Below are positions 1-64,000 of a stretch of DNA of 64,000 bases, piece by piece. Numbering within the stretch: the first letter of the stretch is position 1; the number at the start of each line of letters is the position of its first letter. The translations under genes and the position numbers were made by a program. The stretch lies in contig NZ_CP060139.1 of the NCBI RefSeq assembly GCF_014524565.1, positions 3,789,501-3,853,500 on the forward strand. Direction: 5' to 3'. This DNA is from Croceimicrobium hydrocarbonivorans. Its GTDB lineage: Bacteria; Bacteroidota; Bacteroidia; Flavobacteriales; Schleiferiaceae. The notes beneath the pieces were generated by a model. It saw nothing but the letters and a program-made list of their open reading frames with translations, was not told the origin of the DNA and did not search any database.

Positions 1-2262
1 CCATTTAGCATTGTTATTGCCATTAATAGTAAGGTCTGGGCTTGCGCCGAATCCGCCTCCATTTATATCCAGGTAAATTTTAATGTAATCCGCTCCGTCA
101 GCTCCGTTTCCGGATGTTAAGGCTGTAGAACTTAAATTGATAACCAGACTTAAACTATCGGCCGATGAAGTGTTTACCCTTGCCAACACTAAGCTTTGAC
201 TGCTATTGTTTACCTGCCAGGAATTGGATCCACTTAAAATACGTTCATTCGGAGGATAGTCCAAAGCACCAAGATCACTGCTGATAGCTCCATTACCGGA
301 ATTTAAGGTCCAATTATCGGAGGCATCTCCTTCGAAACCTTGAAAATAAAGTTGAGCACTACCACTGCCTTCAGCATCAGGAAGGCTAAGAGCTGCACTT
401 ACTGGACTACTATAGGAATTCCCATCAAAACTATAGGCCGCAAAACTATAGTGGGCCCCCTCATTTAGTCGAGTAATAGGAGCGAGGTTGGCTGCAGGAC
501 CGAAATAGGCCACTTCAGCAATTCCTTGAAAGCTTTGCCCAACACTGTACAAACCGCTGGCGGTGCCAAAATTTAAATTGGCGCCTTCGCCGTAAACCAG
601 CAAGATGGAATCCCCATTACTATTTGCCGTTAACTGTACTTGGGCGGCAGTAGGACTGTAAGCTGTTACTGCTAGCTGAGGGGCCGTCAAAGCGGATTCC
701 AGCACTATATGATCAAAACCCCCAAAATCGGATCCACCATCTTGCTTGGCTCTTAAACGCAATTGAATTTGATTAACCGCATCGGGAATGGATAGGCTAA
801 TGCTTTGCCATCCACCACTGGATATACCGCCAGTAGCACCTTGAAAGAGAGTTACTACTCCTTGACTGACATTATCATAGAGAAGCTCATATTCTAAAAG
901 GTCACTGCTTTCAAAGGCTTCTGCATAATAGTCGAAGCTCAATTCAACATTGCTTTGAGCACTGATATCAATGGTTTGGAACTCGAGGATGTGGTAAAAA
1001 TTTCCACCGCCATTGCTATTATTCAAATCACGAATTCCCCAGAATTGATTGCCATCACTGGCATTGGCTACTCCGCCATTGGAGCTTACCACATCCCAGA
1101 TATCATCATTTAAATTATAGGCAGTAGGGTTGGCGGTATAATTCCAAGTATCGCTGGCTGTGCCTTCAAAACTGTTTTGGTATAGAGAAATTAGGGAACC
1201 ACCAGTAGTGCTGATCGACTTTTCAATACCGGTGCTGTAGGTATTAGAGCTGCCAACTGACCATAATTTGTATTTGTAAACCGTGCCAGAATTTAAACCA
1301 GTATGATCCGGAATATTGGCAGCAGGACCTTTATACAAAACCGTACCTCCACCACTAATGCTACTTCCAGCGCTTAAGCTTCCACTGGGTGCACCAAAGC
1401 TTCCATTGGCAGAAGTAAAGGCCAATAATACGTCGTCACTGGATGAATTGGCAGTAGCACTAAAACTAATACTGCTTGCAGCGGCGGTCAGACTAAAGTT
1501 TTGTGGATCTGCAATGGCATTGGTAAAACGGTCTTGAGCAGTTGGACCACCCCAAATGCGAGTAGCAAAAATGGGATTATCAATAAAGGGATTACGGTTC
1601 CCCTGAGCCTGATAAACTTCATCATTGCGTTGATCTTCTAATGCCGAAACTGGATCAATCGCATTCCATTGGAGAAGTAAAGTCATGGTGGCTACATCGC
1701 TTGCCTCGCATTGACTGCTGTAGCGCAAGTCCATATAAAAGATGGCTCTGGCTACATCACCACGCCAATCATCGCCAGGGTAAAAACCAGTGCTACTTAC
1801 GGAACCATAGGATCCTGAACCGCTTTCGTAACGCTTATTTCCTCGGGAACCATTAATACTATTGGTACAGGGTGCCAAATTATGGGCATCGGCCCCAGAG
1901 CCAGTGGTGCCTAAACTAGGATTGGCTAAAGATTTTGGGAAAATGTGCTCACGCGTCCAGCCTGTACTGGCAGTTCCGGTACCACCGCCACCATAACTAT
2001 TTGTTTTTGGGTCACTTAAACCACTGTAGATAAGAATAACATTGGCAGTGTTATTAGGATCTTCATTAGCATCTTTCAATAATTGAAAGGCCGTACTATA
2101 ACTAATGTTAGTAGTATGAGTAGTAGTGATAAGATTTGTTAATGCAGTTTCTAAACTGCTACCAGTTGCAGAGGTATTTATAGAATTGTAATAAGCGACA
2201 TTTTGAGCTGATAGATTGAATATCAGTAATATGCCGATAATTAAGGGGGTAAATCGACGCAT
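1..2262 (-). CDS. Secreted endonuclease I-type nuclease with C-terminal repeats (partial, 3' end outside window)
   Basis: The frame stays open from the ATG at 2262 to the window edge (754 codons), so the C-terminus is missing. Residues 1-19 are a signal peptide ending in LSAQ. The catalytic domain follows. It shows WTREHIFPKS (about 102-111), DAHNL (125-129), RGNKRY and RGDVARAIFYMDLRY, the hallmarks of the endonuclease I / NucM family, with the REH histidine as catalytic candidate. This family cuts DNA or RNA nonspecifically outside the cytoplasm. From about residue 270 two similar beta-rich units follow, sharing GPAAN and LNxG motifs and each followed by a domain starting like FEGxASDxW. 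By family habit the missing end would carry a type IX secretion signal, but that cannot be seen here. Role inferred: nutrient scavenging from extracellular nucleic acid. Confidence 0.85.
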   Translation of the reverse strand, partial: MRRFTPLIIGILLIFNLSAQNVAYYNSINTSATGSSLETALTNLITTTHTTNISYSTAFQLLKDANEDPNNTANVILIYSGLSDPKTNSYGGGGTGTASTGWTREHIFPKSLANPSLGTTGSGADAHNLAPCTNSINGSRGNKRYESGSGSYGSVSSTGFYPGDDWRGDVARAIFYMDLRYSSQCEASDVATMTLLLQWNAIDPVSALEDQRNDEVYQAQGNRNPFIDNPIFATRIWGGPTAQDRFTNAIADPQNFSLTAAASSISFSATANSSSDDVLLAFTSANGSFGAPSGSLSAGSSISGGGTVLYKGPAANIPDHTGLNSGTVYKYKLWSVGSSNTYSTGIEKSISTTGGSLISLYQNSFEGTASDTWNYTANPTAYNLNDDIWDVVSSNGGVANASDGNQFWGIRDLNNSNGGGNFYHILEFQTIDISAQSNVELSFDYYAEAFESSDLLEYELLYDNVSQGVVTLFQGATGGISSGGWQSISLSIPDAVNQIQLRLRAKQDGGSDFGGFDHIVLESALTAPQLAVTAYSPTAAQVQLTANSNGDSILLVYGEGANLNFGTASGLYSVGQSFQGIAEVAYFGPAANLAPITRLNEGAHYSFAAYSFDGNSYSSPVSAALSLPDAEGSGSAQLYFQGFEGDASDNWTLNSGNGAISSDLGALDYPPNERILSGSNSWQVNNSSQSLVLARVNTSSADSLSLVINLSSTALTSGNGADGADYIKIYLDINGGGFGASPDLTINGNNNAKW

Positions 2263-2409
2263 GAGGGTAGTTTGAATAAAAATCGAACTATTTGGGCTGC
2301 ATTTTCGTTAAGCCAAGGTTATTTTTACAAGTAATTTCTATGCTCATTAAATGGGATTGGTCGCTTTGGTCTGGTTCTTGTTTTGATGGGCTCAAACTAA
2401 AATATCAAA

Positions 2410-3006
2410 ATGAAAAAGTTCTATTTTCTCAGTTTACTAAGTCTGGCCTTTTTAGGCATGCAAGCCCAAACTGAAACTCTTTTGGGATCTAATTTTAAGG
2501 TGGGCGGATTTGGCGGTCCTCTTTTTCAATTTAGCAGTGTAGATGGCAATTTCGCCTATTACTCCGGTGGTGGAGGCGGGGTGATCCTCGATGGTAAATT
2601 TTTTATCGGTGGTTTTGGAATGGGCTTAAACACCCAGCATAAATATGATATTCCCTATGTGGGTATACCTGTGGAACATGAATTAGACATGGGCTATGGC
2701 GGTCTTTGGTTGGGATATATTTATCGTCCAACCAAGGTGGTGCACCTTAATTTTTCCTTGCCTATTGGTGGTGGAGCTGTTTCTTTTGATCGGGTAGGTG
2801 ATGGTTACGATATGGATATTAATGATGGCATTTTTGTGATCAACCCAAATTTGGGCATGGAATTAAACCTCACCAAATGGATGAAGTTTACAGCCAATGC
2901 AGGTTATTTGATGGCGATGGGATTGGATAATGATTATATCGCTAGCGATGCTCTGAACAGTCCAAACCTTACATTGGGCTTCAAGTTTGGCTATTTCGCT
3001 GAATAG
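2410..3006 (+). CDS. Small outer-membrane-type protein, function unknown
   Basis: A protein of 198 residues with a clear signal peptide (MKKFYFLSLLSLAFLG, cleaved after MQAQ). The mature part is rich in glycine and aromatic residues and alternates polar and hydrophobic positions, as in small outer-membrane beta-barrels of about eight strands. A Gly run (YYSGGGGG) lies near residue 55. It ends in an aromatic-rich strand (KFGYFAE). No enzyme motif is visible. It is a single gene followed by a strong hairpin terminator. I do not recognise the family; a surface or periplasmic protein is the most I can say. Confidence 0.7.
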   Translation: MKKFYFLSLLSLAFLGMQAQTETLLGSNFKVGGFGGPLFQFSSVDGNFAYYSGGGGGVILDGKFFIGGFGMGLNTQHKYDIPYVGIPVEHELDMGYGGLWLGYIYRPTKVVHLNFSLPIGGGAVSFDRVGDGYDMDINDGIFVINPNLGMELNLTKWMKFTANAGYLMAMGLDNDYIASDALNSPNLTLGFKFGYFAE

Positions 3007-3030
3007 TAAAAAGATAGTATAATTGATATA

Positions 3031-3061
3031 AGGCTTGCTTCGAAAGAGGCAGGCCTTTTTT
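3031..3061 (+). terminator. Intrinsic terminator of the small outer-membrane-type gene
   Basis: An 11-bp stem (3031-3041 with 3046-3056, two G-U pairs) closes a GAAA tetraloop and runs into a T tract at 3056-3061. It ends the plus-strand gene at 3006 and overlaps the stop codon of the convergent minus-strand gene. Confidence 0.85.
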
Positions 3062-5813
3062 AATAATAGCCGCGGCGTAGGCGATTAATGATATTGCCTA
3101 ATTGCAGGTCTAATACAAAGCGCACATTAGAAAGGTAATTTGCTTCTGAATAGAAATTGCGATCCTGATTTTGAATAGGAAGATACAGTTCCACAAAATC
3201 TGTAAGCAAAGCCAAACGCACTCCATAATCCCAATACATCTGCTCTTCAGACCAGGCGATATCAGCGAAAGCGCCTAAGGGACCTACAAAGGGCACACTT
3301 AAATTAGAGCTTAATAACCAGGAATCCGCGAATGCCTGGGTTTCCGATTTAAAGCCACCATCGGTAGTAAAAAACTGCCGACTCCAAATTCCACTTTGAT
3401 CGGAGCGACCAATGAAATAATAATCGAAGAGGTAATCCGGAGTTCCGCTGAGGCCAAAGCTGTAATAATTATCGCGTAAACCTTGATCTGCCAGATTATT
3501 ATACAGGAAAGCGCCCGCAAAGCCTCTTAAGATTAACCACTTTTTATTGGGCAGCATCCAACGTTGATCGTAATCAGCGAAGATTTTTCCAAATTGATCA
3601 GCCGCTTCAAAGTGGAAACGGAAAATAGTAGGTCTAAGCAGGGAAGTGTATTCCATGCGGTAATTAGCATTAAAAACCGAGAAGCTGGCTGTTTCCAAAT
3701 TTCCTTGCGGATTCTCTTGATCCGGGGCTAATTCGCGATTTAATAAGACTCCTCTAAAGCGTAGGCTCTGTATATAAGGACTGCGAGGATACTTTTTACG
3801 CAGGTATAAATTTAGAGAAGGAGAGATGCGATAATAGGCCAGGTCACGGTCGTAATGGTTGTAGCGACTGTAAACACCTAAACGGATTTGCCGGAAGAAA
3901 TTGCTTTTTGGTAATACCCAATTGTAGGCCGCTGAAGCAGTTCCGGTTAATTTCCCAGTTCCGGTGCTGTATTCGGGTACCAATAGGTATTCAAAAGGTT
4001 TTTGAACCAGAATGGAACGATTGGAAAGGTTTATCCCCAGCAGAAATTGATCGTAGGCATTGTAGTAAACACTGGGAACATAAAAAATCTGACTGGCCTC
4101 GGCTGCTTCAAAGCTGTTGTACAATTGGAAGCTCAAAGGCTCCATTCTTGGCAAAAGCCAGCGATTGTAATAGGTATTGTTTTTTTGTCGGTACTCAGCA
4201 TGATTGAGATGTGCATTAATCACCACCTTATCATACTCTTCATGGTACATCTGCACCGAACGTTTGCCCTCATGGCCACCATACCATTCGGTTAATACCG
4301 CTTTCCCATCCTTAAATCCGGTAAGGGAGTAGGGCAGGGCTAAATCACCCGTATTGCGAATAGTAGCCGTGCTTACGGTTGGGCAATGCTCCTGACGCAC
4401 TAATTGATAGTCGTACAATCCTGCGCTATGCAAGGCCGGGCCAAAAAACCAATCCATGTTTTTAGGGCTGTAATAGCGGAGGGAATACTCCAGTGCAGTA
4501 TAGCTAGACGCTGCGCTGTCATTGGCGGCAAAGTTGTGCATAGAGCGTACAAAGTCGCGTGGACTGAGGTAAGCCCGCAAATGGCTAAGCACTAAAAAGC
4601 TTTTCGCCTGACTAATGGCCTCGTAGTTTAAACGAGAAAGGGAATCTACCGGACAGCTTAATGATTGATCCAAGCCTTGGCGTTGCAAAAAGAGAAAGAG
4701 GAAACGATTTTGATAGGCGAAATCAAATTCATCAAAACCGAAAAGACCATTTAGAATAGGGCTTTGAAAAGGTATCCAACGCTTTTGCGGATAGCGACTT
4801 TCAATAAACTGATATTTGTAATAATAGGGAATGCCGCGAGCTATCCAAGGCCTTTGCCAGCCATCGGTAGCTTTTTGATAGCGAAAGAAGGATTCGGCCA
4901 AAGCTTGAACTAAATCAAAACGGAGATCAATCCAATCTTTTGGCCTTTTCAGGCTGATGAGTTCGGCACTTTGGTATTCGCCTTTTTTGGAGTCTAGGAA
5001 AATATAATTGCGTTTCTGGCTTAATTCTCGTCCAATTTCTTGCTTAAAAAAGGCATCAGCTTCTTCTAAAGCCAGCTCTAGATTGGCGGGGAAAATGGGG
5101 TCAGCTTGACTTAAATACAGTTTAGAACCTGATTTCAATTCATAGATTTCCCAATGCTTGGCAATGAAGAATTGTAAGGATTTGGATTGGCCAGCAAAAT
5201 GAAACCATTCTCCTTGACGAACTTGAATAGGCAAATTACTTACGACCTCTTTGCCTTCCGGTAGATGCAGACTTAGTTGGAAATGCTCCGAAGCAAAATA
5301 GCCATCGTAATTATAACTAAGCGGATGACGATGCTGCGAATGGAGAATGATTCTGGGAAGTAAATCAATAATTCGACTTTCCGATTTTAACCGGCCATTC
5401 CCGGTGAATTTCGCATCCGGTAAAAGAAAGCGGTACTCAATATGAATCTGCAGGCTGTCATTTTGATCTAAGGGAAGCTCCAGGAATTCACTTTCTAAAG
5501 AAGCAACTACCTCTTTGTCATTCAAAAGGAGCTTATCGATTTGCAGCCAGGCTAATTCATCTTTTTTAGCAAAATGCAGATCTGGATCTTGAAAATCCCT
5601 TAGTTGATCATTTAAAAAAGAGCCTTTATCTAAATAGGCCTGCAATGGAAAGTGAATGCTCAGGCAATCTTGGTTGGATGGTCTTGGACCTTTGTAATCA
5701 AGAACAGCAATAGCGGTATCGCCCTGCATGTCAATACTATGCTTGTTGATTTGGGCCAGGACTTGCAAATGCCCGGTTAGCAATACTAATAGAAAGCAGA
5801 GCTTCTTGATCAT
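3060..5813 (-). CDS. M1-peptidase-like secreted protein without zinc-binding residues, with C-terminal barrel-like half
   Basis: 917 residues with an N-terminal signal peptide (residues 1-20). Residues about 25-450 follow the M1 aminopeptidase layout: a beta-rich N-domain, then a segment LVQALAESFF (301-310) and PWIARGIPYYY (322-332). These sit where active M1 enzymes have HExxH and the WxxEGxxxY segment. The histidines and the distal glutamate are absent, so zinc binding and peptidase activity are unlikely. The last 400 residues are rich in Tyr, Phe and Asn and look like outer-membrane beta-strands. It is a lone gene, convergent with the gene ending at 3006. Possible roles are peptide binding or surface assembly; this is inference from fold resemblance only. 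Confidence 0.6.
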   Translation of the reverse strand: MIKKLCFLLVLLTGHLQVLAQINKHSIDMQGDTAIAVLDYKGPRPSNQDCLSIHFPLQAYLDKGSFLNDQLRDFQDPDLHFAKKDELAWLQIDKLLLNDKEVVASLESEFLELPLDQNDSLQIHIEYRFLLPDAKFTGNGRLKSESRIIDLLPRIILHSQHRHPLSYNYDGYFASEHFQLSLHLPEGKEVVSNLPIQVRQGEWFHFAGQSKSLQFFIAKHWEIYELKSGSKLYLSQADPIFPANLELALEEADAFFKQEIGRELSQKRNYIFLDSKKGEYQSAELISLKRPKDWIDLRFDLVQALAESFFRYQKATDGWQRPWIARGIPYYYKYQFIESRYPQKRWIPFQSPILNGLFGFDEFDFAYQNRFLFLFLQRQGLDQSLSCPVDSLSRLNYEAISQAKSFLVLSHLRAYLSPRDFVRSMHNFAANDSAASSYTALEYSLRYYSPKNMDWFFGPALHSAGLYDYQLVRQEHCPTVSTATIRNTGDLALPYSLTGFKDGKAVLTEWYGGHEGKRSVQMYHEEYDKVVINAHLNHAEYRQKNNTYYNRWLLPRMEPLSFQLYNSFEAAEASQIFYVPSVYYNAYDQFLLGINLSNRSILVQKPFEYLLVPEYSTGTGKLTGTASAAYNWVLPKSNFFRQIRLGVYSRYNHYDRDLAYYRISPSLNLYLRKKYPRSPYIQSLRFRGVLLNRELAPDQENPQGNLETASFSVFNANYRMEYTSLLRPTIFRFHFEAADQFGKIFADYDQRWMLPNKKWLILRGFAGAFLYNNLADQGLRDNYYSFGLSGTPDYLFDYYFIGRSDQSGIWSRQFFTTDGGFKSETQAFADSWLLSSNLSVPFVGPLGAFADIAWSEEQMYWDYGVRLALLTDFVELYLPIQNQDRNFYSEANYLSNVRFVLDLQLGNIINRLRRGYY

Positions 5814-5930
5814 GGCCCCAAAGATAGTAGGGGTCTATAGAATAGTAATTCAAAATTTGATTTTGATGACTTATGAGAGTCACCCTGTTTAATTGAGGGG
5901 TTTAGTTAATGAAATTCATGATAATTGAAT

Positions 5931-5962
5931 TTGACCCCTGTTTTATTTGGGGTGTTAATTTG
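5931..5962 (+). promoter_or_regulatory. Promoter of the ammonium transporter with an inverted repeat between the boxes
   Basis: TTG at 5931-5933, a 21-base spacer, then TTAATTTG at 5955-5962, one base from the Bacteroidota -7 consensus TAnnTTTG. The spacer contains an inverted repeat, ACCCC (5934-5938) and GGGGT (5949-5953), placed where a repressor or activator would contact the promoter. The leader to the ATG is about 53 bases. Confidence 0.5.
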
Positions 5963-6015
5963 TTTTTCTTGTTTTTTAAAGAAGTGGCCCCTATTTTCGA
6001 TTCAAATATTTCGAG

Positions 6016-7296
6016 ATGGGCAAAAAGCTAAATTTTATCTTTTTAAGTGCACTGGTATTAGTAGCCTTGTTTTTAGGTTCCGACTACAGTTTTGAAGGGG
6101 CCGAAAATATTAATGCAGGAGATACAGCTTGGATGCTGGTGGCATCGGCATTCGTATTATTAATGACTCCAGGACTGGCTTTTTTCTATGGTGGTATGGT
6201 AAATCGCAAGAACGTGATTTCGACCATGTTGCAGAGCTTTGTCGCATTAGGTGTGGTAAGTATCCTTTGGGTGGTGGTGGGATTTAGCCTTTGTTTTGGT
6301 GATAGTTGGAAGGGCTTGATTGGTAATCCCTTAACCTATTTCAATTTGAAAGGAGTGGGCTTAGCTCCTAATCCTGATTTTGCAGATGGGATTCCTTTTT
6401 TACTTTTTGCCTTATTCCAGCTCAAATTTGCTATCATCACACCGGCCTTAATTACAGGAAGCTTTGCTGAACGAATTCGCTTTCGGTCTTATATCCTTTT
6501 TATCGTATTCTTCACTCTTTTAATTTATGCCCCCTTAGCGCATATGACCTGGCATCCGGACGGCCTGTTTCGAAATATGGGGGTTTTGGATTTTGCCGGT
6601 GGTACGGTAGTGCATATGTCGGCCGGATTTGCCGCCCTGGCAGGAGCACTCTATTTAGGTAAGCGTAAACAATTATCCCATGAGCCTGCCAATGTGCCCT
6701 TTATCATATTAGGTACAGGCTTGCTTTGGTTTGGTTGGTTTGGCTTTAATGCCGGATCATCTTTGGGCGCTAATGCTGATGCAGTGGCTGCTTTCGCCAA
6801 TACTAATCTAGCTTCGGCAGCAGGTATGATCGCCTGGATTTTCTACGATCGTTTTCAAAATCGAAAAATGTCGGCCTTAGGCGCTTGTATTGGGGCGATT
6901 GTAGGCTTGGTAGCCATTACCCCGGCGGCAGGTTTTGTTACCATGGGTGAGTCCATATTTATTGGGTTTATCGCTTCCTTAACCAGCAATTTTGCCATTC
7001 GCTTTAAGAATGCCCGTGAAATTGATGATACCTTGGATGTATTTCCCAGTCATGGTATTGGCGGTATTGTAGGGATGATCTTAACCGCCGTTTTTGCGCG
7101 GGAAGTAGGCCTCACCAGTGGTGAGTATGAAACCTTCCTTTATCATATCTTGGCCTTAATTATTACCGCTGTTTTCACCTTTGGTGGCTCCTTATTGCTC
7201 TATCGATTGGTAGATGCGATGATTCCATTACGGGTAAGCCCAGAGCAAGAGCTCAAAGGCTTAGATGCTAGTCAGCATGGGGAAGTGGCCGTTTAA
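6016..7296 (+). CDS. amtB: Ammonium transporter (Amt/Rh family)
   Basis: Imports ammonium across the inner membrane through a trimeric channel. The 426 residues start with a hydrophobic leader (about 6-21), as in Amt proteins with a cleaved signal, then about 11 transmembrane helices. Family signatures are all present: DTAWML near 36, TPGLAFFYGG (51-60), LDFAGGTVVH with the conserved Asp192, and WFGWFGFNAGS (238-248). The pore twin histidines are H200 and H346 (FPSHGIGG). No glnK or glnB P-II gene lies next to it, unlike the usual glnK-amtB pair, so P-II control would have to come from elsewhere. The gene stands alone behind its own promoter. Its stop overlaps that of the convergent gene. Confidence 0.95.
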   Translation: MGKKLNFIFLSALVLVALFLGSDYSFEGAENINAGDTAWMLVASAFVLLMTPGLAFFYGGMVNRKNVISTMLQSFVALGVVSILWVVVGFSLCFGDSWKGLIGNPLTYFNLKGVGLAPNPDFADGIPFLLFALFQLKFAIITPALITGSFAERIRFRSYILFIVFFTLLIYAPLAHMTWHPDGLFRNMGVLDFAGGTVVHMSAGFAALAGALYLGKRKQLSHEPANVPFIILGTGLLWFGWFGFNAGSSLGANADAVAAFANTNLASAAGMIAWIFYDRFQNRKMSALGACIGAIVGLVAITPAAGFVTMGESIFIGFIASLTSNFAIRFKNAREIDDTLDVFPSHGIGGIVGMILTAVFAREVGLTSGEYETFLYHILALIITAVFTFGGSLLLYRLVDAMIPLRVSPEQELKGLDASQHGEVAV

Positions 7297-8534
7297 CTGA
7301 TTCGATTTGAACGAAATATGCTGCTAATCTGATAAACTACCAGGCCAATGAAAAAGGGTGTTAAGAGGGCATCGATAGGGATACCTAGTACTAAACCGCA
7401 AATGTTTAGGATCGCACCCAAGGCAATTATGGAATAGCCCAGATAGCCAATTAAATTGGGCTTTTCCATATAGTGTAAGCTCCCCGATACAATAGCCATG
7501 CCTACAAAAACTAAGGCGTAGACGTAATTCACTTCGGAGTATCCAGCCAAATTGAGTCCTATAAAAGTTAGTAGGGCCAAAATGGTGAAACTCAAGGTAA
7601 GCAGCCCCATAACTCGCTGTTTAGGAAGGACTAAATGCCTGCCAAAACGATGGAAAACCATCAGTCCATCGGATAGTGAATCTAAAATCCAGGTAGAAAG
7701 GGCAAAGAGACCTAATAGCGCAATTACCGGCGTTAGCCATAATTTGGAGTCAGCACTTAAGCCAGCCATAAACCGCACCAGTCTGAAAATGATAAAGTAG
7801 ATCAGAATAAAGGCATAGCGGTTCTTTTGATTTAATCGCAGTATCCAAAACTCGTATTGCAGATAAAGGCGGTAGAATAAATTGCTAGCCTTAATGGCGC
7901 TGAGCATTCCATCTTTAGCCGCTTCATTATTGGGGTTTAAGCGTAAGGCTTCCTGAAAATGCTCCATGGCCTTTTTATGCTGGCCCTTTTGCAGGTGAAT
8001 CAATCCGGTGGAATAATGACTAAAAGAGTCCTGAGGATTGTGATGCAAAGTATGACTGGAGTTCTCCATCGCTTCTGCCGTGCGCCCCAGCCTGGATAGA
8101 ATGATGGAGCGATTATTCAAGGCTTGGGTGTGCTCTGCGTCTAAGCTAAGGGCTTGTTCTGCAGCTTTCAGGGCCTGCTGATTATCCAGCATATTCATCA
8201 GGATCAAAGACTTCATGGCCCAGTGATCCGGATCATTGGGAGCAATAGAGATGGCTTCATCTATCGCCTTTATGGCTTCCTGATTCAAGTCAACTTGAAA
8301 GGCTCGATAAGCCTTGAGATAGAAGGCTAAATCAGAAAAAGGGAAGAGCCCTAAAAAATGCTCGACTTTTGCTTTGGCGGTTTTCGGGGCTTTTCGGATA
8401 CTCAAATAGGTATCCAAATAGGTCACTTGAAAGTCCATTGGATTTTGCTCCAATATTGGCGCAAGTTCTTTCTCGGCCTGATCATAACGATCTTGTTCGA
8501 TAAGTAAGTGAATGCGATCCAGGGCAGCTCCCAT
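7293..8534 (-). CDS. TPR-repeat integral membrane protein
   Basis: The first 215 or so of 413 residues are tandem tetratricopeptide repeats; residues about 150-205 show the clearest units (e.g. AMEHFQEALRLNPNN). The rest holds about six transmembrane helices from residue 235 on. There is no signal peptide, so the TPR part should face the cytoplasm. It begins one base after the AAA+ gene ends, so the two are translationally coupled and probably cooperate: the TPR domain could dock the ATPase at the membrane. Function is inferred from context only; no catalytic motif is visible. Confidence 0.75.
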   Translation of the reverse strand: MGAALDRIHLLIEQDRYDQAEKELAPILEQNPMDFQVTYLDTYLSIRKAPKTAKAKVEHFLGLFPFSDLAFYLKAYRAFQVDLNQEAIKAIDEAISIAPNDPDHWAMKSLILMNMLDNQQALKAAEQALSLDAEHTQALNNRSIILSRLGRTAEAMENSSHTLHHNPQDSFSHYSTGLIHLQKGQHKKAMEHFQEALRLNPNNEAAKDGMLSAIKASNLFYRLYLQYEFWILRLNQKNRYAFILIYFIIFRLVRFMAGLSADSKLWLTPVIALLGLFALSTWILDSLSDGLMVFHRFGRHLVLPKQRVMGLLTLSFTILALLTFIGLNLAGYSEVNYVYALVFVGMAIVSGSLHYMEKPNLIGYLGYSIIALGAILNICGLVLGIPIDALLTPFFIGLVVYQISSIFRSNRIS

Positions 8535-8535
8535 A

Positions 8536-9825
8536 TTATTTCTTGATTTTCAAGTAGTCGAGAATGGCATCGTAATTCCCGGAATTATTAGCGAAAAGGG
8601 CAAAGTTCTTCGCCTGGCTAAACCATTCCTTGGTAGTGGCTTTATGTTTTTTCACTCCTTTCAATAAATCCTTAGTTTCCAGCGGACTGATATTCCCCGT
8701 TTTGAAGGATTCTTCCAGCTTTTCCTCGATGGCTACATCAATGATGGCTTTAAGATCAGCACCAGAGTATTCTTGGGTTTTAGAAGCAAGCTTACTGAAG
8801 TCCACTTTTCCTTGAGGCTTTTCCTTCAATTGTTGTTTTAGAATCTCCAGTCGGGCTTCTTCATCGGGTGGTGGAACAAATAAGATTCGATCAAATCGAC
8901 CCGGGCGGCGAAAAGCAGGGTCTAAGTTCCATGGCATATTAGTAGCGCCCAAAATAAGTACACCTTCATTGCTGTTTTGGATGCCGTCCATTTCCGCTAA
9001 AAACTGGTTAATAACGGTGCTGCTGCCGGAGTTTTTCATCTGACTGCGACTGGCACCCAGGGCATCTACTTCATCAATAAAGAGTACACAGGGAGCATTG
9101 CGGCGGGCTAATTCAAAAAACTGATGCAGGTTTTTCTCGCTATTGCCAATCCACATATCGAGGATTTCATTGAGGCTGATGCTGATAAAACGAGCATTAA
9201 TTTCGCCAGCCGTGGCCCGGGCTATATAGGTTTTACCACATCCTGGAGGACCGTAAAGTAAAATGCCGCCACCTATCTTTTTACCATAGGCTTTATAGAG
9301 TTCGGGATGCTGTAAGGGCTGAATAATTTTCAGGGCGATTTCCCTTTTAACTTCGGCCATACCTCCTACATCGGCAAATCCTATATCAGGTTTCTCCATG
9401 AATAATTCGTCGATGGGATTTTCATCTACCTCCATTCCACTTAAGCGGAACATCTCATCCAATTGAGCATCTTTCCAATTGGGGTCTAGGTTTAGCGCCT
9501 TTTCATAGGCATCCCGACTTTCAGCGATATTATCTTCGGCCAAATGGGCTTTGGCTAAGAGGCTATAGAGTTGAGCTTCCTCAGGATATTTTTCGATGGA
9601 ATCTTCCAGAAATACAATGGCAGTTGAAGGATTCTCAGTCTTGAGCCATATCTGCGCCAAAGCCAAGCGGGGCTTTAATTCCTCTTGTTGCTGAAGTACT
9701 TTTAGGAAGTGGCTTTCGGCTTCTTCATAAAGGCCTTTTTCAAAAAGGCTATTGGCTAAAATTAATCGGAGGGGACGGTTATTGGGAGAGGCATTTAAGG
9801 CTTCTCTCAAATCATCAATATTCAT
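8536..9825 (-). CDS. AAA+ ATPase with N-terminal TPR domain (p97/FtsH-like ATPase module)
   Basis: 429 residues. Residues 1-120 are TPR units (GLYEEAESHFLKVL, DAYEKALNLDPNW). The AAA+ module follows from about 150. Walker A is YGPPGCGKT (191-199). Walker B is CVLFIDEVDAL, with D251 and E252. The second region of homology is AFRRPGRFDR (about 304-313) with two arginine fingers. A lid helix domain ends at about 385. The pattern is that of classical AAA proteins (FtsH, p97, Vps4), so it should form a hexamer that unfolds or remodels proteins. There is no peptidase domain. It lies 9 bases after a membrane M90 peptidase and one base before a TPR membrane protein. Confidence 0.88.
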   Translation of the reverse strand: MNIDDLREALNASPNNRPLRLILANSLFEKGLYEEAESHFLKVLQQQEELKPRLALAQIWLKTENPSTAIVFLEDSIEKYPEEAQLYSLLAKAHLAEDNIAESRDAYEKALNLDPNWKDAQLDEMFRLSGMEVDENPIDELFMEKPDIGFADVGGMAEVKREIALKIIQPLQHPELYKAYGKKIGGGILLYGPPGCGKTYIARATAGEINARFISISLNEILDMWIGNSEKNLHQFFELARRNAPCVLFIDEVDALGASRSQMKNSGSSTVINQFLAEMDGIQNSNEGVLILGATNMPWNLDPAFRRPGRFDRILFVPPPDEEARLEILKQQLKEKPQGKVDFSKLASKTQEYSGADLKAIIDVAIEEKLEESFKTGNISPLETKDLLKGVKKHKATTKEWFSQAKNFALFANNSGNYDAILDYLKIKK

Positions 9826-9834
9826 AAAATCAGA

Positions 9835-10743
9835 TTAATAAAATACTAAAGGATCCATGCGTAGGATTCTACTTATAGCTTGGTAAAGTACGGGCATTTC
9901 TTTTTGAAACTGTGCCGGTCTTTCAATGAAGTTCTCGCAGCAAACGGCAAAAAACTCATGCACATTGGTGCGAGCATAGGATCTCAGAAACTCACCTTTA
10001 TAGGCTGGCCTGCTGGTAAATAGCTCGAACTCTTCTAGAAATAAATGGTAATCACGGGGATCAATGAAATCGTAATTGGAGTTCAAAATTTTGTTCTCCA
10101 ACTTTAGGGCATGAGCCATTTCGTGAACTCCTAGATTTTGACCATCATTGCGATCGGAATTTCCCTTTTCGAAAGAGGACCAGGAAAGAACGATCATTCC
10201 ACGAATATTAACTTCACCTGCATGGTATTGCTTGCTGATGGTGGAGTAGTAGTCATCCCGGTAAATTAAGATGCGGGAAAAATGATCGAAGTAAAATCGG
10301 CGAAAGCCAAAGGTGAGCTCTACCGCTGTAGCGGCAATTAAGGCTTTTTTGCGATCGTCGACCTGCATGTATTTATCTCGGGCGATAAACTTTTTAGTAT
10401 TAATGAACTGCTGTACTCTGCGCTCAAAGCGCTTTTGCAATTTGGGCGGCAGGCGTTTGTACAGCGGAATTTCCTGCAAATAAGGACGGTAACTTAATTT
10501 GAGATTCAAGGGATACTGTTTATTGGTCCAGCGATAAATGCTGAAAATGGGCAATACCAGCATCAGGGATACAGCAGCTATGTCTCCCATCACTTCAACA
10601 ATCTCTCTTTCCGGGCCAGGTTCTGGGACCTGAAGAAAAAACAGCGATTGCAGGAATAGCGATTTGAATAGAAAAATCATGGTCGCTAAAATTAGGATAT
10701 TCCTAATCACTGCGCTTCGTATATTCGTGATAAAGCTTCGCAT
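9835..10743 (-). CDS. Membrane-anchored zinc peptidase of the MtfA (M90) family
   Basis: 302 residues. Two hydrophobic N-terminal helices (about 12-38 and 52-70) anchor it; classical MtfA is soluble. The C-terminal domain carries HEMAH (207-211) and the downstream NVHEFFAVCCE segment (260-270) with a third candidate ligand, as in M90 peptidases, where MtfA of E. coli binds Mlc and is an aminopeptidase. It is the first gene of a three-gene minus-strand run (peptidase, AAA+, TPR membrane protein). Its start codon shares the sequence CATG (10741-10744) with that of the divergent gene, so each promoter must lie inside the other coding region. Substrate unknown. Confidence 0.8.
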   Translation of the reverse strand: MRSFITNIRSAVIRNILILATMIFLFKSLFLQSLFFLQVPEPGPEREIVEVMGDIAAVSLMLVLPIFSIYRWTNKQYPLNLKLSYRPYLQEIPLYKRLPPKLQKRFERRVQQFINTKKFIARDKYMQVDDRKKALIAATAVELTFGFRRFYFDHFSRILIYRDDYYSTISKQYHAGEVNIRGMIVLSWSSFEKGNSDRNDGQNLGVHEMAHALKLENKILNSNYDFIDPRDYHLFLEEFELFTSRPAYKGEFLRSYARTNVHEFFAVCCENFIERPAQFQKEMPVLYQAISRILRMDPLVFY

Positions 10744-11248
10744 GAATTTAAGTCGCCTATTTCAAAAAGCTCAGACGAGCAAATACCATAAATTTTTATT
10801 GGAGCAGGGCTTACGCCGATTTGTGCCCTTTAATCGATCACATCGATTTCAAATTGAGCAAATTAGCACACATTCACTACGGATTAAGGCCCCTTATCGC
10901 AAGTCCAATTTAAATCACCTCAAGGGTATTCATGCTTGTGCCTTAGCCACTATTGCCGAGATTAGTTCCGGTTTGCTTTTAATTGGAATTCTGGATCCGA
11001 ATAAATACCGAATCATCTTGCAGAAATTGGATTTAGAATACCATTATCAAGCGAAAAGCGAAGCCATTGCCCGATTTGAAGTTTCAGAAGATTGGTTACA
11101 AGATCGGGTTTTTGAACCCCTGGAAAATTCAGATCGAGTGTTTGTAGACTGCAATATCAATCTCTTTGATAAGGATGATAAACAGGTGGCTACGGCTATC
11201 GCCCGATGGCAGATTAAGAACTGGCAATCGGTGAAAACGAAAGTATAA
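10742..11248 (+). CDS. DUF4442 hotdog-fold protein (thioesterase-like)
   Basis: 168 residues when started at the ATG at 10742; a longer TTG start 78 bases upstream would only add residues read antisense through the peptidase gene and is not favoured. The hotdog signature NHLKGIHACALATIAEISSG spans about residues 50-70, with the long hotdog helix at its centre, and resembles PaaI-like thioesterases and DUF4442 members. A CoA- or ACP-thioester substrate is plausible but not shown. The following DMT gene begins three bases after its stop, suggesting one transcript. Confidence 0.75.
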   Translation: MNLSRLFQKAQTSKYHKFLLEQGLRRFVPFNRSHRFQIEQISTHSLRIKAPYRKSNLNHLKGIHACALATIAEISSGLLLIGILDPNKYRIILQKLDLEYHYQAKSEAIARFEVSEDWLQDRVFEPLENSDRVFVDCNINLFDKDDKQVATAIARWQIKNWQSVKTKV

Positions 11249-11251
11249 GCC

Positions 11252-12100
11252 TTGGCACGGCAAAAATCATTGCTCTATTTACACAGTTCGGTAGCACTTT
11301 TTGGATTAGCCGGATTGTTTGGCCGCTGGCTTAATTTCAACCCTTTGATCATTGTAGGAGGGAGGGTCTTATTTGCAGCAATAGCCCTCGCTATTATTCT
11401 GGGTTTACGAAAAGGTGCTCTTCCAAAATTGAGTGTAAAACTCCTGTATCGAACTGCCGTCTCCGGAGCCATTTTGGCTTTACATTGGTACGCTTTCTTC
11501 AAATCTATTCAGGAGACCTCGGTGGCTTTAGCTCTGTTAAGCTTTGCCAGTTTTCCTTTATTCACTTTGATTCTGGAAAGTGTATTCTGGAAACTGAAAG
11601 TTCATGGGATTGATGTTTTATGGGCCTTGATGTCCATAAGCGGAACAGCCTTAATTGTACCTTGGGATATGGCTTCGCCGGAAACCAATGGCGTACTTTG
11701 GGGTCTCTTTGCTGGCTTTAGTTTCGCTGTATTGAACCTACTTAATAAAGACCTGGTCAAGAAACATTCGGCCTTGGAAATTGGCTTTTATCAGGACATT
11801 TGGGCCACCTTGGTTCTATTACCATTCTGCATTGCAGTTTGGCCTCAATTTACCGCTCAGGATATTGGCTTACTGATTCTGTTGGGAACGGTGTTTACCG
11901 CCCTGTCGCATTTCTTATTTCTGGCGGCTCTAAAAGATTTAAAAGCCAGAACTGCAGCCTTGGTTACCGCCTTAGAGCCCGTATATGGCATTGCCGCTGC
12001 CTATTTCCTTTTTCAGGAAACACCGGAACTCACTGTTTTCCTAGGTGGGATTCTAATTCTAGTCGCTAGTTTGGGCGGGCAAAGAAGGGAAAAGGCTTAA
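11252..12100 (+). CDS. DMT-superfamily transporter with two EamA domains
   Basis: 282 residues with ten transmembrane helices in two five-helix EamA repeats, the standard size for drug/metabolite exporters (RhaT/YdcZ/EamA type). The second repeat shows ALVTALEPVYGIAAAY (about 241-256), the typical sequence near helix 9. The start is a TTG at 11252, three bases after the upstream stop; no in-frame ATG would leave the first helix intact. Substrate cannot be read from sequence. Its TAA overlaps the TAA of convergent kdsC. Confidence 0.88.
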   Translation: MARQKSLLYLHSSVALFGLAGLFGRWLNFNPLIIVGGRVLFAAIALAIILGLRKGALPKLSVKLLYRTAVSGAILALHWYAFFKSIQETSVALALLSFASFPLFTLILESVFWKLKVHGIDVLWALMSISGTALIVPWDMASPETNGVLWGLFAGFSFAVLNLLNKDLVKKHSALEIGFYQDIWATLVLLPFCIAVWPQFTAQDIGLLILLGTVFTALSHFLFLAALKDLKARTAALVTALEPVYGIAAAYFLFQETPELTVFLGGILILVASLGGQRREKA

Positions 12101-12762
12101 AACAAAAGGTGTTGATCTACCAACTCCCGTATGCAGGCTTCACCGCCCTTACGGCTAAGGATATGGATGTCGGGATGGAGTAAAACTTCTTCCACTGCAT
12201 CGGCAGGAGCAAAGGCAGCACCTACTGCTTTCAAAACCGGGATGTCGTTGATGTCATCACCGATATAGGCTGTTTCCTCAGCACTAATATTATGTTCCTT
12301 CCACCAATTTTGAATGACTTCCAACTTTGGAGTTTTTCCCACATATACCAAGGGAATACCTAATTGTTGGGCTCGGGATTCTACTACGCCGGTAGAATGG
12401 CCATGGGAGATTATTCCGGTAAGGATACCAGCGGCCTGAGCCTGTTTAATACCCATGCCATCTTTCACATTAAAAACCTTGGTGTGCTCCCCATCGGTAC
12501 TTACGATCATTTCCCCTTTGGTCATTACTCCATCGCAATCCATTACCAGCATTTTCACCCTTTTAGGTCGCTGATCGATTCGCTTTTTAAAGAGTACTTC
12601 TACGGGGTATCCAGTTTCTTCAGCAATGCGAAAAAGATCGAAAACCTCCAAACTGGCTCCACGGGAAAAGCGCTCAATAGTAGAGTAGAGGCGATGCGTA
12701 GGCGGAATGGTCCGCTGTAAATAATGGAGGTTAGCCCTCAGATTATCCCAATGATCGGTCAT
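12097..12762 (-). CDS. kdsC: KDO-8-phosphate phosphatase with an N-terminal XRE-like domain
   Basis: Hydrolyses KDO-8-phosphate to KDO for lipopolysaccharide. The HAD domain occupies residues about 68-221: DCDGVMTKG (75-83) with nucleophile D75 and D77, motif II at SHGHS (119-123), GDDINDIPVL (168-177), and the KdsC-type tail GGEACIREL. Ordinary KdsC has about 170-180 residues. The extra 65 or so N-terminal residues resemble a worn Cro/C1 helix-turn-helix, with NLHYLQR at the start and ASLEVFDLFRIAEETG (36-51) matching the last two helices of XRE domains. It overlaps kdsA by four bases. Confidence 0.88.
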   Translation of the reverse strand: MTDHWDNLRANLHYLQRTIPPTHRLYSTIERFSRGASLEVFDLFRIAEETGYPVEVLFKKRIDQRPKRVKMLVMDCDGVMTKGEMIVSTDGEHTKVFNVKDGMGIKQAQAAGILTGIISHGHSTGVVESRAQQLGIPLVYVGKTPKLEVIQNWWKEHNISAEETAYIGDDINDIPVLKAVGAAFAPADAVEEVLLHPDIHILSRKGGEACIRELVDQHLLF

Positions 12763-13535
12763 GATTGCAGTGCTTCACGCACTTTCATGCATTTTTCCAA
12801 AATCGGACGCAGCTTGCTTAATTCCAACATGGTATAAGGATCCGATTGTGCGGTATGAGGAGCGGGATGGGTTTCTATAAAGAAGCCATCAGCCCCAGTG
12901 GCTATGGCGGAAAGCGCAATGGTTTCAATCAAACGAGGATCACCACCGGTTACACCTTCGGTGCGATTGGGTTTCTGTACAGAATGGGTGCAGTCCATAA
13001 TAACTGGCACCCCTAAGTCCTTCATGCGGGCAATGCTGGTTGCATCAACGATTAAGTCGGAATAGCCAAAGCTCACTCCACGTTCGCAAGCCCAAACATT
13101 TTGATTGCCAGTGCTCTGTACCTTTTCAACCGGCCATTTCATGGCTTCTGGCGAAAGGAACTGTCCTTTCTTAATATTCACCCCTTTACCTGTTTCGCCC
13201 GCGGCTAATAGCAAATCAGTTTGTCGACATAAGAAGGCAGGGATTTGCAAGTGATTCACATATTGGGCGGCAAGGGCTGCTTCTTGACTTTCGTGGATAT
13301 CGGTAATGGTCTCAACCTGGAGCTCCTTGCCAATGGCTTGTAAAATCTCCAAAGCTTCGATGTCTCCAATTCCGGTAAAGGAATCCAAGCGGGAGCGATT
13401 GGCCTTGCGGTAACTACCTTTAAAGATGTAGTGGATGCCAAGATCATCACAAATGCCTTTTACTTCACGAGCAATGGCGAAGGCCAAATCACGATCTTCA
13501 ATGGCACAAGGACCAGCAATTAAGGTAAACTTCAT
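12759..13535 (-). CDS. kdsA: 3-deoxy-8-phosphooctulonate synthase (KDO-8-P synthase)
   Basis: Condenses phosphoenolpyruvate with arabinose-5-phosphate to KDO-8-phosphate in the cytoplasm. The 258 residues carry IAGPCAIE at the start, FKGSYRKANRS (about 39-49), ETITDIHE, PAFLCRQTDLL, NIKKGQFLSP and DCTHSVQ, all family signatures. The metal-site Cys of PCAIE marks it as possibly the metal-dependent class, though this needs alignment. It overlaps kdsC at one end and kdsD at the other by four bases each, so kdsD-kdsA-kdsC act as one translationally coupled set. Confidence 0.96.
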   Translation of the reverse strand: MKFTLIAGPCAIEDRDLAFAIAREVKGICDDLGIHYIFKGSYRKANRSRLDSFTGIGDIEALEILQAIGKELQVETITDIHESQEAALAAQYVNHLQIPAFLCRQTDLLLAAGETGKGVNIKKGQFLSPEAMKWPVEKVQSTGNQNVWACERGVSFGYSDLIVDATSIARMKDLGVPVIMDCTHSVQKPNRTEGVTGGDPRLIETIALSAIATGADGFFIETHPAPHTAQSDPYTMLELSKLRPILEKCMKVREALQS

Positions 13536-14134
13536 TTCATTCGTGCTTTATCACCAAGGTAGCCGGAGTGGTGGCGCTTGGCGTATTCTTCTTTGCTAAA
13601 ACCAATTCGCTCCATCAAGAGGGTCACTAATACATCACCCACCACCGTCATTACCGTGGTAGAGGTAGTGGGAGTGAGTCCTAATGGGCAAATCTCCGCT
13701 GGGTTTCCGGTTAATAAAACCACATCCGAAAATTCGGCTAAGGCCCCGTCTGGGTGACCGGTAAGCCCGATGATTTTCATCTCAGGATGGAGGTTTTTTA
13801 CCAGATATTCCAATTCGATAATCTCGCGGGTTTTCCCCGAATTTGAAATTAAGATCATTACATCATTCTCTTGTACCATCCCTAAATCACCATGTTGCGA
13901 TTCGCTAGGATGCAAGAAAATAGCTGGGGTTCCGGTAGAACTTAAGGTAGTGGCGATGTTCAAACCTATTTGACCGGCTTTACCCATGCCTGATACTACT
14001 ACCTTGCCTTTTTTCTGATGTACTTGTTCGTAAATGAGATCTATAGCGCCTTCAATTACTCCGTCGATGGGAATGTTTTGAATGGCTTCAATTTCCTTAT
14101 TTATAAGGGATTGGATTTTATTTGTAAGCGTCAT
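13532..14134 (-). CDS. kdsD: Arabinose-5-phosphate isomerase, SIS domain only
   Basis: Converts ribulose-5-phosphate to arabinose-5-phosphate, the first step to KDO. From the ATG at 14134 the protein has 200 residues and a single SIS domain: GMGKAGQIG, STGTPAIFLHPSES, HGDLG, SNSGKTREI and the loop PLGLTPTTSTT typical of KdsD. The pair of CBS domains found in the 320-residue enzyme is absent. The frame can be read 13 codons further up, but that would overlap the ATPase gene; the chosen ATG lies 7 bases after its stop. CBS loss may remove nucleotide control; short forms are known in the family. Confidence 0.9.
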   Translation of the reverse strand: MTLTNKIQSLINKEIEAIQNIPIDGVIEGAIDLIYEQVHQKKGKVVVSGMGKAGQIGLNIATTLSSTGTPAIFLHPSESQHGDLGMVQENDVMILISNSGKTREIIELEYLVKNLHPEMKIIGLTGHPDGALAEFSDVVLLTGNPAEICPLGLTPTTSTTVMTVVGDVLVTLLMERIGFSKEEYAKRHHSGYLGDKARMK

Positions 14135-14141
14135 ATAGCAA

Positions 14142-14798
14142 TTATACCAAAAGTTTTCCGTCGCGCATTTCAATCAGGCGATCAGCCGTTTCTGCCAAGG
14201 CTCGGTTATGCGTAATCACCACGAAGCTACTGCCAAACTCCTGGCGAATACGGTCAAATAATTTGTGAATTTCCTCGGCATTATGGCTGTCGAGGTTGCC
14301 AGTGGGCTCATCCGCCAATACCAAATCCGGGCGATTCATTAAGGCTCGGGCCACTGCTACTCTTTGCTGCTCACCACCTGAAAGGGCAGAAGGCTTGTGC
14401 GACATCCGATCTTTGAGTCCCATAAAATCCAGCAATTCAGCGGCTTGTTGCAGGCATTTTTGTTTAGCCTTACGGCTGATTAAGCCAGGGATAGCCACAT
14501 TTTCCAATGCTGTGAATTCCGGCAATAAATGATGAAACTGAAAAATGAAGCCTAAATGTTGATTTCGAAATTGACTCATTTTTGCAGCTCCAAGCCGACT
14601 AATCTCCTGATCTCCAAAATAGATTTCACCAGAATCGGCGGCTTCCAGAGTGCCTAATATTTGTAAAAGGGTGGTTTTACCTGCGCCACTGGCTCCCATT
14701 ATAGATACCACCTCACCGGATTGGATTTCCAGATCTACTCCTTTTAAGACTTCCAGTTGTCCGTAGGACTTATGAATATTCTGTGCGCGTATGATCAT
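14142..14798 (-). CDS. lolD: ABC transporter ATPase of the LolD/MacB type
   Basis: 218 residues, one ATP-binding domain: Walker A GASGAGKTT near 34-42, Q-loop FIFQFHHLLPEFTALENV, signature LSGGEQQRVAVARAL, Walker B LVLADEPTGNLD and H-loop VITHN. The FHHLLPEFTALENV segment is the LolD hallmark. LolD drives release of outer-membrane lipoproteins together with LolC/E permeases. None is next to it, which is common in Bacteroidota. Its start overlaps the end of the DUF5916 gene by four bases and the short gap to kdsD suggests one envelope-biogenesis operon. Confidence 0.85.
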   Translation of the reverse strand: MIIRAQNIHKSYGQLEVLKGVDLEIQSGEVVSIMGASGAGKTTLLQILGTLEAADSGEIYFGDQEISRLGAAKMSQFRNQHLGFIFQFHHLLPEFTALENVAIPGLISRKAKQKCLQQAAELLDFMGLKDRMSHKPSALSGGEQQRVAVARALMNRPDLVLADEPTGNLDSHNAEEIHKLFDRIRQEFGSSFVVITHNRALAETADRLIEMRDGKLLV

Positions 14799-17206
14799 TT
14801 CCCTTGCAATTGATTGCGGGTTTGGTGGTAGTCGAGGAAATAAGCCAAGCGAATCGACAGGTTATTCTGTACTGGCGAATCGAAGGCATTATTTAAATTT
14901 TGAAGATAGTTGTTGTTGATGTCATCCCCAAGATTGGAGAGGGCCACCCGATATAAAATCACCATTTCTGAAGCCGGTGCAAACCACCAGCTGAAACGAA
15001 GATCCAAGTTTAAGGTGTTGAAATATAGGTTGTAATCATCGTTACCTTCACGAAGGCTTAAGGTTCCATTCGCATTGAGATTGTAATAGTCTTGATAATC
15101 TACCCGACTCCAAAACTGACGTAATCTTAAACCCAATGAAGCTTTTGGATTGAAGGCATAACGACCGTCAATTAGGGCGATCAAATTCTTTACATCGCGA
15201 GAGCCGAAAACGGGTACTCCTGAACCTAAGGATGCAAAGCCGCGATCATTGTAGAATAAATCGAAGGTAACTTGGGGAATGATAAAGAAGTGATCGCCCA
15301 AACGAATACGAGGTTCGATATTAATATTATAGTAATCGCGATCCCAATCTGGAGTACGGTCGTAACCAAAATCCAAATCGAGGGCAAAGGGTTTGCGGTA
15401 ATCGGTAGAGATAAAGAAAACTGTAGAGTAATTATAGGGCTTGTAGAAGTAGGAACCCGCTACTCTTGGTTCGAAATAGTCATAGGACTCAATAGGCTTT
15501 AAACGCAGACGAAGACCGGTACCGGTGAAATCCCTCAAAAGGAAAAAGGTGTTTAAACCCAAATAGAATTCTTCAAAACGTTGACTGTCGTAAAGCTGTG
15601 AGTAAACAGAAAAGAGGGTATAGCTGGTACGGTTAAATGGCCCCTTGGGTTTAAAGGTGGCATATTCCAGTTCATTGTAATTCCGAATCTGGTTGTTCCG
15701 AGCCAAAAAGCCTAAATCATTAGGATCGAAATCATCACTAATCACATCCTGACGAATGGCCCATCTCCAATTGCCATCTATATCACCAAAACGCAAATAA
15801 TACTGTTCACCACTTCTGGTAGCATTAGAGCCTTGAAAGCGATCACTGCGCTTAATTTGAGCATCCACTCGGTATTGACCGCTTTTGGTATAAACACTGG
15901 CCAATAAGGCAGCCACGTTTGCATCGGCATATTCGCCATTACGCAGCACATTGGTATTAATAAAGCTTACACTTGAATTGCGATTAAAGCGCTGGTCGAG
16001 AACCAGAATATTGTAATTGGTAAGAGGCTCCAACAAGCGTTGACTAGTTTGCCCGGCCGAATCGATGGTACTATAATTATTGTCGGTTACGGCATTTAAA
16101 AAGCCTATACCCAAGTTACCATTGGTACGACCAGAAATTTTGGTCGCATTTAAAAGGCGGGTAAATTCTGTACGTACGGTAATTTCCGCTGTATCATTAC
16201 CACTTAAATCCTGATTAGTAATGTTTTTGGGTGCGCCACCAATCCGTCGTGAATAGAATAAATCACCCAGGCTAAAGAGCTCAGTACCTTCATTAAAGAA
16301 TTGGCGATTTTCTTGAAATTGAATTTCAAATGGACTTAAGTTTAAGACCTGATTATCGAAGGCTACCTGGCCAAAATCCGGAATTAAAGTCGCATCCAGC
16401 GTAAAGCTTTCATTGATCCCATATTTAAGGTCCATTCCCGCATTGAAGTCCAGGGTGGTTTTATCCTCAAAATGATCTACATAGGTAGAGGCATAGGGCA
16501 TTAAGGATAAGCGAATAGGTGGATTAATGTCGCGAATATTACTCAGGATACCAGCCTGATATTCCCAGCTATAGCCCGAACCGCGATCAATATAATTCCA
16601 AGAGTATTCCTCTCGTGATCTACGGATGGAACGGATTACATTAAAACCCCAATCCTTTTTTAATTCATTTGGGAAACGCAAGGAGATATAAGGAATCTTC
16701 AATTCACATACCCAGCCTTCTTCGGTAATCTGTACAGCCGAATACCAAATGGAATTAAAGGAATAGTCCTCGCCATTGGCGGTGGTACGGCTGTCGCCCT
16801 GGGTTCCGGCCGAAGTTAGGAAGAAGGTAAAATCGTTTTGGCCATCATTAAAAGGATTAATGGCAATAGCTAACCAATCGTGATTTTGGTTAATATCGTC
16901 CCGAACCGTCACCTGCTTTAAGATAGAATCAGGCCGTGGATCGAGCATGGTTACTCCGAAATAGATGGCTTCATCGGTATAAAATACCTTTACGGTGGTC
17001 TTAAATCCGGCGGGAATAGCCTCACCACTTCCGGGCGAAAGCATCACAAAATCAGTGGCTTCCGGGGCATAGTGCCAGATAGAATCTTGAAGAGAACCGT
17101 CTATTTCAACTTCAGCCTTCGTTTTTAAGGGCTCCAGGCTTTTCTTTTGCGCGGACAGAGCCCAGGAAAGCAGAAGGAAAAAGAGAAGGGCAGAACGCTG
17201 CAACAT
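14795..17206 (-). CDS. DUF5916 outer-membrane protein with N-terminal CBM9-like domain
   Basis: 803 residues with a signal peptide (1-19). Residues about 25-220 form a CBM9-like sugar-binding fold typical of DUF5916 proteins (EIDGSLQDSIW, DEAIYFGV, RDDINQNHDWLAIAINPF). The long remainder is a DUF5916 beta-barrel, with many aromatic antiparallel strands and the marker FQENRQFFNEGTELF (about 297-311). Such proteins are abundant in Bacteroidota, but their function is not settled; glycan binding or outer-membrane transport is likely. First gene of the operon with lolD and the kds genes. Confidence 0.85.
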   Translation of the reverse strand: MLQRSALLFFLLLSWALSAQKKSLEPLKTKAEVEIDGSLQDSIWHYAPEATDFVMLSPGSGEAIPAGFKTTVKVFYTDEAIYFGVTMLDPRPDSILKQVTVRDDINQNHDWLAIAINPFNDGQNDFTFFLTSAGTQGDSRTTANGEDYSFNSIWYSAVQITEEGWVCELKIPYISLRFPNELKKDWGFNVIRSIRRSREEYSWNYIDRGSGYSWEYQAGILSNIRDINPPIRLSLMPYASTYVDHFEDKTTLDFNAGMDLKYGINESFTLDATLIPDFGQVAFDNQVLNLSPFEIQFQENRQFFNEGTELFSLGDLFYSRRIGGAPKNITNQDLSGNDTAEITVRTEFTRLLNATKISGRTNGNLGIGFLNAVTDNNYSTIDSAGQTSQRLLEPLTNYNILVLDQRFNRNSSVSFINTNVLRNGEYADANVAALLASVYTKSGQYRVDAQIKRSDRFQGSNATRSGEQYYLRFGDIDGNWRWAIRQDVISDDFDPNDLGFLARNNQIRNYNELEYATFKPKGPFNRTSYTLFSVYSQLYDSQRFEEFYLGLNTFFLLRDFTGTGLRLRLKPIESYDYFEPRVAGSYFYKPYNYSTVFFISTDYRKPFALDLDFGYDRTPDWDRDYYNINIEPRIRLGDHFFIIPQVTFDLFYNDRGFASLGSGVPVFGSRDVKNLIALIDGRYAFNPKASLGLRLRQFWSRVDYQDYYNLNANGTLSLREGNDDYNLYFNTLNLDLRFSWWFAPASEMVILYRVALSNLGDDINNNYLQNLNNAFDSPVQNNLSIRLAYFLDYHQTRNQLQGK

Positions 17207-17238
17207 CTTAGAAATTCGGGTGAATTAGTAAATGGCCG

Positions 17239-17246
17239 CAAAGGTA
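17239..17246 (-). promoter_or_regulatory. -7 box for the DUF5916-lolD-kds operon
   Basis: TACCTTTG on the minus strand matches the Bacteroidota -7 consensus TAnnTTTG, 33 bases before the ATG at 17206. No convincing -33 TTG is seen at the right distance, so this is a moderate call. Confidence 0.4.
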
Positions 17247-17288
17247 GATAAAAGGCAATCAAAATTTTCCTGCTAAGACTTTGGATGG

Positions 17289-17296
17289 TATTTTTG
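17289..17296 (+). promoter_or_regulatory. -7 box for sucC
   Basis: TATTTTTG fits TAnnTTTG and ends 25 bases before the sucC start. It is followed by CGGCC, as is the divergent box at 17239-17246, which would place two back-to-back promoters within 60 bases. The -33 region is only a T run. Confidence 0.4.
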
Positions 17297-17321
17297 CGGC
17301 CATCAGCAAAAAAGCAAATCG

Positions 17322-18512
17322 ATGAATTTACACGAGTATCAAGGAAAAGATATTTTGGCAAGCTACGGAGTACGCGTTCAACGTGGTATTGTAGCAAGCA
17401 GCCCTGATGAAGCTGTGGCAGCAGCTCAGAAACTGAGTGAAGAAACCGGAACCTCTTGGTGGGTAGTTAAAGCCCAAATCCATGCCGGTGGCCGTGGTAA
17501 AGGCGGTGGCGTTAAATTGGCCAAGTCTTTAGAGGATGTAAAAACCATCTCTGAGCAGATCTTGGGTATGATGCTGGTTACTCCTCAAACTTCAGCTGAG
17601 GGTAAGCTTGTAAATCAGGTGCTTATTGCAGAGGATGTATACTATCCTGGTGAAAGCGAAACTTCTGAAATCTATATGTCTGTATTGTTGAACCGTAATA
17701 CCGGTCGCAATATGATTATGTATTCTACCGAAGGTGGAATGGACATTGAAGAAGTAGCCGACAAAACTCCGGAGCGCATCTTCACCGAAGAAATCGACCC
17801 AAAAGTAGGATTACAAGGTTTCCAGGCTCGCAAGATTGCCTTTAACTTAGGCTTAAGCGGTGCCGCTTTTAAAGAAATGGTGAAATTCGTGAGCAGCTTA
17901 TACAAGGCTTACGACGGTATTGATGCCAGCCTTTTCGAAATCAACCCGGTATTAAAGACCTCTGACGATAAGATTTTAGCGGTTGACGCGAAAGTAACTT
18001 TAGATGACAACGGTTTATTCCGTCATAAAGATTACGCTGAATTACGTGATAAGCGTGAGGAAGATCCTATTGATGTTGAGGCTGGTGAAGCGGGCTTAAA
18101 CTTCGTAAACCTAGATGGTAACGTAGGTTGTATGGTTAACGGAGCTGGTTTAGCGATGGCTACCATGGACATCATTAAAATGGCCGGTGGAAACCCTGCA
18201 AACTTCCTGGATGTAGGAGGTACTGCTGATGCTGCAAGGGTAGAAAAAGCCTTCCGTATCATTTTACAAGACGAGAATGTAAAGGCAATTTTGGTAAATA
18301 TCTTCGGTGGTATCGTTCGTTGCGATCGCGTTGCTCAAGGTATTATCGATGCCTATAAAAACATCGAAGACATTAACATTCCTATCATCGTTCGCTTACA
18401 AGGAACCAATGCTGAGTTGGCGAAGGAAATGATTGATAATTCTGGATTGCAAGTACACTCTGCCATTGCTTTGGCTGAAGCGGCTGGCAAGGTTCAAGAA
18501 TTAGTAGGATAA
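17322..18512 (+). CDS. sucC: Succinyl-CoA ligase (ADP-forming) beta subunit
   Basis: TCA-cycle enzyme that couples succinyl-CoA cleavage to ATP or GTP formation with SucD. The 396 residues are full length: MNLHEYQGKDIL at the start, an ATP-grasp domain (residues about 9-230, with KAQIHAGGRGKGGGVK), and the ligase CoA-binding domain at 240-390 with NGAGLAMATMD, GGTADAARV and VNIFGGIVRCDRVA. sucD is not adjacent and must be elsewhere, as is common in Flavobacteriales. A hairpin terminator follows directly, so it is monocistronic. Codons here are strongly biased, as expected for a highly expressed gene. Confidence 0.97.
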   Translation: MNLHEYQGKDILASYGVRVQRGIVASSPDEAVAAAQKLSEETGTSWWVVKAQIHAGGRGKGGGVKLAKSLEDVKTISEQILGMMLVTPQTSAEGKLVNQVLIAEDVYYPGESETSEIYMSVLLNRNTGRNMIMYSTEGGMDIEEVADKTPERIFTEEIDPKVGLQGFQARKIAFNLGLSGAAFKEMVKFVSSLYKAYDGIDASLFEINPVLKTSDDKILAVDAKVTLDDNGLFRHKDYAELRDKREEDPIDVEAGEAGLNFVNLDGNVGCMVNGAGLAMATMDIIKMAGGNPANFLDVGGTADAARVEKAFRIILQDENVKAILVNIFGGIVRCDRVAQGIIDAYKNIEDINIPIIVRLQGTNAELAKEMIDNSGLQVHSAIALAEAAGKVQELVG

Positions 18513-18531
18513 GATTATTCGAAAATCATAT

Positions 18532-18563
18532 AAAAGCCGGTTTCCTTTGAAGCCGGCTTTTTT
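18532..18563 (+). terminator. Intrinsic terminator of sucC
   Basis: A 13-bp stem (18532-18544 with 18549-18561, one G-U pair) with loop CTTT and core GCCGG/CCGGC, followed by T residues to 18563. Confidence 0.9.
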
Positions 18564-18580
18564 GATTCAATAGATGCCTA

Positions 18581-18961
18581 ATGAAAAAAAGACCTGCTCT
18601 TAAATACCTCATTTTTAGTCTGGCCGTATTAATCTTGATCATAATCTTCAGGCCGGCACCGCCCATTGATGAAGCAGAAGCTCGAATTGAAACCGGGCGG
18701 GTAGAGCGTATTTATGAAATTGGAAATGTAGATCTAGCCTTTCAATTGGAAAACGGCGAAACCTTTGTCATTAGAGAAGGAGTAGAGCAGTATTTGCGAG
18801 CGGATAGCCTTCGGGGTCTCTATTTAAATAAAGAGCTCACTTTTAAGTATCCCGAATATTGGTCGCCAATTAATAGGGATTCAAGCCAAAAGCATGCTTC
18901 TCAGGTGCAGTGGGGCGAGGAGATAATCTATACCGAGTTTAAGAAGAAGCCTAAGCCTTAA
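18581..18961 (+). CDS. Small membrane-anchored protein, function unknown
   Basis: 126 residues: a short basic start (MKKRPALK), one transmembrane helix (about 8-24), then a charged extracytoplasmic domain that looks beta-rich (VERIYEIGNVDLAF, ETFVIREGVEQY). It could be an OB- or SH3-like small barrel, but nothing is recognised. It starts 18 bases after the sucC terminator. Its stop codon overlaps that of the convergent Bor-like gene. Confidence 0.65.
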   Translation: MKKRPALKYLIFSLAVLILIIIFRPAPPIDEAEARIETGRVERIYEIGNVDLAFQLENGETFVIREGVEQYLRADSLRGLYLNKELTFKYPEYWSPINRDSSQKHASQVQWGEEIIYTEFKKKPKP

Positions 18962-19308
18962 TTCGACTCTTTGCGTTTCACCTTGCGATTGGTATTACGC
19001 TTGTAAATTTCATCGGGAATGGTAACCGTAGTAGTGGTTGGGGTGTAAATCCCGATGGTTAAGGTGGATACGATCATGTCTTGCGGAGTAGATCGTGTGT
19101 AGATTTCATAATTCAAGGTATCGCCAACCATTTGGTCAATATGGCAGCGCTTAACGGGAATTACACCAAATCCCATAAAATGATTCTTCTCCGTTACCTC
19201 ACGAGTTTTCTCAACGCGTACGCCTTTTCCGATGCTGTAGTGATGACTGAAGCAAGAACTTAAGAGTAAACTGCCAATGACGAGGGCGGCCAGGCTTTTC
19301 AATTTCAT
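18958..19308 (-). CDS. Bor/Iss-like lipoprotein
   Basis: 116 residues with a lipoprotein signal: LLLSSC with Cys19 as the acylated residue. The mature part resembles lambda Bor and E. coli Iss, small outer-membrane lipoproteins linked to serum resistance. The shared features are a HFMGFGVIP segment (aligned with HHFFVSGIG of Bor), a following Cys, and a STLTIGIYTP segment (aligned with FITLGIYTP). A basic tail (NTNRKVKRKES) is extra. The match is by eye to two motifs, so the family is likely but the function in a marine or soil bacterium is open. Confidence 0.6.
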   Translation of the reverse strand: MKLKSLAALVIGSLLLSSCFSHHYSIGKGVRVEKTREVTEKNHFMGFGVIPVKRCHIDQMVGDTLNYEIYTRSTPQDMIVSTLTIGIYTPTTTTVTIPDEIYKRNTNRKVKRKESN

Positions 19309-19328
19309 GGGACTAATTTGGCGCTAAA

Positions 19329-20000
19329 TTAACCGGGGATTGCGTCCGATGCAATATTGAGGTTCTTTAAGATGTCAGATTTTCCTTCCGAATGCCCTCT
19401 CCAAAATCCAATGGCCTTTCCTCTGGCGGCAAATGCTCTTAATTGCTGGATGGCTTTTTCGGCATAATCATGTGGGTAATGCCCTGCCTGGATAAGGTAT
19501 CCATCCATTAATACCATCAAGATTTCTACATTCAAATACTCATCTACCAAAAACTTGGTGGCCTCAAAGAGGTCGGGCATTTCGCGGGCATTCTCACAGA
19601 AATTAGCATAAGTCGCCGCGCCATTTACTTTATTAAGCTGAAACTTCCCGGCTTTAACCAATTCGGCTACCGGTGCCTGCGTCTCTTGCCAAAGCAAATC
19701 TATAGCCTCTAAAAGCTCCATAAACTGCAAACCCAGGCCGGTGCTAATAAATTCAGGGTACTGCCTTTTGATGGATTCGCGGTAATCGAAAACACGACTC
19801 ATGCTACTCGCACTAAAAACGGCCTCCTCTTCAGTCATATAATAATTGAAGAGCAAATCTCTGCCACGCTCCAATACTTCATCCAAGCTTATCTGATTGG
19901 CCCACTCCAGGATTAAAGTCCGGTGGTGTTGCGCTTTTTTCATGGCATCAGAATCTGATTTAAAATTCCGATTCCAGGTCAGAGTGTTGAGAAATAGCAT
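19329..20000 (-). CDS. Conserved-looking helical protein, function unknown
   Basis: 223 residues, no signal peptide and no membrane helix. Almost wholly alpha-helical by composition, with acidic and aromatic surfaces. Two starts are possible: ATG at 20000 or ATG at 19943 (MKKAQHHRTL). The latter removes an atypical N-terminal stretch. I do not recognise a domain. It is transcribed away from the neighbouring histidine kinase gene; the intergenic DNA (20001-20115) is very AT-rich and probably holds both promoters. Confidence 0.6.
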   Translation of the reverse strand: MLFLNTLTWNRNFKSDSDAMKKAQHHRTLILEWANQISLDEVLERGRDLLFNYYMTEEEAVFSASSMSRVFDYRESIKRQYPEFISTGLGLQFMELLEAIDLLWQETQAPVAELVKAGKFQLNKVNGAATYANFCENAREMPDLFEATKFLVDEYLNVEILMVLMDGYLIQAGHYPHDYAEKAIQQLRAFAARGKAIGFWRGHSEGKSDILKNLNIASDAIPG

Positions 20001-20115
20001 TCCTGTCGTATTTGTAAAGCAAATTAACGGATAAATAATTTTATTGTAATGATATGTTTTATAGGATTTTGTGTTTTTTTAATAACATTTTTTAATATTT
20101 GTGGAAAATTAGGAA

Positions 20116-21183
20116 GTGGGGGTTTTGAACTTGAGTACAACTAAGAAGAAGCTTTTTAGGTTTGAGGTGGACCTGGAAGAGAACTCCGTTTGGTTTTCGG
20201 ATTCCTTCTACGAAATGATGAATATATCTCATTCCCATTCATTTATGTTTAATGATTACTGGAGCCTAGTGCATCCGGATGATCGAGAACAGGTTCGAAA
20301 GGTCTTGGAGGTTGGTATGGAGAAAGCCTCCGAAATTGAACTGAAGTATCGCTTGCAAACCAGCTTTGGTAAAACCATACACGTTTATAATGAAAGTAGC
20401 TTTAGCAGCAATGCCATAGGAAAAGTGGTAAGCATGCGCGGTATGGTAATGGACATCAGTCCTTATGTGAATGTGCAAAGTCGCATTGATGAGATGCAAG
20501 ATCTGCTCGAAATGAAAGATCAGGCGATTGCCATGATTGCCCACGACCTACGCAATCCTATTTCTCAGGTTGATGGTATCTTAAGATTATTGAGAGCAGA
20601 GCTACAGAAGGAAGAAAATCTGGGCTTAGTGGATATGGGATTTGACGCCATTAACCATGCTTACACCATATTGGCTGAACTCAATGAGGCTACTCGAAAC
20701 AAGGTTGCCGGTAAAAGCATTGATAAAGAAAAATTCCTTTTAGCTCCCTTATTGCAAAAAGTGGGAGAAGCCTTCAAGATTCGTTTAGAAGAGAAAGGCT
20801 TAGATCTACATATTGATGCCCCAGAAGATTTAGTGGTGTTGGCTAATGAGAACAAGCTTTTTAGAGCGGTTGAAAATCTTATCTCTAATGCGATTAAGTT
20901 CTCCAAAGAAGGAAAGGCTATTCATTTGATTGGTCGCGATGAAAAGGATTGTTTTTGTATTGCGGTAGAAGATCAAGGTATAGGTATGCCTGAGTCTATC
21001 CGCAAACGCCTTTTTCAAGGGATGAATAAAGATATCCGCAGAGTAGGAACCGCTGGTGAAAGCTCAATTGGTATTGGTTTGAGTATTGTGAAAGGGGTGG
21101 TAGATTTACATCAAGGGAAAATCCGGGTAGAAAGCGAAGACGGCAAAGGATCTCGATTTACCATTTGCATACCTAAGTCTTAA
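20116..21183 (+). CDS. Cytoplasmic PAS-domain sensor histidine kinase
   Basis: 355 residues with no membrane helix. A PAS fold-3 domain (about 13-118) shows WSLVHPDDREQV (49-60) and RGMVMDIS, then a short coiled coil leads to a phosphoacceptor helix with H143 (IAHDLRNPIS). The ATPase domain has the N box (NLISNAIKF), G1 (DQGIGM) and G2 (GIGLSIVKGVV). The start is a GTG at 20116; the first in-frame ATG would cut into the PAS domain. No response regulator is adjacent, so the partner is unknown. Stop codons overlap with the convergent reductase. Confidence 0.88.
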   Translation: MGVLNLSTTKKKLFRFEVDLEENSVWFSDSFYEMMNISHSHSFMFNDYWSLVHPDDREQVRKVLEVGMEKASEIELKYRLQTSFGKTIHVYNESSFSSNAIGKVVSMRGMVMDISPYVNVQSRIDEMQDLLEMKDQAIAMIAHDLRNPISQVDGILRLLRAELQKEENLGLVDMGFDAINHAYTILAELNEATRNKVAGKSIDKEKFLLAPLLQKVGEAFKIRLEEKGLDLHIDAPEDLVVLANENKLFRAVENLISNAIKFSKEGKAIHLIGRDEKDCFCIAVEDQGIGMPESIRKRLFQGMNKDIRRVGTAGESSIGIGLSIVKGVVDLHQGKIRVESEDGKGSRFTICIPKS

Positions 21184-21698
21184 AATCGATAGTGTAGTTT
21201 CTGCATGCCATTCGAATAGGAATGGGCATTGATTAGCTTAAGCATATGCTGTTTTTCTTGTTTGAGAAATAGAGGCTGACCCTCACCCAGAATTATGGGA
21301 ACCTTAAACCAGATTAATTCATCAATAGCATTTAGCTCCAAAAAGCCCTGGATGATCTGAGCTCCACCTTCCAGAAAGGCATGTTGAGCTCCCTCATTTT
21401 CCAATTCTTGCAATAAGGCACTAATGGATTGGTTCCATACTTCAATGTTGCCAGGCAGTACCATTTGCTTAGAACTGAGTACCACATGTCGTTTTTCTGG
21501 ATGAGGGACCTCAATGCCCTGAGCTCTTACCCACTCGTAGGTTTTACGTCCGGTAATAACCGTATCCACTGAATTGATGAATTTCGAATAGCCATAATCC
21601 TGACCTTCCACTTGCATGGGGTTTAAAAAGGAAAGATCATCATTAGGACCGGCGATATAGCCGTCGGCTGAGCTGGCGATGTAGAGGCTTATTTTCAT
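21180..21698 (-). CDS. RibD C-terminal/dihydrofolate-reductase-like protein
   Basis: 172 residues of the RibD_C family, which has the DHFR fold. Visible markers are SLYIASSADGYIAGPN near the start, DTVITGRKTYEW (about 45-56), an HVVLSSK strand and EGGAQIIQGFLE, the NADPH-binding part. Stand-alone members (YyaP/YwjB type) are NADPH reductases of uncertain substrate. It is a single gene and lies just ahead of the gld-like operon terminator in the opposite reading sense of the kinase. Confidence 0.82.
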   Translation of the reverse strand: MKISLYIASSADGYIAGPNDDLSFLNPMQVEGQDYGYSKFINSVDTVITGRKTYEWVRAQGIEVPHPEKRHVVLSSKQMVLPGNIEVWNQSISALLQELENEGAQHAFLEGGAQIIQGFLELNAIDELIWFKVPIILGEGQPLFLKQEKQHMLKLINAHSYSNGMQKLHYRF

Positions 21699-21756
21699 AT
21701 TCCTAAAGCTAGCACTCTTATTTTAATCTTGAAGCCTCAATTTCAATGTCCCTATA

Positions 21757-21787
21757 GAAAAAAAGCCCATCCTTAGGGGATGGGCTT
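21757..21787 (-). terminator. Terminator of the gld-like operon
   Basis: A 10-bp perfect stem (21763-21772 with 21778-21787, core GCCCATCC/GGATGGGC) is followed on the minus strand by seven T residues (A run 21758-21764 on the plus strand). It lies 30 bases after the last operon gene. Confidence 0.88.
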
Positions 21788-21817
21788 GATGGGTGATTCA
21801 AATTGAATCAAGGAGAA

Positions 21818-23956
21818 TTATAAACTCGGAACCTTTGGTTTTTCCCTGGGTTTATCGAGGAAATAGGATAGGCCTAAATGAGCCTGGAAATACCAGTCAT
21901 TTAGCCCGTCGGTGGACCGGAAGGTGTTTTCCCGAGGTAGTTTCACTTCTTTGGTGATTCCATATAGTTCGCGATTACTGAGTTCACCAACTTGCTGATT
22001 GGCGCGCATAGCTTCAATATCGCCACCATACCATAAACCAGGGCCAAAGTCATCCAAATAGTCAGTCGAAGTGTAAACTGCTTTTACTTCACCTTTTAAG
22101 CTAAAGTTTCGGAAAAGCCAGGTGGTACTAAAACTCAATCCGGTGGATACCGCAATTTGCGAGTAGGGTTTAGCACCAGGTAAGAAGTTTTGACCTTCAG
22201 ACCCCAGATTTCTTAGATTGTATCGATTATCCCGGATTCTTGCCAGATAGGAGAGGTAATTCTCATCAGGCTTTCGTTCGCTGTAAATAGTTCGATAAGG
22301 AGTAAAGTGAAAGGCGCCTATGGATAGTCCCAAACTCGGGATCAACTTGGATCCTTGATTGGGTTTTAATTGATATTGCCGTAAATGCCAAATACCCTCG
22401 AATTCCAAGCTTCGTATTTGGGTTATGAAACTGATCGGGAAGGCGTTTTTCGACATTTGTACTTCTTGATACTCATCATTATAGCCCATTAATGGAGCGG
22501 TGCCTGAGAAAAAGCCAACCGAGCTTAAATCATGCATGGAAATGGTGGTATGGTAGAAGGAGGCTTTTGCAGCAAAACGCGTATTAAAGTTGTATTGGGC
22601 ATAGGCGCCAAAGCTCCAATCAATAGTAGAAGGGGTGTAAGCCAAATCCTCTACCAACTCAAATTTGGGTTTGATATCGCCGGCGCCATACATACCACCG
22701 CCGCCCCATAGTCCAACTTCCCAGCGATTTACTGGGGTAGTGCCTTTGGTGAAGAAATTGTGAACGCGATTTCCCAAATTGGCTAAAGCCGTATTTTCTT
22801 CTGCGGCAGCGGTATCCAAGGCTTCTTCCTCGGCATAAACGGGTAAATCTTCTTTTTGAGTGCTGTCTAAAACTTCAGACACTTCAGGCTTAGGAAGTAT
22901 GATGCGATATCCATCGGCCAATTCTAAGAATTTAGCTGGTCCTTCGGTGTAGATTACCCAGCTGTGATCCTTCTGGCGAATTAATTCATAGTCCAACGAA
23001 TTCTCTGCTTCATCCAAAAGGGTGAACATCAGGTTTTTCTGACCCACATTGGCAATTTGCATTTGAATGCTGTCTTGCACATGCTTTAGAATTTTGAAGT
23101 CAGTAGCCTCCTTGGTTTCGAGAGGACGAAGCTCTATAACCTCTAATTGGGCTAAGCGATGGTCTACGCGATGATCCAAGATGCTAACTTCCTTAGTTTC
23201 GGCAGCTAGAGATTTAATTTTCAATTCCTGTTCAAAATTGCCTCCTACAGAAATCAGGTAATCGTCATCTTCAAAACGGTTACGATCGAAGATAAAGGTT
23301 CCGATATCTTGAGGATTGCGCTCATCTGGATAAAGGTCAAAATGAACCAAAGCTTGTTCCGGACCTTCAAAATAATTATCGCGGAAATGGATTTGGTCAA
23401 AATCATAGTTCACCAATGGAGAGCCGTAGGCTTCGACAACCATGCCGGAGCGATTATTGACAAAGAGCAGGTCTTTTACCTTGAGGTCGATGCTTCGTCC
23501 CCATCTACGGTCGATATAAGGATCGCCTAAGTACAATACCGGCTCACCACTGGTGCTCCCCTGAAAATGAAGTTGTTCTAAAATGACTTCCTTTCGATAC
23601 CAAAAGGGATCAAAACGCAAAGCTTGGGTCAGATCTTCGAATTCTACATTTCGAATTTTAACCGCGGCATCGGCGCTTTGAGCCTGGATTTGAATTCCCA
23701 CCCCTGGGTTTTCAGGGTCACTATTAATAATTCGGATGGGCTTCTCAGCACTTCCTTCTAAACATAAGGACCCTTCGATAAGGAGCAGTACTCCAGGGCC
23801 TAATTCGATCACAGAGCCGGCATAGGCCTCCAGGCTCTGACCTTCCTTAAAGAAGGTGTTTTTCTCAAAGCGCAGCGTGTCTGAGGCCGCATGCACTGTG
23901 CTGCCAGCTCCGGTGAGGCCGATGGCAAGCAGCATTGAGTAGATTTTACTTTTCAT
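21818..23956 (-). CDS. Beta-helix and DUF6089-like outer-membrane barrel fusion, last gene of gld-like operon
   Basis: 712 residues. A signal peptide (1-23, VHAA) is followed by a right-handed beta-helix-like region (about 40-250) with repeated IRNVEFEDL, LEQLHFQG, FDQIHFRDNYFEG and FIFDRNRFED turns. A mixed domain follows (250-355), then an acidic linker (about 356-398). The last 300 residues form a barrel of the DUF6089 type, with a GAFHFTP strand (about 547-553) and LGSEGQNF (584-591). The start overlaps the second GldM-like gene by 11 bases. Inference: the outer-membrane end of the motor complex, with the helix region exposed to the periplasm or the surface. DUF6089 proteins are common, but this fusion is not one I know. 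Confidence 0.75.
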   Translation of the reverse strand: MKSKIYSMLLAIGLTGAGSTVHAASDTLRFEKNTFFKEGQSLEAYAGSVIELGPGVLLLIEGSLCLEGSAEKPIRIINSDPENPGVGIQIQAQSADAAVKIRNVEFEDLTQALRFDPFWYRKEVILEQLHFQGSTSGEPVLYLGDPYIDRRWGRSIDLKVKDLLFVNNRSGMVVEAYGSPLVNYDFDQIHFRDNYFEGPEQALVHFDLYPDERNPQDIGTFIFDRNRFEDDDYLISVGGNFEQELKIKSLAAETKEVSILDHRVDHRLAQLEVIELRPLETKEATDFKILKHVQDSIQMQIANVGQKNLMFTLLDEAENSLDYELIRQKDHSWVIYTEGPAKFLELADGYRIILPKPEVSEVLDSTQKEDLPVYAEEEALDTAAAEENTALANLGNRVHNFFTKGTTPVNRWEVGLWGGGGMYGAGDIKPKFELVEDLAYTPSTIDWSFGAYAQYNFNTRFAAKASFYHTTISMHDLSSVGFFSGTAPLMGYNDEYQEVQMSKNAFPISFITQIRSLEFEGIWHLRQYQLKPNQGSKLIPSLGLSIGAFHFTPYRTIYSERKPDENYLSYLARIRDNRYNLRNLGSEGQNFLPGAKPYSQIAVSTGLSFSTTWLFRNFSLKGEVKAVYTSTDYLDDFGPGLWYGGDIEAMRANQQVGELSNRELYGITKEVKLPRENTFRSTDGLNDWYFQAHLGLSYFLDKPREKPKVPSL

Positions 23957-25337
23957 GAGTTAACACATTAATGATGAGTCGATCACTGATTTTCATCTCG
24001 CCATCGGGACTTTGAATCAGTACTTCTTCTATTTCGATATAGGAGAGGCCCTTAACATCAGTGGCCTCTAAAATGAGTTTGTTGGGACTGCTTACCGTCT
24101 TCTCTCCAAAAGATCCATAAAGTTTAGCTCTAACCTCTTTGATGTCTAATTGAGGTGCCTCATCCTGTCCTGGGAATAATACCTTAAGGTCGATCTCAGG
24201 CTTTTGTATTAAGCGCGTTCTGGAGATTTGATTTTGGGAAATACCACTGGCATAAACCAAAGGAGCTGGCAAAGGATGGATATATACCGAATCTTCAAAG
24301 GCCAATGCCTGAAGTTTTGGGTCCATGCCTTTTATATAGCACCAGCCGGATCTGGAGGGTTGTACCCTTAGCTTATTTCCTTGAGCTTGGATTGTGCGTC
24401 CGGGCATACAAGTACAGCTGTAGTCGAGTTGACTTTGCCAGTTTTCCAGAGGTAGGTAAAAGGGGAGTCCAGAATAATAGGCTTCTGGAGCATTATAACT
24501 TTTTGAGTTAAAATTCCCGGGTAATACCTCAAACTGGAAGCTGCGTTGCTCACGACCTAATTGGAATTCCAATTTATAGGAACCGGTATCCAAAGCCACG
24601 AAAACCAGACTGTCTTTTTCCCAGTCATAATTTTGTGCTTTTCCCTTTCCTACTGTGAGTTCCAGCTTAGGACGAACCTCACCTTGGTAAACAAAATAGG
24701 CGGTGTCGCCAATATGTAATTCGTCGATATTATAAGCTAAAACCAATTCCGGACTATCGCCATTACCGGCAGGTTCCACTTTAAGATCGCCCTGTAAAAG
24801 ATTGAGCTTTAAAAGTAGATCTGCCATTTGCAATTGTACCACGGTAGCCGGAACATGAGAAAATTTCCAACTGGTCCAGCTTTGATGGCTTTTAGCTTCC
24901 AATCCATGCTCCAAATCGCTTTGAAATAGCTTTAAGTAGGCTATGCGAGTTGAATTGTTTTCTGGAAGTTGGTTGACACTATCGTCCAAGGCCTGAAGTG
25001 CTAAAAAGAGCTCTTCTCCCTTTTTACCTTCCAGGAAAAATTGGTCGGTTTGGGCATAATTCTCGGGATTTAATAAATCACCGGTAAGAGGATCAGATCC
25101 GGCGAAAGCCATGAAATCACTTTCCATGGTCTTAATGCGTTTCTTTAATCCTTCGATATTATCACCTTCCTTAGATTCAGAATCGAAGCTTAATAAGGTA
25201 GTCCTCAAATTGGGATTTACTCTTAGCCAGCCGATCGGAATCTGAATAATAGATAGGGAAATGAACAGTAGGTAAAGGATACTGATCAAACGAAACCGAA
25301 GGTTCTTGGATTTTTTGATGCGTATATACTTTGCCAT
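23946..25337 (-). CDS. GldM-like motor protein, second copy
   Basis: 463 residues. A basic cytoplasmic N-terminus (1-16) precedes one membrane helix (about 17-34) that aligns with GldM at YLLF. R14 lies eight residues before that Tyr, like the functionally important R9 of GldM. A helical segment (60-190), then beta domains including a cysteine motif (CTCMPG), fill the periplasmic part. The C-terminal domain ends in EIEEVLIQSPDGE (about 438-450), aligning with the GldM end domain. GldM is the rotor that crosses the periplasm as a dimer. Its start overlaps the stop of the first copy by one base, so the two are made in matched amounts. Identity with the first copy looks low. Confidence 0.75.
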   Translation of the reverse strand: MAKYIRIKKSKNLRFRLISILYLLFISLSIIQIPIGWLRVNPNLRTTLLSFDSESKEGDNIEGLKKRIKTMESDFMAFAGSDPLTGDLLNPENYAQTDQFFLEGKKGEELFLALQALDDSVNQLPENNSTRIAYLKLFQSDLEHGLEAKSHQSWTSWKFSHVPATVVQLQMADLLLKLNLLQGDLKVEPAGNGDSPELVLAYNIDELHIGDTAYFVYQGEVRPKLELTVGKGKAQNYDWEKDSLVFVALDTGSYKLEFQLGREQRSFQFEVLPGNFNSKSYNAPEAYYSGLPFYLPLENWQSQLDYSCTCMPGRTIQAQGNKLRVQPSRSGWCYIKGMDPKLQALAFEDSVYIHPLPAPLVYASGISQNQISRTRLIQKPEIDLKVLFPGQDEAPQLDIKEVRAKLYGSFGEKTVSSPNKLILEATDVKGLSYIEIEEVLIQSPDGEMKISDRLIINVLTHEK

Positions 25338-26740
25338 TATTTCATTTTAAGGATAGCTCGGCCGTCGCGATAGCTATGTCCGTTTTTGCCAATTACTTTG
25401 ATATTCTCAAAAGCCATAATGCTGCCTTCAGGAGCTCTGAGGATTGCTTCCTTCAATTCACTGCGCAGGAAACGAGTGGCATTGTGAAATACCTGATCTC
25501 GGCCACCAGGGCTTTTAATGCGCAATTTGAAATTCACAACTTGCCAAAAAGGATTACTTGCTTCCAGATAGGCTAATTGATTTAGCCCATTCTCCTTGCC
25601 GGCAATATCCATAAGCGCAACATCGATGGTATTTACGTCCTTGGCATATAAGCTCAAGGAATCTACCTTTTTGTCGTCCAGCTTCATGAATACATCAAAG
25701 GCACCAGGATTGTAGGGGGTGATCTTCAATAGGCCATTTTCATAGCTCAAATCAGCATGCTCCGAAACAAAGCTTAAATCCCCCTCCGGTAAATACTGCG
25801 GGTTTAGTTGCAGAATTTGAGTTTCCCCAACCTGTGAGAGGTAGGAGGAGCCCTGGCGATTAAGTTTGATGCCTGGCTTGGTAACTTTGAAATTATGGAA
25901 GAAGCGTTCTTCGTCAAGATATAGGTCCACTACATAATTTCCGGGAGCTTCGGGTAGGTACTCAAAATGTTGAAAGCCCGAATCTACCTGAAAGGGAGCG
26001 AGGTCCTTGCCATTGATCAATACCTTCAAATTTTGAATGCTATCCGGCAATCGAACTTTAAACAGGAGCTTTTCACCTTTGGAAAGGGTCTTTTTGAAGT
26101 TTTGGATCAGATCTAATTGATCCGCTTCACTTACTTCCTGTTTGAGTAATTCGATTTTCTCGCCTTTCAAGGCTTCGATACTGTGGATGAGAATTACAGT
26201 TTCTAAATGATTAATCACCGACTCGATCACGGCATTGGGTGTTTCCTTAAAGAAGAAATCGCGCGCCTGTATTTCTTGATCGGCAAAATCTTTAGGACTG
26301 AGTAATTCGGCACTTAGATCCGAACCGCCAAATTCCAGATAAGCCTGGTTGAAGTTTTCGAGGGTTTCCTGAAAACGGGTGCCATAGCTACCTTGAATGA
26401 TTTCGTTGGTAGCAAAGAGGTTCTCCTTGAGCTTCTCACCAGCAATATGGTTTGTATTGCGATAATCGTAATAGCCCGTGCGGATTTCCTCTAACTTTTG
26501 CAAGCTGGATAGCGTTTGCGCCTTGAGATTTTGACTCTTGGAGTCGCCTTCCGGCAATTCTTCGAGTTGAGTCCTCAATTTTTCAAGAACCACTTCCTGT
26601 GCGGGAACCAGGTTTTCATAATGATCCAAAAACTTACCCGGACTGGATAAAAAGAGGAACAAAATGAAGACCAGGTACAAGAAGCTCAGTTTCTTGAAGA
26701 TCAGGTTCTTCGCTTTTGATATTTTAATGGTATTCGCCAT
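25337..26740 (-). CDS. GldM-like motor protein, first copy
   Basis: 467 residues, close to the size of GldM (about 510). The N-terminal cytoplasmic tail (1-16) is basic and the single membrane helix holds FLYLVFILF (about 20-28), as in the MYLVF helix of GldM. Residues 40-190 are helical, matching the GldM D1 domain, then beta domains follow. The end is the clearest evidence: LRSELKEAILRAPEGS and MAFENIKVIGKNG (about 425-455) align with the GldM C-terminal domain, in which MK..I.RAKPGDKV and FENIKAKGPDG are conserved. At the R9-equivalent position there is Ile; lysines lie three and two residues later. It follows the GldL-like gene by 18 bases. Confidence 0.8.
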   Translation of the reverse strand: MANTIKISKAKNLIFKKLSFLYLVFILFLFLSSPGKFLDHYENLVPAQEVVLEKLRTQLEELPEGDSKSQNLKAQTLSSLQKLEEIRTGYYDYRNTNHIAGEKLKENLFATNEIIQGSYGTRFQETLENFNQAYLEFGGSDLSAELLSPKDFADQEIQARDFFFKETPNAVIESVINHLETVILIHSIEALKGEKIELLKQEVSEADQLDLIQNFKKTLSKGEKLLFKVRLPDSIQNLKVLINGKDLAPFQVDSGFQHFEYLPEAPGNYVVDLYLDEERFFHNFKVTKPGIKLNRQGSSYLSQVGETQILQLNPQYLPEGDLSFVSEHADLSYENGLLKITPYNPGAFDVFMKLDDKKVDSLSLYAKDVNTIDVALMDIAGKENGLNQLAYLEASNPFWQVVNFKLRIKSPGGRDQVFHNATRFLRSELKEAILRAPEGSIMAFENIKVIGKNGHSYRDGRAILKMK

Positions 26741-26758
26741 TGTGCAGCGCTATTCAGA

Positions 26759-27385
26759 CTAGGATTCCAATACCCGGTCGTACTTATCATTGATACTGCG
26801 CAAATTGGCATTGTAATGGTCCATCAAATGGATAAAATCTTCCATCTGATTTTGCATGGCCACAGAGCTTTGGGCTGATGCTTCCATATTGGCGCGGATA
26901 TCACGAATGCTAAGGGATAGATTGTGAATCTCACTGCTCATATTTTCCATACTGGCATTAAAGAGCTGCATCGCTTCACCATAGTTGCCGGCGCTGCCAT
27001 TCATTGGCTGACCTTGACCATTAAGTTGCGGGAATACATTTTCCCATTGGTATTCTTTTTCTTCCTCCTTGCGCTCGAAAGCAGAGATAAGGAATACAAC
27101 GGCCTCGATACTTAAACCAACGATAAAGAGCTCATTAGCAAAGGACCAGCCCAGGAATTTGAACATGGCACCTACCAGTACGATGGCGGCACCAAAGCCA
27201 TAAATAAAGGTGATGCTATCGAGCTTACCTTTTTTGGCTTCTTTGGACTTGTTCATACTAGTATGACCATTACTGATCTGATGACCATTGCCATTGCGCA
27301 TATCTCGTTTTCCATTTCTTTCCGAATGGCCATTGCGATAGCCATTTGATCTTCCGTTTCGAGTTGTGGTTTCTTGACTTTGCAT
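26759..27385 (-). CDS. GldL-like motor protein with Asn/Gly-rich N-terminal extension
   Basis: 208 residues. GldL forms the proton-driven pentamer around a GldM dimer. Here two membrane helices (about 59-77 and 85-103) carry YGFGAAIVLVGAMFKFLGW and LSIEAVVFLISAFE; E94 sits where the essential transmembrane Glu of GldL is. A short cytoplasmic part (104-208) ends in helical repeats. Residues 1-43 are an odd low-complexity stretch rich in Asn, Gly and Arg (RNGRSNGYRNGHS) that typical GldL lacks. An ATG at codon 44 would give a normal GldL start, but the first ATG lies only 2 bases after the upstream gene, which favours the long form. Confidence 0.85.
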   Translation of the reverse strand: MQSQETTTRNGRSNGYRNGHSERNGKRDMRNGNGHQISNGHTSMNKSKEAKKGKLDSITFIYGFGAAIVLVGAMFKFLGWSFANELFIVGLSIEAVVFLISAFERKEEEKEYQWENVFPQLNGQGQPMNGSAGNYGEAMQLFNASMENMSSEIHNLSLSIRDIRANMEASAQSSVAMQNQMEDFIHLMDHYNANLRSINDKYDRVLES

Positions 27386-27387
27386 GA

Positions 27388-27921
27388 TTAGTTGTTTTTA
27401 AGAAAGTGGTCTTGAAAATGATTCCAGCTAGCCTGGCTGCTGGCCAAACTGCGATTTACACTGCGGCGGTTGATCAGCACAAAGGCGATGATCAGCACCA
27501 GAAAGGCTATTCCGGCCGCTAGTAATTGATAATTGATTTGACCCGCCAGTTGCGCCTCTAATTTGGCCGCCACTCGGTTTTGGTCTTCAAACTGCTCCTG
27601 GAATTGATCCAGTGCCAGATTCAAGGCTCTTTCCGTTTGCACTTGCTGTGCCTGGAAATTTTCCATTTGACTCTGGTTTTCTGCGATTTGGCTCGCTACC
27701 TTCTGATTGAGGGAATCGCTATTGCTTTCCATTCGAATCAATTCCAGTTGCAGGGCCTGGGTTTCGCGTAAAACCTGATTCTGAGTTTGCATCACATTGC
27801 TGATGCGGCTTTCCATAATCCGGATGTCCTGTTGCAGTCGATTGAGCCGTAGTGAATCGTTCTCTGCATGCAGGAAAGGAGGGATCATTAAAAGAATGAC
27901 TAAAGTTTTCCTTACTGTCAT
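27388..27921 (-). CDS. Signal-peptide coiled-coil protein with C-terminal membrane helix, first gene of gld-like operon
   Basis: 177 residues. A signal peptide (1-19, PFLHAE) leads into a long coiled coil rich in Gln, Glu and Leu (about 25-128), then one membrane helix (about 131-151), then a short basic cytoplasmic tail. So the coiled coil stands in the periplasm on the inner membrane, the compartment crossed by the GldM shaft. It has no counterpart in gldKLMN. Its stop is 2 bases ahead of the GldL-like start. Function not known; a stator brace or periplasmic spacer is inference. Confidence 0.75.
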   Translation of the reverse strand: MTVRKTLVILLMIPPFLHAENDSLRLNRLQQDIRIMESRISNVMQTQNQVLRETQALQLELIRMESNSDSLNQKVASQIAENQSQMENFQAQQVQTERALNLALDQFQEQFEDQNRVAAKLEAQLAGQINYQLLAAGIAFLVLIIAFVLINRRSVNRSLASSQASWNHFQDHFLKNN

Positions 27922-27950
27922 GGGGAGTTTATGATTGGTTAGGATATCTC

Positions 27951-27958
27951 CAAATGTA
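27951..27958 (-). promoter_or_regulatory. -7 box of the gld-like operon
   Basis: TACATTTG on the minus strand is a perfect TAnnTTTG box, 29 bases upstream of the first operon ATG. The -33 region at 27976-27984 has no TTG, so the promoter may be weak or need an activator. Confidence 0.5.
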
Positions 27959-28382
27959 GAATTAACAATGACTTGTTGAAAACCTTAAAATAAAAATTTG
28001 ATAGGTAAATTATTCTAAAATTGAATACCGCAAAACCTTGATATAAAAAGGATATAGTGTTTTTGTGTAAAAAACGACAATTGTATAAAATAAAAATTGA
28101 TACTCATTTTTCCGCCTTTTTTGGACTAAGTGGCGCTTGATTGAGTAGATGTCAGCTCTGATACATTTGAAATCCTAGAAGTGAATTTCAAGTTTGGGAA
28201 AAGGGAGGTAATCCACCCTTAGGTTATGGCAGATTATAGCGTGATATTTGAGCTTAAGACTAGGGGAAGGAGTCCGTCAAATTGATTCAACGGGACTTGC
28301 TTGATACTTTTCTGCAGCTTTGAAAATGGACTTTTTTGAAAGCGCGGATTGTTTAGATTTTGAGAAGCTGCTATAGCTTATT
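27959..28382. other. AT-rich intergenic region, no gene seen
   Basis: About 420 bases, the longest gap before the tRNAs. It holds the upstream region of the gld-like operon, a short inverted repeat TTGAAAT/ATTTCAA (arms at 28167 and 28184), and a TACATTTG box on the plus strand (28162-28169) with no gene behind it. A small RNA could be encoded here, but nothing more supports that. Confidence 0.35.
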
Positions 28383-28832
28383 TTATCTGTTCCGCATAAA
28401 ATCCTCTCGGTAAAACAAGGTCCTGCTTTTGTTATTGTCCATAAATCGAAAGGGTTTATGTTTTGTTATGAATATTGTGTATTCAATACAGGGGTTTGGC
28501 TCAATAAACCATGGTGTAGAACAGTCTGCAGGTAAATTTAGGCTATCACTCAAATGAGTAATACATTCAACTTCAACTATATAATCAAATTGTTCCCTGA
28601 CAACTGTTAATTTGTTTAAGGAGTCAGCCAGGATCTTATATCGTCGAACATTTGAGTAGTGTAGATCACTAATTTGACCGGCTAGATTAAAATACTCCTC
28701 ACAATTTTTAAATTCTTTGAGATTAGAATCCAGCGGAAATGTAAATTTTTCGGCCTGTACTAATTCCAGATGGTTTTGCCCCATCAGGGGGTAAAAACTG
28801 ACTACTATTAATAAGTAGAAAAGCTGTTTCAT
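28383..28832 (-). CDS. Small secreted protein, function unknown
   Basis: 149 residues from the ATG at 28832, chosen because it gives a clean signal peptide (MKQLFYLLIVVSFYPLMGQ). A start 15 codons further up would place a hydrophilic stretch before it. The mature part has four cysteines (two in NCEEY and VECI, two near DCSTP and PCIEY), suggesting disulfides in the periplasm or outside. No domain recognised. It is one of several small secreted proteins in a row. Confidence 0.6.
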   Translation of the reverse strand: MKQLFYLLIVVSFYPLMGQNHLELVQAEKFTFPLDSNLKEFKNCEEYFNLAGQISDLHYSNVRRYKILADSLNKLTVVREQFDYIVEVECITHLSDSLNLPADCSTPWFIEPNPCIEYTIFITKHKPFRFMDNNKSRTLFYREDFMRNR

Positions 28833-29208
28833 CTTCAATTGAAAATTATTCACAATAATAGTGATCAATTTTGGCATGACTGGGGCTCTCTTTATTCGCT
28901 ATCGGTAATTATAAATGAATATCGGCTGCTAAGTCACAGTATTAAATACCTTGAAATATCGGCTGACTAGAATTGAGGCTAATTTCTACTTCCAATAATT
29001 CACTATAGGTTGGTTTATAGTTATTTAAGTTTGGACTTGGGCCAGATATAAATCAATTGAATTGTCATTTGAATCGGTGGCGAAAAAGGTTCTGCCCAAG
29101 TACTCAATGTTCTATATCACATTCCATAGTATGACCCGCATTGGGATTGGGGTATAGATTGTTCTGCCTGATCAAGCAGTAAGCTAATTTGGCGAAATAG
29201 AAATTAGC
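28833..29208. other. Intergenic region, nothing recognised
   Basis: About 375 bases between two minus-strand genes. No open frame with coding character, tRNA or clear hairpin terminator was found. It may hold the promoter of the downstream gene or decayed coding DNA. Confidence 0.3.
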
Positions 29209-29814
29209 TTAATAAAGAAGCCTAATTGTAACCAGAAGATTGTTGGCATCGCGCCATTTAATCCAGCCTCTTTTAGATAGTTTCCACTCTTCGGGATAAG
29301 GCTCGCAATCGGGTGAGAATTCAATTTGCAACCAGTGTTCTCCATTTCTTTCCACTAAACTTAGCACCTTTAAAAGCTCAATATCGCAGGGCTTGATCAA
29401 TTCTTGACTCTGAATTTCTAGTTCAACTAGGATTGGATTATCCTTAGTGAGTCTTTGCACACTTGATTCAACTAATATTTCCTCCCATGTCTTGAAATAA
29501 AAGCTTGAGTCCCGAGGGAGATAGCCGATAGCTGAATCGTTTACTAAGATTTTAAAATAGGTTGGACTTTGCTCTAAACAGATAAAATGATACAATCCAT
29601 AATCAGGTTTAAAGAAAAAGGGCTCCACTTTCTCATCTTTCCACTTTTCTGATAAACCTTGATTTTGGTATAGGTTTTCAGGAATCGTAAAATCCTCAAA
29701 TTGATAAGGATTAGCGGCGATTGCAAAGCCTATTCCCAGGCTTATAGGTTTTTGATTTTGCCCCATAATGGGCTTTAAGCTGCAGAAAAGGGCTAAAGCG
29801 AAAAGTATTCTCAT
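29209..29814 (-). CDS. Secreted protein, function unknown
   Basis: 201 residues with a signal peptide (residues 1-18, KPIMGQ). The mature chain has a Cys pair region (PCDIE and DCEPYPEEW), several Trp and Lys residues, and beta-strand character. No recognisable motif. In style it resembles the neighbouring small secreted genes (signal ending in MGQ), so it may be a duplicated or diversified family member, but no clear sequence identity between them is visible. Confidence 0.6.
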   Translation of the reverse strand: MRILFALALFCSLKPIMGQNQKPISLGIGFAIAANPYQFEDFTIPENLYQNQGLSEKWKDEKVEPFFFKPDYGLYHFICLEQSPTYFKILVNDSAIGYLPRDSSFYFKTWEEILVESSVQRLTKDNPILVELEIQSQELIKPCDIELLKVLSLVERNGEHWLQIEFSPDCEPYPEEWKLSKRGWIKWRDANNLLVTIRLLY

Positions 29815-29877
29815 CCAGATAAGCTTAAGCTCTTATTAATACCCATTTGCGATTCGAGCGAATTAGTAAAACCTTTA

Positions 29878-30690
29878 TTATTCGTAGATATAGAAAGTGC
29901 GATAAATGAGATTCTTATCGCCTTCCTCTGTAATTTCGGAATAATGCTCTTCTGTAAGAAGGCCATTTGTGTAAATATACCTTCTTTCTGCTACCTGTTT
30001 ATTGTCGTGGCTTACTTTGCTATAACTAATTTCTCCAAGACTGTTAAAGTGCTCCACTATCTTGTATCCTCGATTCCAAGTTTCTCTGTACCGTAATTGA
30101 TTGGTTTCTGGCTCATAAAAATAGCGATACTCACTAGACATTGAATTTGAACCGGTAACGAAAAGATCTATTAAACTGTCTTTATGGTACTTCAGGATAC
30201 TAAAAGTGCTAACATTACCTTTTAGGTCATATCCCATTGCCGAGACTAGTTTCCCGAGATTATTGTACTGATAATAAATAGTTTCACCAAGGTCGAAAAA
30301 CTGAAGCTTGGTTTCCACCAATTTACCCTTTGGGTCATAAACATATTCTTGGAACCTAAAGGTATCCTGAGAATCGCCACTTAGTTGATTTGAATCGGGA
30401 TAAAAGCTCAGTTCGAAGGCCAAAGAGCCATCTTCATTATAATAATGCCGCTGATTGATAGGAGATGGATAGATATTCATATAGCTAAAGTCTTTGATAT
30501 TAGCGATCCTTCCAGCGCTATCGTATTGAATCAAATCTTTAATAGTGTCTGAGGACTCCAGTACTCCATTTTCAAAGTATTGATTAATCTCCGATTTGCT
30601 TTTTATGCCTAAGGCTTTGATGATCTTTTCTTGAGCCCATAGGGAAGGGCTTTGGAGGATGAGCAAAGTGCAGATGAATAGGGCCTTCAT
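29878..30690 (-). CDS. Secreted protein with RHS/YD-like repeats
   Basis: 270 residues from the ATG at 30690, chosen for its signal peptide (MKALFICTLLILQSPSLWAQ). An upstream in-frame start ten codons earlier is less likely. The mature protein consists of short repeats around Tyr-Asp and Gly: QYDSAGRIANI, YYNEDGSLAF, VYDPKGKLVETK, QYNNLGKLVSA, HFNSLGEISYSK. These are typical YD/RHS-type beta-turn repeats, here too few for a full RHS shell. Stand-alone proteins of this kind are common in Bacteroidota and of unknown use. Confidence 0.65.
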   Translation of the reverse strand: MKALFICTLLILQSPSLWAQEKIIKALGIKSKSEINQYFENGVLESSDTIKDLIQYDSAGRIANIKDFSYMNIYPSPINQRHYYNEDGSLAFELSFYPDSNQLSGDSQDTFRFQEYVYDPKGKLVETKLQFFDLGETIYYQYNNLGKLVSAMGYDLKGNVSTFSILKYHKDSLIDLFVTGSNSMSSEYRYFYEPETNQLRYRETWNRGYKIVEHFNSLGEISYSKVSHDNKQVAERRYIYTNGLLTEEHYSEITEEGDKNLIYRTFYIYE

Positions 30691-30727
30691 GTTTGTGATA
30701 CCTGAACCGTTTGACATCATTTGTTAG

Positions 30728-31162
30728 CTATTGTAATATCCACAACCAAGCATCACCAATCTCCTCATCTTGAACTGTTTTGATTAGCCGAAAGCCATTT
30801 TTCTCCAAAATATGGGTGGAAGCATTGTTCTCTGGGGCGGTTTTAGCACTAATAACAATATTGGGATTTTCTTTTTGGGCGATGGAAATCAATTCTTTAC
30901 AAGCAAAGGAAGCAATGCCTTGACCTTCAAAAGCCTTAAAAGTCCAATAGGCAATTTCCACCTGTCCATCTACTGGTTTTCCGGTAAAACTCCCGGTGCC
31001 TAGCACTTGATTATTCCTGATAATCAAATAAGCCACCCATGGAAAATCATATCCCTTTTTGGGATAGTACTGATCGTAAATTTCAAGGAGCTGTTGACAT
31101 TCGTCAGACTGGAAGATTTCCTCTTCCTTATTTTCGTTGGGGCTAAGGGCTCTAAGGATCAA
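30728..31162 (-). CDS. GNAT-family N-acetyltransferase
   Basis: 144 residues of the GNAT fold: an N-terminal MILRALSP start, a beta-4 strand VEIAYWTF (about 68-75), the acetyl-CoA loop FEGQGIASFACKEL (77-90), and the terminal FRLIKTVQ strand. The loop fits the Q/RxxGxG/A pyrophosphate-binding motif (here EGQGIA). The start is a TTG at 31162; a stop lies five codons upstream and no ATG gives a complete fold. Substrate unknown. It may belong to the RimJ/RimL-type subgroup. Confidence 0.8.
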   Translation of the reverse strand: MILRALSPNENKEEEIFQSDECQQLLEIYDQYYPKKGYDFPWVAYLIIRNNQVLGTGSFTGKPVDGQVEIAYWTFKAFEGQGIASFACKELISIAQKENPNIVISAKTAPENNASTHILEKNGFRLIKTVQDEEIGDAWLWILQ

Positions 31163-31251
31163 GGCTATTCGGCTTTATTAGAGAACAAACCTATTGATAT
31201 CATCAATACCTTAGAATTATTATTTGCAGAAATGCTCCTTCAAAGTCTGTT

Positions 31252-31288
31252 TAAAAGAAAATCGGCCTGAACCTAAGCTCAGACCGAT
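31252..31288 (-). terminator. Terminator of the alpha/beta hydrolase gene
   Basis: Arms 31261-31270 and 31279-31288 (ATCGG-CTGA with one mismatch) form a hairpin followed on the minus strand by TTTCTTTT. It sits 15 bases after the stop of the hydrolase at 31303. Confidence 0.7.
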
Positions 31289-31302
31289 CTGGGAATACCT
31301 TC

Positions 31303-32259
31303 TTAAGATTTAGCTAGCCATTTAATTAAGGCTTCATTCAATTCCTCTGGTTTTTCTTGAGGTATCCAATGACCGCAATCCAAGCTAAGCACCTCTAAAT
31401 TCGGGGCAAAGTTGGGCAAGCTTTCAGACTTTGGAATAATATCTCTATCGCCGTAGACCATTAAAGTAGGATGCTCAATTCGAGCTTCTACATCGGCCAT
31501 TAGATGCCAGTTCCGATCTAGATTTCGATACCAATTAATGGCGCCGCTAAAACCGGATTTTTGGAAAGCAGAAACAAAGACCTCTAATTCTTCTTCATTG
31601 AGTATTGGATCGCCCGCTGCCATTTCAGCTTCAGCCAATTGGATCATCAGCATACCCGGCGCTGGTGGAGCAGGCGGGAGATTCTTCCGGAAAAGGTTGG
31701 AGATAAATTGGGCGGTATTGGCCTCCAAAATAGCATCGGCCACTCCAGGCTTGCGATTGAAGTGCACAAAATAGAAGTCCTCTCCAAAGAATTCTTCCAT
31801 CATTTCTAGCCAAGGCTTGCGGCCTCGCTCCTGATAGGGTAGAGCTAGATTAATGACTTTAGATACCCGCTTTGGATGCAGCAAGGCCAAATTCCACACC
31901 ACATTAGCGCCCCAATCATGGCCCATGAACACAGCATTGTCGTATTGGAAATAATCAAGAAGGGAAACCATATCCTCACAAAGCTTAATGATATCATAAG
32001 CTTCAACATTCTCTGGGCGGGAAGAATTACCATAGCCTCTTTGGTTGGGGACTATCACGTGAAATCCCGCATTAACCAAAGCTGGAATTTGGAAGCGCCA
32101 GGAATAAGCATGCTCGGGAAAGCCATGGCAGAGAACGATGGGATTACCGGCATTTTCGGTACCGGCTTCAAAAACTTCTAATTCAATTCCATTTATAGGA
32201 ATTAGCTGAGGCTTAGGGAAATTAATAGGGGAAATGCTAGACTGATTGACTTGTGACAT
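31303..32259 (-). CDS. Alpha/beta hydrolase, epoxide-hydrolase type
   Basis: 318 residues. The oxyanion motif HGFPEHAYSW (45-54), the nucleophile elbow GHDWGANVVW (113-122) with D115, the cap domain at 135-230, YGDRDIIP near the acid Asp and CGHWIPQEKPEE with the catalytic His point to the epoxide hydrolase or haloalkane dehalogenase group. HGxP and an Asp nucleophile favour epoxide hydrolase. No signal peptide, so cytoplasmic. It is separated by 71 bases from the WYL regulator gene upstream, which may control it. Confidence 0.88.
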   Translation of the reverse strand: MSQVNQSSISPINFPKPQLIPINGIELEVFEAGTENAGNPIVLCHGFPEHAYSWRFQIPALVNAGFHVIVPNQRGYGNSSRPENVEAYDIIKLCEDMVSLLDYFQYDNAVFMGHDWGANVVWNLALLHPKRVSKVINLALPYQERGRKPWLEMMEEFFGEDFYFVHFNRKPGVADAILEANTAQFISNLFRKNLPPAPPAPGMLMIQLAEAEMAAGDPILNEEELEVFVSAFQKSGFSGAINWYRNLDRNWHLMADVEARIEHPTLMVYGDRDIIPKSESLPNFAPNLEVLSLDCGHWIPQEKPEELNEALIKWLAKS

Positions 32260-32330
32260 GTTTTTAGATTTGAATTGGCAGCAAACCTAATGGGGCCTTG
32301 TGACAGCCCTATGTCAAGGGTCGGGATGGT

Positions 32331-33020
32331 TTATTGATTTTTATCGAAAAACTCCTGCAAAGTCATATTATGGGCTTCAAACTTTTCATTGCTCAATTCG
32401 AGCTTTTGGATTCGGTCTAAACGGAAAAAACGGAATTCTTTACGAAGCCGACAATAAGCAATCAGGTACCAGTTTTCGCTATTGAGCAAGGCAAAGGGTT
32501 CTATCTGTCTTTGGCTAGTTTGCTCTTCTTTGTTTTGGTAATTGATATTCAGGACCAGGTGATTGGTAAGCGCATATTGAATATCGGAGAGGTTGGCACT
32601 GTTGCGCTCCAAATTCTTGATTTCATTATACTGGGTGCGTTGGCTTAAGATTTGAGCTTTGTCCTTTTCTGCATATCTAAGGATGGCCTTAACCTTATCA
32701 ATGGCTTGGGAATAATCTTTTATAAAGGAGGCGTCTTTGTTTTTAAGTACTAGCTGTTCGGCCAGGATCAAGGCATTAGCCTCTTTTTCGCTAAACATCA
32801 CTGGAGCCAGTTTATAGCCTTCCATCAGGCTATAGCCCTTGCCTTCTTCGGTAAAAATGGGAACGCCAGCATCCTCAAGCGCCTTGAAGTCACGATAAAT
32901 GGTGCGCTTGCTAACCTGAAATTTTTCAGCTAATTCTGTGGCGGTTACTATTCGTTTGGTTTGAATTTGAATGAGAATAGCGCTGAGGCGGGATAATCGG
33001 CTGATTTCTGGGGAATCCAT
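32331..33020 (-). CDS. YafY-type regulator: HTH_11 plus WYL domain
   Basis: 229 residues. A winged helix (about 7-62) has the HTH pattern ATELAEKFQVSKRTIYRDFKAL. The middle links to a WYL domain at about 130-205 with the signature region WYLIAYCRLRKEFRFFRLDRI. WYL proteins bind ligands, often nucleic acid or nucleotide products, and regulate neighbouring genes; many act in DNA-damage or metabolic switches. It is placed directly upstream of the hydrolase gene on the same strand, so control of that gene is likely. Confidence 0.88.
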   Translation of the reverse strand: MDSPEISRLSRLSAILIQIQTKRIVTATELAEKFQVSKRTIYRDFKALEDAGVPIFTEEGKGYSLMEGYKLAPVMFSEKEANALILAEQLVLKNKDASFIKDYSQAIDKVKAILRYAEKDKAQILSQRTQYNEIKNLERNSANLSDIQYALTNHLVLNINYQNKEEQTSQRQIEPFALLNSENWYLIAYCRLRKEFRFFRLDRIQKLELSNEKFEAHNMTLQEFFDKNQ

Positions 33021-33134
33021 TTTCTTGAAAATGATTTGGTGATGAAGGTATTTAATCTGGTTAATAGAATTCCGTTAGTTTTTAAGGCTGGTATTAGAAG
33101 CTTTAGCCTGGCTTATCTTTTCAATATCAGTTAA

Positions 33135-33524
33135 TTAATCCCTTTCCTGGTATTTGATTAAATAGAACTTTAAATTATGAGCTGTCCAGATCCAGTTTAA
33201 GTTTGAATCTGTTAATTCTTCAATCAGCATTACTGAGGAGTCCATTGGAGAATTAAAATAGAGGCTGTCAGCCTTGAGTTCCCAATTTCCATGAATTGAA
33301 GTTTGCTGAAAATCATTGTTCATGCTGAAACTAGCCTTGTAATCTTCAGAAAATGTCCAGAGGCTTCCTTGATTGATATAGCTTGGTGCCCATTCGCCAG
33401 TTTCTAAGTATTCTACCTTATTGATAGTCCATGGCTGCTTAGTTAATAGCTGCTCTTTAGTAACTGAATTGGAGCAAGCGCATAGGAAGAATAGGCTCAA
33501 TAAAAGCGTTAATGGTTTTAGCAT
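33135..33524 (-). CDS. Small lipoprotein, lipocalin-like fold
   Basis: 129 residues with a lipoprotein signal, LCACSNS with the acylated Cys about position 17. The mature part is beta-rich: KQPWTINKVEYL, GSLWTFSEDYKASF, GNWELKADSLYF. This alternation of W and charged residues is typical of lipocalin-like domains of Bacteroidota lipoproteins. Binding of a small hydrophobic ligand is possible but unsupported. It is one of several small envelope proteins between 28 and 36 kb. Confidence 0.65.
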   Translation of the reverse strand: MLKPLTLLLSLFFLCACSNSVTKEQLLTKQPWTINKVEYLETGEWAPSYINQGSLWTFSEDYKASFSMNNDFQQTSIHGNWELKADSLYFNSPMDSSVMLIEELTDSNLNWIWTAHNLKFYLIKYQERD

Positions 33525-33572
33525 TCTTTGGTTGATCTGGAATAAATGATTCTTGAAGAATTAGCCTGGTGC

Positions 33573-34025
33573 TTACTTAAGTTCTAATTCTGATATTTTA
33601 CCATCTTGCCAAGTACAGGAGAAGAAGTGGTTATCATTTTCATCCAATGCTTCAAAGTTTAATTCTAAAGCATTTGATTTGCTATGATTCGGATATATAG
33701 CTGCCAAATAAAGTTTAGACTGCCAGTCCTTATACTTTAAGGACTTTTGCTCTTCTTTCTGCAATTCTAGATCAATTTGACTCTTCATACTTTCAAAGCC
33801 CTTGATTAGGGACTGAGCAGCTTGGAGCTGACTAGGAAATGGCCCCAGAGCATTACCCTCCAGCAGTAAAAAGGATTCCTTAGCCTGATGATCAAACAAA
33901 TAACTAGTTATCCAGGAATAGTCTTTTTTCAGTTTTGTGCTCTTTACCCTAGTGGTTAAGGTTCCAAGTAATGGATCATTTATTGATTTTTTTCTACCAA
34001 AAAGAAAGTCAGTGATTAATCCCAA
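33573..34025 (-). CDS. Small protein, function unknown
   Basis: 150 residues, no signal peptide and no membrane helix. The start is a TTG at 34025 (MGLITDFLFGRKK), since no ATG lies near the front. The sequence is mixed helix and strand, with a Lys-rich middle. Conserved-looking start GRKKS is followed by LTTRVKS. No motif recognised. It could be cytoplasmic or membrane-associated. Confidence 0.5.
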   Translation of the reverse strand: MGLITDFLFGRKKSINDPLLGTLTTRVKSTKLKKDYSWITSYLFDHQAKESFLLLEGNALGPFPSQLQAAQSLIKGFESMKSQIDLELQKEEQKSLKYKDWQSKLYLAAIYPNHSKSNALELNFEALDENDNHFFSCTWQDGKISELELK

Positions 34026-34114
34026 AGTATTGGTTTTAAGTTTTGTATAAATTGAAATTTCAGATCAAAACCTACCAATCTGGTTTAAAAAGGCAGGAGG
34101 TTTTAGTCGAAATT

Positions 34115-35584
34115 CTAATTGTTTAAATCTGTTATCAATTGTTCTATTTCCAAATTGTATTGTTCAATTTCAGAGTAGTAAAAGTCGGTTTTTTCCAAGA
34201 TTCCTTTTTGAATCAGCTCATAGACTTTGATTCTTAAGTTGCAATAGTCCTTAAGTTTGGTAATACGCGAATGAATGTCAGTGGGTAAATCCAACTGTTC
34301 CATTCTCTCCAAGAGCTCAATATTTGCTTTCCAACTAGGTATCCCGGTATTACGAATCTCATTTAGGTAGTCTAGATCAGTTGAAGTTTTCGGTAGATTA
34401 TAAATACCAAGGGCCTTTTCTTCAAGGAGAGCAAATTCTTCCATTTCAGTTTGGTACTTAAGCAGATCTCCGGGATTTTTATATACTAAAACTAAGGTTG
34501 AAATGCTTAGAATAAATAGAGATAGAAGGGCTATGCTACGCTGTGCTAGAATAGGCTTTTCAGGCTTTAATAGGCTGGGATAGAAGGCGTAGCCAATTAA
34601 TAGACCACTTAATAAGCCTCCTATGTGGGCGGCATTATCGATACCACCTTTGAGACCATACATAAGATTATAACCCACAAAAATCACTATGCTAGATAGC
34701 ATAGTTTTCCGGGTTGATTTTTCGATAAGGTTAGTGGTTAGCATGGCCAGAAAAACACCATACATACCGAATATCGCTCCAGAGGCTCCTGCGCTTATGG
34801 TTAATTCATTCCAGTAAAGGCTGGCCGTGCTGCCTGCCAGACCGCTTAGAAGATAAGCACTTAAGAACCGCGCTTTGCCTAAATAAGGCTCTAGTAAAAC
34901 GCCAATGTATAAAAGGGCGTACATGTTCATCAATAAGTGTAGCAGGCCAATATGTAGAAAGCAACTGCTGATCAAGCGCCACCATTCGCCATCTAAGGTG
35001 ACCGGTCGAAAATTGGCTCCCCAAAGCAGTAAGCTTTCATTGTCGGGCATTAAAATATTTACCCCGCTCATAGCCATCAGGATGAAAATCAAAATATTTA
35101 CATTCAGCAGGATAGGACTAATGAAAAAGCCATTTCTGGGTATAAAGAGGGAAAAGAAATCCAGGATCTTCTCCTTGCCACTTTGTTTTTTGGAAAAATG
35201 TAGCTCTTCAGAGTTTTCAGTAAAACGTGTCTCAAGTTCTGAATAGCTTGATTCTAAATAGGAGGGCTCAAGTTCCTGTTGAAGTGACTTGAACCTGGCA
35301 ATAAAAGCTTCCGTATTCTGTCTGTTGTTGACCCCATTTATAAGCTGATTGCCATTGCTTTCGCTTTTTAGGCTAATCTGCGTTTTCTCAATATAAATAA
35401 GTATTTCTTCACTCCAGGAGTTTGATGAAAAATGGGTGTAGGCTTTAATACCGTTTTTAGCAATATTTCCAATTTTCCAGCCTAGGTCCTTAAGGGTTTC
35501 AAATGCAATAACCAGCGATTCCTTTGCGGAAAGGCCAGCACTATCGAAATGTTCAATGTGCTTGGGAGAAAGTCCAAATGCCAT
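34115..35584 (-). CDS. Rhomboid intramembrane serine protease with soluble N- and C-terminal domains
   Basis: 489 residues from the ATG at 35584 (a TTG two codons earlier is less likely). Residues 1-140 are a soluble charged domain. The rhomboid core holds the L1-loop GEWWRLISSCFLHIGLLHLLMNMYAL, the GASGAIFGMYG motif with the catalytic Ser of GxSG, and DNAAHIGGLLSG with the catalytic His. A long helical tail, about 110 residues, follows the last helix. Rhomboids cut single-pass membrane proteins inside the bilayer. Both soluble ends may choose substrates; they are typical of some Bacteroidota rhomboids. Confidence 0.88.
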   Translation of the reverse strand: MAFGLSPKHIEHFDSAGLSAKESLVIAFETLKDLGWKIGNIAKNGIKAYTHFSSNSWSEEILIYIEKTQISLKSESNGNQLINGVNNRQNTEAFIARFKSLQQELEPSYLESSYSELETRFTENSEELHFSKKQSGKEKILDFFSLFIPRNGFFISPILLNVNILIFILMAMSGVNILMPDNESLLLWGANFRPVTLDGEWWRLISSCFLHIGLLHLLMNMYALLYIGVLLEPYLGKARFLSAYLLSGLAGSTASLYWNELTISAGASGAIFGMYGVFLAMLTTNLIEKSTRKTMLSSIVIFVGYNLMYGLKGGIDNAAHIGGLLSGLLIGYAFYPSLLKPEKPILAQRSIALLSLFILSISTLVLVYKNPGDLLKYQTEMEEFALLEEKALGIYNLPKTSTDLDYLNEIRNTGIPSWKANIELLERMEQLDLPTDIHSRITKLKDYCNLRIKVYELIQKGILEKTDFYYSEIEQYNLEIEQLITDLNN

Positions 35585-35626
35585 GTACAATTAATTAGCT
35601 TCGTTAATCTGGTAGTTTAATTTCAT

Positions 35627-35782
35627 TTAGCCCAAAGGCCATAAAATGAATTGGGCTTCGATAATTCCTGTTTCGATAGGAACCCTGGTGATTTTATTGA
35701 CCTTTTTGAAGGTTCCCCAGCTAGTCTTATCTAAATCAAAAATAGGGTAGTAGAATTGAGCAGATGATTTCAAGCTGCTGAT
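35627..35782 (-). pseudogene. Possible 3' gene remnant between rhomboid gene and tRNAs
   Basis: An open stretch of 51 codons on the minus strand ending at a TAA at 35627-35629. Its translation (SAQFYYPIFDLDKTSWGTFK, then KVNKITRVPIETGIIEAQFI) reads like real protein: aromatic, no low complexity. There is no ATG, a stop lies at its head (35783-35785), and the only start candidate is a TTG at 35773. I take it as the tail of a lost gene or a short coding gene with TTG start. It is the only clear sign of gene decay in the window. Confidence 0.4.
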
Positions 35783-35850
35783 TTATTCCAAAATGCGAAT
35801 TATCGTATTTAAAAAGGAAGAAGATCCCCGTCAATCGTAGTGATTAAAAC

Positions 35851-35881
35851 AAAAAAAAGTCCTCGTATTGCTACGAAGACT
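35851..35881 (-). terminator. Terminator after tRNA-Leu
   Basis: On the minus strand a 10-bp stem (35858-35867 with 35872-35881, one G-U pair) with a GCAA loop is followed by a run of eight T residues. It lies six bases after the tRNA-Leu 3' end. Confidence 0.88.
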
Positions 35882-35886
35882 TTCAG

Positions 35887-35970
35887 TGCCCAGAACAGGA
35901 CTTGAACCTGCACGACCATAAGGCCACCACCCCCTCAAGATGGCGTGTCTACCAATTCCACCACCTGGGC
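35887..35970 (-). tRNA. tRNA-Leu (anticodon GAG)
   Basis: Eighty-four bases on the minus strand. The acceptor stem GCCCAGG pairs with TCTGGGC (one G-T pair), the D arm has GGAATTGGTAGAC, the anticodon loop holds GAG flanked by CTT and the T arm has GGTTCAAGTCC. The long variable arm of the class II tRNA is present. Discriminator is A. The CCA end is not encoded. Confidence 0.95.
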
Positions 35971-35991
35971 AAAGGGTTTAGATCTGTATTT

Positions 35992-35999
35992 CAAATCTA
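35992..35999 (-). promoter_or_regulatory. -7 box of tRNA-Leu
   Basis: TAGATTTG on the minus strand fits TAnnTTTG, 22 bases before the tRNA. It touches the T run of the tRNA-Lys terminator, so the two tRNAs look like separate transcription units. Confidence 0.45.
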
Positions 36000-36027
36000 A
36001 AAAAAAAAGCTTCGTTTTACCGAAGCT
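35999..36027 (-). terminator. Terminator after tRNA-Lys
   Basis: A perfect 7-bp stem AGCTTCG/CGAAGCT (36008-36014 with 36021-36027) with a six-base loop, followed on the minus strand by about ten T residues. Confidence 0.85.
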
Positions 36028-36029
36028 CT

Positions 36030-36105
36030 TGGTGACTCAGCAGGGGCTCGAACCCTGGACCCTCTCCTTAAAAGGGAGATGCTCTACCAACTGAGCTACT
36101 GAATC
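36030..36105 (-). tRNA. tRNA-Lys (anticodon TTT), CCA encoded
   Basis: Seventy-six bases with the encoded CCA. The acceptor stem GATTCAG pairs with CTGAGTC, D arm GCTCAGTTGGTAGAGC, anticodon stem TCTCC/GGAGA with loop CTTTTAA (anticodon TTT), T arm CAGGGTTCGAGCCCCTG. The 3' CCA is encoded here, unlike the neighbouring tRNA-Leu. Confidence 0.96.
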
Positions 36106-36132
36106 ATTTATACCCCTTTCGTTTTGGGGCTG

Positions 36133-36164
36133 CAAATATAGCGTCAATCTTTTGTTTTGACCAA
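36133..36164 (-). promoter_or_regulatory. Promoter of tRNA-Lys
   Basis: TTG at 36164-36162, a 21-base spacer, then TATATTTG at 36140-36133, a full Bacteroidota promoter. The box ends 28 bases before the tRNA. The spacing is identical to that of the TetR-operon promoter at 42483-42514. Confidence 0.7.
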
Positions 36165-36248
36165 GCCTTAAAAGGAAAAAATTATGAAGAAATTTCAATG
36201 TCTCTATTTTGCGCAGCGCATTCCCTTTATTCGCAGTAATTTAGCTCC

Positions 36249-36758
36249 ATGAAAATTTCTTTGCTCGGATATATGGGATCAGGCAAATCAAGCCTGGCAA
36301 AGCTTCTGGCGGCGCATTTAGAATTACCACTACTCGATTTAGATCATTTAATTGAGGAGGAATGCGGGCAGTCGGTTTCGGAGCTCATCTTTAATCGGGG
36401 AGAGCTCTTTTTCCGTCAAAAGGAGCGGGAAATCCTACTTGATATTTTACAAAAGCCTGATTTTGTGTTGGCTTTGGGAGGAGGAACGCCTTGTTACTAT
36501 GATAATATGGATCAAGTTAATCGTTCCAGCATTAGCATTTATTTAGAGCGATCCATCCAGGATTTGTACGATGTTTTGGCAAAAGACCGCAGGGAACGTC
36601 CCTTAATTGCGCATCTGGCCGACCAAGATCTCAAAGAATTTATCGCGAAGCATCTCTTTGAGCGACGCGAATTTTACGAAAAAGCCATTTTCAAGATTAG
36701 TCAAAAACAAAAAGACGAGGAAGAACGTCTACACAGTATTCTCAATTACCTTAAATGA
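36249..36758 (+). CDS. aroK: Shikimate kinase
   Basis: Phosphorylates shikimate with ATP, fifth step of the chorismate pathway. The 169 residues are full length: Walker A GYMGSGKSSLAK (7-18), DLDHLIEEECGQSVSELI (about 31-48) with the DxD shikimate site, RQKEREIL and the ALGGGTPC loop (76-83). Lid region RRERPL follows. It overlaps the next gene by four bases (ATGA), so the two share a transcript. The short leader after tRNA-Lys carries a TATTTTG-like sequence near 36206, probably its promoter. Confidence 0.95.
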   Translation: MKISLLGYMGSGKSSLAKLLAAHLELPLLDLDHLIEEECGQSVSELIFNRGELFFRQKEREILLDILQKPDFVLALGGGTPCYYDNMDQVNRSSISIYLERSIQDLYDVLAKDRRERPLIAHLADQDLKEFIAKHLFERREFYEKAIFKISQKQKDEEERLHSILNYLK

Positions 36759-37342
36759 AAGAAGAATTAGCTATTCTGAAACGCATTCTCGCTGAAAGGC
36801 GCAGCATAAAACCCGAAGACTATAGCGGGGAATTGATCGATGATCATTTTGTTAAACTCATTTTAGAACAAGCCAACTGGGCGCCTACCCACGGTTATAC
36901 AGAACCTTGGCGTTTTGTGGTCTATAAAGGGGAAGCTTTGAATCGCTTGGGGCAATTTTTAGCCACCTACGATCAAGCGGATCCCGAAGCCGAAGGATTT
37001 AATCAAATTCGCTTCGATCGCAAGGCTAATCGACCTGCAATGGCTTCCCATGTGATTGGCATTGCTATGAAAAGCGGAACCAATCCAAAAATTCCGGAAA
37101 TAGAAGAAGTAGCTGCCGTGGCCATGGCGGTGCAAAATATGTGGCTTATGACCCACACCTTGGGCTTAGGTTCTTATTGGAGCACCGGCGAAGTGGCCTT
37201 TAGCGAGGCTCTGCGCGATTTTATGGGTTTCGACGAAGATCATAAAGCTATGGGACTCTTTTACCTCGGGAAACCGGCCAAAGAGAATCCTAAAGGACGT
37301 CGAATCTCAGAAATTGAATCTAAGGTTCGCTGGGAAGATTAA
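36755..37342 (+). CDS. Nitroreductase-family flavoprotein
   Basis: 195 residues with the FMN-binding nitroreductase layout: RRSIKPEDYSG at the start (an Arg-Arg-Ser phosphate-binding motif), EQANWAPTHGYTEPWRF (about 43-59), AVAMAVQNMWLMTHTLGLGSYWSTG (about 123-147). It belongs to the YdjA-like subgroup by the length and the NWAPTHG motif. A typical reductase of nitro or quinone substrates with NAD(P)H. It overlaps aroK by four bases; a metabolic link is not evident. Its stop overlaps the convergent tolC gene. Confidence 0.88.
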   Translation: MKEELAILKRILAERRSIKPEDYSGELIDDHFVKLILEQANWAPTHGYTEPWRFVVYKGEALNRLGQFLATYDQADPEAEGFNQIRFDRKANRPAMASHVIGIAMKSGTNPKIPEIEEVAAVAMAVQNMWLMTHTLGLGSYWSTGEVAFSEALRDFMGFDEDHKAMGLFYLGKPAKENPKGRRISEIESKVRWED

Positions 37343-38730
37343 TTGTAAAGTATTGCCGCCTCGGCCTCTAATTTGGCCTGGGTGGCTTTTAGCTTTGCTT
37401 CTAATTGAAATTGCTTCACTAGGCTATCGATATACTTAAGCTCTCGGGAATTCACCAAAAAGAGGGAGCTTTCTCCATTGCGGAACTTGATATTCTCTGC
37501 CTCGAGCAAGCGTGCATAATTGGCTCGCATCTTTTGAGCATTATTCAATTGTTGAATAAGGAGACTGAGCTCAGCGCTTAAGGCTTCCACTTTATTTTGA
37601 ATCTGAATCTGCTTTAAATCCAAGTCCAATTCGGTTTCCTGGATTTTTAGTTTCGACTTTAGTACTTCACCACGACCCTTGCGGATAAATAAGGGGAAGC
37701 TGGCCTTAAGTCCCCAAGCATAGTTGTTTGTAGAATACTGGCTAAAGAAATCATTCTGAGTAGGGGCGTTCAAGAACTTATAATGTACCGTTAAATCCGG
37801 TTTTAAGATTTCCTGATTCAAGCGCTTGTCAATTTCCAAGCCTTCGATTTTAAGGGCATAGGCCTGCAAGGCTGGATGCTTTTCATACCAATCTGCTGGC
37901 AGGGGATTGGCAATTTGGCCCAATTCAAACTGGGGATAGCTCTTTGTACTTAACTCTAAAGGAATACGACCATCCAACCATAAGAAGGTATTAAGATGAT
38001 TGCGAGTCTGGATAATTTGCGCTTCTGCCGCCTGTAATTTGATTTGGCGATCCTGCACTTGTATTAGGGATTCAAGAGTGTCTATCGCTGGCTTATCGCC
38101 GATAAGAGCCGATCTTTTCAATGCTTCAAAACGAAATTGAGCCATTTCATAAGCTTGCTGATAGATATTATACTCCTGATAAGCAGCATACCAGTCCCAA
38201 TAGGCCTGCAGGGCATTTTTCAATAATTCGTTTAGCGCTAATTGGATTTCGAACTCCGCCGATTCTTCCAATAGTCGCGCTTGCTTTAAACTGGCCCGGC
38301 GCTCATCTAAAAAGAGGCCCTGTCCTAAGGTCCAGCTAATATCACCATACCAAAGTCCACTGGCGGGAACGGTATTCTCATTATTGAGATATACTCCTTC
38401 ATTTAGTTCGTATCCGGCCTTAGCCTTAAAACCAAACCAGGCTGGTATCTCCAAACCCGAATTTTGCAAACTGTAGTAGAGGTAATCGCCATAGCGCTTT
38501 TGCTCTACTTCGCTAAATAACTTGGGATCAAAAGCACCACTAGCCTTGAGTTTAGCCGCTCTGGCTTGCTCTTCAATTAAGCGGGCTTTTTGAGCCATGG
38601 GATGTTGCTCTAAAACAATCGTCATGAAGCTATCCACCGGAAAAGCAATGGAGTCGGGGCTTTGCGCCGATAGCTTGCTTGAAACTAAAATCAGGCTTAA
38701 GCCTAAAATAAGGAGCTTATTTCTTAGCAC
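37339..38730 (-). CDS. TolC-family outer-membrane export channel
   Basis: 463 residues from the GTG at 38730, chosen because it begins a signal peptide (LRNKLLILGLSLILVSSKLSAQ); a frame opening further up would run antisense through the HlyD gene's end. Long alpha-helical hairpins follow, with OEP repeats in each half (EEQARAAKLKASGAFDPKLF, LKQARLLEESAEFEI), and beta segments between. In this family the trimer forms a tunnel across periplasm and outer membrane. It is the last gene of the tetR-ABC-HlyD-TolC operon, overlapping the HlyD gene by 14 bases. Confidence 0.85.
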   Translation of the reverse strand: MLRNKLLILGLSLILVSSKLSAQSPDSIAFPVDSFMTIVLEQHPMAQKARLIEEQARAAKLKASGAFDPKLFSEVEQKRYGDYLYYSLQNSGLEIPAWFGFKAKAGYELNEGVYLNNENTVPASGLWYGDISWTLGQGLFLDERRASLKQARLLEESAEFEIQLALNELLKNALQAYWDWYAAYQEYNIYQQAYEMAQFRFEALKRSALIGDKPAIDTLESLIQVQDRQIKLQAAEAQIIQTRNHLNTFLWLDGRIPLELSTKSYPQFELGQIANPLPADWYEKHPALQAYALKIEGLEIDKRLNQEILKPDLTVHYKFLNAPTQNDFFSQYSTNNYAWGLKASFPLFIRKGRGEVLKSKLKIQETELDLDLKQIQIQNKVEALSAELSLLIQQLNNAQKMRANYARLLEAENIKFRNGESSLFLVNSRELKYIDSLVKQFQLEAKLKATQAKLEAEAAILYN

Positions 38731-40090
38731 TGCTTTTGCTTTCTGGGTTCTCAGCTTTGTTTTCCGGAGTATAGAAATCGGCAGGGAAGCCATTGATCTG
38801 ACGCCAGATTTCATACCAAATTTGCACATCATTTAAGAGGGCAAAGGTTTTAGCACCAGCCCCCGGACGAATTCCATCCGGCCATTCAACTCCTTCCGGA
38901 TCGGGAGCTACCAGCAATCGATACATACCATTGCTGGAAGTGAAATTATCGATGGCTACAATTTTACCGGCAAAGGTTCCAACTGATACTCCGGGCCAAC
39001 CACTAAAGAAGATCGCTGGCCAACCATCAAATTGTATGCGTACTTCTTCCCCCACATGCATAAGGGGATAGTCGATAGGGCGCACATACATTTCAATTGC
39101 CAAATCATAGTCGGCCGGCATAATGGTTACAATTTGCTCGCCTTCCTTAACCGTTTCACCTAAACCAGTTTTCAGGGCCTTGGTGATGTATCCATCTTGT
39201 GGTGCGCGCAAATAATAGTTGCTGGTCCGTACCGCATAATTACTGTATTGATTTTCCAATTTACTTACTTCGGCTTCCGTGCCATACATGGAGGAAAGAG
39301 TGGCATAGCGCTCACTTTCGGCCTTGGAGATCTTAGCGTCGTAGTCGGCCGAAATGGCATTCAACTCTACCTTGGCATTGATATACTCATTGCGAGCAGC
39401 CAGTAATTTGCTTTCCTGTGCCACGCGTTTAGAGGTCGTTTCCTGCAGTTTTTGGCGACGTTTTTCCAAATCTGTTTTGGAATACAAACCTTGACTGTAA
39501 AGAGTATCCATTCGCTGCATTTGCGCTTCGGCAATGCTTTCATTAGTACGAGCAGCCACCAAATCGATGGAATCGGCTACTACTTTTAGGCGGCTGATCT
39601 CAATCTTATTTTGGGCCTGCTGCAATTTTAAGCGTAGGTTTTCCCTTAGCGCTCTCACTTGGGTTTCCAGGGAAGCGGCCTTTTGTTGGTAATTGTCTTG
39701 TGAGGAACGCTTTGACTGAATTTGCGCATCCGTACGCTCTAAAAGTTGCGGATCGAAATAGTCATTTTTGGTTTCGGATATGTAGAGTAGGGTGTCGCCT
39801 TTGCGAACAAAGTCTCCTTCGCGCACATACCATTTTTCAATTCTACCGCCAATTACCGATTGCAAGGTTTGCGGCCTTTTTTCCGGTTGAAGAGAGGTTA
39901 CATAACCTTTCGAGCGAATGTTCTGAGTCCAGGGCAAAAAGAGAGAGCCCACCAAAATGGAGAAGAAAATGAGGTACAGACGTTTACGACTCTTTTGTAA
40001 TTGGGCTTCATCTAAAAAGACCCGCATACTGGAGTAGCGACGGCGATCTATCTTTTTCGCCACATCATTTTCGGGCGATATATTTAGCAT
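38717..40090 (-). CDS. HlyD-family membrane fusion protein
   Basis: 457 residues. An N-terminal cytoplasmic tail, one membrane helix (about 37-56), then a biotinyl-lipoyl half (GRIEKWYVREGDFVRKGDTLLYI, about 89-111), a long coiled-coil hairpin (120-290) and a beta-barrel half (APQDGYITKALKTGLGETVKEGEQIV). This is the standard periplasmic adaptor that joins an inner-membrane ABC protein to TolC. Overlaps the ABC gene by seven bases and the TolC gene by 14, so all are translationally linked. Confidence 0.9.
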   Translation of the reverse strand: MLNISPENDVAKKIDRRRYSSMRVFLDEAQLQKSRKRLYLIFFSILVGSLFLPWTQNIRSKGYVTSLQPEKRPQTLQSVIGGRIEKWYVREGDFVRKGDTLLYISETKNDYFDPQLLERTDAQIQSKRSSQDNYQQKAASLETQVRALRENLRLKLQQAQNKIEISRLKVVADSIDLVAARTNESIAEAQMQRMDTLYSQGLYSKTDLEKRRQKLQETTSKRVAQESKLLAARNEYINAKVELNAISADYDAKISKAESERYATLSSMYGTEAEVSKLENQYSNYAVRTSNYYLRAPQDGYITKALKTGLGETVKEGEQIVTIMPADYDLAIEMYVRPIDYPLMHVGEEVRIQFDGWPAIFFSGWPGVSVGTFAGKIVAIDNFTSSNGMYRLLVAPDPEGVEWPDGIRPGAGAKTFALLNDVQIWYEIWRQINGFPADFYTPENKAENPESKSSAKK

Positions 40091-41790
40091 GGCAGATCAT
40101 TTTTAAGTTCTTGATAGCTTCCTTCTTTTACGATTCGACCTTTATCCAGGATTAGGATACGGTCCATGCGCTCTAATGAAGCTTTATTGTTGGTAGCAAT
40201 TATTACCGATTGTCCACAATCGAAGCAGAGGTAGTCTAACCACTTAATACGGGTATCATCATCTACATCAAACCAATTGTCCTCCAATAGTAGTAAGCTA
40301 TGGGTGCCAGCGAGACTTCGAGCCATTAATATGCGGTTTCGGGTGCTGGATGCCAAACCTAGGCCTCCAGTGGGTAGAGTGGTGAAAATGCCATTAGGCA
40401 GATCTTCAACAAAATCTTTGAGACCAACTAATTCCAGGAGCTCCATAACTTGTTTTTGATCTACCGACTCACGGCGCAGGCTGATATTGTCTAAAATAGA
40501 AGCCTCAAAAATCTCCTCCTGACGTAAATTATCACCTATCAAACTGCGGAGGGTTTCCAATTGCACCTTATTGTAGGGGATGTCATTATAAAGAAGGCTA
40601 CCCTGATAGGAATCAAACAAGCCCGCAATTAATTGCAGTAGCGAAGACTTACCGGAAGCCATGGTGCCAGTGATGCCAATTTTCTCACCATGGTTGACTT
40701 CTAGGTTGATATCACTCAAAATACGTTGACCCCATTGCGGAGAATCGAGGTTAAGGTTTTTGATTTTTACCTTGAGCTTATCGCCATTTTTTAATTGGAT
40801 TTGCTCTTCTTCATCATGATTCTCCAATTCCAAATCGGTAACGGCCCCCAGTTTTTCCAAACCAGTTAATACATCGTAAATGGTTTCGATACTGTAGACC
40901 AGCTTTTCAACCGAAGAAATGATCTGCACGATTACGATTTCCGCAGCTACAAACTGACCGATATTCATTTGCTGATCAAATACCAATAGACCTCCTAATA
41001 AGAGTAGGCCACCGGCAATCAGTACTTTAAAGAACACTAATGAGGTGTACTGACGTACCAGAACCGCAAAGTGAGAGCGGCGCGAACGCAGGTAATTGGA
41101 GCTCAACTTGTCGGTTTGATCCATGGGGAGACTGGTGCGACCGGCCATTTTGAAGGTAGACAGGTTTCGACCTAATTCTTCCAACCAGGAAACAACCTCG
41201 TATTTATACTGACTTTCCTGCAAGCTGGTTTCCAATCCGCGACGAGAGGTAATGCGGAAGAAAATGATCAGAATAAAGATCAGGAAGAAGCCAAAGGCGA
41301 TAAAGAAAGGGTGGTAGAGGGATAGCAGGATTAAGCCGAACAGAATCTGCAGGCTGGCTACCGAAAAGTCGAATAGCAGTTTGTAGAGCCCCTTTTGAAC
41401 GGTAAGCACATCAAAGAAACGGTTCACCAATTCAGGTGGATAGTAATTCTTTAAAGCACTTAACTTAAGTCGGGGAATACGATAGGCGAATTCAATAGAA
41501 GCATTTACGAATAAGCGCTGTTGAATGCGTTCTGCCACACTGAGCTGGAAAATTTGGAATACCCCAGCCAGAATAAGGCCTACCAAAACCACTATTACCA
41601 GCACTACCCAGGCGGTAGAGGTGGTTCCACTTTGGATAAGGTTAATAATAGCTTGAATACCCAAAGGAATGGAGAGGGAGAGCAAACCATTAAAAAGGGC
41701 ATAGATATATATGTTGCCGATGTCTTTTCGCTCCGTCGCCAGTAGCTTCCAAAATCGGCGAAGCGGTCGTTTAGGATCGTTTAGGGCCAT
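40084..41790 (-). CDS. ABC exporter half-transporter with degenerate ATPase motifs
   Basis: 568 residues: about six transmembrane helices (residues 25-310) and one nucleotide-binding domain (340-568). Walker A is intact (GTMASGKSS, 375-383), and the Q-loop region is recognisable (DNLRQEEIFEASILDNI). The signature motif LSGGQ is replaced by GGLGLAS (475-481), Walker B ends in LLLLEDN rather than DE, and the H-loop His is Asn (N534 in VIIATNNKA). Such variants recur in a Bacteroidota family of ABC exporters paired with HlyD and TolC. Substrate unknown; it lacks a peptidase domain, so it is not a classical bacteriocin exporter. Confidence 0.85.
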   Translation of the reverse strand: MALNDPKRPLRRFWKLLATERKDIGNIYIYALFNGLLSLSIPLGIQAIINLIQSGTTSTAWVVLVIVVLVGLILAGVFQIFQLSVAERIQQRLFVNASIEFAYRIPRLKLSALKNYYPPELVNRFFDVLTVQKGLYKLLFDFSVASLQILFGLILLSLYHPFFIAFGFFLIFILIIFFRITSRRGLETSLQESQYKYEVVSWLEELGRNLSTFKMAGRTSLPMDQTDKLSSNYLRSRRSHFAVLVRQYTSLVFFKVLIAGGLLLLGGLLVFDQQMNIGQFVAAEIVIVQIISSVEKLVYSIETIYDVLTGLEKLGAVTDLELENHDEEEQIQLKNGDKLKVKIKNLNLDSPQWGQRILSDINLEVNHGEKIGITGTMASGKSSLLQLIAGLFDSYQGSLLYNDIPYNKVQLETLRSLIGDNLRQEEIFEASILDNISLRRESVDQKQVMELLELVGLKDFVEDLPNGIFTTLPTGGLGLASSTRNRILMARSLAGTHSLLLLEDNWFDVDDDTRIKWLDYLCFDCGQSVIIATNNKASLERMDRILILDKGRIVKEGSYQELKNDLPC

Positions 41791-42463
41791 AGTTTAAAAT
41801 ACTGGTGGTCATAGTTTCAATAAAGTGTATCAGGTCTTCGTCTTGGGTAGCGATATCCGTTATGGATGGCATATGTTCCCCAAAGAACTTTTGCAGATGA
41901 TTTGCTTCTAAAAGGGTAGAAGCCAGGGTGCGAGGGTGTTTGAAATCGGGGTTTAAATCCGAAATAATCCCCGCTAATCTTTCAATCAGGTTTTTATAAT
42001 TCTTGAAATAACCATTCTTGTTTTCTTGATCAATCTCTTTGGTTAAGAAGGTTTTAGAAGATTCTGCAATTACAATGCGTTGCAATACTTCCTCATTAAT
42101 ATGCGAGAAATTCTGATCCTGTTTTACGGTTTCACAAATGGTGCGGATGCTGTTGCAGAGCTGGTCCTCAGCGGTTTCTACATTGGCGGTGGCAAAAACT
42201 ACCTTGTATTCGAGCCAGGCCCAGTACCAGGAAATCAGATAGAGTAGGAGTTTATGCTTGTTTTCGAAATAGCGGTAAATAGTGCTTTCTGGCGATCCAA
42301 TGGCTGCGCCTAATTTGCGGAAAGTAAAACATTCGAAGCCTAATTCATTGATTAGCAATATGCTGTGTTCAACTATACGTTTGCCGAGATCAGTAGTTTC
42401 CGGGTCTTTAACGTAGAGTTGCTCCGGGATTTGAATTCTAAGACTTCCTAGTAATGTTCGCAT
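41771..42463 (-). CDS. TetR/AcrR-family regulator of the export operon
   Basis: 230 residues with the TetR helix-turn-helix in the first third: AAIGSPESTIYRYFENKHKLL (about 52-72) is the classic recognition segment. The C-terminal part, a helical ligand pocket with a few Trp and Tyr residues, is divergent. It is the first gene of the operon and overlaps the ABC gene by 20 bases. Upstream lies a perfect palindrome flush against the -7 box, consistent with autorepression. Likely ligand: the exported compound. Confidence 0.88.
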   Translation of the reverse strand: MRTLLGSLRIQIPEQLYVKDPETTDLGKRIVEHSILLINELGFECFTFRKLGAAIGSPESTIYRYFENKHKLLLYLISWYWAWLEYKVVFATANVETAEDQLCNSIRTICETVKQDQNFSHINEEVLQRIVIAESSKTFLTKEIDQENKNGYFKNYKNLIERLAGIISDLNPDFKHPRTLASTLLEANHLQKFFGEHMPSITDIATQDEDLIHFIETMTTSILNYGPKRS

Positions 42464-42482
42464 ATCTTAAGTTCAGTGCTCA

Positions 42483-42514
42483 CAAATATAATAGTAATAC
42501 TATCATAACTGCAA
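42483..42514 (-). promoter_or_regulatory. Promoter and operator of the TetR export operon
   Basis: TTG at 42514-42512, a 21-base spacer, then TATATTTG at 42490-42483 on the minus strand. The spacer contains the perfect palindrome ATAGTAATACTAT (42491-42503), placed flush against the -7 box, where a bound dimer would block polymerase. It lies 20 bases before the TetR start codon. Confidence 0.65.
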
Positions 42515-42590
42515 GTTTAGCTTTTTGTTCAATTGCTTGCCGTTAAATTTTATTTAATAGAAATTCGGGCTCTAAACCCAATCGATTCGA

Positions 42591-43844
42591 ATGGAACTAT
42601 TTTCTGTATTTGCGATTATCAGTACGCTTGCGGCTCTTTTCGCCTTTGTGAATCAGCGTTTTTTAAAGCTTCCCTTTACCATAGGATTAATGATCATGGC
42701 ATTGGCTTTCACTATGCTGGTAATAGTGATTGGTAATTGGCAACCCTGGCTAATGGACCTGAGTTCTCAATTCGTTTCGGCTTTGGATTTTAAAAGCCTC
42801 TTGCTCGATATTATGCTCAGCTTCTTGCTTTTTGCAGGCGCCCTGCATGTGAAGTTCGCGCCCCTAAAGCGAAATATAGGTCCGATCTTATTATTGGCTA
42901 CGGTGGGGGTTCTCCTTTCGGCCGGTCTTATTGGAGGCATGCTCTATTTCATTTTGCAATGGCTGAATTACCCGGTAGATTTTATCTATTGTTTGTTATT
43001 TGGTAGCATGTTGGCTCCAACCGATCCCATTGCGGTTTTAAGCATTTTAAAGGAAGCCGGAGCGCCTAAAAACCTTGAAGTGAAAATTGTAGGGGAATCC
43101 CTTTTCAATGATGGAGTGGGTGTGGTGGTCTTTTTAGCTTTATTATCCATTGCCGCCGGTTCTGGAGCTGATTTTAGCGCTAGTGAAATCGGAATTCTCT
43201 TTCTGGAAGAAGTGGGAGGTGGCTTAGCTTTGGGTTTGGCAGGTGGTTATTTGGCCTTTCGGCTGATGCGTTCTATCGATCATTATGAAACTGAAGTGAT
43301 GTTGAGTTTAGCCTTAGTGATGGGGCTTTATTCATTGGCTTCAGCACTTCATTTTAGTGGTCCTTTGGCAGTAGTTATTGCAGGTTTATTCATCGGGAAT
43401 AAATCGCCAGCTAAGGCTTGGAGTCCTAATACCCAGTTGTATATCGATAAATTTTGGGAGATTCTGGATGTTTTCCTTAATGCGATTTTATTCGTGCTTA
43501 TTGGGATGGAATTATTGGTTATTCAATTGGATGGCTTCTATATTTTGTTGGGTTTGCTGGCCATTCCCATTACGCTCCTAGCGCGCTATTTAGCGGTATT
43601 AGGTCCGGTTGAATACCATAAAGAAAGATTGGACTTTGCCCCTAAAACCGCCTTGTTGCTTACCTGGGGTGGTATTCGCGGTGGTATCTCTATTGCTTTG
43701 GCCTTGAGCTTGGAAGAAAGTATGAATCGCGATTTATTCTTGACGATGGCCTATATCGTGGTGATTTTCTCCATCATCGTGCAAGGTCTCAGTCTAAAAA
43801 AGGTGCTTAAAATTACCTTGAAGGGGCAGGATTCTAATAAATAG
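42591..43844 (+). CDS. CPA1-type cation:proton antiporter
   Basis: 417 residues with about 12 transmembrane helices. The Na+/H+ exchanger signature is APTDPIAVL and GESLFNDGVGVVVF (about 141-176), with the aspartate pair of this family in TDP and FND. NhaP-like, exchanging Na+ or K+ for protons. It has a short N-terminus and no C-terminal TrkA domain, unlike larger family members. It stands alone, divergent from the TetR operon, so they may share regulatory DNA. Confidence 0.9.
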   Translation: MELFSVFAIISTLAALFAFVNQRFLKLPFTIGLMIMALAFTMLVIVIGNWQPWLMDLSSQFVSALDFKSLLLDIMLSFLLFAGALHVKFAPLKRNIGPILLLATVGVLLSAGLIGGMLYFILQWLNYPVDFIYCLLFGSMLAPTDPIAVLSILKEAGAPKNLEVKIVGESLFNDGVGVVVFLALLSIAAGSGADFSASEIGILFLEEVGGGLALGLAGGYLAFRLMRSIDHYETEVMLSLALVMGLYSLASALHFSGPLAVVIAGLFIGNKSPAKAWSPNTQLYIDKFWEILDVFLNAILFVLIGMELLVIQLDGFYILLGLLAIPITLLARYLAVLGPVEYHKERLDFAPKTALLLTWGGIRGGISIALALSLEESMNRDLFLTMAYIVVIFSIIVQGLSLKKVLKITLKGQDSNK

Positions 43845-43930
43845 CTTAGGAGAAAGGTATAAGCTTAAAACCTCCGAACAGCGCTAAAGTCCTATCAGGC
43901 GAAAGCCAAAAACAAAGCAGTATAAAAAGC

Positions 43931-44701
43931 CTAATCGAACTGATTAAGGAAACTCTCTAATTCACGGTCTTTCATATAGCGTCGGAAGCAAGCTTGAACG
44001 GATAGAAGAAATTCGTAATCATTTAATTGATGCATACTTACCGGTACATATTTGCAGTAAAACATAAAGGCTTCCAGTTCATCTTTACTTAAGCCGGTCA
44101 TGCGCATTACGGCCTGTCGATTATTGGATTCCTCCAGCTTTTCGCGATAGGCATCTTCCGCTTTTAACTGAGCCAATTTGCGTAGTTGACGGGGTTTGGA
44201 TCCAAAGAGATTATAAAGGTATTCGGCCGGATTATCCATTCCCGCTTGAATGATTTCAGGATCATCAATCTCGTCATTGGAAGGGATATTGGGCTTGCGA
44301 AGTTTCATCTCCTTGGGTTTATTGGTGCTCAACTCGTAGCTGAAAACACTCACTTCTTCCAGTAGATAATTTTGCTCCTCCATCGCTACAATTACATCGT
44401 TCAATTGCAGGCTGTCATTGGTATAGATGAAGTAGAAATATTTATAAGCGATATTCGAAAAGATAATACTGTCGCCCAGTTCCAGCTTTATTTCGAAGTA
44501 GCCATCGGCATTGCTAACCGTTCCTTTTAAAGTACGTTTATTGATTACATGCACGTTTGGAACCACCTCCTTAGAATGTCCATCGAGCACCCAACCATTT
44601 AAACTAAGGGGGCTTTTTTCGCTTTGCCCGAATGTTGATAAACTAAGCAGGCAAAGGCTTAGGGCGAATAGTAGGGAGAGTGTATCTTTGAAGTTTCGCA
44701 T
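43931..44701 (-). CDS. CarboxypepD_reg-like secreted protein
   Basis: 256 residues from the ATG at 44701, chosen among three nearby ATGs (44710, 44707, 44701) since it gives the plainest signal peptide (MRNFKDTLSLLFALSLCLLS). After cleavage, residues about 25-105 form the transthyretin-like carboxypeptidase-regulatory domain: LNGWVLDGHSKEVVPNVHV and GTVSNADGYFEIKL. The rest is an unrecognised helical domain with charged repeats. In Bacteroidota such domains occur in TonB-dependent receptors; here it is a free-standing protein. Divergent from ettA with only 33 bases between starts. Confidence 0.75.
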   Translation of the reverse strand: MRNFKDTLSLLFALSLCLLSLSTFGQSEKSPLSLNGWVLDGHSKEVVPNVHVINKRTLKGTVSNADGYFEIKLELGDSIIFSNIAYKYFYFIYTNDSLQLNDVIVAMEEQNYLLEEVSVFSYELSTNKPKEMKLRKPNIPSNDEIDDPEIIQAGMDNPAEYLYNLFGSKPRQLRKLAQLKAEDAYREKLEESNNRQAVMRMTGLSKDELEAFMFYCKYVPVSMHQLNDYEFLLSVQACFRRYMKDRELESFLNQFD

Positions 44702-44734
44702 GATCATCATCAGTAACGCTACGAAATTAGATTT

Positions 44735-46429
44735 ATGTCGGACGATAAGAAAGTGATTTTCTCAATGAGCGGGGTAACTAAAACCTATGCTCAGAATAAC
44801 AAGACCGTTTTAAAGAATATTTACCTAAGCTTTTTCTACGGCGCCAAGATCGGAATTCTTGGTCTCAATGGTTCGGGTAAGTCCACCTTATTAAAAATCA
44901 TTGCCGGGGTAGAGAAGAACTACCAGGGTGATGTTGTATTCTCTGCCGGATATACGGTAGGTTATTTAGAGCAGGAGCCGGATTTAGATGAATCCAAAAC
45001 TGTTTTGGATGTAGTAAAAGAAGGGGCCGCCGAAACTGTGGCCATTCTGGATGAATACAATAAAATTAACGATGATTTTGGTTTGCCGGAAGTTTATGAG
45101 AATCCCGATAAAATGGAGAAACTCATGGCACGTCAGGCCGAATTACAAGATCGCATCGACGCTCTTAATGCCTGGGAACTGGATTCGACTTTGAATCGGG
45201 CTATGGATGCCCTGCGTTGTCCGGAACCTGATACCCCAATTTCGGTGCTTTCTGGTGGGGAACGCCGTCGAGTGGCACTCTGTAGATTGTTAATTCAACA
45301 ACCTGATGTATTACTTCTGGATGAGCCTACTAACCACCTTGATGCTGAGTCGGTTCTGTGGTTAGAGCAACACTTGCAACAATACAAGGGAACTGTAATT
45401 GCAGTAACTCACGACCGTTATTTCTTGGATAATGTGGCGGGCTGGATTTTGGAACTCGATCGCGGTGAAGGAATTCCTTGGAAGGGTAATTACAGCTCTT
45501 GGTTGGATCAGAAATCCAAGCGTTTGGAGCAAGAAGAAAAGCAAGCAAGCAAACGTCGTAAAACCCTGGAGCGAGAGCTGGATTGGGTGCGAATGAGCCC
45601 TAAAGGCCGCCAGTCGAAAGGAAAGGCGCGTTTGAATAATTATCAAAACCTTTTAAATCAGGAGCAAAAGGAGCGTGAAGAGAAATTGGAAATCTTCATT
45701 CCCAATGGACCGCGCTTAGGTTCTAATGTGATTGATGCCCAGTCGGTTAAAAAGGCCTTTGGTGATAAGCTTCTTTATGATGATTTAAATTTCAGCTTGC
45801 CTCCAGCGGGTATCGTGGGGATTATCGGACCTAATGGTGCTGGTAAAACTACCATCTTCCGCATGATTATGGGGCAAGAAGATCCTGATGCGGGTAAATT
45901 TGAGGTAGGTGACACTGTGAAAATCTCCTATGTGGATCAGAGTCATAAGGACCTCCTACCAGAGAAATCGATCTATGAGGCTATTTCTCAAGGCGATGAA
46001 GAAATTATGGTAGGGGATCGCAAGACCAATGCCCGTGCTTATATCAGTCGTTTCAATTTTGGAGGATCCGATCAGAATAAGAAGATTGGCAGTCTATCCG
46101 GTGGGGAGCGAAACCGTTTGCATTTAGCCATGGCCTTGAAGGAAGGAGGTAACGTATTACTCCTCGATGAGCCTACCAACGACTTAGATGTTAACACCTT
46201 ACGAGCTTTGGAAGAAGGTTTAGAGAACTTTGCCGGATGTGCGGTAATTATCTCTCACGACCGTTGGTTCTTGGATCGGGTTTGTACCCACATCCTGGCC
46301 TTTGAAGGCGATTCCAATGTGTATTATTACGAAGGAGGCTTTAGCGATTATGAAGAGAATAAGCGAAAACGCCTGGGTGATGTGGATCCCACTCGTATCA
46401 AATACCGTAAACTCCTTAAGGATCAATAG
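44735..46429 (+). CDS. ettA: Energy-dependent translational throttle protein EttA (ABC-F)
   Basis: 564 residues with two ABC domains and no membrane part. Domain 1: Walker A GLNGSGKSTLLK, signature LSGGERRRVALCRLL, Walker B LLLDEPTNHLD. Domain 2: GPNGAGKTTIFRM, LSGGERNRLHLAMAL and LLLDEPTNDLD. EttA-specific features are the Arm insertion in domain 1 (residues about 95-140) and the linker between domains. EttA binds the ribosomal E site and gates entry into elongation according to ADP/ATP. A GTG start for the next gene shares the last base of its stop. Confidence 0.95.
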   Translation: MSDDKKVIFSMSGVTKTYAQNNKTVLKNIYLSFFYGAKIGILGLNGSGKSTLLKIIAGVEKNYQGDVVFSAGYTVGYLEQEPDLDESKTVLDVVKEGAAETVAILDEYNKINDDFGLPEVYENPDKMEKLMARQAELQDRIDALNAWELDSTLNRAMDALRCPEPDTPISVLSGGERRRVALCRLLIQQPDVLLLDEPTNHLDAESVLWLEQHLQQYKGTVIAVTHDRYFLDNVAGWILELDRGEGIPWKGNYSSWLDQKSKRLEQEEKQASKRRKTLERELDWVRMSPKGRQSKGKARLNNYQNLLNQEQKEREEKLEIFIPNGPRLGSNVIDAQSVKKAFGDKLLYDDLNFSLPPAGIVGIIGPNGAGKTTIFRMIMGQEDPDAGKFEVGDTVKISYVDQSHKDLLPEKSIYEAISQGDEEIMVGDRKTNARAYISRFNFGGSDQNKKIGSLSGGERNRLHLAMALKEGGNVLLLDEPTNDLDVNTLRALEEGLENFAGCAVIISHDRWFLDRVCTHILAFEGDSNVYYYEGGFSDYEENKRKRLGDVDPTRIKYRKLLKDQ

Positions 46430-47304
46430 TGTGGCTTAAGCTACTCTATAAAATTAAAAGCTTAAAGGCCCTGCTGTATCCTGCTCAAGCGGTACAGCAG
46501 GCGCCTTTTTTTATAGCCACAGTTTTTAAAAATGAAGCTCCTTTTTTAAAAGAGTGGCTGGACTTTCATCTCAATCAGGGGGTATCAAGAGTTTATCTTT
46601 CAGACAATTACAGTACTGATAATCCAGAAACTGTCTTAAAGCCTTATCTCGATAAAAATCAGGTGGTTCTTCTAAAAAGCCAGAGCCCAGAAATGAATAC
46701 GCGACTGCAGGCCCTCGAACTGAATCGCCTGCTCAAACTAATTGAAAAAGAGGAAACTAAAGATTGTTGGGTCGCTACTATTGATGTCGATGAGTTCCTT
46801 TTTCATCATGAGGGGCAAAAGCTGGATGTTTTCCTTCAGCAATTCATTGGGCAAAAAGTAGCAGCAGTGGTGGTTAATTGGTTGATGTTCGGTACTTCCA
46901 ATTTGCCCAAATTTGATCCACAAAAATCCATGCTCGAACAATTAACTTGGCGGGCGCATTGGAGCTTGGGAGAGCATAAAATGCTTAAACCCATAGTGTA
47001 TCTCGCTAATTGTCAGGGTTTTTTAGAAGGTCCTCATCGACCTTTCGCTAAAAACGGAGCGAAATTTATTTATTCGGATGGCAGTACTTATCAGGCCAAA
47101 GAGCCACGAATATTGCATGAACCCTTGCGCCTCAATCACTATTGGTACCGCAGCGAAGAGTATTACAATTCTGAAAAGCGATTAAAGCGACAAGCCTTTG
47201 GAGATGAGCGATCTGGAAAGCGGGAAGCGGATCATATCAAGGCTTGTAATTACGAGCAAGATTTCAGCATTTTAAAGCTTCAAACTTCGACAAAGGAACG
47301 TTGA
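46429..47304 (+). CDS. Glycosyltransferase family 92-like / glycosyl transferase family 2
   Basis: 291 residues. FIATVFKNEAPFLKEWLDFHLNQGVSRVYLSDNYSTDNP (about 27-66, in two pieces) is the start of GT92/DUF23-type enzymes, with the metal-binding DVDEF at about 118-122. Late motif HYWYRSEEYY near the end is typical too. It most likely transfers a sugar to a cell-surface polymer. Start GTG at 46429; it overlaps ettA by one base, so co-translation is likely though the functions differ. Confidence 0.8.
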   Translation: MWLKLLYKIKSLKALLYPAQAVQQAPFFIATVFKNEAPFLKEWLDFHLNQGVSRVYLSDNYSTDNPETVLKPYLDKNQVVLLKSQSPEMNTRLQALELNRLLKLIEKEETKDCWVATIDVDEFLFHHEGQKLDVFLQQFIGQKVAAVVVNWLMFGTSNLPKFDPQKSMLEQLTWRAHWSLGEHKMLKPIVYLANCQGFLEGPHRPFAKNGAKFIYSDGSTYQAKEPRILHEPLRLNHYWYRSEEYYNSEKRLKRQAFGDERSGKREADHIKACNYEQDFSILKLQTSTKER

Positions 47305-47327
47305 TAATTTAGCAGGGCTAGGCCTGA

Positions 47328-49891
<2,564 letters not shown>

Positions 49892-49892
49892 A

Positions 49893-50777
49893 ATGCCTGA
49901 ATTCAGAGGTACTGGAGTAGCCTTGGTTACTCCCTTCCAGGCCAATCTGGAAATTGATTTTAGCGCCCTCGATAAATTGGTAAACCATTGTGTTGAAGGT
50001 GGTGTAGAATACCTAGTGGTGATGGGAACCACGGGTGAAAATCCGGTTTTAAGTAAACAGGAAAAACGCCAGGTATTGGATGCAGTTATAAAGTGCAATG
50101 CACAACGTGTACCGGTAGTTTATGGTGTTGGAGGAAATCACACCGCCGCTCTGGTAGAGGAGTTAAAGAGCTTTGATTTTACAGGAGTTTCTGCCATTTT
50201 GAGCGTTTCCCCATATTACAATAAACCTACGCAGGAAGGAATTTATCAGCATTATAAGACCCTGAGTGAGAATTCACCCTTGCCCATTATCCTTTATAAT
50301 GTTCCCGGTAGAACCGGATCTAATATGAGCGCGGACACCACGTTACGCTTAGCCCGTGATTTTGATAATATCATAGCCATCAAAGAAGCCAGCGGCGATT
50401 TGAATCAAGTAATGAAAATTATCAATGAGCGTCCTGAAGGATTTAAGGTAATTAGTGGAGACGACAATCTCACTTTACCAATGATCGCCTTAGGCGGTGA
50501 TGGGGTGATTAGCGTTAGTGGTCAGGCCTTTCCTAAAGTATTTACCGATATGGTACGCAAGGCTTTGGCTGGGGATATCACTGCTGCCCGTCCCGGACAT
50601 TATCAGCTGTATGATATCACCAATATGCTTTTTACTGAAGGAAATCCCGGTGGTGTGAAGCATACTCTGAAATTACAAGGCATTATGGAAGCTTATATGC
50701 GTCAACCTCTTTGGCCCATAAGCGATGCTTTGGCCGCTCAAATTGAAGGGGAGATGAAGAAACAGGGATTGCTATAA
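49893..50777 (+). CDS. dapA: 4-hydroxy-tetrahydrodipicolinate synthase
   Basis: Condenses pyruvate with aspartate semialdehyde in the lysine and diaminopimelate pathway. From the ATG at 49893 the protein has 294 residues: FRGTGVALVTPF, GTTGENP (45-51), YYNKPTQEG, YNVPGRTG with the catalytic Tyr (Y135), and IAIKEASGDL with the Schiff-base lysine K164. An in-frame ATG 12 bases earlier overlaps the preceding gene and is less likely, as dapA proteins usually begin with FRGTG within four residues. A large bidirectional terminator follows. Confidence 0.96.
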   Translation: MPEFRGTGVALVTPFQANLEIDFSALDKLVNHCVEGGVEYLVVMGTTGENPVLSKQEKRQVLDAVIKCNAQRVPVVYGVGGNHTAALVEELKSFDFTGVSAILSVSPYYNKPTQEGIYQHYKTLSENSPLPIILYNVPGRTGSNMSADTTLRLARDFDNIIAIKEASGDLNQVMKIINERPEGFKVISGDDNLTLPMIALGGDGVISVSGQAFPKVFTDMVRKALAGDITAARPGHYQLYDITNMLFTEGNPGGVKHTLKLQGIMEAYMRQPLWPISDALAAQIEGEMKKQGLL

Positions 50778-50796
50778 GCTGAACGCTTCAAATTAA

Positions 50797-50844
50797 ATAG
50801 ATATAAAAAAAAGCCTCCTAAATGGAGGCTTTTTTTATATCTAT
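50797..50844. terminator. Bidirectional terminator between dapA and the convergent gene
   Basis: A near-perfect inverted repeat of about 22 bases per arm (ATAGATAT-A8-GCCTCC against GGAGGC-T7-ATATCTAT) around a TAAAT loop at 50819-50823. T runs follow the GC core on both strands, so it can stop transcription from either side. Confidence 0.92.
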
Positions 50845-50856
50845 TGAAACTGCTTA

Positions 50857-52425
50857 TTAATTCTCTGAAAACAGTAGCACTACTGCATTGTCTCTTTTTT
50901 TCATATCGCTCATATGGATTAGAATTTCCTGTCCCGCTGCTCCTTCCATAGCACGCAAGTACATATCGTTAATCAAATCCAAATGCAAATCACCTAAAGA
51001 GGCCAAGTACTTAGAAACAGGGTGATTGGCAGGATAAATTACCCGGTCTCCGGATTGTGGTTTGCGTATATCGGTGATTTTTTCCAACTCAATGTAGAGA
51101 TTGTATTCACGAATCTCTAAATCTGAATTAAGCTCGGCGATATAGAAATCTTGAAAGGTCCAAAGTTTAAAACGCAAGTTTCCATCTTCCTTAATTTCAA
51201 GTTTCATTTGGCGACCAAAGCCACCTTTCATTCTTGAACTTAAGTCGCTGTCTTCCATTTCCTCTTCAGAGGGTGCACTGTACTGTACATGTTTAAGAAG
51301 AGTTCCGTTTGCATCATATTCACTAATAAAGAATCCCAAAAACTCAGATCGTGTAGATCCATTATCGAGGTCACCTAAATTGTGAATGCCATAATAGAAA
51401 TAATGATCAGTTTTTTGATGGTACATCAAGGTGCCAAAAGAATTAAGATTGGGCATAAGTCTGGTTCTGGATTTCCTAAATCCTGTTTGGTCTAATTCCG
51501 AAGATTGGTGTACGTCGAATTCACCAACTGTCAGGCCCACCAAAGAACCACTGTAATACTGAGAGTTAATAATGCTTGAATTATATTGCCCTATAAACTG
51601 CGAAGAATTTGGACCTTTTTCGCAGGTACGACTAATGATAGGTCTGTAGTTGTTTTCCAGAGCACTTTTAATTTCAAACTCACGTTTGAGTTTACCTTTA
51701 TAATCGATTTCTGCTACAAAGATTTTAGATATCAATCGATCTTCACGTTCATCAGCATCTTGCGTTTCTTCATTTCTGATTTTTAACCTGCGACTGAAAA
51801 TTAGGTGGTCAGCCGTGTATTGGATAAAATCCCAGGTAGTTTCCTTTTCATCGGTCATTTCTGTCTTCTCAACCTTAGGTAAATCCAACGGAATAGCAGG
51901 TTTAGCGCGAAATCGTTCATGATCGATTAAGCCCATGAAATGAGTCTCAGTTTTGGTAAAGTAGACTAGCGCTGCTAAATGAGTATCAGTGCAAAAAAAG
52001 GTATAGGGTCTATCTCTAAATTTAGCTTTAGTAAGCAGTAGTTTCTTTGTTTGTCCATCAGGATTTACTTGATGAATCATATAATTCTTCTTATCTGCCC
52101 AAACTACATAAGCATGTTCTGCATTGGGACTAACGTATACGGCTGCTTCAAGAAGACCATTTAAAATGCTACGCTTATAAGGAATCTGTGCTTTATAAAC
52201 CTCTTCTAAGTCACTGTTAAATTTGTAGAGAAAATAGCTGGAACTCTTTGGAGATGCGGCCATTTCATGACCAATTAACACGAAAAAACCTTTGCTACCC
52301 ATGTCAACGGTAGCCAGTATTTCGCTGTCCTCTTCGACAGGAAGATTAACTGTTTTAATTTGAGCTTGGAGGTTTGAAATTGAAAGGCATATACCAAGAA
52401 GTACTGCAAATAGCCTTGAAATCAT
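50857..52425 (-). CDS. Secreted protein of unknown function, beta-rich
   Basis: 522 residues with a signal peptide (residues 1-21, NLQAQ). The mature chain consists of repeated strands with frequent charged turns and looks propeller-like: ATVDMGSKGFFVLIG, AAVYVSPNAEHAYVVW, FIGQYNSSIINS. An acidic patch (EEEMEDSD) precedes the last third. No domain is recognised. A single gene, followed by a strong bidirectional terminator. Confidence 0.65.
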   Translation of the reverse strand: MISRLFAVLLGICLSISNLQAQIKTVNLPVEEDSEILATVDMGSKGFFVLIGHEMAASPKSSSYFLYKFNSDLEEVYKAQIPYKRSILNGLLEAAVYVSPNAEHAYVVWADKKNYMIHQVNPDGQTKKLLLTKAKFRDRPYTFFCTDTHLAALVYFTKTETHFMGLIDHERFRAKPAIPLDLPKVEKTEMTDEKETTWDFIQYTADHLIFSRRLKIRNEETQDADEREDRLISKIFVAEIDYKGKLKREFEIKSALENNYRPIISRTCEKGPNSSQFIGQYNSSIINSQYYSGSLVGLTVGEFDVHQSSELDQTGFRKSRTRLMPNLNSFGTLMYHQKTDHYFYYGIHNLGDLDNGSTRSEFLGFFISEYDANGTLLKHVQYSAPSEEEMEDSDLSSRMKGGFGRQMKLEIKEDGNLRFKLWTFQDFYIAELNSDLEIREYNLYIELEKITDIRKPQSGDRVIYPANHPVSKYLASLGDLHLDLINDMYLRAMEGAAGQEILIHMSDMKKRDNAVVLLFSEN

Positions 52426-52580
52426 TGAATTCAGGTTTAGGTTGGTTAAAAAAATAGCGAATGTCCCTCTCGGGATTCATCAAAAATACTCCCTCCATAT
52501 AAAGGAGGAAAGTCTAATCGAATAAAATTCCAAGAGCCCATAGAATTGAAATGGTTATAATTCTACTATGTCTAACATCA

Positions 52581-52616
52581 TTTACAATATGTAAAGATAT
52601 TTTTACATGATGTAAA
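52581..52616. promoter_or_regulatory. Tandem operator for the XRE regulator
   Basis: Two palindromes, TTTACA-ATA-TGTAAA (52581-52595) and TTTACA-TGA-TGTAAA (52602-52616). Both have TTTACA/TGTAAA arms with a three-base centre; the second extends to 8-base arms (52601-52617). Their centres are exactly 21 bp apart, two helical turns, so two dimers would bind the same DNA face. The second overlaps the place of the -33 box for the promoter at 52625-52632. This is the expected layout of a self-repressing small XRE protein. Confidence 0.65.
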
Positions 52617-52624
52617 ATATTTTA

Positions 52625-52632
52625 TACATTTG
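52625..52632 (+). promoter_or_regulatory. -7 box of the membrane-protein/XRE operon
   Basis: TACATTTG is a perfect TAnnTTTG box, 20 bases before the ATG at 52653. The -33 region coincides with the second operator palindrome. Confidence 0.6.
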
Positions 52633-52652
52633 AAGAAACAAATTCAAATTGT

Positions 52653-53138
52653 ATGACCTTATTATTTCACCATCGGTATAAGAAAGTCAGTAGGATACTA
52701 TTCTACTTCTGCTTTCTCTATGGCTTTGTTTATCTGATCTTTTTAGAAGGAAATGAAACTCTGGAAGAGTGGTTCACCTTTAAGGTACCGGCCTTTATCA
52801 GTAAAGATTTCTTTAGCAAGCTCGAATTGGGTTGGCACTGGGTAGACACCATGTTTATAGATGAGGCCCTGAGCGTGTTTTTGGTTCTCAGTGGCATCTT
52901 CGCCGGATTTTCCAAGGAAAAGCATGAGGATGAGTTGATTGATAAGATGCGCAACGATTCCCTGCGTTGGAGTCTCTTTATCAATTATGGCATTCTCCTC
53001 TTAACCTTATTGGGGGTCTATGGCGCTATCTATCTAAGCTTTATGTTTGCCCAGCTTTTCTTAATCCTGCTTTTGTTTAATCTCATTTTCGATATCAAAT
53101 TGTATCGGCATTATAAATCGGGCCGTAATGAAGAATAA
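52653..53138 (+). CDS. Four-helix membrane protein paired with XRE regulator
   Basis: 161 residues with about four transmembrane helices (near 13-30, 67-86, 108-125 and 127-145). The middle contains a conserved-looking acidic stretch KEKHEDELIDKMRNDSLRW (104-122). This resembles the small membrane proteins that travel with YozG-type XRE regulators. The next gene overlaps it by 11 bases, so the two are made together. The role is unknown; a regulator that senses membrane state through this partner is conceivable but unsupported. Confidence 0.7.
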   Translation: MTLLFHHRYKKVSRILFYFCFLYGFVYLIFLEGNETLEEWFTFKVPAFISKDFFSKLELGWHWVDTMFIDEALSVFLVLSGIFAGFSKEKHEDELIDKMRNDSLRWSLFINYGILLLTLLGVYGAIYLSFMFAQLFLILLLFNLIFDIKLYRHYKSGRNEE

Positions 53139-53316
53139 AATTCGCGTATATCGCAGCATGCATAAGGTTTCGCAGCAGGATTTAGCGGATAAGCTTCAGG
53201 TGAGTCGGCAAACCATTAATGCCATCGAAAATGATAAGTATTCACCTTCTTTAGAGCTGGCCCTAAAAATGACTCAGCTTTTTGATTGTAAGGTGGAAGA
53301 TCTCTTCGAACTTTAA
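53128..53316 (+). CDS. Small XRE-family regulator (YozG-like)
   Basis: 62 residues, only a Cro/C1 helix-turn-helix: KVSQQDLADKLQVSRQTINAIE is the HTH, then NDKYSPSLELALKMTQLFDCKVEDLFEL. The LFDCKVEDLFEL tail is the YozG mark. It should bind as a dimer to the tandem TTTACA palindromes upstream and repress its own operon. Its stop overlaps the convergent symporter stop. Complete and tiny, as usual for this type. Confidence 0.92.
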   Translation: MKNKIRVYRSMHKVSQQDLADKLQVSRQTINAIENDKYSPSLELALKMTQLFDCKVEDLFEL

Positions 53317-54974
53317 TAGAAGTATATCCAGATAGCCAGCACTGCTATCACCAGAGCAATGGAGCCATACAATTCGGATGGACTCCATTTTCTGCTTTGA
53401 TCCGTATCTGCCGCTTTCATCCAATCTAAGTTCGGACTGATATTAGGCGCTTTAAGCAGTGAGCCGGCAATCATAACCATAATGCTGATCACAAAGAGGA
53501 AGATGGCATAATGTAAAAAGTTCATGTGCACCAATTGGCCCAAGAGGCTCGCACTTTCAATTTGAATTTTGTTACTCTGTTCCAGGAACTCTAATACTAA
53601 TCGACCTATACCTAATATAAAGCCTGTCCATAAGGCGAGCAGGGCGCCGCGACCGTTGATTCTCTTATAAAGGATTCCCAATAGAAAGGCAGCGGCAATA
53701 GGAGGGGAAATATAGGCCTGAACACTTTGGAGGTATTTATAAATCCCGCCCCCTTCGGTTAAGGCACGCATAAAGGGTATCCAGGCCAGGCCAATGATCA
53801 CCAGCACCAAAGTGGCGATTTGGCCAATCCTCACTAATTCCTTTTCAGTGGCTTCTGGTCGCCATTTCTGATAAAAGTCGATGGTAAATAGGGTAGAAGT
53901 ACTATTGAAAACACTGGAAAGCGAACTCATTAATGCCGCTAAAAAGCCAGCGACAATAAGCCCCTTGATTCCCACAGGCATAACGCGCAGTATTAAAGCA
54001 GGCAGGGCTGCATCGGTAGTGCTGCGAATTTCTCCGGTCAAAGGATTCTCGATGGTAAATAGTCCTGGATATTCGGTTTGAGAGAGGGCATAGGCAATGA
54101 TGCCCGGAAATACAAAAATGAATAGGGGTAATAATTTTAGGAAACCTCCGAAAATAGTGCCTTTGCGAGCAGTGGAGATGTTTTTGGCTGAGAGTACCCT
54201 TTGCACGATAAACTGATCGGTACACCAATACCAGACCCCTAAAATGGGAGCCCCTAGTAATACACCGGTCCAGGGATAATCTTTATTACGCCAAAGACTC
54301 ATAAAGGTATCGGCCGACTCATGATTCTGATCAATAGCCAGAATGACTTGATCCCAACCGCCAATTGCTTTTAAGCCGAACCAGGTAGCCGCTAATCCAC
54401 CTAAAATAAAGATAATACTCTGAATCATATCGGTGTAAATTACCGCTTTGAGTCCGCCAAAAACCGTGTACAAACCAGTGGCGATCACCGTAATTAAAGC
54501 ACCGGTCCAAAAGGGAATTCCAATCAATACTTCAAATACCAAAGCTCCTGCGAAAATGGTAAAGGAGATTTTGGTGAGGATATAGGAGATAATGGAGATG
54601 ATGGATAAATAAGCCCGCGCGCCTTTATTGTAGCGCTTTTCCAAAAATTCAGGCATGGTAAAAACTCCTGATCTAATGTAGAAGGGCACAAATACCCAGC
54701 CTAAAAGGAGCAAGATTAGAGCCGCTAATATTTCAAACTGAGCTTCGGGGAATGCACCGCGGGCACCGGCTCCTGAGAGTCCAATTAAATGTTCACTGCC
54801 AATATTGGAAGCGAAGAGGCTGGCTCCAATGGCAAACCAACCCAAATTTCGTCCCCCCAGGAAATAGGAAGCTGAATCTTTGGCTTTTCCTTTTTGTTGC
54901 CAGCTTACCCAAGCGGCAATACCAAATATGATGAGGAAATACAGCCCGATAATCAGGTAATCCAGACCCTGCAT
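53313..54974 (-). CDS. Sodium:solute symporter (SSS/SGLT family)
   Basis: 553 residues with about 14 transmembrane helices. Family marks: YFLGGRNLGWFAIGASLFASNIGSEHLIGLSG near the start (about 38-69, in two pieces), then TGLYTVFGGLKAVIYTD (about 168-184), and GLIVAGFLAALMSSLSSVFNS with the sodium-binding serines. Close to vSGLT, so a sugar is a good guess for the substrate. The upstream DNA has a perfect palindrome ATAGTACTAT at 54986-54995, a possible operator. Confidence 0.9.
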   Translation of the reverse strand: MQGLDYLIIGLYFLIIFGIAAWVSWQQKGKAKDSASYFLGGRNLGWFAIGASLFASNIGSEHLIGLSGAGARGAFPEAQFEILAALILLLLGWVFVPFYIRSGVFTMPEFLEKRYNKGARAYLSIISIISYILTKISFTIFAGALVFEVLIGIPFWTGALITVIATGLYTVFGGLKAVIYTDMIQSIIFILGGLAATWFGLKAIGGWDQVILAIDQNHESADTFMSLWRNKDYPWTGVLLGAPILGVWYWCTDQFIVQRVLSAKNISTARKGTIFGGFLKLLPLFIFVFPGIIAYALSQTEYPGLFTIENPLTGEIRSTTDAALPALILRVMPVGIKGLIVAGFLAALMSSLSSVFNSTSTLFTIDFYQKWRPEATEKELVRIGQIATLVLVIIGLAWIPFMRALTEGGGIYKYLQSVQAYISPPIAAAFLLGILYKRINGRGALLALWTGFILGIGRLVLEFLEQSNKIQIESASLLGQLVHMNFLHYAIFLFVISIMVMIAGSLLKAPNISPNLDWMKAADTDQSRKWSPSELYGSIALVIAVLAIWIYFY

Positions 54975-55022
54975 AGTGTTTACTTATAGTACTATGTACA
55001 ATAATACAAATTTCCCCTTTGC

Positions 55023-55628
55023 TTAAAGCGTCTTTAATGGCGTCCGGCTCTGGTAATTTTTACGCTTGGCCAGAGCGGTGCTTTCGAGATAGGGGAATAA
55101 GAAATCCATGAAAAATCCTTCTAATTCCTTTTCGGTGGCATTTATATAAATCGTGACTACACTATTGCCAAAGCGCGCTACCAAGAGGCTTCCCACCGGC
55201 TGACCCGAGCGATAATATTCGGTGCAATAAAATTCGTCGCCTGGTAATTTTAGGTCGGGACGTTCCTTCTTTTTAAATACTTCTGGATCAAAGGCTTCGT
55301 CGAAGGCTGAGATATTGTCTACCAATGAATTACGTGCTTCTTGAACATTGGTTTTATGTTCCATGATATAGCTGTAGTAGACTTCATTCAGAGGATGGCC
55401 TTTACGATTATCAAAAACATATTCCAAAACATAACTACCATCCGTGAAGCTTATCAAGGAATTTTGCTCATAGGGGTTCAAGCTGCCCAAGCTTAAATCA
55501 TAATGGGCCACTATGGCATGGATATCAGGAACATAAGGATGTTCATCCAAGGGAATGTTCTTCTGGATTTTACAGGAAGAACTGAATAAAACTAAAGCTA
55601 GCGATAAACCAAAAAGGTAGCGACTCAT
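55023..55628 (-). CDS. Lipoprotein of unknown function
   Basis: 201 residues with a lipoprotein signal: LFSSSC with the acylated Cys about position 19. The mature part shows DISAFDEAFDPEVF and PGDEFYCTEYY segments and ends in a basic tail. It has one Cys pair candidate at most. It overlaps the upstream gene by four bases, so both form an operon. No family recognised. Confidence 0.65.
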   Translation of the reverse strand: MSRYLFGLSLALVLFSSSCKIQKNIPLDEHPYVPDIHAIVAHYDLSLGSLNPYEQNSLISFTDGSYVLEYVFDNRKGHPLNEVYYSYIMEHKTNVQEARNSLVDNISAFDEAFDPEVFKKKERPDLKLPGDEFYCTEYYRSGQPVGSLLVARFGNSVVTIYINATEKELEGFFMDFLFPYLESTALAKRKNYQSRTPLKTL

Positions 55629-56173
55629 AATTCTTTCTGTTCTTGGCTAAGTAAGATAATCTTCGCGCAGGTTTCCTTATCTAATTTGCGCACTACCATC
55701 CATTCTCCATTGCGGTATTCTTCTAAAATACCACCATCTTTAGTTAGGCTAATACGTTTGTCGGGGCTGCTTAAAATGGATTTGGCATCGGGTTTATTTT
55801 CCTCATTTTCTTTAAAGCTGCTAATACTAAAGTCCACTTTTTTCCCCTTAACTCTCTTTTCATCAAAATACATAGTGGGAGGATAAAAGCTGAAGTCTCC
55901 TTTTTTATTAGGGTAATAGTAATAGGTGTAGGAAACTTCACGGGTGGTAACACCATTAATTATACTCATATGACTGGAAGTACTGCTGATAGGCAGGATT
56001 TGCCCATCAATTTCCAAATGAGCTACTGAATCTGGAGTTTCATCTACCGAAACAATAATCCGAACCCTTTCCGTGCCTTCTCCTTGATCGTAAAATTCCA
56101 AGCGGGTTTTGATGTTTTGAGCCATCAGGCCAGAGCCGAAACCTAGTAATACCAGAAAGACAAGGCTTTTCAT
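55625..56173 (-). CDS. Secreted protein of unknown function
   Basis: 182 residues from the ATG at 56173, chosen because MKSLVFLVLLGFGSGLMAQ is a clean signal peptide; a start seven codons upstream would spoil it. The mature part is beta-rich with repeated RV.VSVDE-like strands and a later RKLDKETCAKI segment. It shares four bases with the following lipoprotein gene. Function unknown; both products are likely periplasmic or outer-membrane partners. Confidence 0.65.
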   Translation of the reverse strand: MKSLVFLVLLGFGSGLMAQNIKTRLEFYDQGEGTERVRIIVSVDETPDSVAHLEIDGQILPISSTSSHMSIINGVTTREVSYTYYYYPNKKGDFSFYPPTMYFDEKRVKGKKVDFSISSFKENEENKPDAKSILSSPDKRISLTKDGGILEEYRNGEWMVVRKLDKETCAKIILLSQEQKEL

Positions 56174-56352
56174 ATGTGTGGATTTAAATGCCAATTTAGA
56201 AAAAGCAATAGGAAACTTTGTTTGGATCTGGCATTATTCCAGAAATCCATTTAACATCCAATACATACCCTTCACCGCCTTTTTTACTTAGTTCAGGCTT
56301 TTGGGTTTTTCCCGACTCGAAGAGAAGTAGACCTTTACCAAAAAAGCAGAAA

Positions 56353-57267
56353 ATGCAAACAATTTTAGGGGCCGGAGGGGCCATCGGAAAAGAACTAGCT
56401 AAAGTTTTACCTCAATATACCGACCAGGTTCGATTAGTGGCCCGAAATCCCAAAGCGGTAATGGGTAATGAAGAATTGGTCTCGGCTGATTTATTGGATT
56501 TAGAGGCCACCAAAGCCGCTGTTCAAGGTAGTGAAGTGGTATATCTCTGTGTTGGACTTACCTACAATATTAAGGTGTGGCAGAGCAGCTGGCCGCGCAT
56601 TATGGCTAATACCATTGAGGCTTGCGTCGATGCGAAGGCCAAATTGGTTTTCTTCGATAATATATACATGTATCATCCTTCAGAGATGTCCAATATCACC
56701 GAAGATTCCAAGAAAGATCCCCAAAGTGAAAAGGGCAAAGTACGTTTGGGCATATTAAATCAATTATGGGCAGCTCATAATGAAGGACGCATTCAAGCCA
56801 CTGTGGCACGTTCGGCCGATTTTTATGGACCCAATGCGGGCTCGGTGAGTGTTATGGAAGAAGCGGTATTAAAACCTCTTCAAAATGCTAAGTCCGCAAA
56901 TTGGTTTGCTAGCCTTAAAAATCCACATTCCTTTACCTATACCATAGATGCTGCCAAAGGAACCGCGATCTTGGGTAATTCCGAAATTGCCTGGGGAGAA
57001 GAATGGCATTTGCCCACCGCCAAAAATCCATTGACGGGCAAGGAGTACATTGAGACCCTAGCAGCTTTAGTAGGAGCAAAGCCCAAGACCCAGGTGGCGG
57101 GAAAAGGAATCTTGCGGATTTTAGGTCTCTTCAATCCCATTATGAAGGAACTTTTGGAAATGATCTATCAGTACGATCGTCCCTACTATTTCAATTCGGA
57201 CAAATTTGAATCAACTTTTAATTATACACCGGTATCCTATCAGGAGGGATTAAAGTCATTGATCTGA
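56353..57267 (+). CDS. NAD(P)-dependent epimerase/dehydratase-type SDR protein
   Basis: 304 residues from the ATG at 56353. The upstream in-frame extension (135 bases) has no signs of protein and is not used. The Rossmann core shows ILGAGGAIGKELAKVL (4-19), whose GxGGxxG pattern binds NAD(P), DLLDLEATKAAV, VVYLCVGLTYN and SADFYGPNAGS. It is an atypical extended SDR with a divergent active site, of the NmrA or epimerase group. Substrate unknown. It is a single gene whose promoter overlaps the preceding divergent unit. Confidence 0.75.
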   Translation: MQTILGAGGAIGKELAKVLPQYTDQVRLVARNPKAVMGNEELVSADLLDLEATKAAVQGSEVVYLCVGLTYNIKVWQSSWPRIMANTIEACVDAKAKLVFFDNIYMYHPSEMSNITEDSKKDPQSEKGKVRLGILNQLWAAHNEGRIQATVARSADFYGPNAGSVSVMEEAVLKPLQNAKSANWFASLKNPHSFTYTIDAAKGTAILGNSEIAWGEEWHLPTAKNPLTGKEYIETLAALVGAKPKTQVAGKGILRILGLFNPIMKELLEMIYQYDRPYYFNSDKFESTFNYTPVSYQEGLKSLI

Positions 57268-57299
57268 AAAATTTTCCGCAGCTTTGAAAAAAATGAAGC

Positions 57300-57827
57300 A
57301 TGCGAAAACTAACTCTAATCCTTTTAAGCTGTATTAGTATTTCTGCCTTTGCCCAGGAAAAGCCAGCATCCAAACGTGAATTTGGATTGCGCGGTGCAGG
57401 TCTAAATAATTTTGGGCTCATTTATAAGAAACCCACTGATAAAGGAAATTATTGGCGTTTTCATTTAGCCAGTTTACAGTATCAATATCAAGATAATTCC
57501 AATACCAACTTTAACAGTAGTGTTGGGGCAGTGGCTTTTGGAGTCGGATATGAATATCGTAAATCGATCAATTCCGAATTCCAATTTATTCATGGACCGG
57601 AACCCAGAATTAGCGCGAGTTTTAGCAATAGCAGTTCGAATTTAGGTTTAGGTCTGGCTTATATTCTCGGCGCCCAATATCAATTGAGTCAGAGCTTTTA
57701 TATTGGCTTGGAGCTTAGTCCGTCCTTGAACTTTAATATAAGTGATGTGGGTGGTGCAGATCAAACAGCTTTGTCTTTAAACGCTAATAGCAATGTGGCC
57801 TTCCTTTTTATTGTATACCGTTTTTGA
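57300..57827 (+). CDS. Small outer-membrane-type secreted protein
   Basis: 175 residues with a signal peptide (1-18, SAFAQE). The mature chain alternates Gly, Asn and aromatic residues in strands (GVGYEYRKSINSEFQF, LGLGLAYILGAQYQL) and ends in Tyr-Arg-Phe (FIVYRF), the classic final strand of an outer-membrane barrel. Eight strands are plausible. Like the barrel at 2410-3006, its function is unknown. It is followed by the MBL-fold gene after nine bases. Confidence 0.7.
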   Translation: MRKLTLILLSCISISAFAQEKPASKREFGLRGAGLNNFGLIYKKPTDKGNYWRFHLASLQYQYQDNSNTNFNSSVGAVAFGVGYEYRKSINSEFQFIHGPEPRISASFSNSSSNLGLGLAYILGAQYQLSQSFYIGLELSPSLNFNISDVGGADQTALSLNANSNVAFLFIVYRF

Positions 57828-57836
57828 TTTCATAGA

Positions 57837-58955
57837 ATGAAAGCATTCTTAAGGGTTCTGAAGAAACTAGGTCTGGCGATTCTGGCCTTAGTGCTTCTAT
57901 TTAGCTTGGCGCTAGTACTTTTCTTAAGTTTTTCACCTCAAATTGGTCAGCATCCGGTGGGAGAGGATTTGGAACGCATTTCCCAATCGCCCCATTGGGA
58001 GGAAGATCATTTCGAAAATCTCATTCCCACTTCCGTAGGTTCATTGAAAGATGTTTTGGGTACCCTGGGAGATTATCTCAATGCTGAAAACACCTCACCA
58101 GAGGATAGTTTGCCGGTTCAATTTGGCCTTAATGATGCTCAAAGCGATAGCCTCACTTACATCACCTGGTACGGGCATTCGGCTTTCCTTTTTGAAATGG
58201 ATGGCAAAAAGATATTAATTGATCCTATGTTAGGTGATTATTCGGCCCCTATTAGCTTTGGCTCCAAGCGCTTCCCCTATAAGGAGGCTATTCCCATCGA
58301 GGAGCTTAAGGATATTGATGCTGTTATTCTTTCGCATGACCATTATGATCATCTGGACTATCCCAGTATTATGGCTCTTAATAATGAAGTAGGACATTTT
58401 TATACCGCTCTGGGAGTGGGCTCTCACCTGAAATCGTGGGGCATTGAAGCGGATCGCATTACTGAATTAGACTGGTGGGAGGAAGGTTCTTTAGAAGACT
58501 TAAAATTGGTGGCCTGTCCATCCCGACATTTCTCAGGTCGTAGTCTTGTACATCGCAATAGCTCTCAATGGGCCTCCTGGGTATTAATTGGCCAAAAACG
58601 ACGTATTTACTTTAGTGGCGATGGCGGCTATGGTCCTCACTTCAAGGAGATTGGGGCTAAGTATGGACCTTTTGATTTGGCCATGATGGAATGCGGGCAG
58701 TATAATGAGGCCTGGAGTGAAATTCATATGATGCCCGAAGAAAGTGTGATCGCCGGGATGGAAGTTAAAGGTCAGTTACTAATGCCCATTCATTGGGGGG
58801 CTTTTCAATTGGCTTTGCATAGCTGGACGGACCCCATTGTGCGCTTTCAGGCTAAAGCCAAAGAAGAAGGGCAGGAAATGATTCATCCTATGATTGGCGA
58901 ACGCTTTGCCTTAGAGTTGGATCGTCCGAAAACGGAATGGTGGTTAGATCTATAA
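57837..58955 (+). CDS. Metallo-beta-lactamase-fold enzyme of the NAPE-PLD/UlaG type
   Basis: 372 residues. An N-terminal membrane helix (about 9-32) anchors it. The metal site shows SHDHYDHLDY with H167, H169, D171 and H172, then the later RHFSGR (second His) and FSGDGGYGPHF (Asp). IDPMLGDY and HWGAFQLALH fit the NAPE-PLD group, which includes N-acylphosphatidylethanolamine phospholipase D. So a membrane-associated phosphodiesterase is likely. The gap to the PrsW-like gene is two bases (stop 58955, ATG 58957), so both are in one transcript. Confidence 0.85.
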   Translation: MKAFLRVLKKLGLAILALVLLFSLALVLFLSFSPQIGQHPVGEDLERISQSPHWEEDHFENLIPTSVGSLKDVLGTLGDYLNAENTSPEDSLPVQFGLNDAQSDSLTYITWYGHSAFLFEMDGKKILIDPMLGDYSAPISFGSKRFPYKEAIPIEELKDIDAVILSHDHYDHLDYPSIMALNNEVGHFYTALGVGSHLKSWGIEADRITELDWWEEGSLEDLKLVACPSRHFSGRSLVHRNSSQWASWVLIGQKRRIYFSGDGGYGPHFKEIGAKYGPFDLAMMECGQYNEAWSEIHMMPEESVIAGMEVKGQLLMPIHWGAFQLALHSWTDPIVRFQAKAKEEGQEMIHPMIGERFALELDRPKTEWWLDL

Positions 58956-58956
58956 T

Positions 58957-60321
58957 ATGGGCTGGTTCTTTCCCATTATAGCGCTTTTTATCGCCTTTAT
59001 CTGGATTCGTTATTTCCGCGATATCGACATTTTTGAGCGAGAAAAATGGGGGCCAATGGTCCTCAGCTTCTTTTTAGGAGCCTGCTCCGTAGCCTTGGTC
59101 TTTTGGATCAGTCCGCTGCTTGGCAAAGCCCTAGGAATAAAACTGAGCGGTAATTGGCTGGATGATTTCCTTTTCATATTTATTCAGGTGGCCGGCTTGG
59201 AAGAACTGGCCAAAGTTTTAGCCTTTGGACTAAGTTTCCTCTTAATGCGCAAGCAATTCAATGAACCCCTTGATTATCTAATCTATTGTTCTTTAAGTGC
59301 TTTGGGCTTTTCGGCCTTCGAGAATATTCTGTATTTCAATAGTGCAGGAGCCTCCATTATAGTCGCGAGGGGAATTCTCTCTACGGTAGGACATATGTTT
59401 AATACGGCGCTCTTTGCCTATGGAATTATCTTGTTTCGCTTTCGTTACAATAAGTCTCGACCGGCCCTAATCCTTCTCTTTTTTATACTGGCTGCCTTGG
59501 CCCATACTTTCTACAATTTCCCCTTAATGCATCAGGGGATGCGCATTTATGGCTACCTGCTAACTCTAATTTATTTCCTCAGTACCATCAGCATTTATGC
59601 GGCCATTCTCAACAATGCCCTCAATCAATCCCCCTTCTTTAGCTATCAAAAGGTAATTGATTCAACCACGGTAAGCAGTCGATTACTGACTTCCTATATT
59701 CTCTTGTTTTTTATTCAGTTAGGACTGATGTATTGGGAAGACCGCGATTTAGGCTATAGCCTGATGCGCTTTAAGGAGGATATGATTACCACGGGCTTTG
59801 TGGTGCTGGTAAGCAGTGTTCGCCTTAGTCGCTTTTTACTGATCAAAGGAAGATGGCATCCATTAAGACTCGAATTGCCCTTTAGCTTTGGTCATACAGG
59901 ATTGGGAAGCTCCATTTTATCTCACCGATTTCGTATCAAGGGCGATGCTTACAATGCGGTGTATTTGCATCGTTATTGGCATCAATGGGTTTGGATAAGG
60001 CCTGTTCCAGGACAGGAAGAATTTCCATTAGAGAATGCCCGTGCCTATATTGAATCCAAGCATTTTATTCAGGGCGATTTAGCAGTTTATAAAGTTCAGG
60101 TCGAACAGGAGGGGAGCTTACAATACTTTGGGATCGCGCCTAAACTGCGGGGCAGCCAGTTTATTGGGGATGAGAAATTCCCGATAGCCGCTTTGTTCGA
60201 ATGGCCAGATACATTGGACGAGCCTGCAGTTTTAGCCAAAACAAAGGCGAAGAAATTAAAGCTATTAGGATGGGTAGCTTTAATTCCTTCGCCAGAAAGT
60301 GATTCGCTTTTAGAATCTTAA
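58957..60321 (+). CDS. PrsW-like intramembrane metalloprotease with C-terminal extension
   Basis: 454 residues. Residues 1-215 form the PrsW domain with seven or eight helices and the metal motifs EELAK (82-86), FENILYF (121-127), H146 and H183. PrsW cleaves anti-sigma factors in Firmicutes. Residues about 220-300 add further helices. The last 150 are a soluble, beta-rich extension (FSFGHTGLGSS, YRIKGD) not found in typical PrsW. So it is a PrsW with a second domain. Coupled to the membrane phosphodiesterase upstream; the pair may respond to envelope state. Confidence 0.8.
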   Translation: MGWFFPIIALFIAFIWIRYFRDIDIFEREKWGPMVLSFFLGACSVALVFWISPLLGKALGIKLSGNWLDDFLFIFIQVAGLEELAKVLAFGLSFLLMRKQFNEPLDYLIYCSLSALGFSAFENILYFNSAGASIIVARGILSTVGHMFNTALFAYGIILFRFRYNKSRPALILLFFILAALAHTFYNFPLMHQGMRIYGYLLTLIYFLSTISIYAAILNNALNQSPFFSYQKVIDSTTVSSRLLTSYILLFFIQLGLMYWEDRDLGYSLMRFKEDMITTGFVVLVSSVRLSRFLLIKGRWHPLRLELPFSFGHTGLGSSILSHRFRIKGDAYNAVYLHRYWHQWVWIRPVPGQEEFPLENARAYIESKHFIQGDLAVYKVQVEQEGSLQYFGIAPKLRGSQFIGDEKFPIAALFEWPDTLDEPAVLAKTKAKKLKLLGWVALIPSPESDSLLES

Positions 60322-60911
60322 AAGACCTGCGCCACAATTTCGGCAGGTAAAATCTTTTCTATCATTAATTTTTGCTGGGCTTCTATGCTTAGATAGGTCC
60401 AGTTCTTAGCATCGGTACTAATGGCCACTGCTTCTTTCTCCATATGAATCGTAAAGAAGCCGGTACTTTCATTGTAAGTCACATTTTCGGCACCGAACTG
60501 CTCATTGAAACCGGCTTGCATCCGATCCTTTAAAAGGGCCTGTTGTTCGGCATTACCACCTGGTTTCATTTGGGTTACCCCTTTGTAAGTGATGATCATG
60601 TATTTCTTCCCATTAATTTCTTGAACCTGTCCAGTTTTGGTCACTTTGGATTCGCCCATTTTCACTTCCAACATCGGATTGCTAAAAGTTTGGTTTAGGA
60701 TTTTTAACAATTGCTCCTTTGGAACCAGGGTAAAAAGTTCAGGATAGATATAGGTCATTGCCTCATTGAACTTTTTCTCTTGCAGTAAAACCTGGTATTT
60801 ATTAAAGCCATCTTTTACTGCTTGGGCATCAGATTGAGCATGCGAAAAGTTGAAGGCTAATAAGCTGATGCTAAAGCTTAAGATTAGTTTTATAAGAGAT
60901 AAATTTTTCAT
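60318..60911 (-). CDS. Secreted protein of unknown function
   Basis: 197 residues with a signal peptide (1-25, NFSHAQ). The mature part is helical at first (DAQAVKDGFNKYQVLLQEKKFNEA), which resembles a tail-anchored or TPR-like helix pair, followed by a beta-rich half (ENVTYNESTGFFTIHMEKEAVAIS). A FTIHMEKE segment is repeated in no other gene here. The architecture recalls DUF4019/DUF3887-type periplasmic proteins in Bacteroidota. Not identified. Confidence 0.6.
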   Translation of the reverse strand: MKNLSLIKLILSFSISLLAFNFSHAQSDAQAVKDGFNKYQVLLQEKKFNEAMTYIYPELFTLVPKEQLLKILNQTFSNPMLEVKMGESKVTKTGQVQEINGKKYMIITYKGVTQMKPGGNAEQQALLKDRMQAGFNEQFGAENVTYNESTGFFTIHMEKEAVAISTDAKNWTYLSIEAQQKLMIEKILPAEIVAQVF

Positions 60912-61019
60912 TTTTAGACTGTTAGATTTAGGTTTTTAGAGAAAAGAATTAATATCTGTACAACATGTAGTTCATGTGCCGCGCTGAAATTTGTTTACTG
61001 TTTTTGGTAGGAAATAATT

Positions 61020-63230
61020 ATGTTCAAGACCTTACAGTTTCGGATTTTACGCGGTTTTATCATCATCATGGCCCTCTTTGTTTTTTGGGGCTTTGCTTAC
61101 CATCTCTTTGATACTCGCCGAGAAGATTTAAATGCCCTGATCAATCAAAGTCGGGAAATCCAAAGAAAGCAATTATTCAACATTCAAAATTTCCAGCTTT
61201 TTCAGCTCTTGGGCTATAAAGATACAGTCCTCTATCAAAGTGGAAAACAAGAGTACCTTGAAGTTTTTCGGAGCAATACCTTAGACCTAAAAAAGGAGGT
61301 TAAAGAATTACAAAGCTGGGCCATTGCTGAGGATTTGCCCTACCAGAAGCTCGCTCTTTTAGAAGAATCCCTGAATCGTTTGAATGATTCGGTCGCCAAA
61401 TTAAGTAGTCTTTATATCCAAAGAGGTTTCAAGGATTTTGGTTTGGAAGGGCAGATGCGCGAAGCCATTCATTTAATAGAAGAGGAAGAATTACTGCCGC
61501 CGGAGCTATATTTAAGCTTTCGTCGACATGAAAAGGATTTTATAAATCGTAATCAATGGGAGTATGTAAAACTCTTTAATAAGCAGTATCAAAGGCTTCT
61601 TAGGGAAATGGAAATAATCCCCGGTAGTCGATTAGACAGTCTCTTAAGTGCTTATCGTTTGGCATTTAATCAGTTTGCTGCCGTTCAGGCCCAGATCAGC
61701 TTAGAGGGCAAAAAAGGCTTGGTGGAAACCATTGCCAATATGAATACCGATTTGGAAGCCGAATTTGATTTAGCCTTATCCGGTATCAATAAAGAGCTCA
61801 ATGCTTTGCAAACTCAGGTGGATAAACTGATTAATATCCTGGGGGTTCTTATGATTCTGCTCATCTTAATTTACAGTTATAGCCTGTCGCGTCGCATTAG
61901 TGGCGACCTCAAGGAGTTTGGTGATGCCTTGCGGAAGTACACCAGTAGTGACTTTAAAACACGGGGTTTATTCAAGGATCTTAAAAGCGGCACCCTGGAA
62001 GTACAAGAACTGCTGGAGGATTTCCGAAAGATGAACCAAAAATTACAGGCCAGTTTAACTGAGCTCAAACTAGCGGCCCGTAAATCAGAGCGAACGGCCA
62101 AGGTGAAATCCTATTTCCTGGCTAATATGAGTCATGAAATTCGCACTCCACTTAATGGGGTCTTGGGGATGATTCACCTTTTAAAGGACACCCATGATCC
62201 TGCCCAGCGCGCGGAATACATGCGAACCATCGAGTTCTCAGCTGAGCATTTGGGGGATCTGGTGAACATGATTTTAGATTTTTCCAAGATCGATGCAGGC
62301 AAAATGGAATTGAATCCTCAAAGCATGAATTTGGAGGAGGTGATCCATAATCTGGTACAGATGTTCCGCTTTAAAGCCGAAGAGAACCATAATAAATTGA
62401 TTCTCGATCAAGATTCGGCTTTAGAGCATTTAATTATTGCCGATAGCCTGCGTTTGCAACAGATCTTCATTAATCTGATTAGCAATGCCCTGAAGTTTAC
62501 CAAGGATGGTGAGGTACGGATCATTATTCGGGAATTATCTACTGATAATGAGGCCACCTGCAAGCTTTACTTCGCTGTTCAAGATTCTGGTATTGGCATT
62601 CCTGAAAAGAAGCTTAAAAGCCTGTTTGATGCTTATTCCCAAACGGATCGCAGTATTCAGAAGGAATTCGGAGGAACCGGATTAGGCTTAGCCATCACCC
62701 ATGAACTGATCAAATTAATGGGCTCACAATTGGAAGTGAAGAGCCGCATTGCTATTGGCAGTACTTTCTCCTTTAGCCTCGAATTCCCAAAAGGATCTGC
62801 CAAATTGAATGATTTGGATAATCCCTACCAGTCACCCTCACATTTAAGTCAGAAGGTTTTAGTGGCCGAAGACAATGAGGTGAACCAAAAGGTACTGGGC
62901 TTGCTTTTAGAACGCCAGGGACTTAATGTACACTTGGTTAAAAATGGCAAAGAGGCTCTGGAAGCCTATGTGGGGGAGGATTTCGGATTAATCCTGATGG
63001 ATTTGCAAATGCCCATTATGGATGGCTTGGAGGCCACGCGTGAGATTATTGCCAGCGCTAAATATCAAAGTCGACCTTGTCCTATCGTTGCGGTTACCGC
63101 TAATGCCTTTGAAGAGGATAAACGTGAAGCTTTGCTGATGGGTTGCCAGGACTTTATCCCTAAACCCATTAAACCGGATGAATTACATCGCGTCCTGCGC
63201 AAATATCTTATTCTGAACTCCCTGAGCTAG
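61020..63230 (+). CDS. Membrane hybrid sensor histidine kinase with receiver domain
   Basis: 736 residues. Two membrane helices (about 9-28 and 272-289) enclose a helical sensor region with many Glu and Leu residues. A coiled-coil/HAMP-like linker (290-355) leads to HisKA with H372 (NMSHEIRTPLNGVLGMI) and HATPase_c (N box NLISNALKF, G1 DSGIGIPE, G2 GGTGLGLAIT). A C-terminal receiver has the acid pocket AEDN and D661 (LMDLQMPIMDG) and a later Lys (FIPKPIKPDE). It is a phosphorelay protein, and the partner phosphotransfer protein is not in view. It overlaps the convergent AI-2E gene by 23 bases. Confidence 0.92.
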   Translation: MFKTLQFRILRGFIIIMALFVFWGFAYHLFDTRREDLNALINQSREIQRKQLFNIQNFQLFQLLGYKDTVLYQSGKQEYLEVFRSNTLDLKKEVKELQSWAIAEDLPYQKLALLEESLNRLNDSVAKLSSLYIQRGFKDFGLEGQMREAIHLIEEEELLPPELYLSFRRHEKDFINRNQWEYVKLFNKQYQRLLREMEIIPGSRLDSLLSAYRLAFNQFAAVQAQISLEGKKGLVETIANMNTDLEAEFDLALSGINKELNALQTQVDKLINILGVLMILLILIYSYSLSRRISGDLKEFGDALRKYTSSDFKTRGLFKDLKSGTLEVQELLEDFRKMNQKLQASLTELKLAARKSERTAKVKSYFLANMSHEIRTPLNGVLGMIHLLKDTHDPAQRAEYMRTIEFSAEHLGDLVNMILDFSKIDAGKMELNPQSMNLEEVIHNLVQMFRFKAEENHNKLILDQDSALEHLIIADSLRLQQIFINLISNALKFTKDGEVRIIIRELSTDNEATCKLYFAVQDSGIGIPEKKLKSLFDAYSQTDRSIQKEFGGTGLGLAITHELIKLMGSQLEVKSRIAIGSTFSFSLEFPKGSAKLNDLDNPYQSPSHLSQKVLVAEDNEVNQKVLGLLLERQGLNVHLVKNGKEALEAYVGEDFGLILMDLQMPIMDGLEATREIIASAKYQSRPCPIVAVTANAFEEDKREALLMGCQDFIPKPIKPDELHRVLRKYLILNSLS

Positions 63231-64000
63231 CAGGAAACCATTGCGGTAGTATAAAACGCTTTAGGTATATCAAGCCTAAGCTGGTTAAGGGTATGCCAAT
63301 CAAAACGCCGGTAAAGTCTAATAAGTAAGTCCAGAAACTCAGCCCCAGTACCATTATTACAGGGTTTAATCCAATATGGCGTTCCATGATTTTCGGGATT
63401 AAAAGGGCTTCTTCTAGAATAGATCCCAAGATGAAAACCCCGACAATGATGCTCATCACCATCCAATATGGCCAGGTTAATTCCATGCTCAGGACTAATC
63501 CGGATAGAGCCATGGGGATCAGTAGTAGGTAATGTAAATAAGGAATATAGAGTAGGAGGACGATGAGAATTAAATAAAGATAAGTTCCGGGTAAATCCAG
63601 AATTAGGAAGGCTACTAAAAAGAGCAGGCTTTCCCAAAGAACAATGCGAGTCCTCAACTTGAAGTACCGCACAAAACTCTGATTGAAGTCGGTCCAGAAC
63701 TGTTGCCAATTGCGGGATAAGCCCGGATTATGATAACGTTCGCGCAGCGATTCGAAATAGGGATAGTAAAAAAGGATGAGTACAAAATAGAGCAGGAAGG
63801 AACCGAATTGATACCAAAAACCGAATTGAGGTAATTGAAAACCTTTATCTGCCTCAGTCGGCTTTGATTTAAAAAAGGACTGCAGTTTACTAAAGCCGGC
63901 ACTGATATTTTCCATGCTTAGCGATAAACCGCTTTTTGCACTATCGCCAGAAGAGAAACTAGCTATTTGTTGACGAATCTTTTGTTCCAGATCGGTGCTA
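63208..64000 (-). CDS. AI-2E-family permease (partial, 5' end outside window)
   Basis: The frame stays open through the right edge: 28 codons before an internal ATG at 63915 continue without a stop (DLEQKIRQQIASF), so that ATG is not the start and the N-terminus is missing. The visible 263 residues contain helices around 70-175 and the family end: LEEALLIPKIMERHIGLNPV, then VLIGIPLTSLGLIYLKR. This matches the AI-2E transporter (PerM/YdiK) family, in which IP.I.G..VGLHP is the hallmark. Such proteins act as exporters of small molecules or ion antiporters; substrate unknown. Confidence 0.8.
   Translation of the reverse strand, partial: STDLEQKIRQQIASFSSGDSAKSGLSLSMENISAGFSKLQSFFKSKPTEADKGFQLPQFGFWYQFGSFLLYFVLILFYYPYFESLRERYHNPGLSRNWQQFWTDFNQSFVRYFKLRTRIVLWESLLFLVAFLILDLPGTYLYLILIVLLLYIPYLHYLLLIPMALSGLVLSMELTWPYWMVMSIIVGVFILGSILEEALLIPKIMERHIGLNPVIMVLGLSFWTYLLDFTGVLIGIPLTSLGLIYLKRFILPQWFPASSGSSE

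Follow-up and report, generated by a model that had tools for sequence, protein, structure and literature searches.

A conserved five-gene operon of Croceimicrobium hydrocarbonivorans encodes a putative second GldLM-type motor and a beta-helix protein ending in a PorG-type barrel

Type 9 secretion and gliding are powered by GldLM. Structures of GldM and PorM present their D1–D4 axles as long shafts that transmit force, and PorG is thought to push on the SprA translocon. Motors of 5:2 composition have also been recruited elsewhere, e.g. the MotAB-like ZorAB of Zorya defence. The complete secretion/gliding machine normally comprises about 20 proteins, according to PMC13104615, and PMC12635249 describes PorG and SprF as disulfide-linked, by cysteines in their C-terminal tails, to GldK, itself part of a moving track. 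With respect to the motor itself, PMC8986121 reports that GldL E59 is required to move adhesins, secretion being independent of it; for Myxococcus gliding, PMC9389320 describes a MotA-like AglR together with MotB-like AglQ and AglS, each with a conserved Asp.

The operon considered here lies in a stretch of 64,000 nt of C. hydrocarbonivorans (GCF_014524565.1, NZ_CP060139.1, 3,789,501–3,853,500), hereafter the window, to which all positions refer (Table 1). The minus strand carries the whole operon in the order A-L-M1-M2-E, and coordinates and junctions confirm the spacings of -11, -1, 18 and 2 bases given in a sequence-only reading of the same DNA, which had also claimed for the operon a terminator and a -7 box of its own. 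For the former there is a hairpin of 10 pairs with a T-run directly after E, with the longest stem of the 9 in the region, the number of such terminators showing no regional excess (9 vs 7.0 +/- 2.5 in shuffles). The latter has a candidate, read by eye 30 bases upstream of the start of A, in TACATTTG, which we take to be a Bacteroidota-type -7 box; a sigma-70-type promoter scan of the region did no better than in shuffles (16 vs 12.5 +/- 4.3).

Table 1. Genes of the operon and adjoining signals, in positions of the window
Feature	Position	Strand	Remarks
A	27388..27921	(-)	177 aa
L	26759..27385	(-)	208 aa; 2-base gap from A
M1	25337..26740	(-)	467 aa; 18-base gap from L
M2	23946..25337	(-)	463 aa; 1-base overlap with M1
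E	21818..23956	(-)	712 aa; 11-base overlap with M2
Intrinsic-terminator-like hairpin and T-run, just 3' of E	21763..21787	(-)	
Candidate Bacteroidota -7 promoter box TACATTTG	27951..27958	(-)	read by eye

What the operon has in common with GldLM/PorLM, as encoded in gldKLMN, is a GldL with its membrane Glu and TM1 Lys, and GldM homologues that match over almost their entire length and share the predicted order of domains. By contrast, the cassette loci are without GldK or GldN, fall on separate branches of the GldL and GldM trees, and have two GldM forms, one of which is without R9; their operon adds a fused beta-helix/PorG-type barrel and a coiled-coil protein, and it exists beside the canonical set. 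That set, only supposed in the sequence-only reading, is found elsewhere in the genome as gldK-L-M-N-N, together with PorG, SprA and GldJ, and a non-cassette GldL is likewise present in all 29 genomes behind loci L004–L033. GldK and GldN profiles, built from 20 and 21 rows, respectively, match neither the window nor any of 53 cassette records, which represent 44 distinct loci, the only matches among 55 records being the canonical loci L002 and L003, in agreement with the description of the operon as lacking both.

L has two TM helices, with Glu E94 in the membrane and Lys K76 in TM1, and its description as GldL-like with the key Glu is borne out by matches above cut-off to Pfam GldL_N (PF22827; 3.7e-25, 88.3 bits, cut-off 24) and NCBIfam TIGR03513 (81.6 bits, cut-off 68.3), as well as to a solved GldL (7sau_C, 4.3e-26). 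E94 and K76 are invariant in the 21 rows of the L alignment (L022 left out), as are E51 and K33 in 19 rows of canonical GldL (L127 and L131 left out); the cassette alignments, that of L among them, cover part of the loci, the omissions being mostly near-copies and genes truncated at the end of a contig. A second Glu, E104, aligned with GldL E59, is kept in the A-L-M1-M2-E type, the position being Q or D in 6/7 distant L rows. The 21 cassette rows lie on one side of a single branch of the GldL tree (support 100/99, length 2.71), recovered in 100% of 200 bootstrap trees, the canonical row L142 being very long-branched. The cassette proteins thus do not group inside canonical GldL and, with a canonical gldKLMN in the same genome, the motor set can be regarded as distinct from it, as had been proposed.

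Assignment of M1 and M2 as GldM is carried by profile–profile and fold comparisons, not by sequence-profile searches of the PDB, in which M1 found filamin Ig domains and no GldM, and M2 found GldM at E 0.088 only; Pfam and NCBIfam gave no GldM match for either. With hhalign, M1 and M2 match canonical GldM at 98.4% over 428 columns and 98.5% over 433 columns, respectively, with 13–15% identity, and M from distant cassettes does so at 100% over 485 columns, its profile finding PorM at 4.2e-38; the single-M forms are likewise near-full-length GldM homologues. M1 has an N-terminal TM followed by periplasmic D1–D4-like domains and, in its predicted model, which is the one that the fold evidence covers, the seven best Foldseek matches are PorM/GldM; VIA Z scores for PorM/GldM entries are 14.2, 12.4, 11.8, 11.4 and 11.3, the lack of other families in that comparison being uninformative. 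The domain arrangement is not settled by the models, because pTM is 0.46–0.50 across the two predicted. On this evidence, the earlier identification of two GldM-like proteins stands. A quick tree places M1, M2 and distant M apart from canonical GldM, with a long-branch warning, and since the GldL and GldM trees both keep the cassette proteins apart from their canonical counterparts, a recent duplication of canonical gldLM is rejected.

A striking difference between the two M proteins concerns the Arg equivalent to R9 of GldM, located by a script with a motif anchor in agreement with the hhalign register. It is present in canonical GldM (19/19 rows, L131, a near relative of L003, and L135, with its best match beyond gldN, left out), in M2 (28/28; contigs of L013, L014 and L018 end before M2, and L200, with an M2 without start, is uncounted) and in lone M (8/8), and is found in none of 31 M1 (R14 of M2 and Ile14 of M1 in the window). 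Its retention in M2, but never in M1, suggests an asymmetric M1:M2 axle. This asymmetry went unnoticed in the sequence-only reading, as did the lack of a C-tail Cys in E and the minimal form with a single M, both described below. Arg loss is no rule for all two-M forms, because 5/6 M copies of the distant pairs (L027, L028, L030) keep it. A CxC...C motif of M2 was considered as a disulfide link to the track, as in SprF and PorG, and was dropped as a general feature; C310 and C333 are invariant in the M2 alignment (14 rows, as for M1), yet the motif is not conserved in more distant M2.

E has a signal-peptide-like start, a beta-helix (about 27–280), a beta domain and linker, a helix (383–403) and a PorG-type outer-membrane barrel (408–699), for which eight long strands were counted in the predicted model. 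The beta-helix joined to an outer-membrane barrel of the sequence-only reading is therefore upheld, the barrel aligning with PorG by hhalign at 99.85% (E 1.3e-30, 243 columns), and E scoring 41.4 bits with a local PorG profile; a Pfam scan of E gave no family, and E is not among the proteins listed in a PorG search of its own genome. Eight strands and the motifs LGxEGQ, TDYLDD and RxxxxxNDWY are common to E and PorG, but E has some 380 extra N-terminal residues, scores 23.9 bits with the PorG equivalog NF052316 (cut-off 130) and is without the C-tail Cys. The last 22–25 residues contain Cys in 0/32 E (L201, with a stop-shortened E, omitted; the C-terminal piece of L202 included) vs 10/10 PorG (from 15 loci, L143–L157, five being omitted for a frame not picked up or a long false start); in the E alignment of 21 rows, L025, with E split in two frames, was left out. 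E therefore lacks the established means of attachment to the GldK track. The best solved matches of the predicted barrel are OmpA and Ail, and because it has eight strands, a role for E as an export pore is unlikely.

The remaining protein, A, has a signal-peptide-like start, a coiled coil in the periplasm, a single TM helix close to the C terminus (hydrophobic stretch 127–156) and a short cytoplasmic tail with a W-N-x-F-Q motif, of which W166, N167, F169 and Q170 are invariant in 16 rows (L022 left out); in 8 further A the Trp is kept and the rest of the motif is variable. BLAST finds A in 22/23 loci L004–L026, the 23rd (L022 = L184) being detected by HMM at 57.4 bits. In two of three distant counterparts of A there is a SPOR-like stretch, at 17.0 bits and under the cut-off of 21 in L028, and by eye in L030, for which Pfam gave nothing.

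Cassettes of this kind occur in about 43 Bacteroidota genomes, as A-L-M1-M2-E, A'-L-M-M-E or a minimal L-M-E. A-L-M1-M2-E recurs in many genomes, i.e. the gene order is conserved: it is present in 23/23 loci L004–L026, as far as contigs extend, and in 7 more (L186–L188 and L193–L196), L186–L188 with weak profile scores (33–44 bits for M1, 54–59 for M2, 21–27 for A). L-M-M-E accounts for 3 and L-M-E for 4 of the first 30 loci, with L-M-E in 4 further loci. The counted sequences are related, and near-copies (e.g. the window with L004, L011 with L012, L186 with L187) stay in, so that the counts do not represent independent events. A match to the E beta-helix occurs in 15/395 class genomes, among the matches listed, with L and M preceding E in 13/13 of the matched genomes with enough upstream sequence (in L200 the contig ends beyond M2, and in L199 there is no room upstream). 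In a phylum sample of 394 genomes, with at most nine candidates per genome scored, cassette-type L was found in the own genome only; one of seven genus members has no cassette-L match, and the distribution is patchy. Flanks differ among lineages and are in common among close relatives, with a PAS histidine kinase next to the cassette both in the window and in 4/4 tested cassette-bearing members of the genus. Chance or mis-called genes can be rejected, because distant families with other flanking genes have the same order; homologies and conservation are well supported, and the operon is a genuine member of a conserved system. No report of the cassette was found in the available text of the open-access literature searched, bioRxiv and two GldLM structure papers lying outside it.

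Taken with the known roles of the homologues, these observations point to a second, proton-driven GldLM-type 5:2 motor, with E as its direct load and no track between them, a reading to which we assign a probability of roughly 0.6. The inner-membrane wheel would consist of five L, and the axle spanning the periplasm of one M1 with one M2, replaced in the minimal form by two copies of the single M. Rather than pushing a GldK/GldN track with disulfide-linked outer-membrane barrels, such a motor would act straight on E, with a putative M–E contact, the beta-helix, part of the same chain as the barrel, being probably placed in the periplasm. A, anchored in the inner membrane, would most likely brace or regulate the wheel. 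Among export, surface motion and force transfer, the outputs considered in the sequence-only reading, the best fit is with force passed directly to an outer-membrane barrel, i.e. outer-membrane components would be moved or pulled, rather than proteins exported through E. More tentatively, and with somewhat less than an even chance of being right in all its parts, the cassette may represent a third GldLM output besides secretion and gliding, a directly driven machine without a track whose asymmetric M1:M2 axle, having a single working Arg, not two, turns or drags the barrel via the covalently joined beta-helix, two-axle versions having arisen twice.

The co-occurrence of cassette and canonical genes raises the question of whether the former simply serves the same T9SS/gliding machine as an auxiliary motor, with M1/M2 driving the GldJKN track or E pushing the SprA translocon. 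The complete canonical set in the own genome, the non-cassette GldL in all 29 genomes, the PorG-type barrel of E and retention of E104, equivalent to the Glu that PMC8986121 links to adhesin movement, would all fit this, but it appears unlikely given that E is without the C-tail Cys, that dedicated L, M and E occur jointly, and that Q or D replaces the second Glu in most distant L rows. It is also conceivable, and rather unlikely, that M1 and M2 do not pair and instead give two homodimers, each an alternative axle for the same type of wheel, M1 being a low-activity or regulatory form, as might be expected from the existence of single-M cassettes and the lack of Arg in every M1. Against this are the one-base overlap of M1 and M2 in the window, their co-occurrence wherever the contig extends in the A-L-M1-M2-E type, and two-M forms that seem to have arisen twice in the quick tree, with its long-branch warning. 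M1–M2 distances also correlate at 0.965 (11 rows), a value that cannot tell M1–M2 contact from common operon history, since distances of the other operon members correlate (0.72–0.95) because of that shared history.

A brace or sensor of the Tol-Pal kind, tethering the inner membrane to E and tuning outer-membrane attachment while moving nothing, is improbable; the reach of A or its counterpart from cytoplasm into periplasm, the SPOR-like stretches and the adjoining kinase are in its favour, but axles of the GldM type are force-transmitting shafts, and Pfam shows no peptidoglycan-binding domain in M1, M2 or E. ZorAB resembles the cassette in that a 5:2 motor is put to another task, and a self-contained cassette with a motor homologue and a patchy distribution could be that of an anti-phage system; this is very improbable, however, in that PADLOC with the five cassette proteins gave one weak match, LeoBC to L (18.3 bits, 2.4e-4), with Zorya not among its matches, and that a nuclease-like gene is absent from the cassette by Pfam.

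If the motor was indeed kept, the GldK/N track dropped and an outer-membrane partner of its own acquired, then this class of motor would have been reused in a form of three to five genes. A directly driven E would bear on the force path to the outer membrane, i.e. a PorG/SprF-type disulfide link vs a one-chain fusion, and A, as a candidate brace, on how rotation of the GldL wheel is prevented. M1 without and M2 with the Arg bear on whether a 5:2 motor has two equivalent axle chains; its absence from one chain might, if the asymmetric axle is correct, change the number of protons per turn, and a natural variant may then exist for testing how 5:2 motors step. A single wheel component combined with two axle components is also the arrangement of AglRQS in Myxococcus gliding, a likeness to the A-L-M1-M2-E type in gene content rather than in membership.

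The available evidence is that the operon encodes homologues of the GldL/GldM motor. The L protein is, on sequence grounds, a GldL, scoring above the curated cut-offs of both TIGR03513 and PF22827, and its profile matches solved GldL chains at 4.3e-26. M1 and M2 gave no GldM match in single-sequence searches of Pfam and NCBIfam; as profiles they align with canonical GldM over nearly their full length (5.1e-15 and 1.6e-15, respectively), and with one another at 2e-19. The predicted structure of M1 (mean pLDDT 81, pTM 0.46) comprises a TM helix, a helical bundle and beta domains, its best seven Foldseek matches all being PorM/GldM. VIA-align superposes it on GldM with Z 12.4 (3.4 Å across 151 first-domain residues) and on PorM with Z 14.2, where the rmsd of 32.6 Å over 375 residues implies that the domain arrangement differs. 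The A protein has a signal-peptide-like start and contains a coiled coil; it has a single TM helix, and its short tail carries W-N-x-F-Q.

Features of the cassette, its surroundings and related loci
Feature	Location	Strand	Remark
A, L, M1, M2, E	window 27921-21818	minus	five genes head to tail; gaps/overlaps 2, 18, -1, -11 bases
-7-like box			before first gene A; read by eye
Terminator-like hairpin			after last gene E
M2	window 23946-25337		C308, C310, C333
L residues 1-50	window 27235-27385		Asn/Gly/Arg-rich extension
PAS histidine kinase	window 20116-21183		close downstream of cassette
Bor-family lipoprotein gene	window 18958-19308		PF06291, 2.4e-14
A-like proteins of distant pairs	L027 8877-9938; L028 458-1666; L030 8646-9929
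Two tandem gldN, own genome	L003 10216-11049 and 11037-11900 (G000:C1 about 1300215-1301899)		profile 368, 287 bits
Best canonical-GldM match, G767	L135 2056-3621		beyond gldN, not adjoining gldL
Canonical GldL, 394 aa	L137 2899-4083; L139 5017-6201		longer repetitive cytoplasmic part

With L as the query, genome contigs yielded 30 loci, all 30 contig records being labelled MAG. The order is A-L-M1-M2-E in L004-L026, as far as the contigs reach (the A of L022 was identified as L184), L-M-M-E in L027, L028 and L030, the distant pairs, and L-M-E, with a single M, in L029, L031, L032 and L033. The closest named contig to the window is L004 (Flavobacteriales MAG, UBA7878; GldL 96% identical), and in three further family genomes (L186-L188) the order is unchanged, with M1, M2 and A strongly diverged. 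In the distant pairs the protein upstream is built like A, with a signal peptide, periplasmic part, TM and cytoplasmic part. When E was searched against 395 class genomes, 349 had a match. Its beta-helix part was matched, among the matches listed, in 15 genomes (13 open frames, and two, G806 and G944, stop-broken), the remainder falling on the barrel, the pattern that PorG should give. Stretches were taken from 14 of these 15 genomes, and L and M lie upstream of E in 12 of them, the own genome making 13; in L200 M2 precedes E and the contig then ends, and L199 leaves no room upstream of E. The cassette is present in about 43 genomes, i.e. its own, the 29 behind L004-L033, three more of the family and, among the matches listed, ten more of the class. 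Its flanking genes are common to close relatives and different between lineages. L012 and L019 both belong to one MAG, G759, so that this MAG either carries the cassette twice or is a mixed bin.

The L profile separates two kinds of GldL, with cassette L at 159-242 bits and other GldL at most 101; more distant cassette L score 154-213 bits with a local profile, and a cut one, L202, 126. Cassette L occurs in 11/88 family genomes, including 6/7 of the genus (own genome included); a GldL of canonical type is likewise listed for all 11. At E 1e-30 it occurs in 11/395 genomes of the order sample, all within this family, and the own genome is the sole cassette scorer in a phylum sample of 394, with up to nine candidates scored in each genome. 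An additional GldL lies outside the cassette in all 29 genomes behind L004-L033, and the K, L, M and N genes are all present in the nine such genomes examined (L131, L134-L141). The own genome (4,035,598 bases, single contig, 99.97% complete) has a canonical locus, L003, ordered porP-gldK-L-M-N-N', as well as PorG, SprA and GldJ. Of the 55 records searched with GldK and GldN profiles, 53 come from the cassette (44 distinct loci, many on short contigs); the profiles matched only canonical loci, and matched nothing in the window. The position of the GldM match in G767 suggests that its canonical operon holds a second GldM-like gene.

In the GldL tree (40 rows, unrooted, with the canonical row L142 very long-branched) the 21 cassette rows fall on one side of a branch with support 100/99, present in 100% of 200 bootstrap trees. 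In a quick GldM tree of 57 rows, with SH-aLRT support only, M1, M2, distant M and canonical GldM each form one group (100, 100, 87 and 100, respectively). The deep order of M1 and M2 is unsure, because their long branches meet (a program warning); by eye, the branching within M1 parallels that within M2. The distant pairs form a branch separate from M1/M2, which suggests two origins of the two-M arrangement.

The membrane-proximal R9 of GldM, which has a role near the GldL Glu, marks a position at which the two M proteins differ. Counted over related sequences, Arg is present in 19/19 canonical GldM, 28/28 M2, 8/8 lone M (of single-M cassettes) and 5/6 M copies of the distant pairs; by contrast, M1 has Arg in 0/31, with Ser, Ile, Asn, Thr or Leu instead, a register also supported by hhalign. 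A heterodimeric axle would look like this, Arg always in M2 and never in M1, though the pattern is not proof. M2 also has a C-x-C ... C set, conserved among closer relatives and resembling the twin Cys of SprF/PorG; no conserved Cys was found in its cassette partners, and distant M2 are without the set.

E is predicted (mean pLDDT 79, pTM 0.50) to form a beta-helix at its N-terminus and, at its C-terminus, a barrel in which eight long strands are counted. Its PDB matches are the OmpA, Ail and NspA barrels and, lower in the ranking, tailspikes and PL6 lyases. The barrel matches the PorG profile with 99.85% probability; E falls far under the PorG family cut-off and is not listed in the PorG family search of its own genome. 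Both ends of an 8-stranded barrel face the periplasm, and the tail of PorG is periplasmic in PMC12635249. The beta-helix is thus most likely periplasmic. PMC12635249 also shows that a C-tail Cys joins PorG to Cys343 of GldK, part of the moving track; by contrast, E has no such Cys (in the last residues of related sequences, 10/10 for PorG and 0/32 for E), its operon has no GldK, and about 380 residues of its own precede the barrel.

By homology to GldLM, proton flow past E94 of L would turn an M axle (PMC8986121 for GldL E49 and E59). The axle tip may contact the beta-helix of E directly, so that a single chain, E, would serve both as adaptor and as client of the motor, with A putatively bracing or regulating L. 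The output would be force on outer-membrane E, i.e. lateral motion, torque or strain on partners outside the cassette. We favour this broad reading, a proton-driven GldLM-type motor acting directly on E, with a probability of roughly 0.6; the bolder form, which adds a heterodimeric axle and a fully separate function, is put forward tentatively, with the balance slightly against it.

The PAS histidine kinase is present in 4/4 tested cassette-bearing genus members and had no match at E 1e-60 in G411, a genome without cassette L; it is a possible regulator of the cassette. A Bor-family lipoprotein gene also lies in the window. A periplasmic segment resembling SPOR occurs in two of the three A-like proteins (weakly by Pfam in L028, by eye in L030); the cytoplasmic end of the A-like proteins appears GrpE-like by eye. 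The N-terminal extension of L occurs in close relatives of the window, most other L being without it, and two canonical GldL have the longer repetitive cytoplasmic part.
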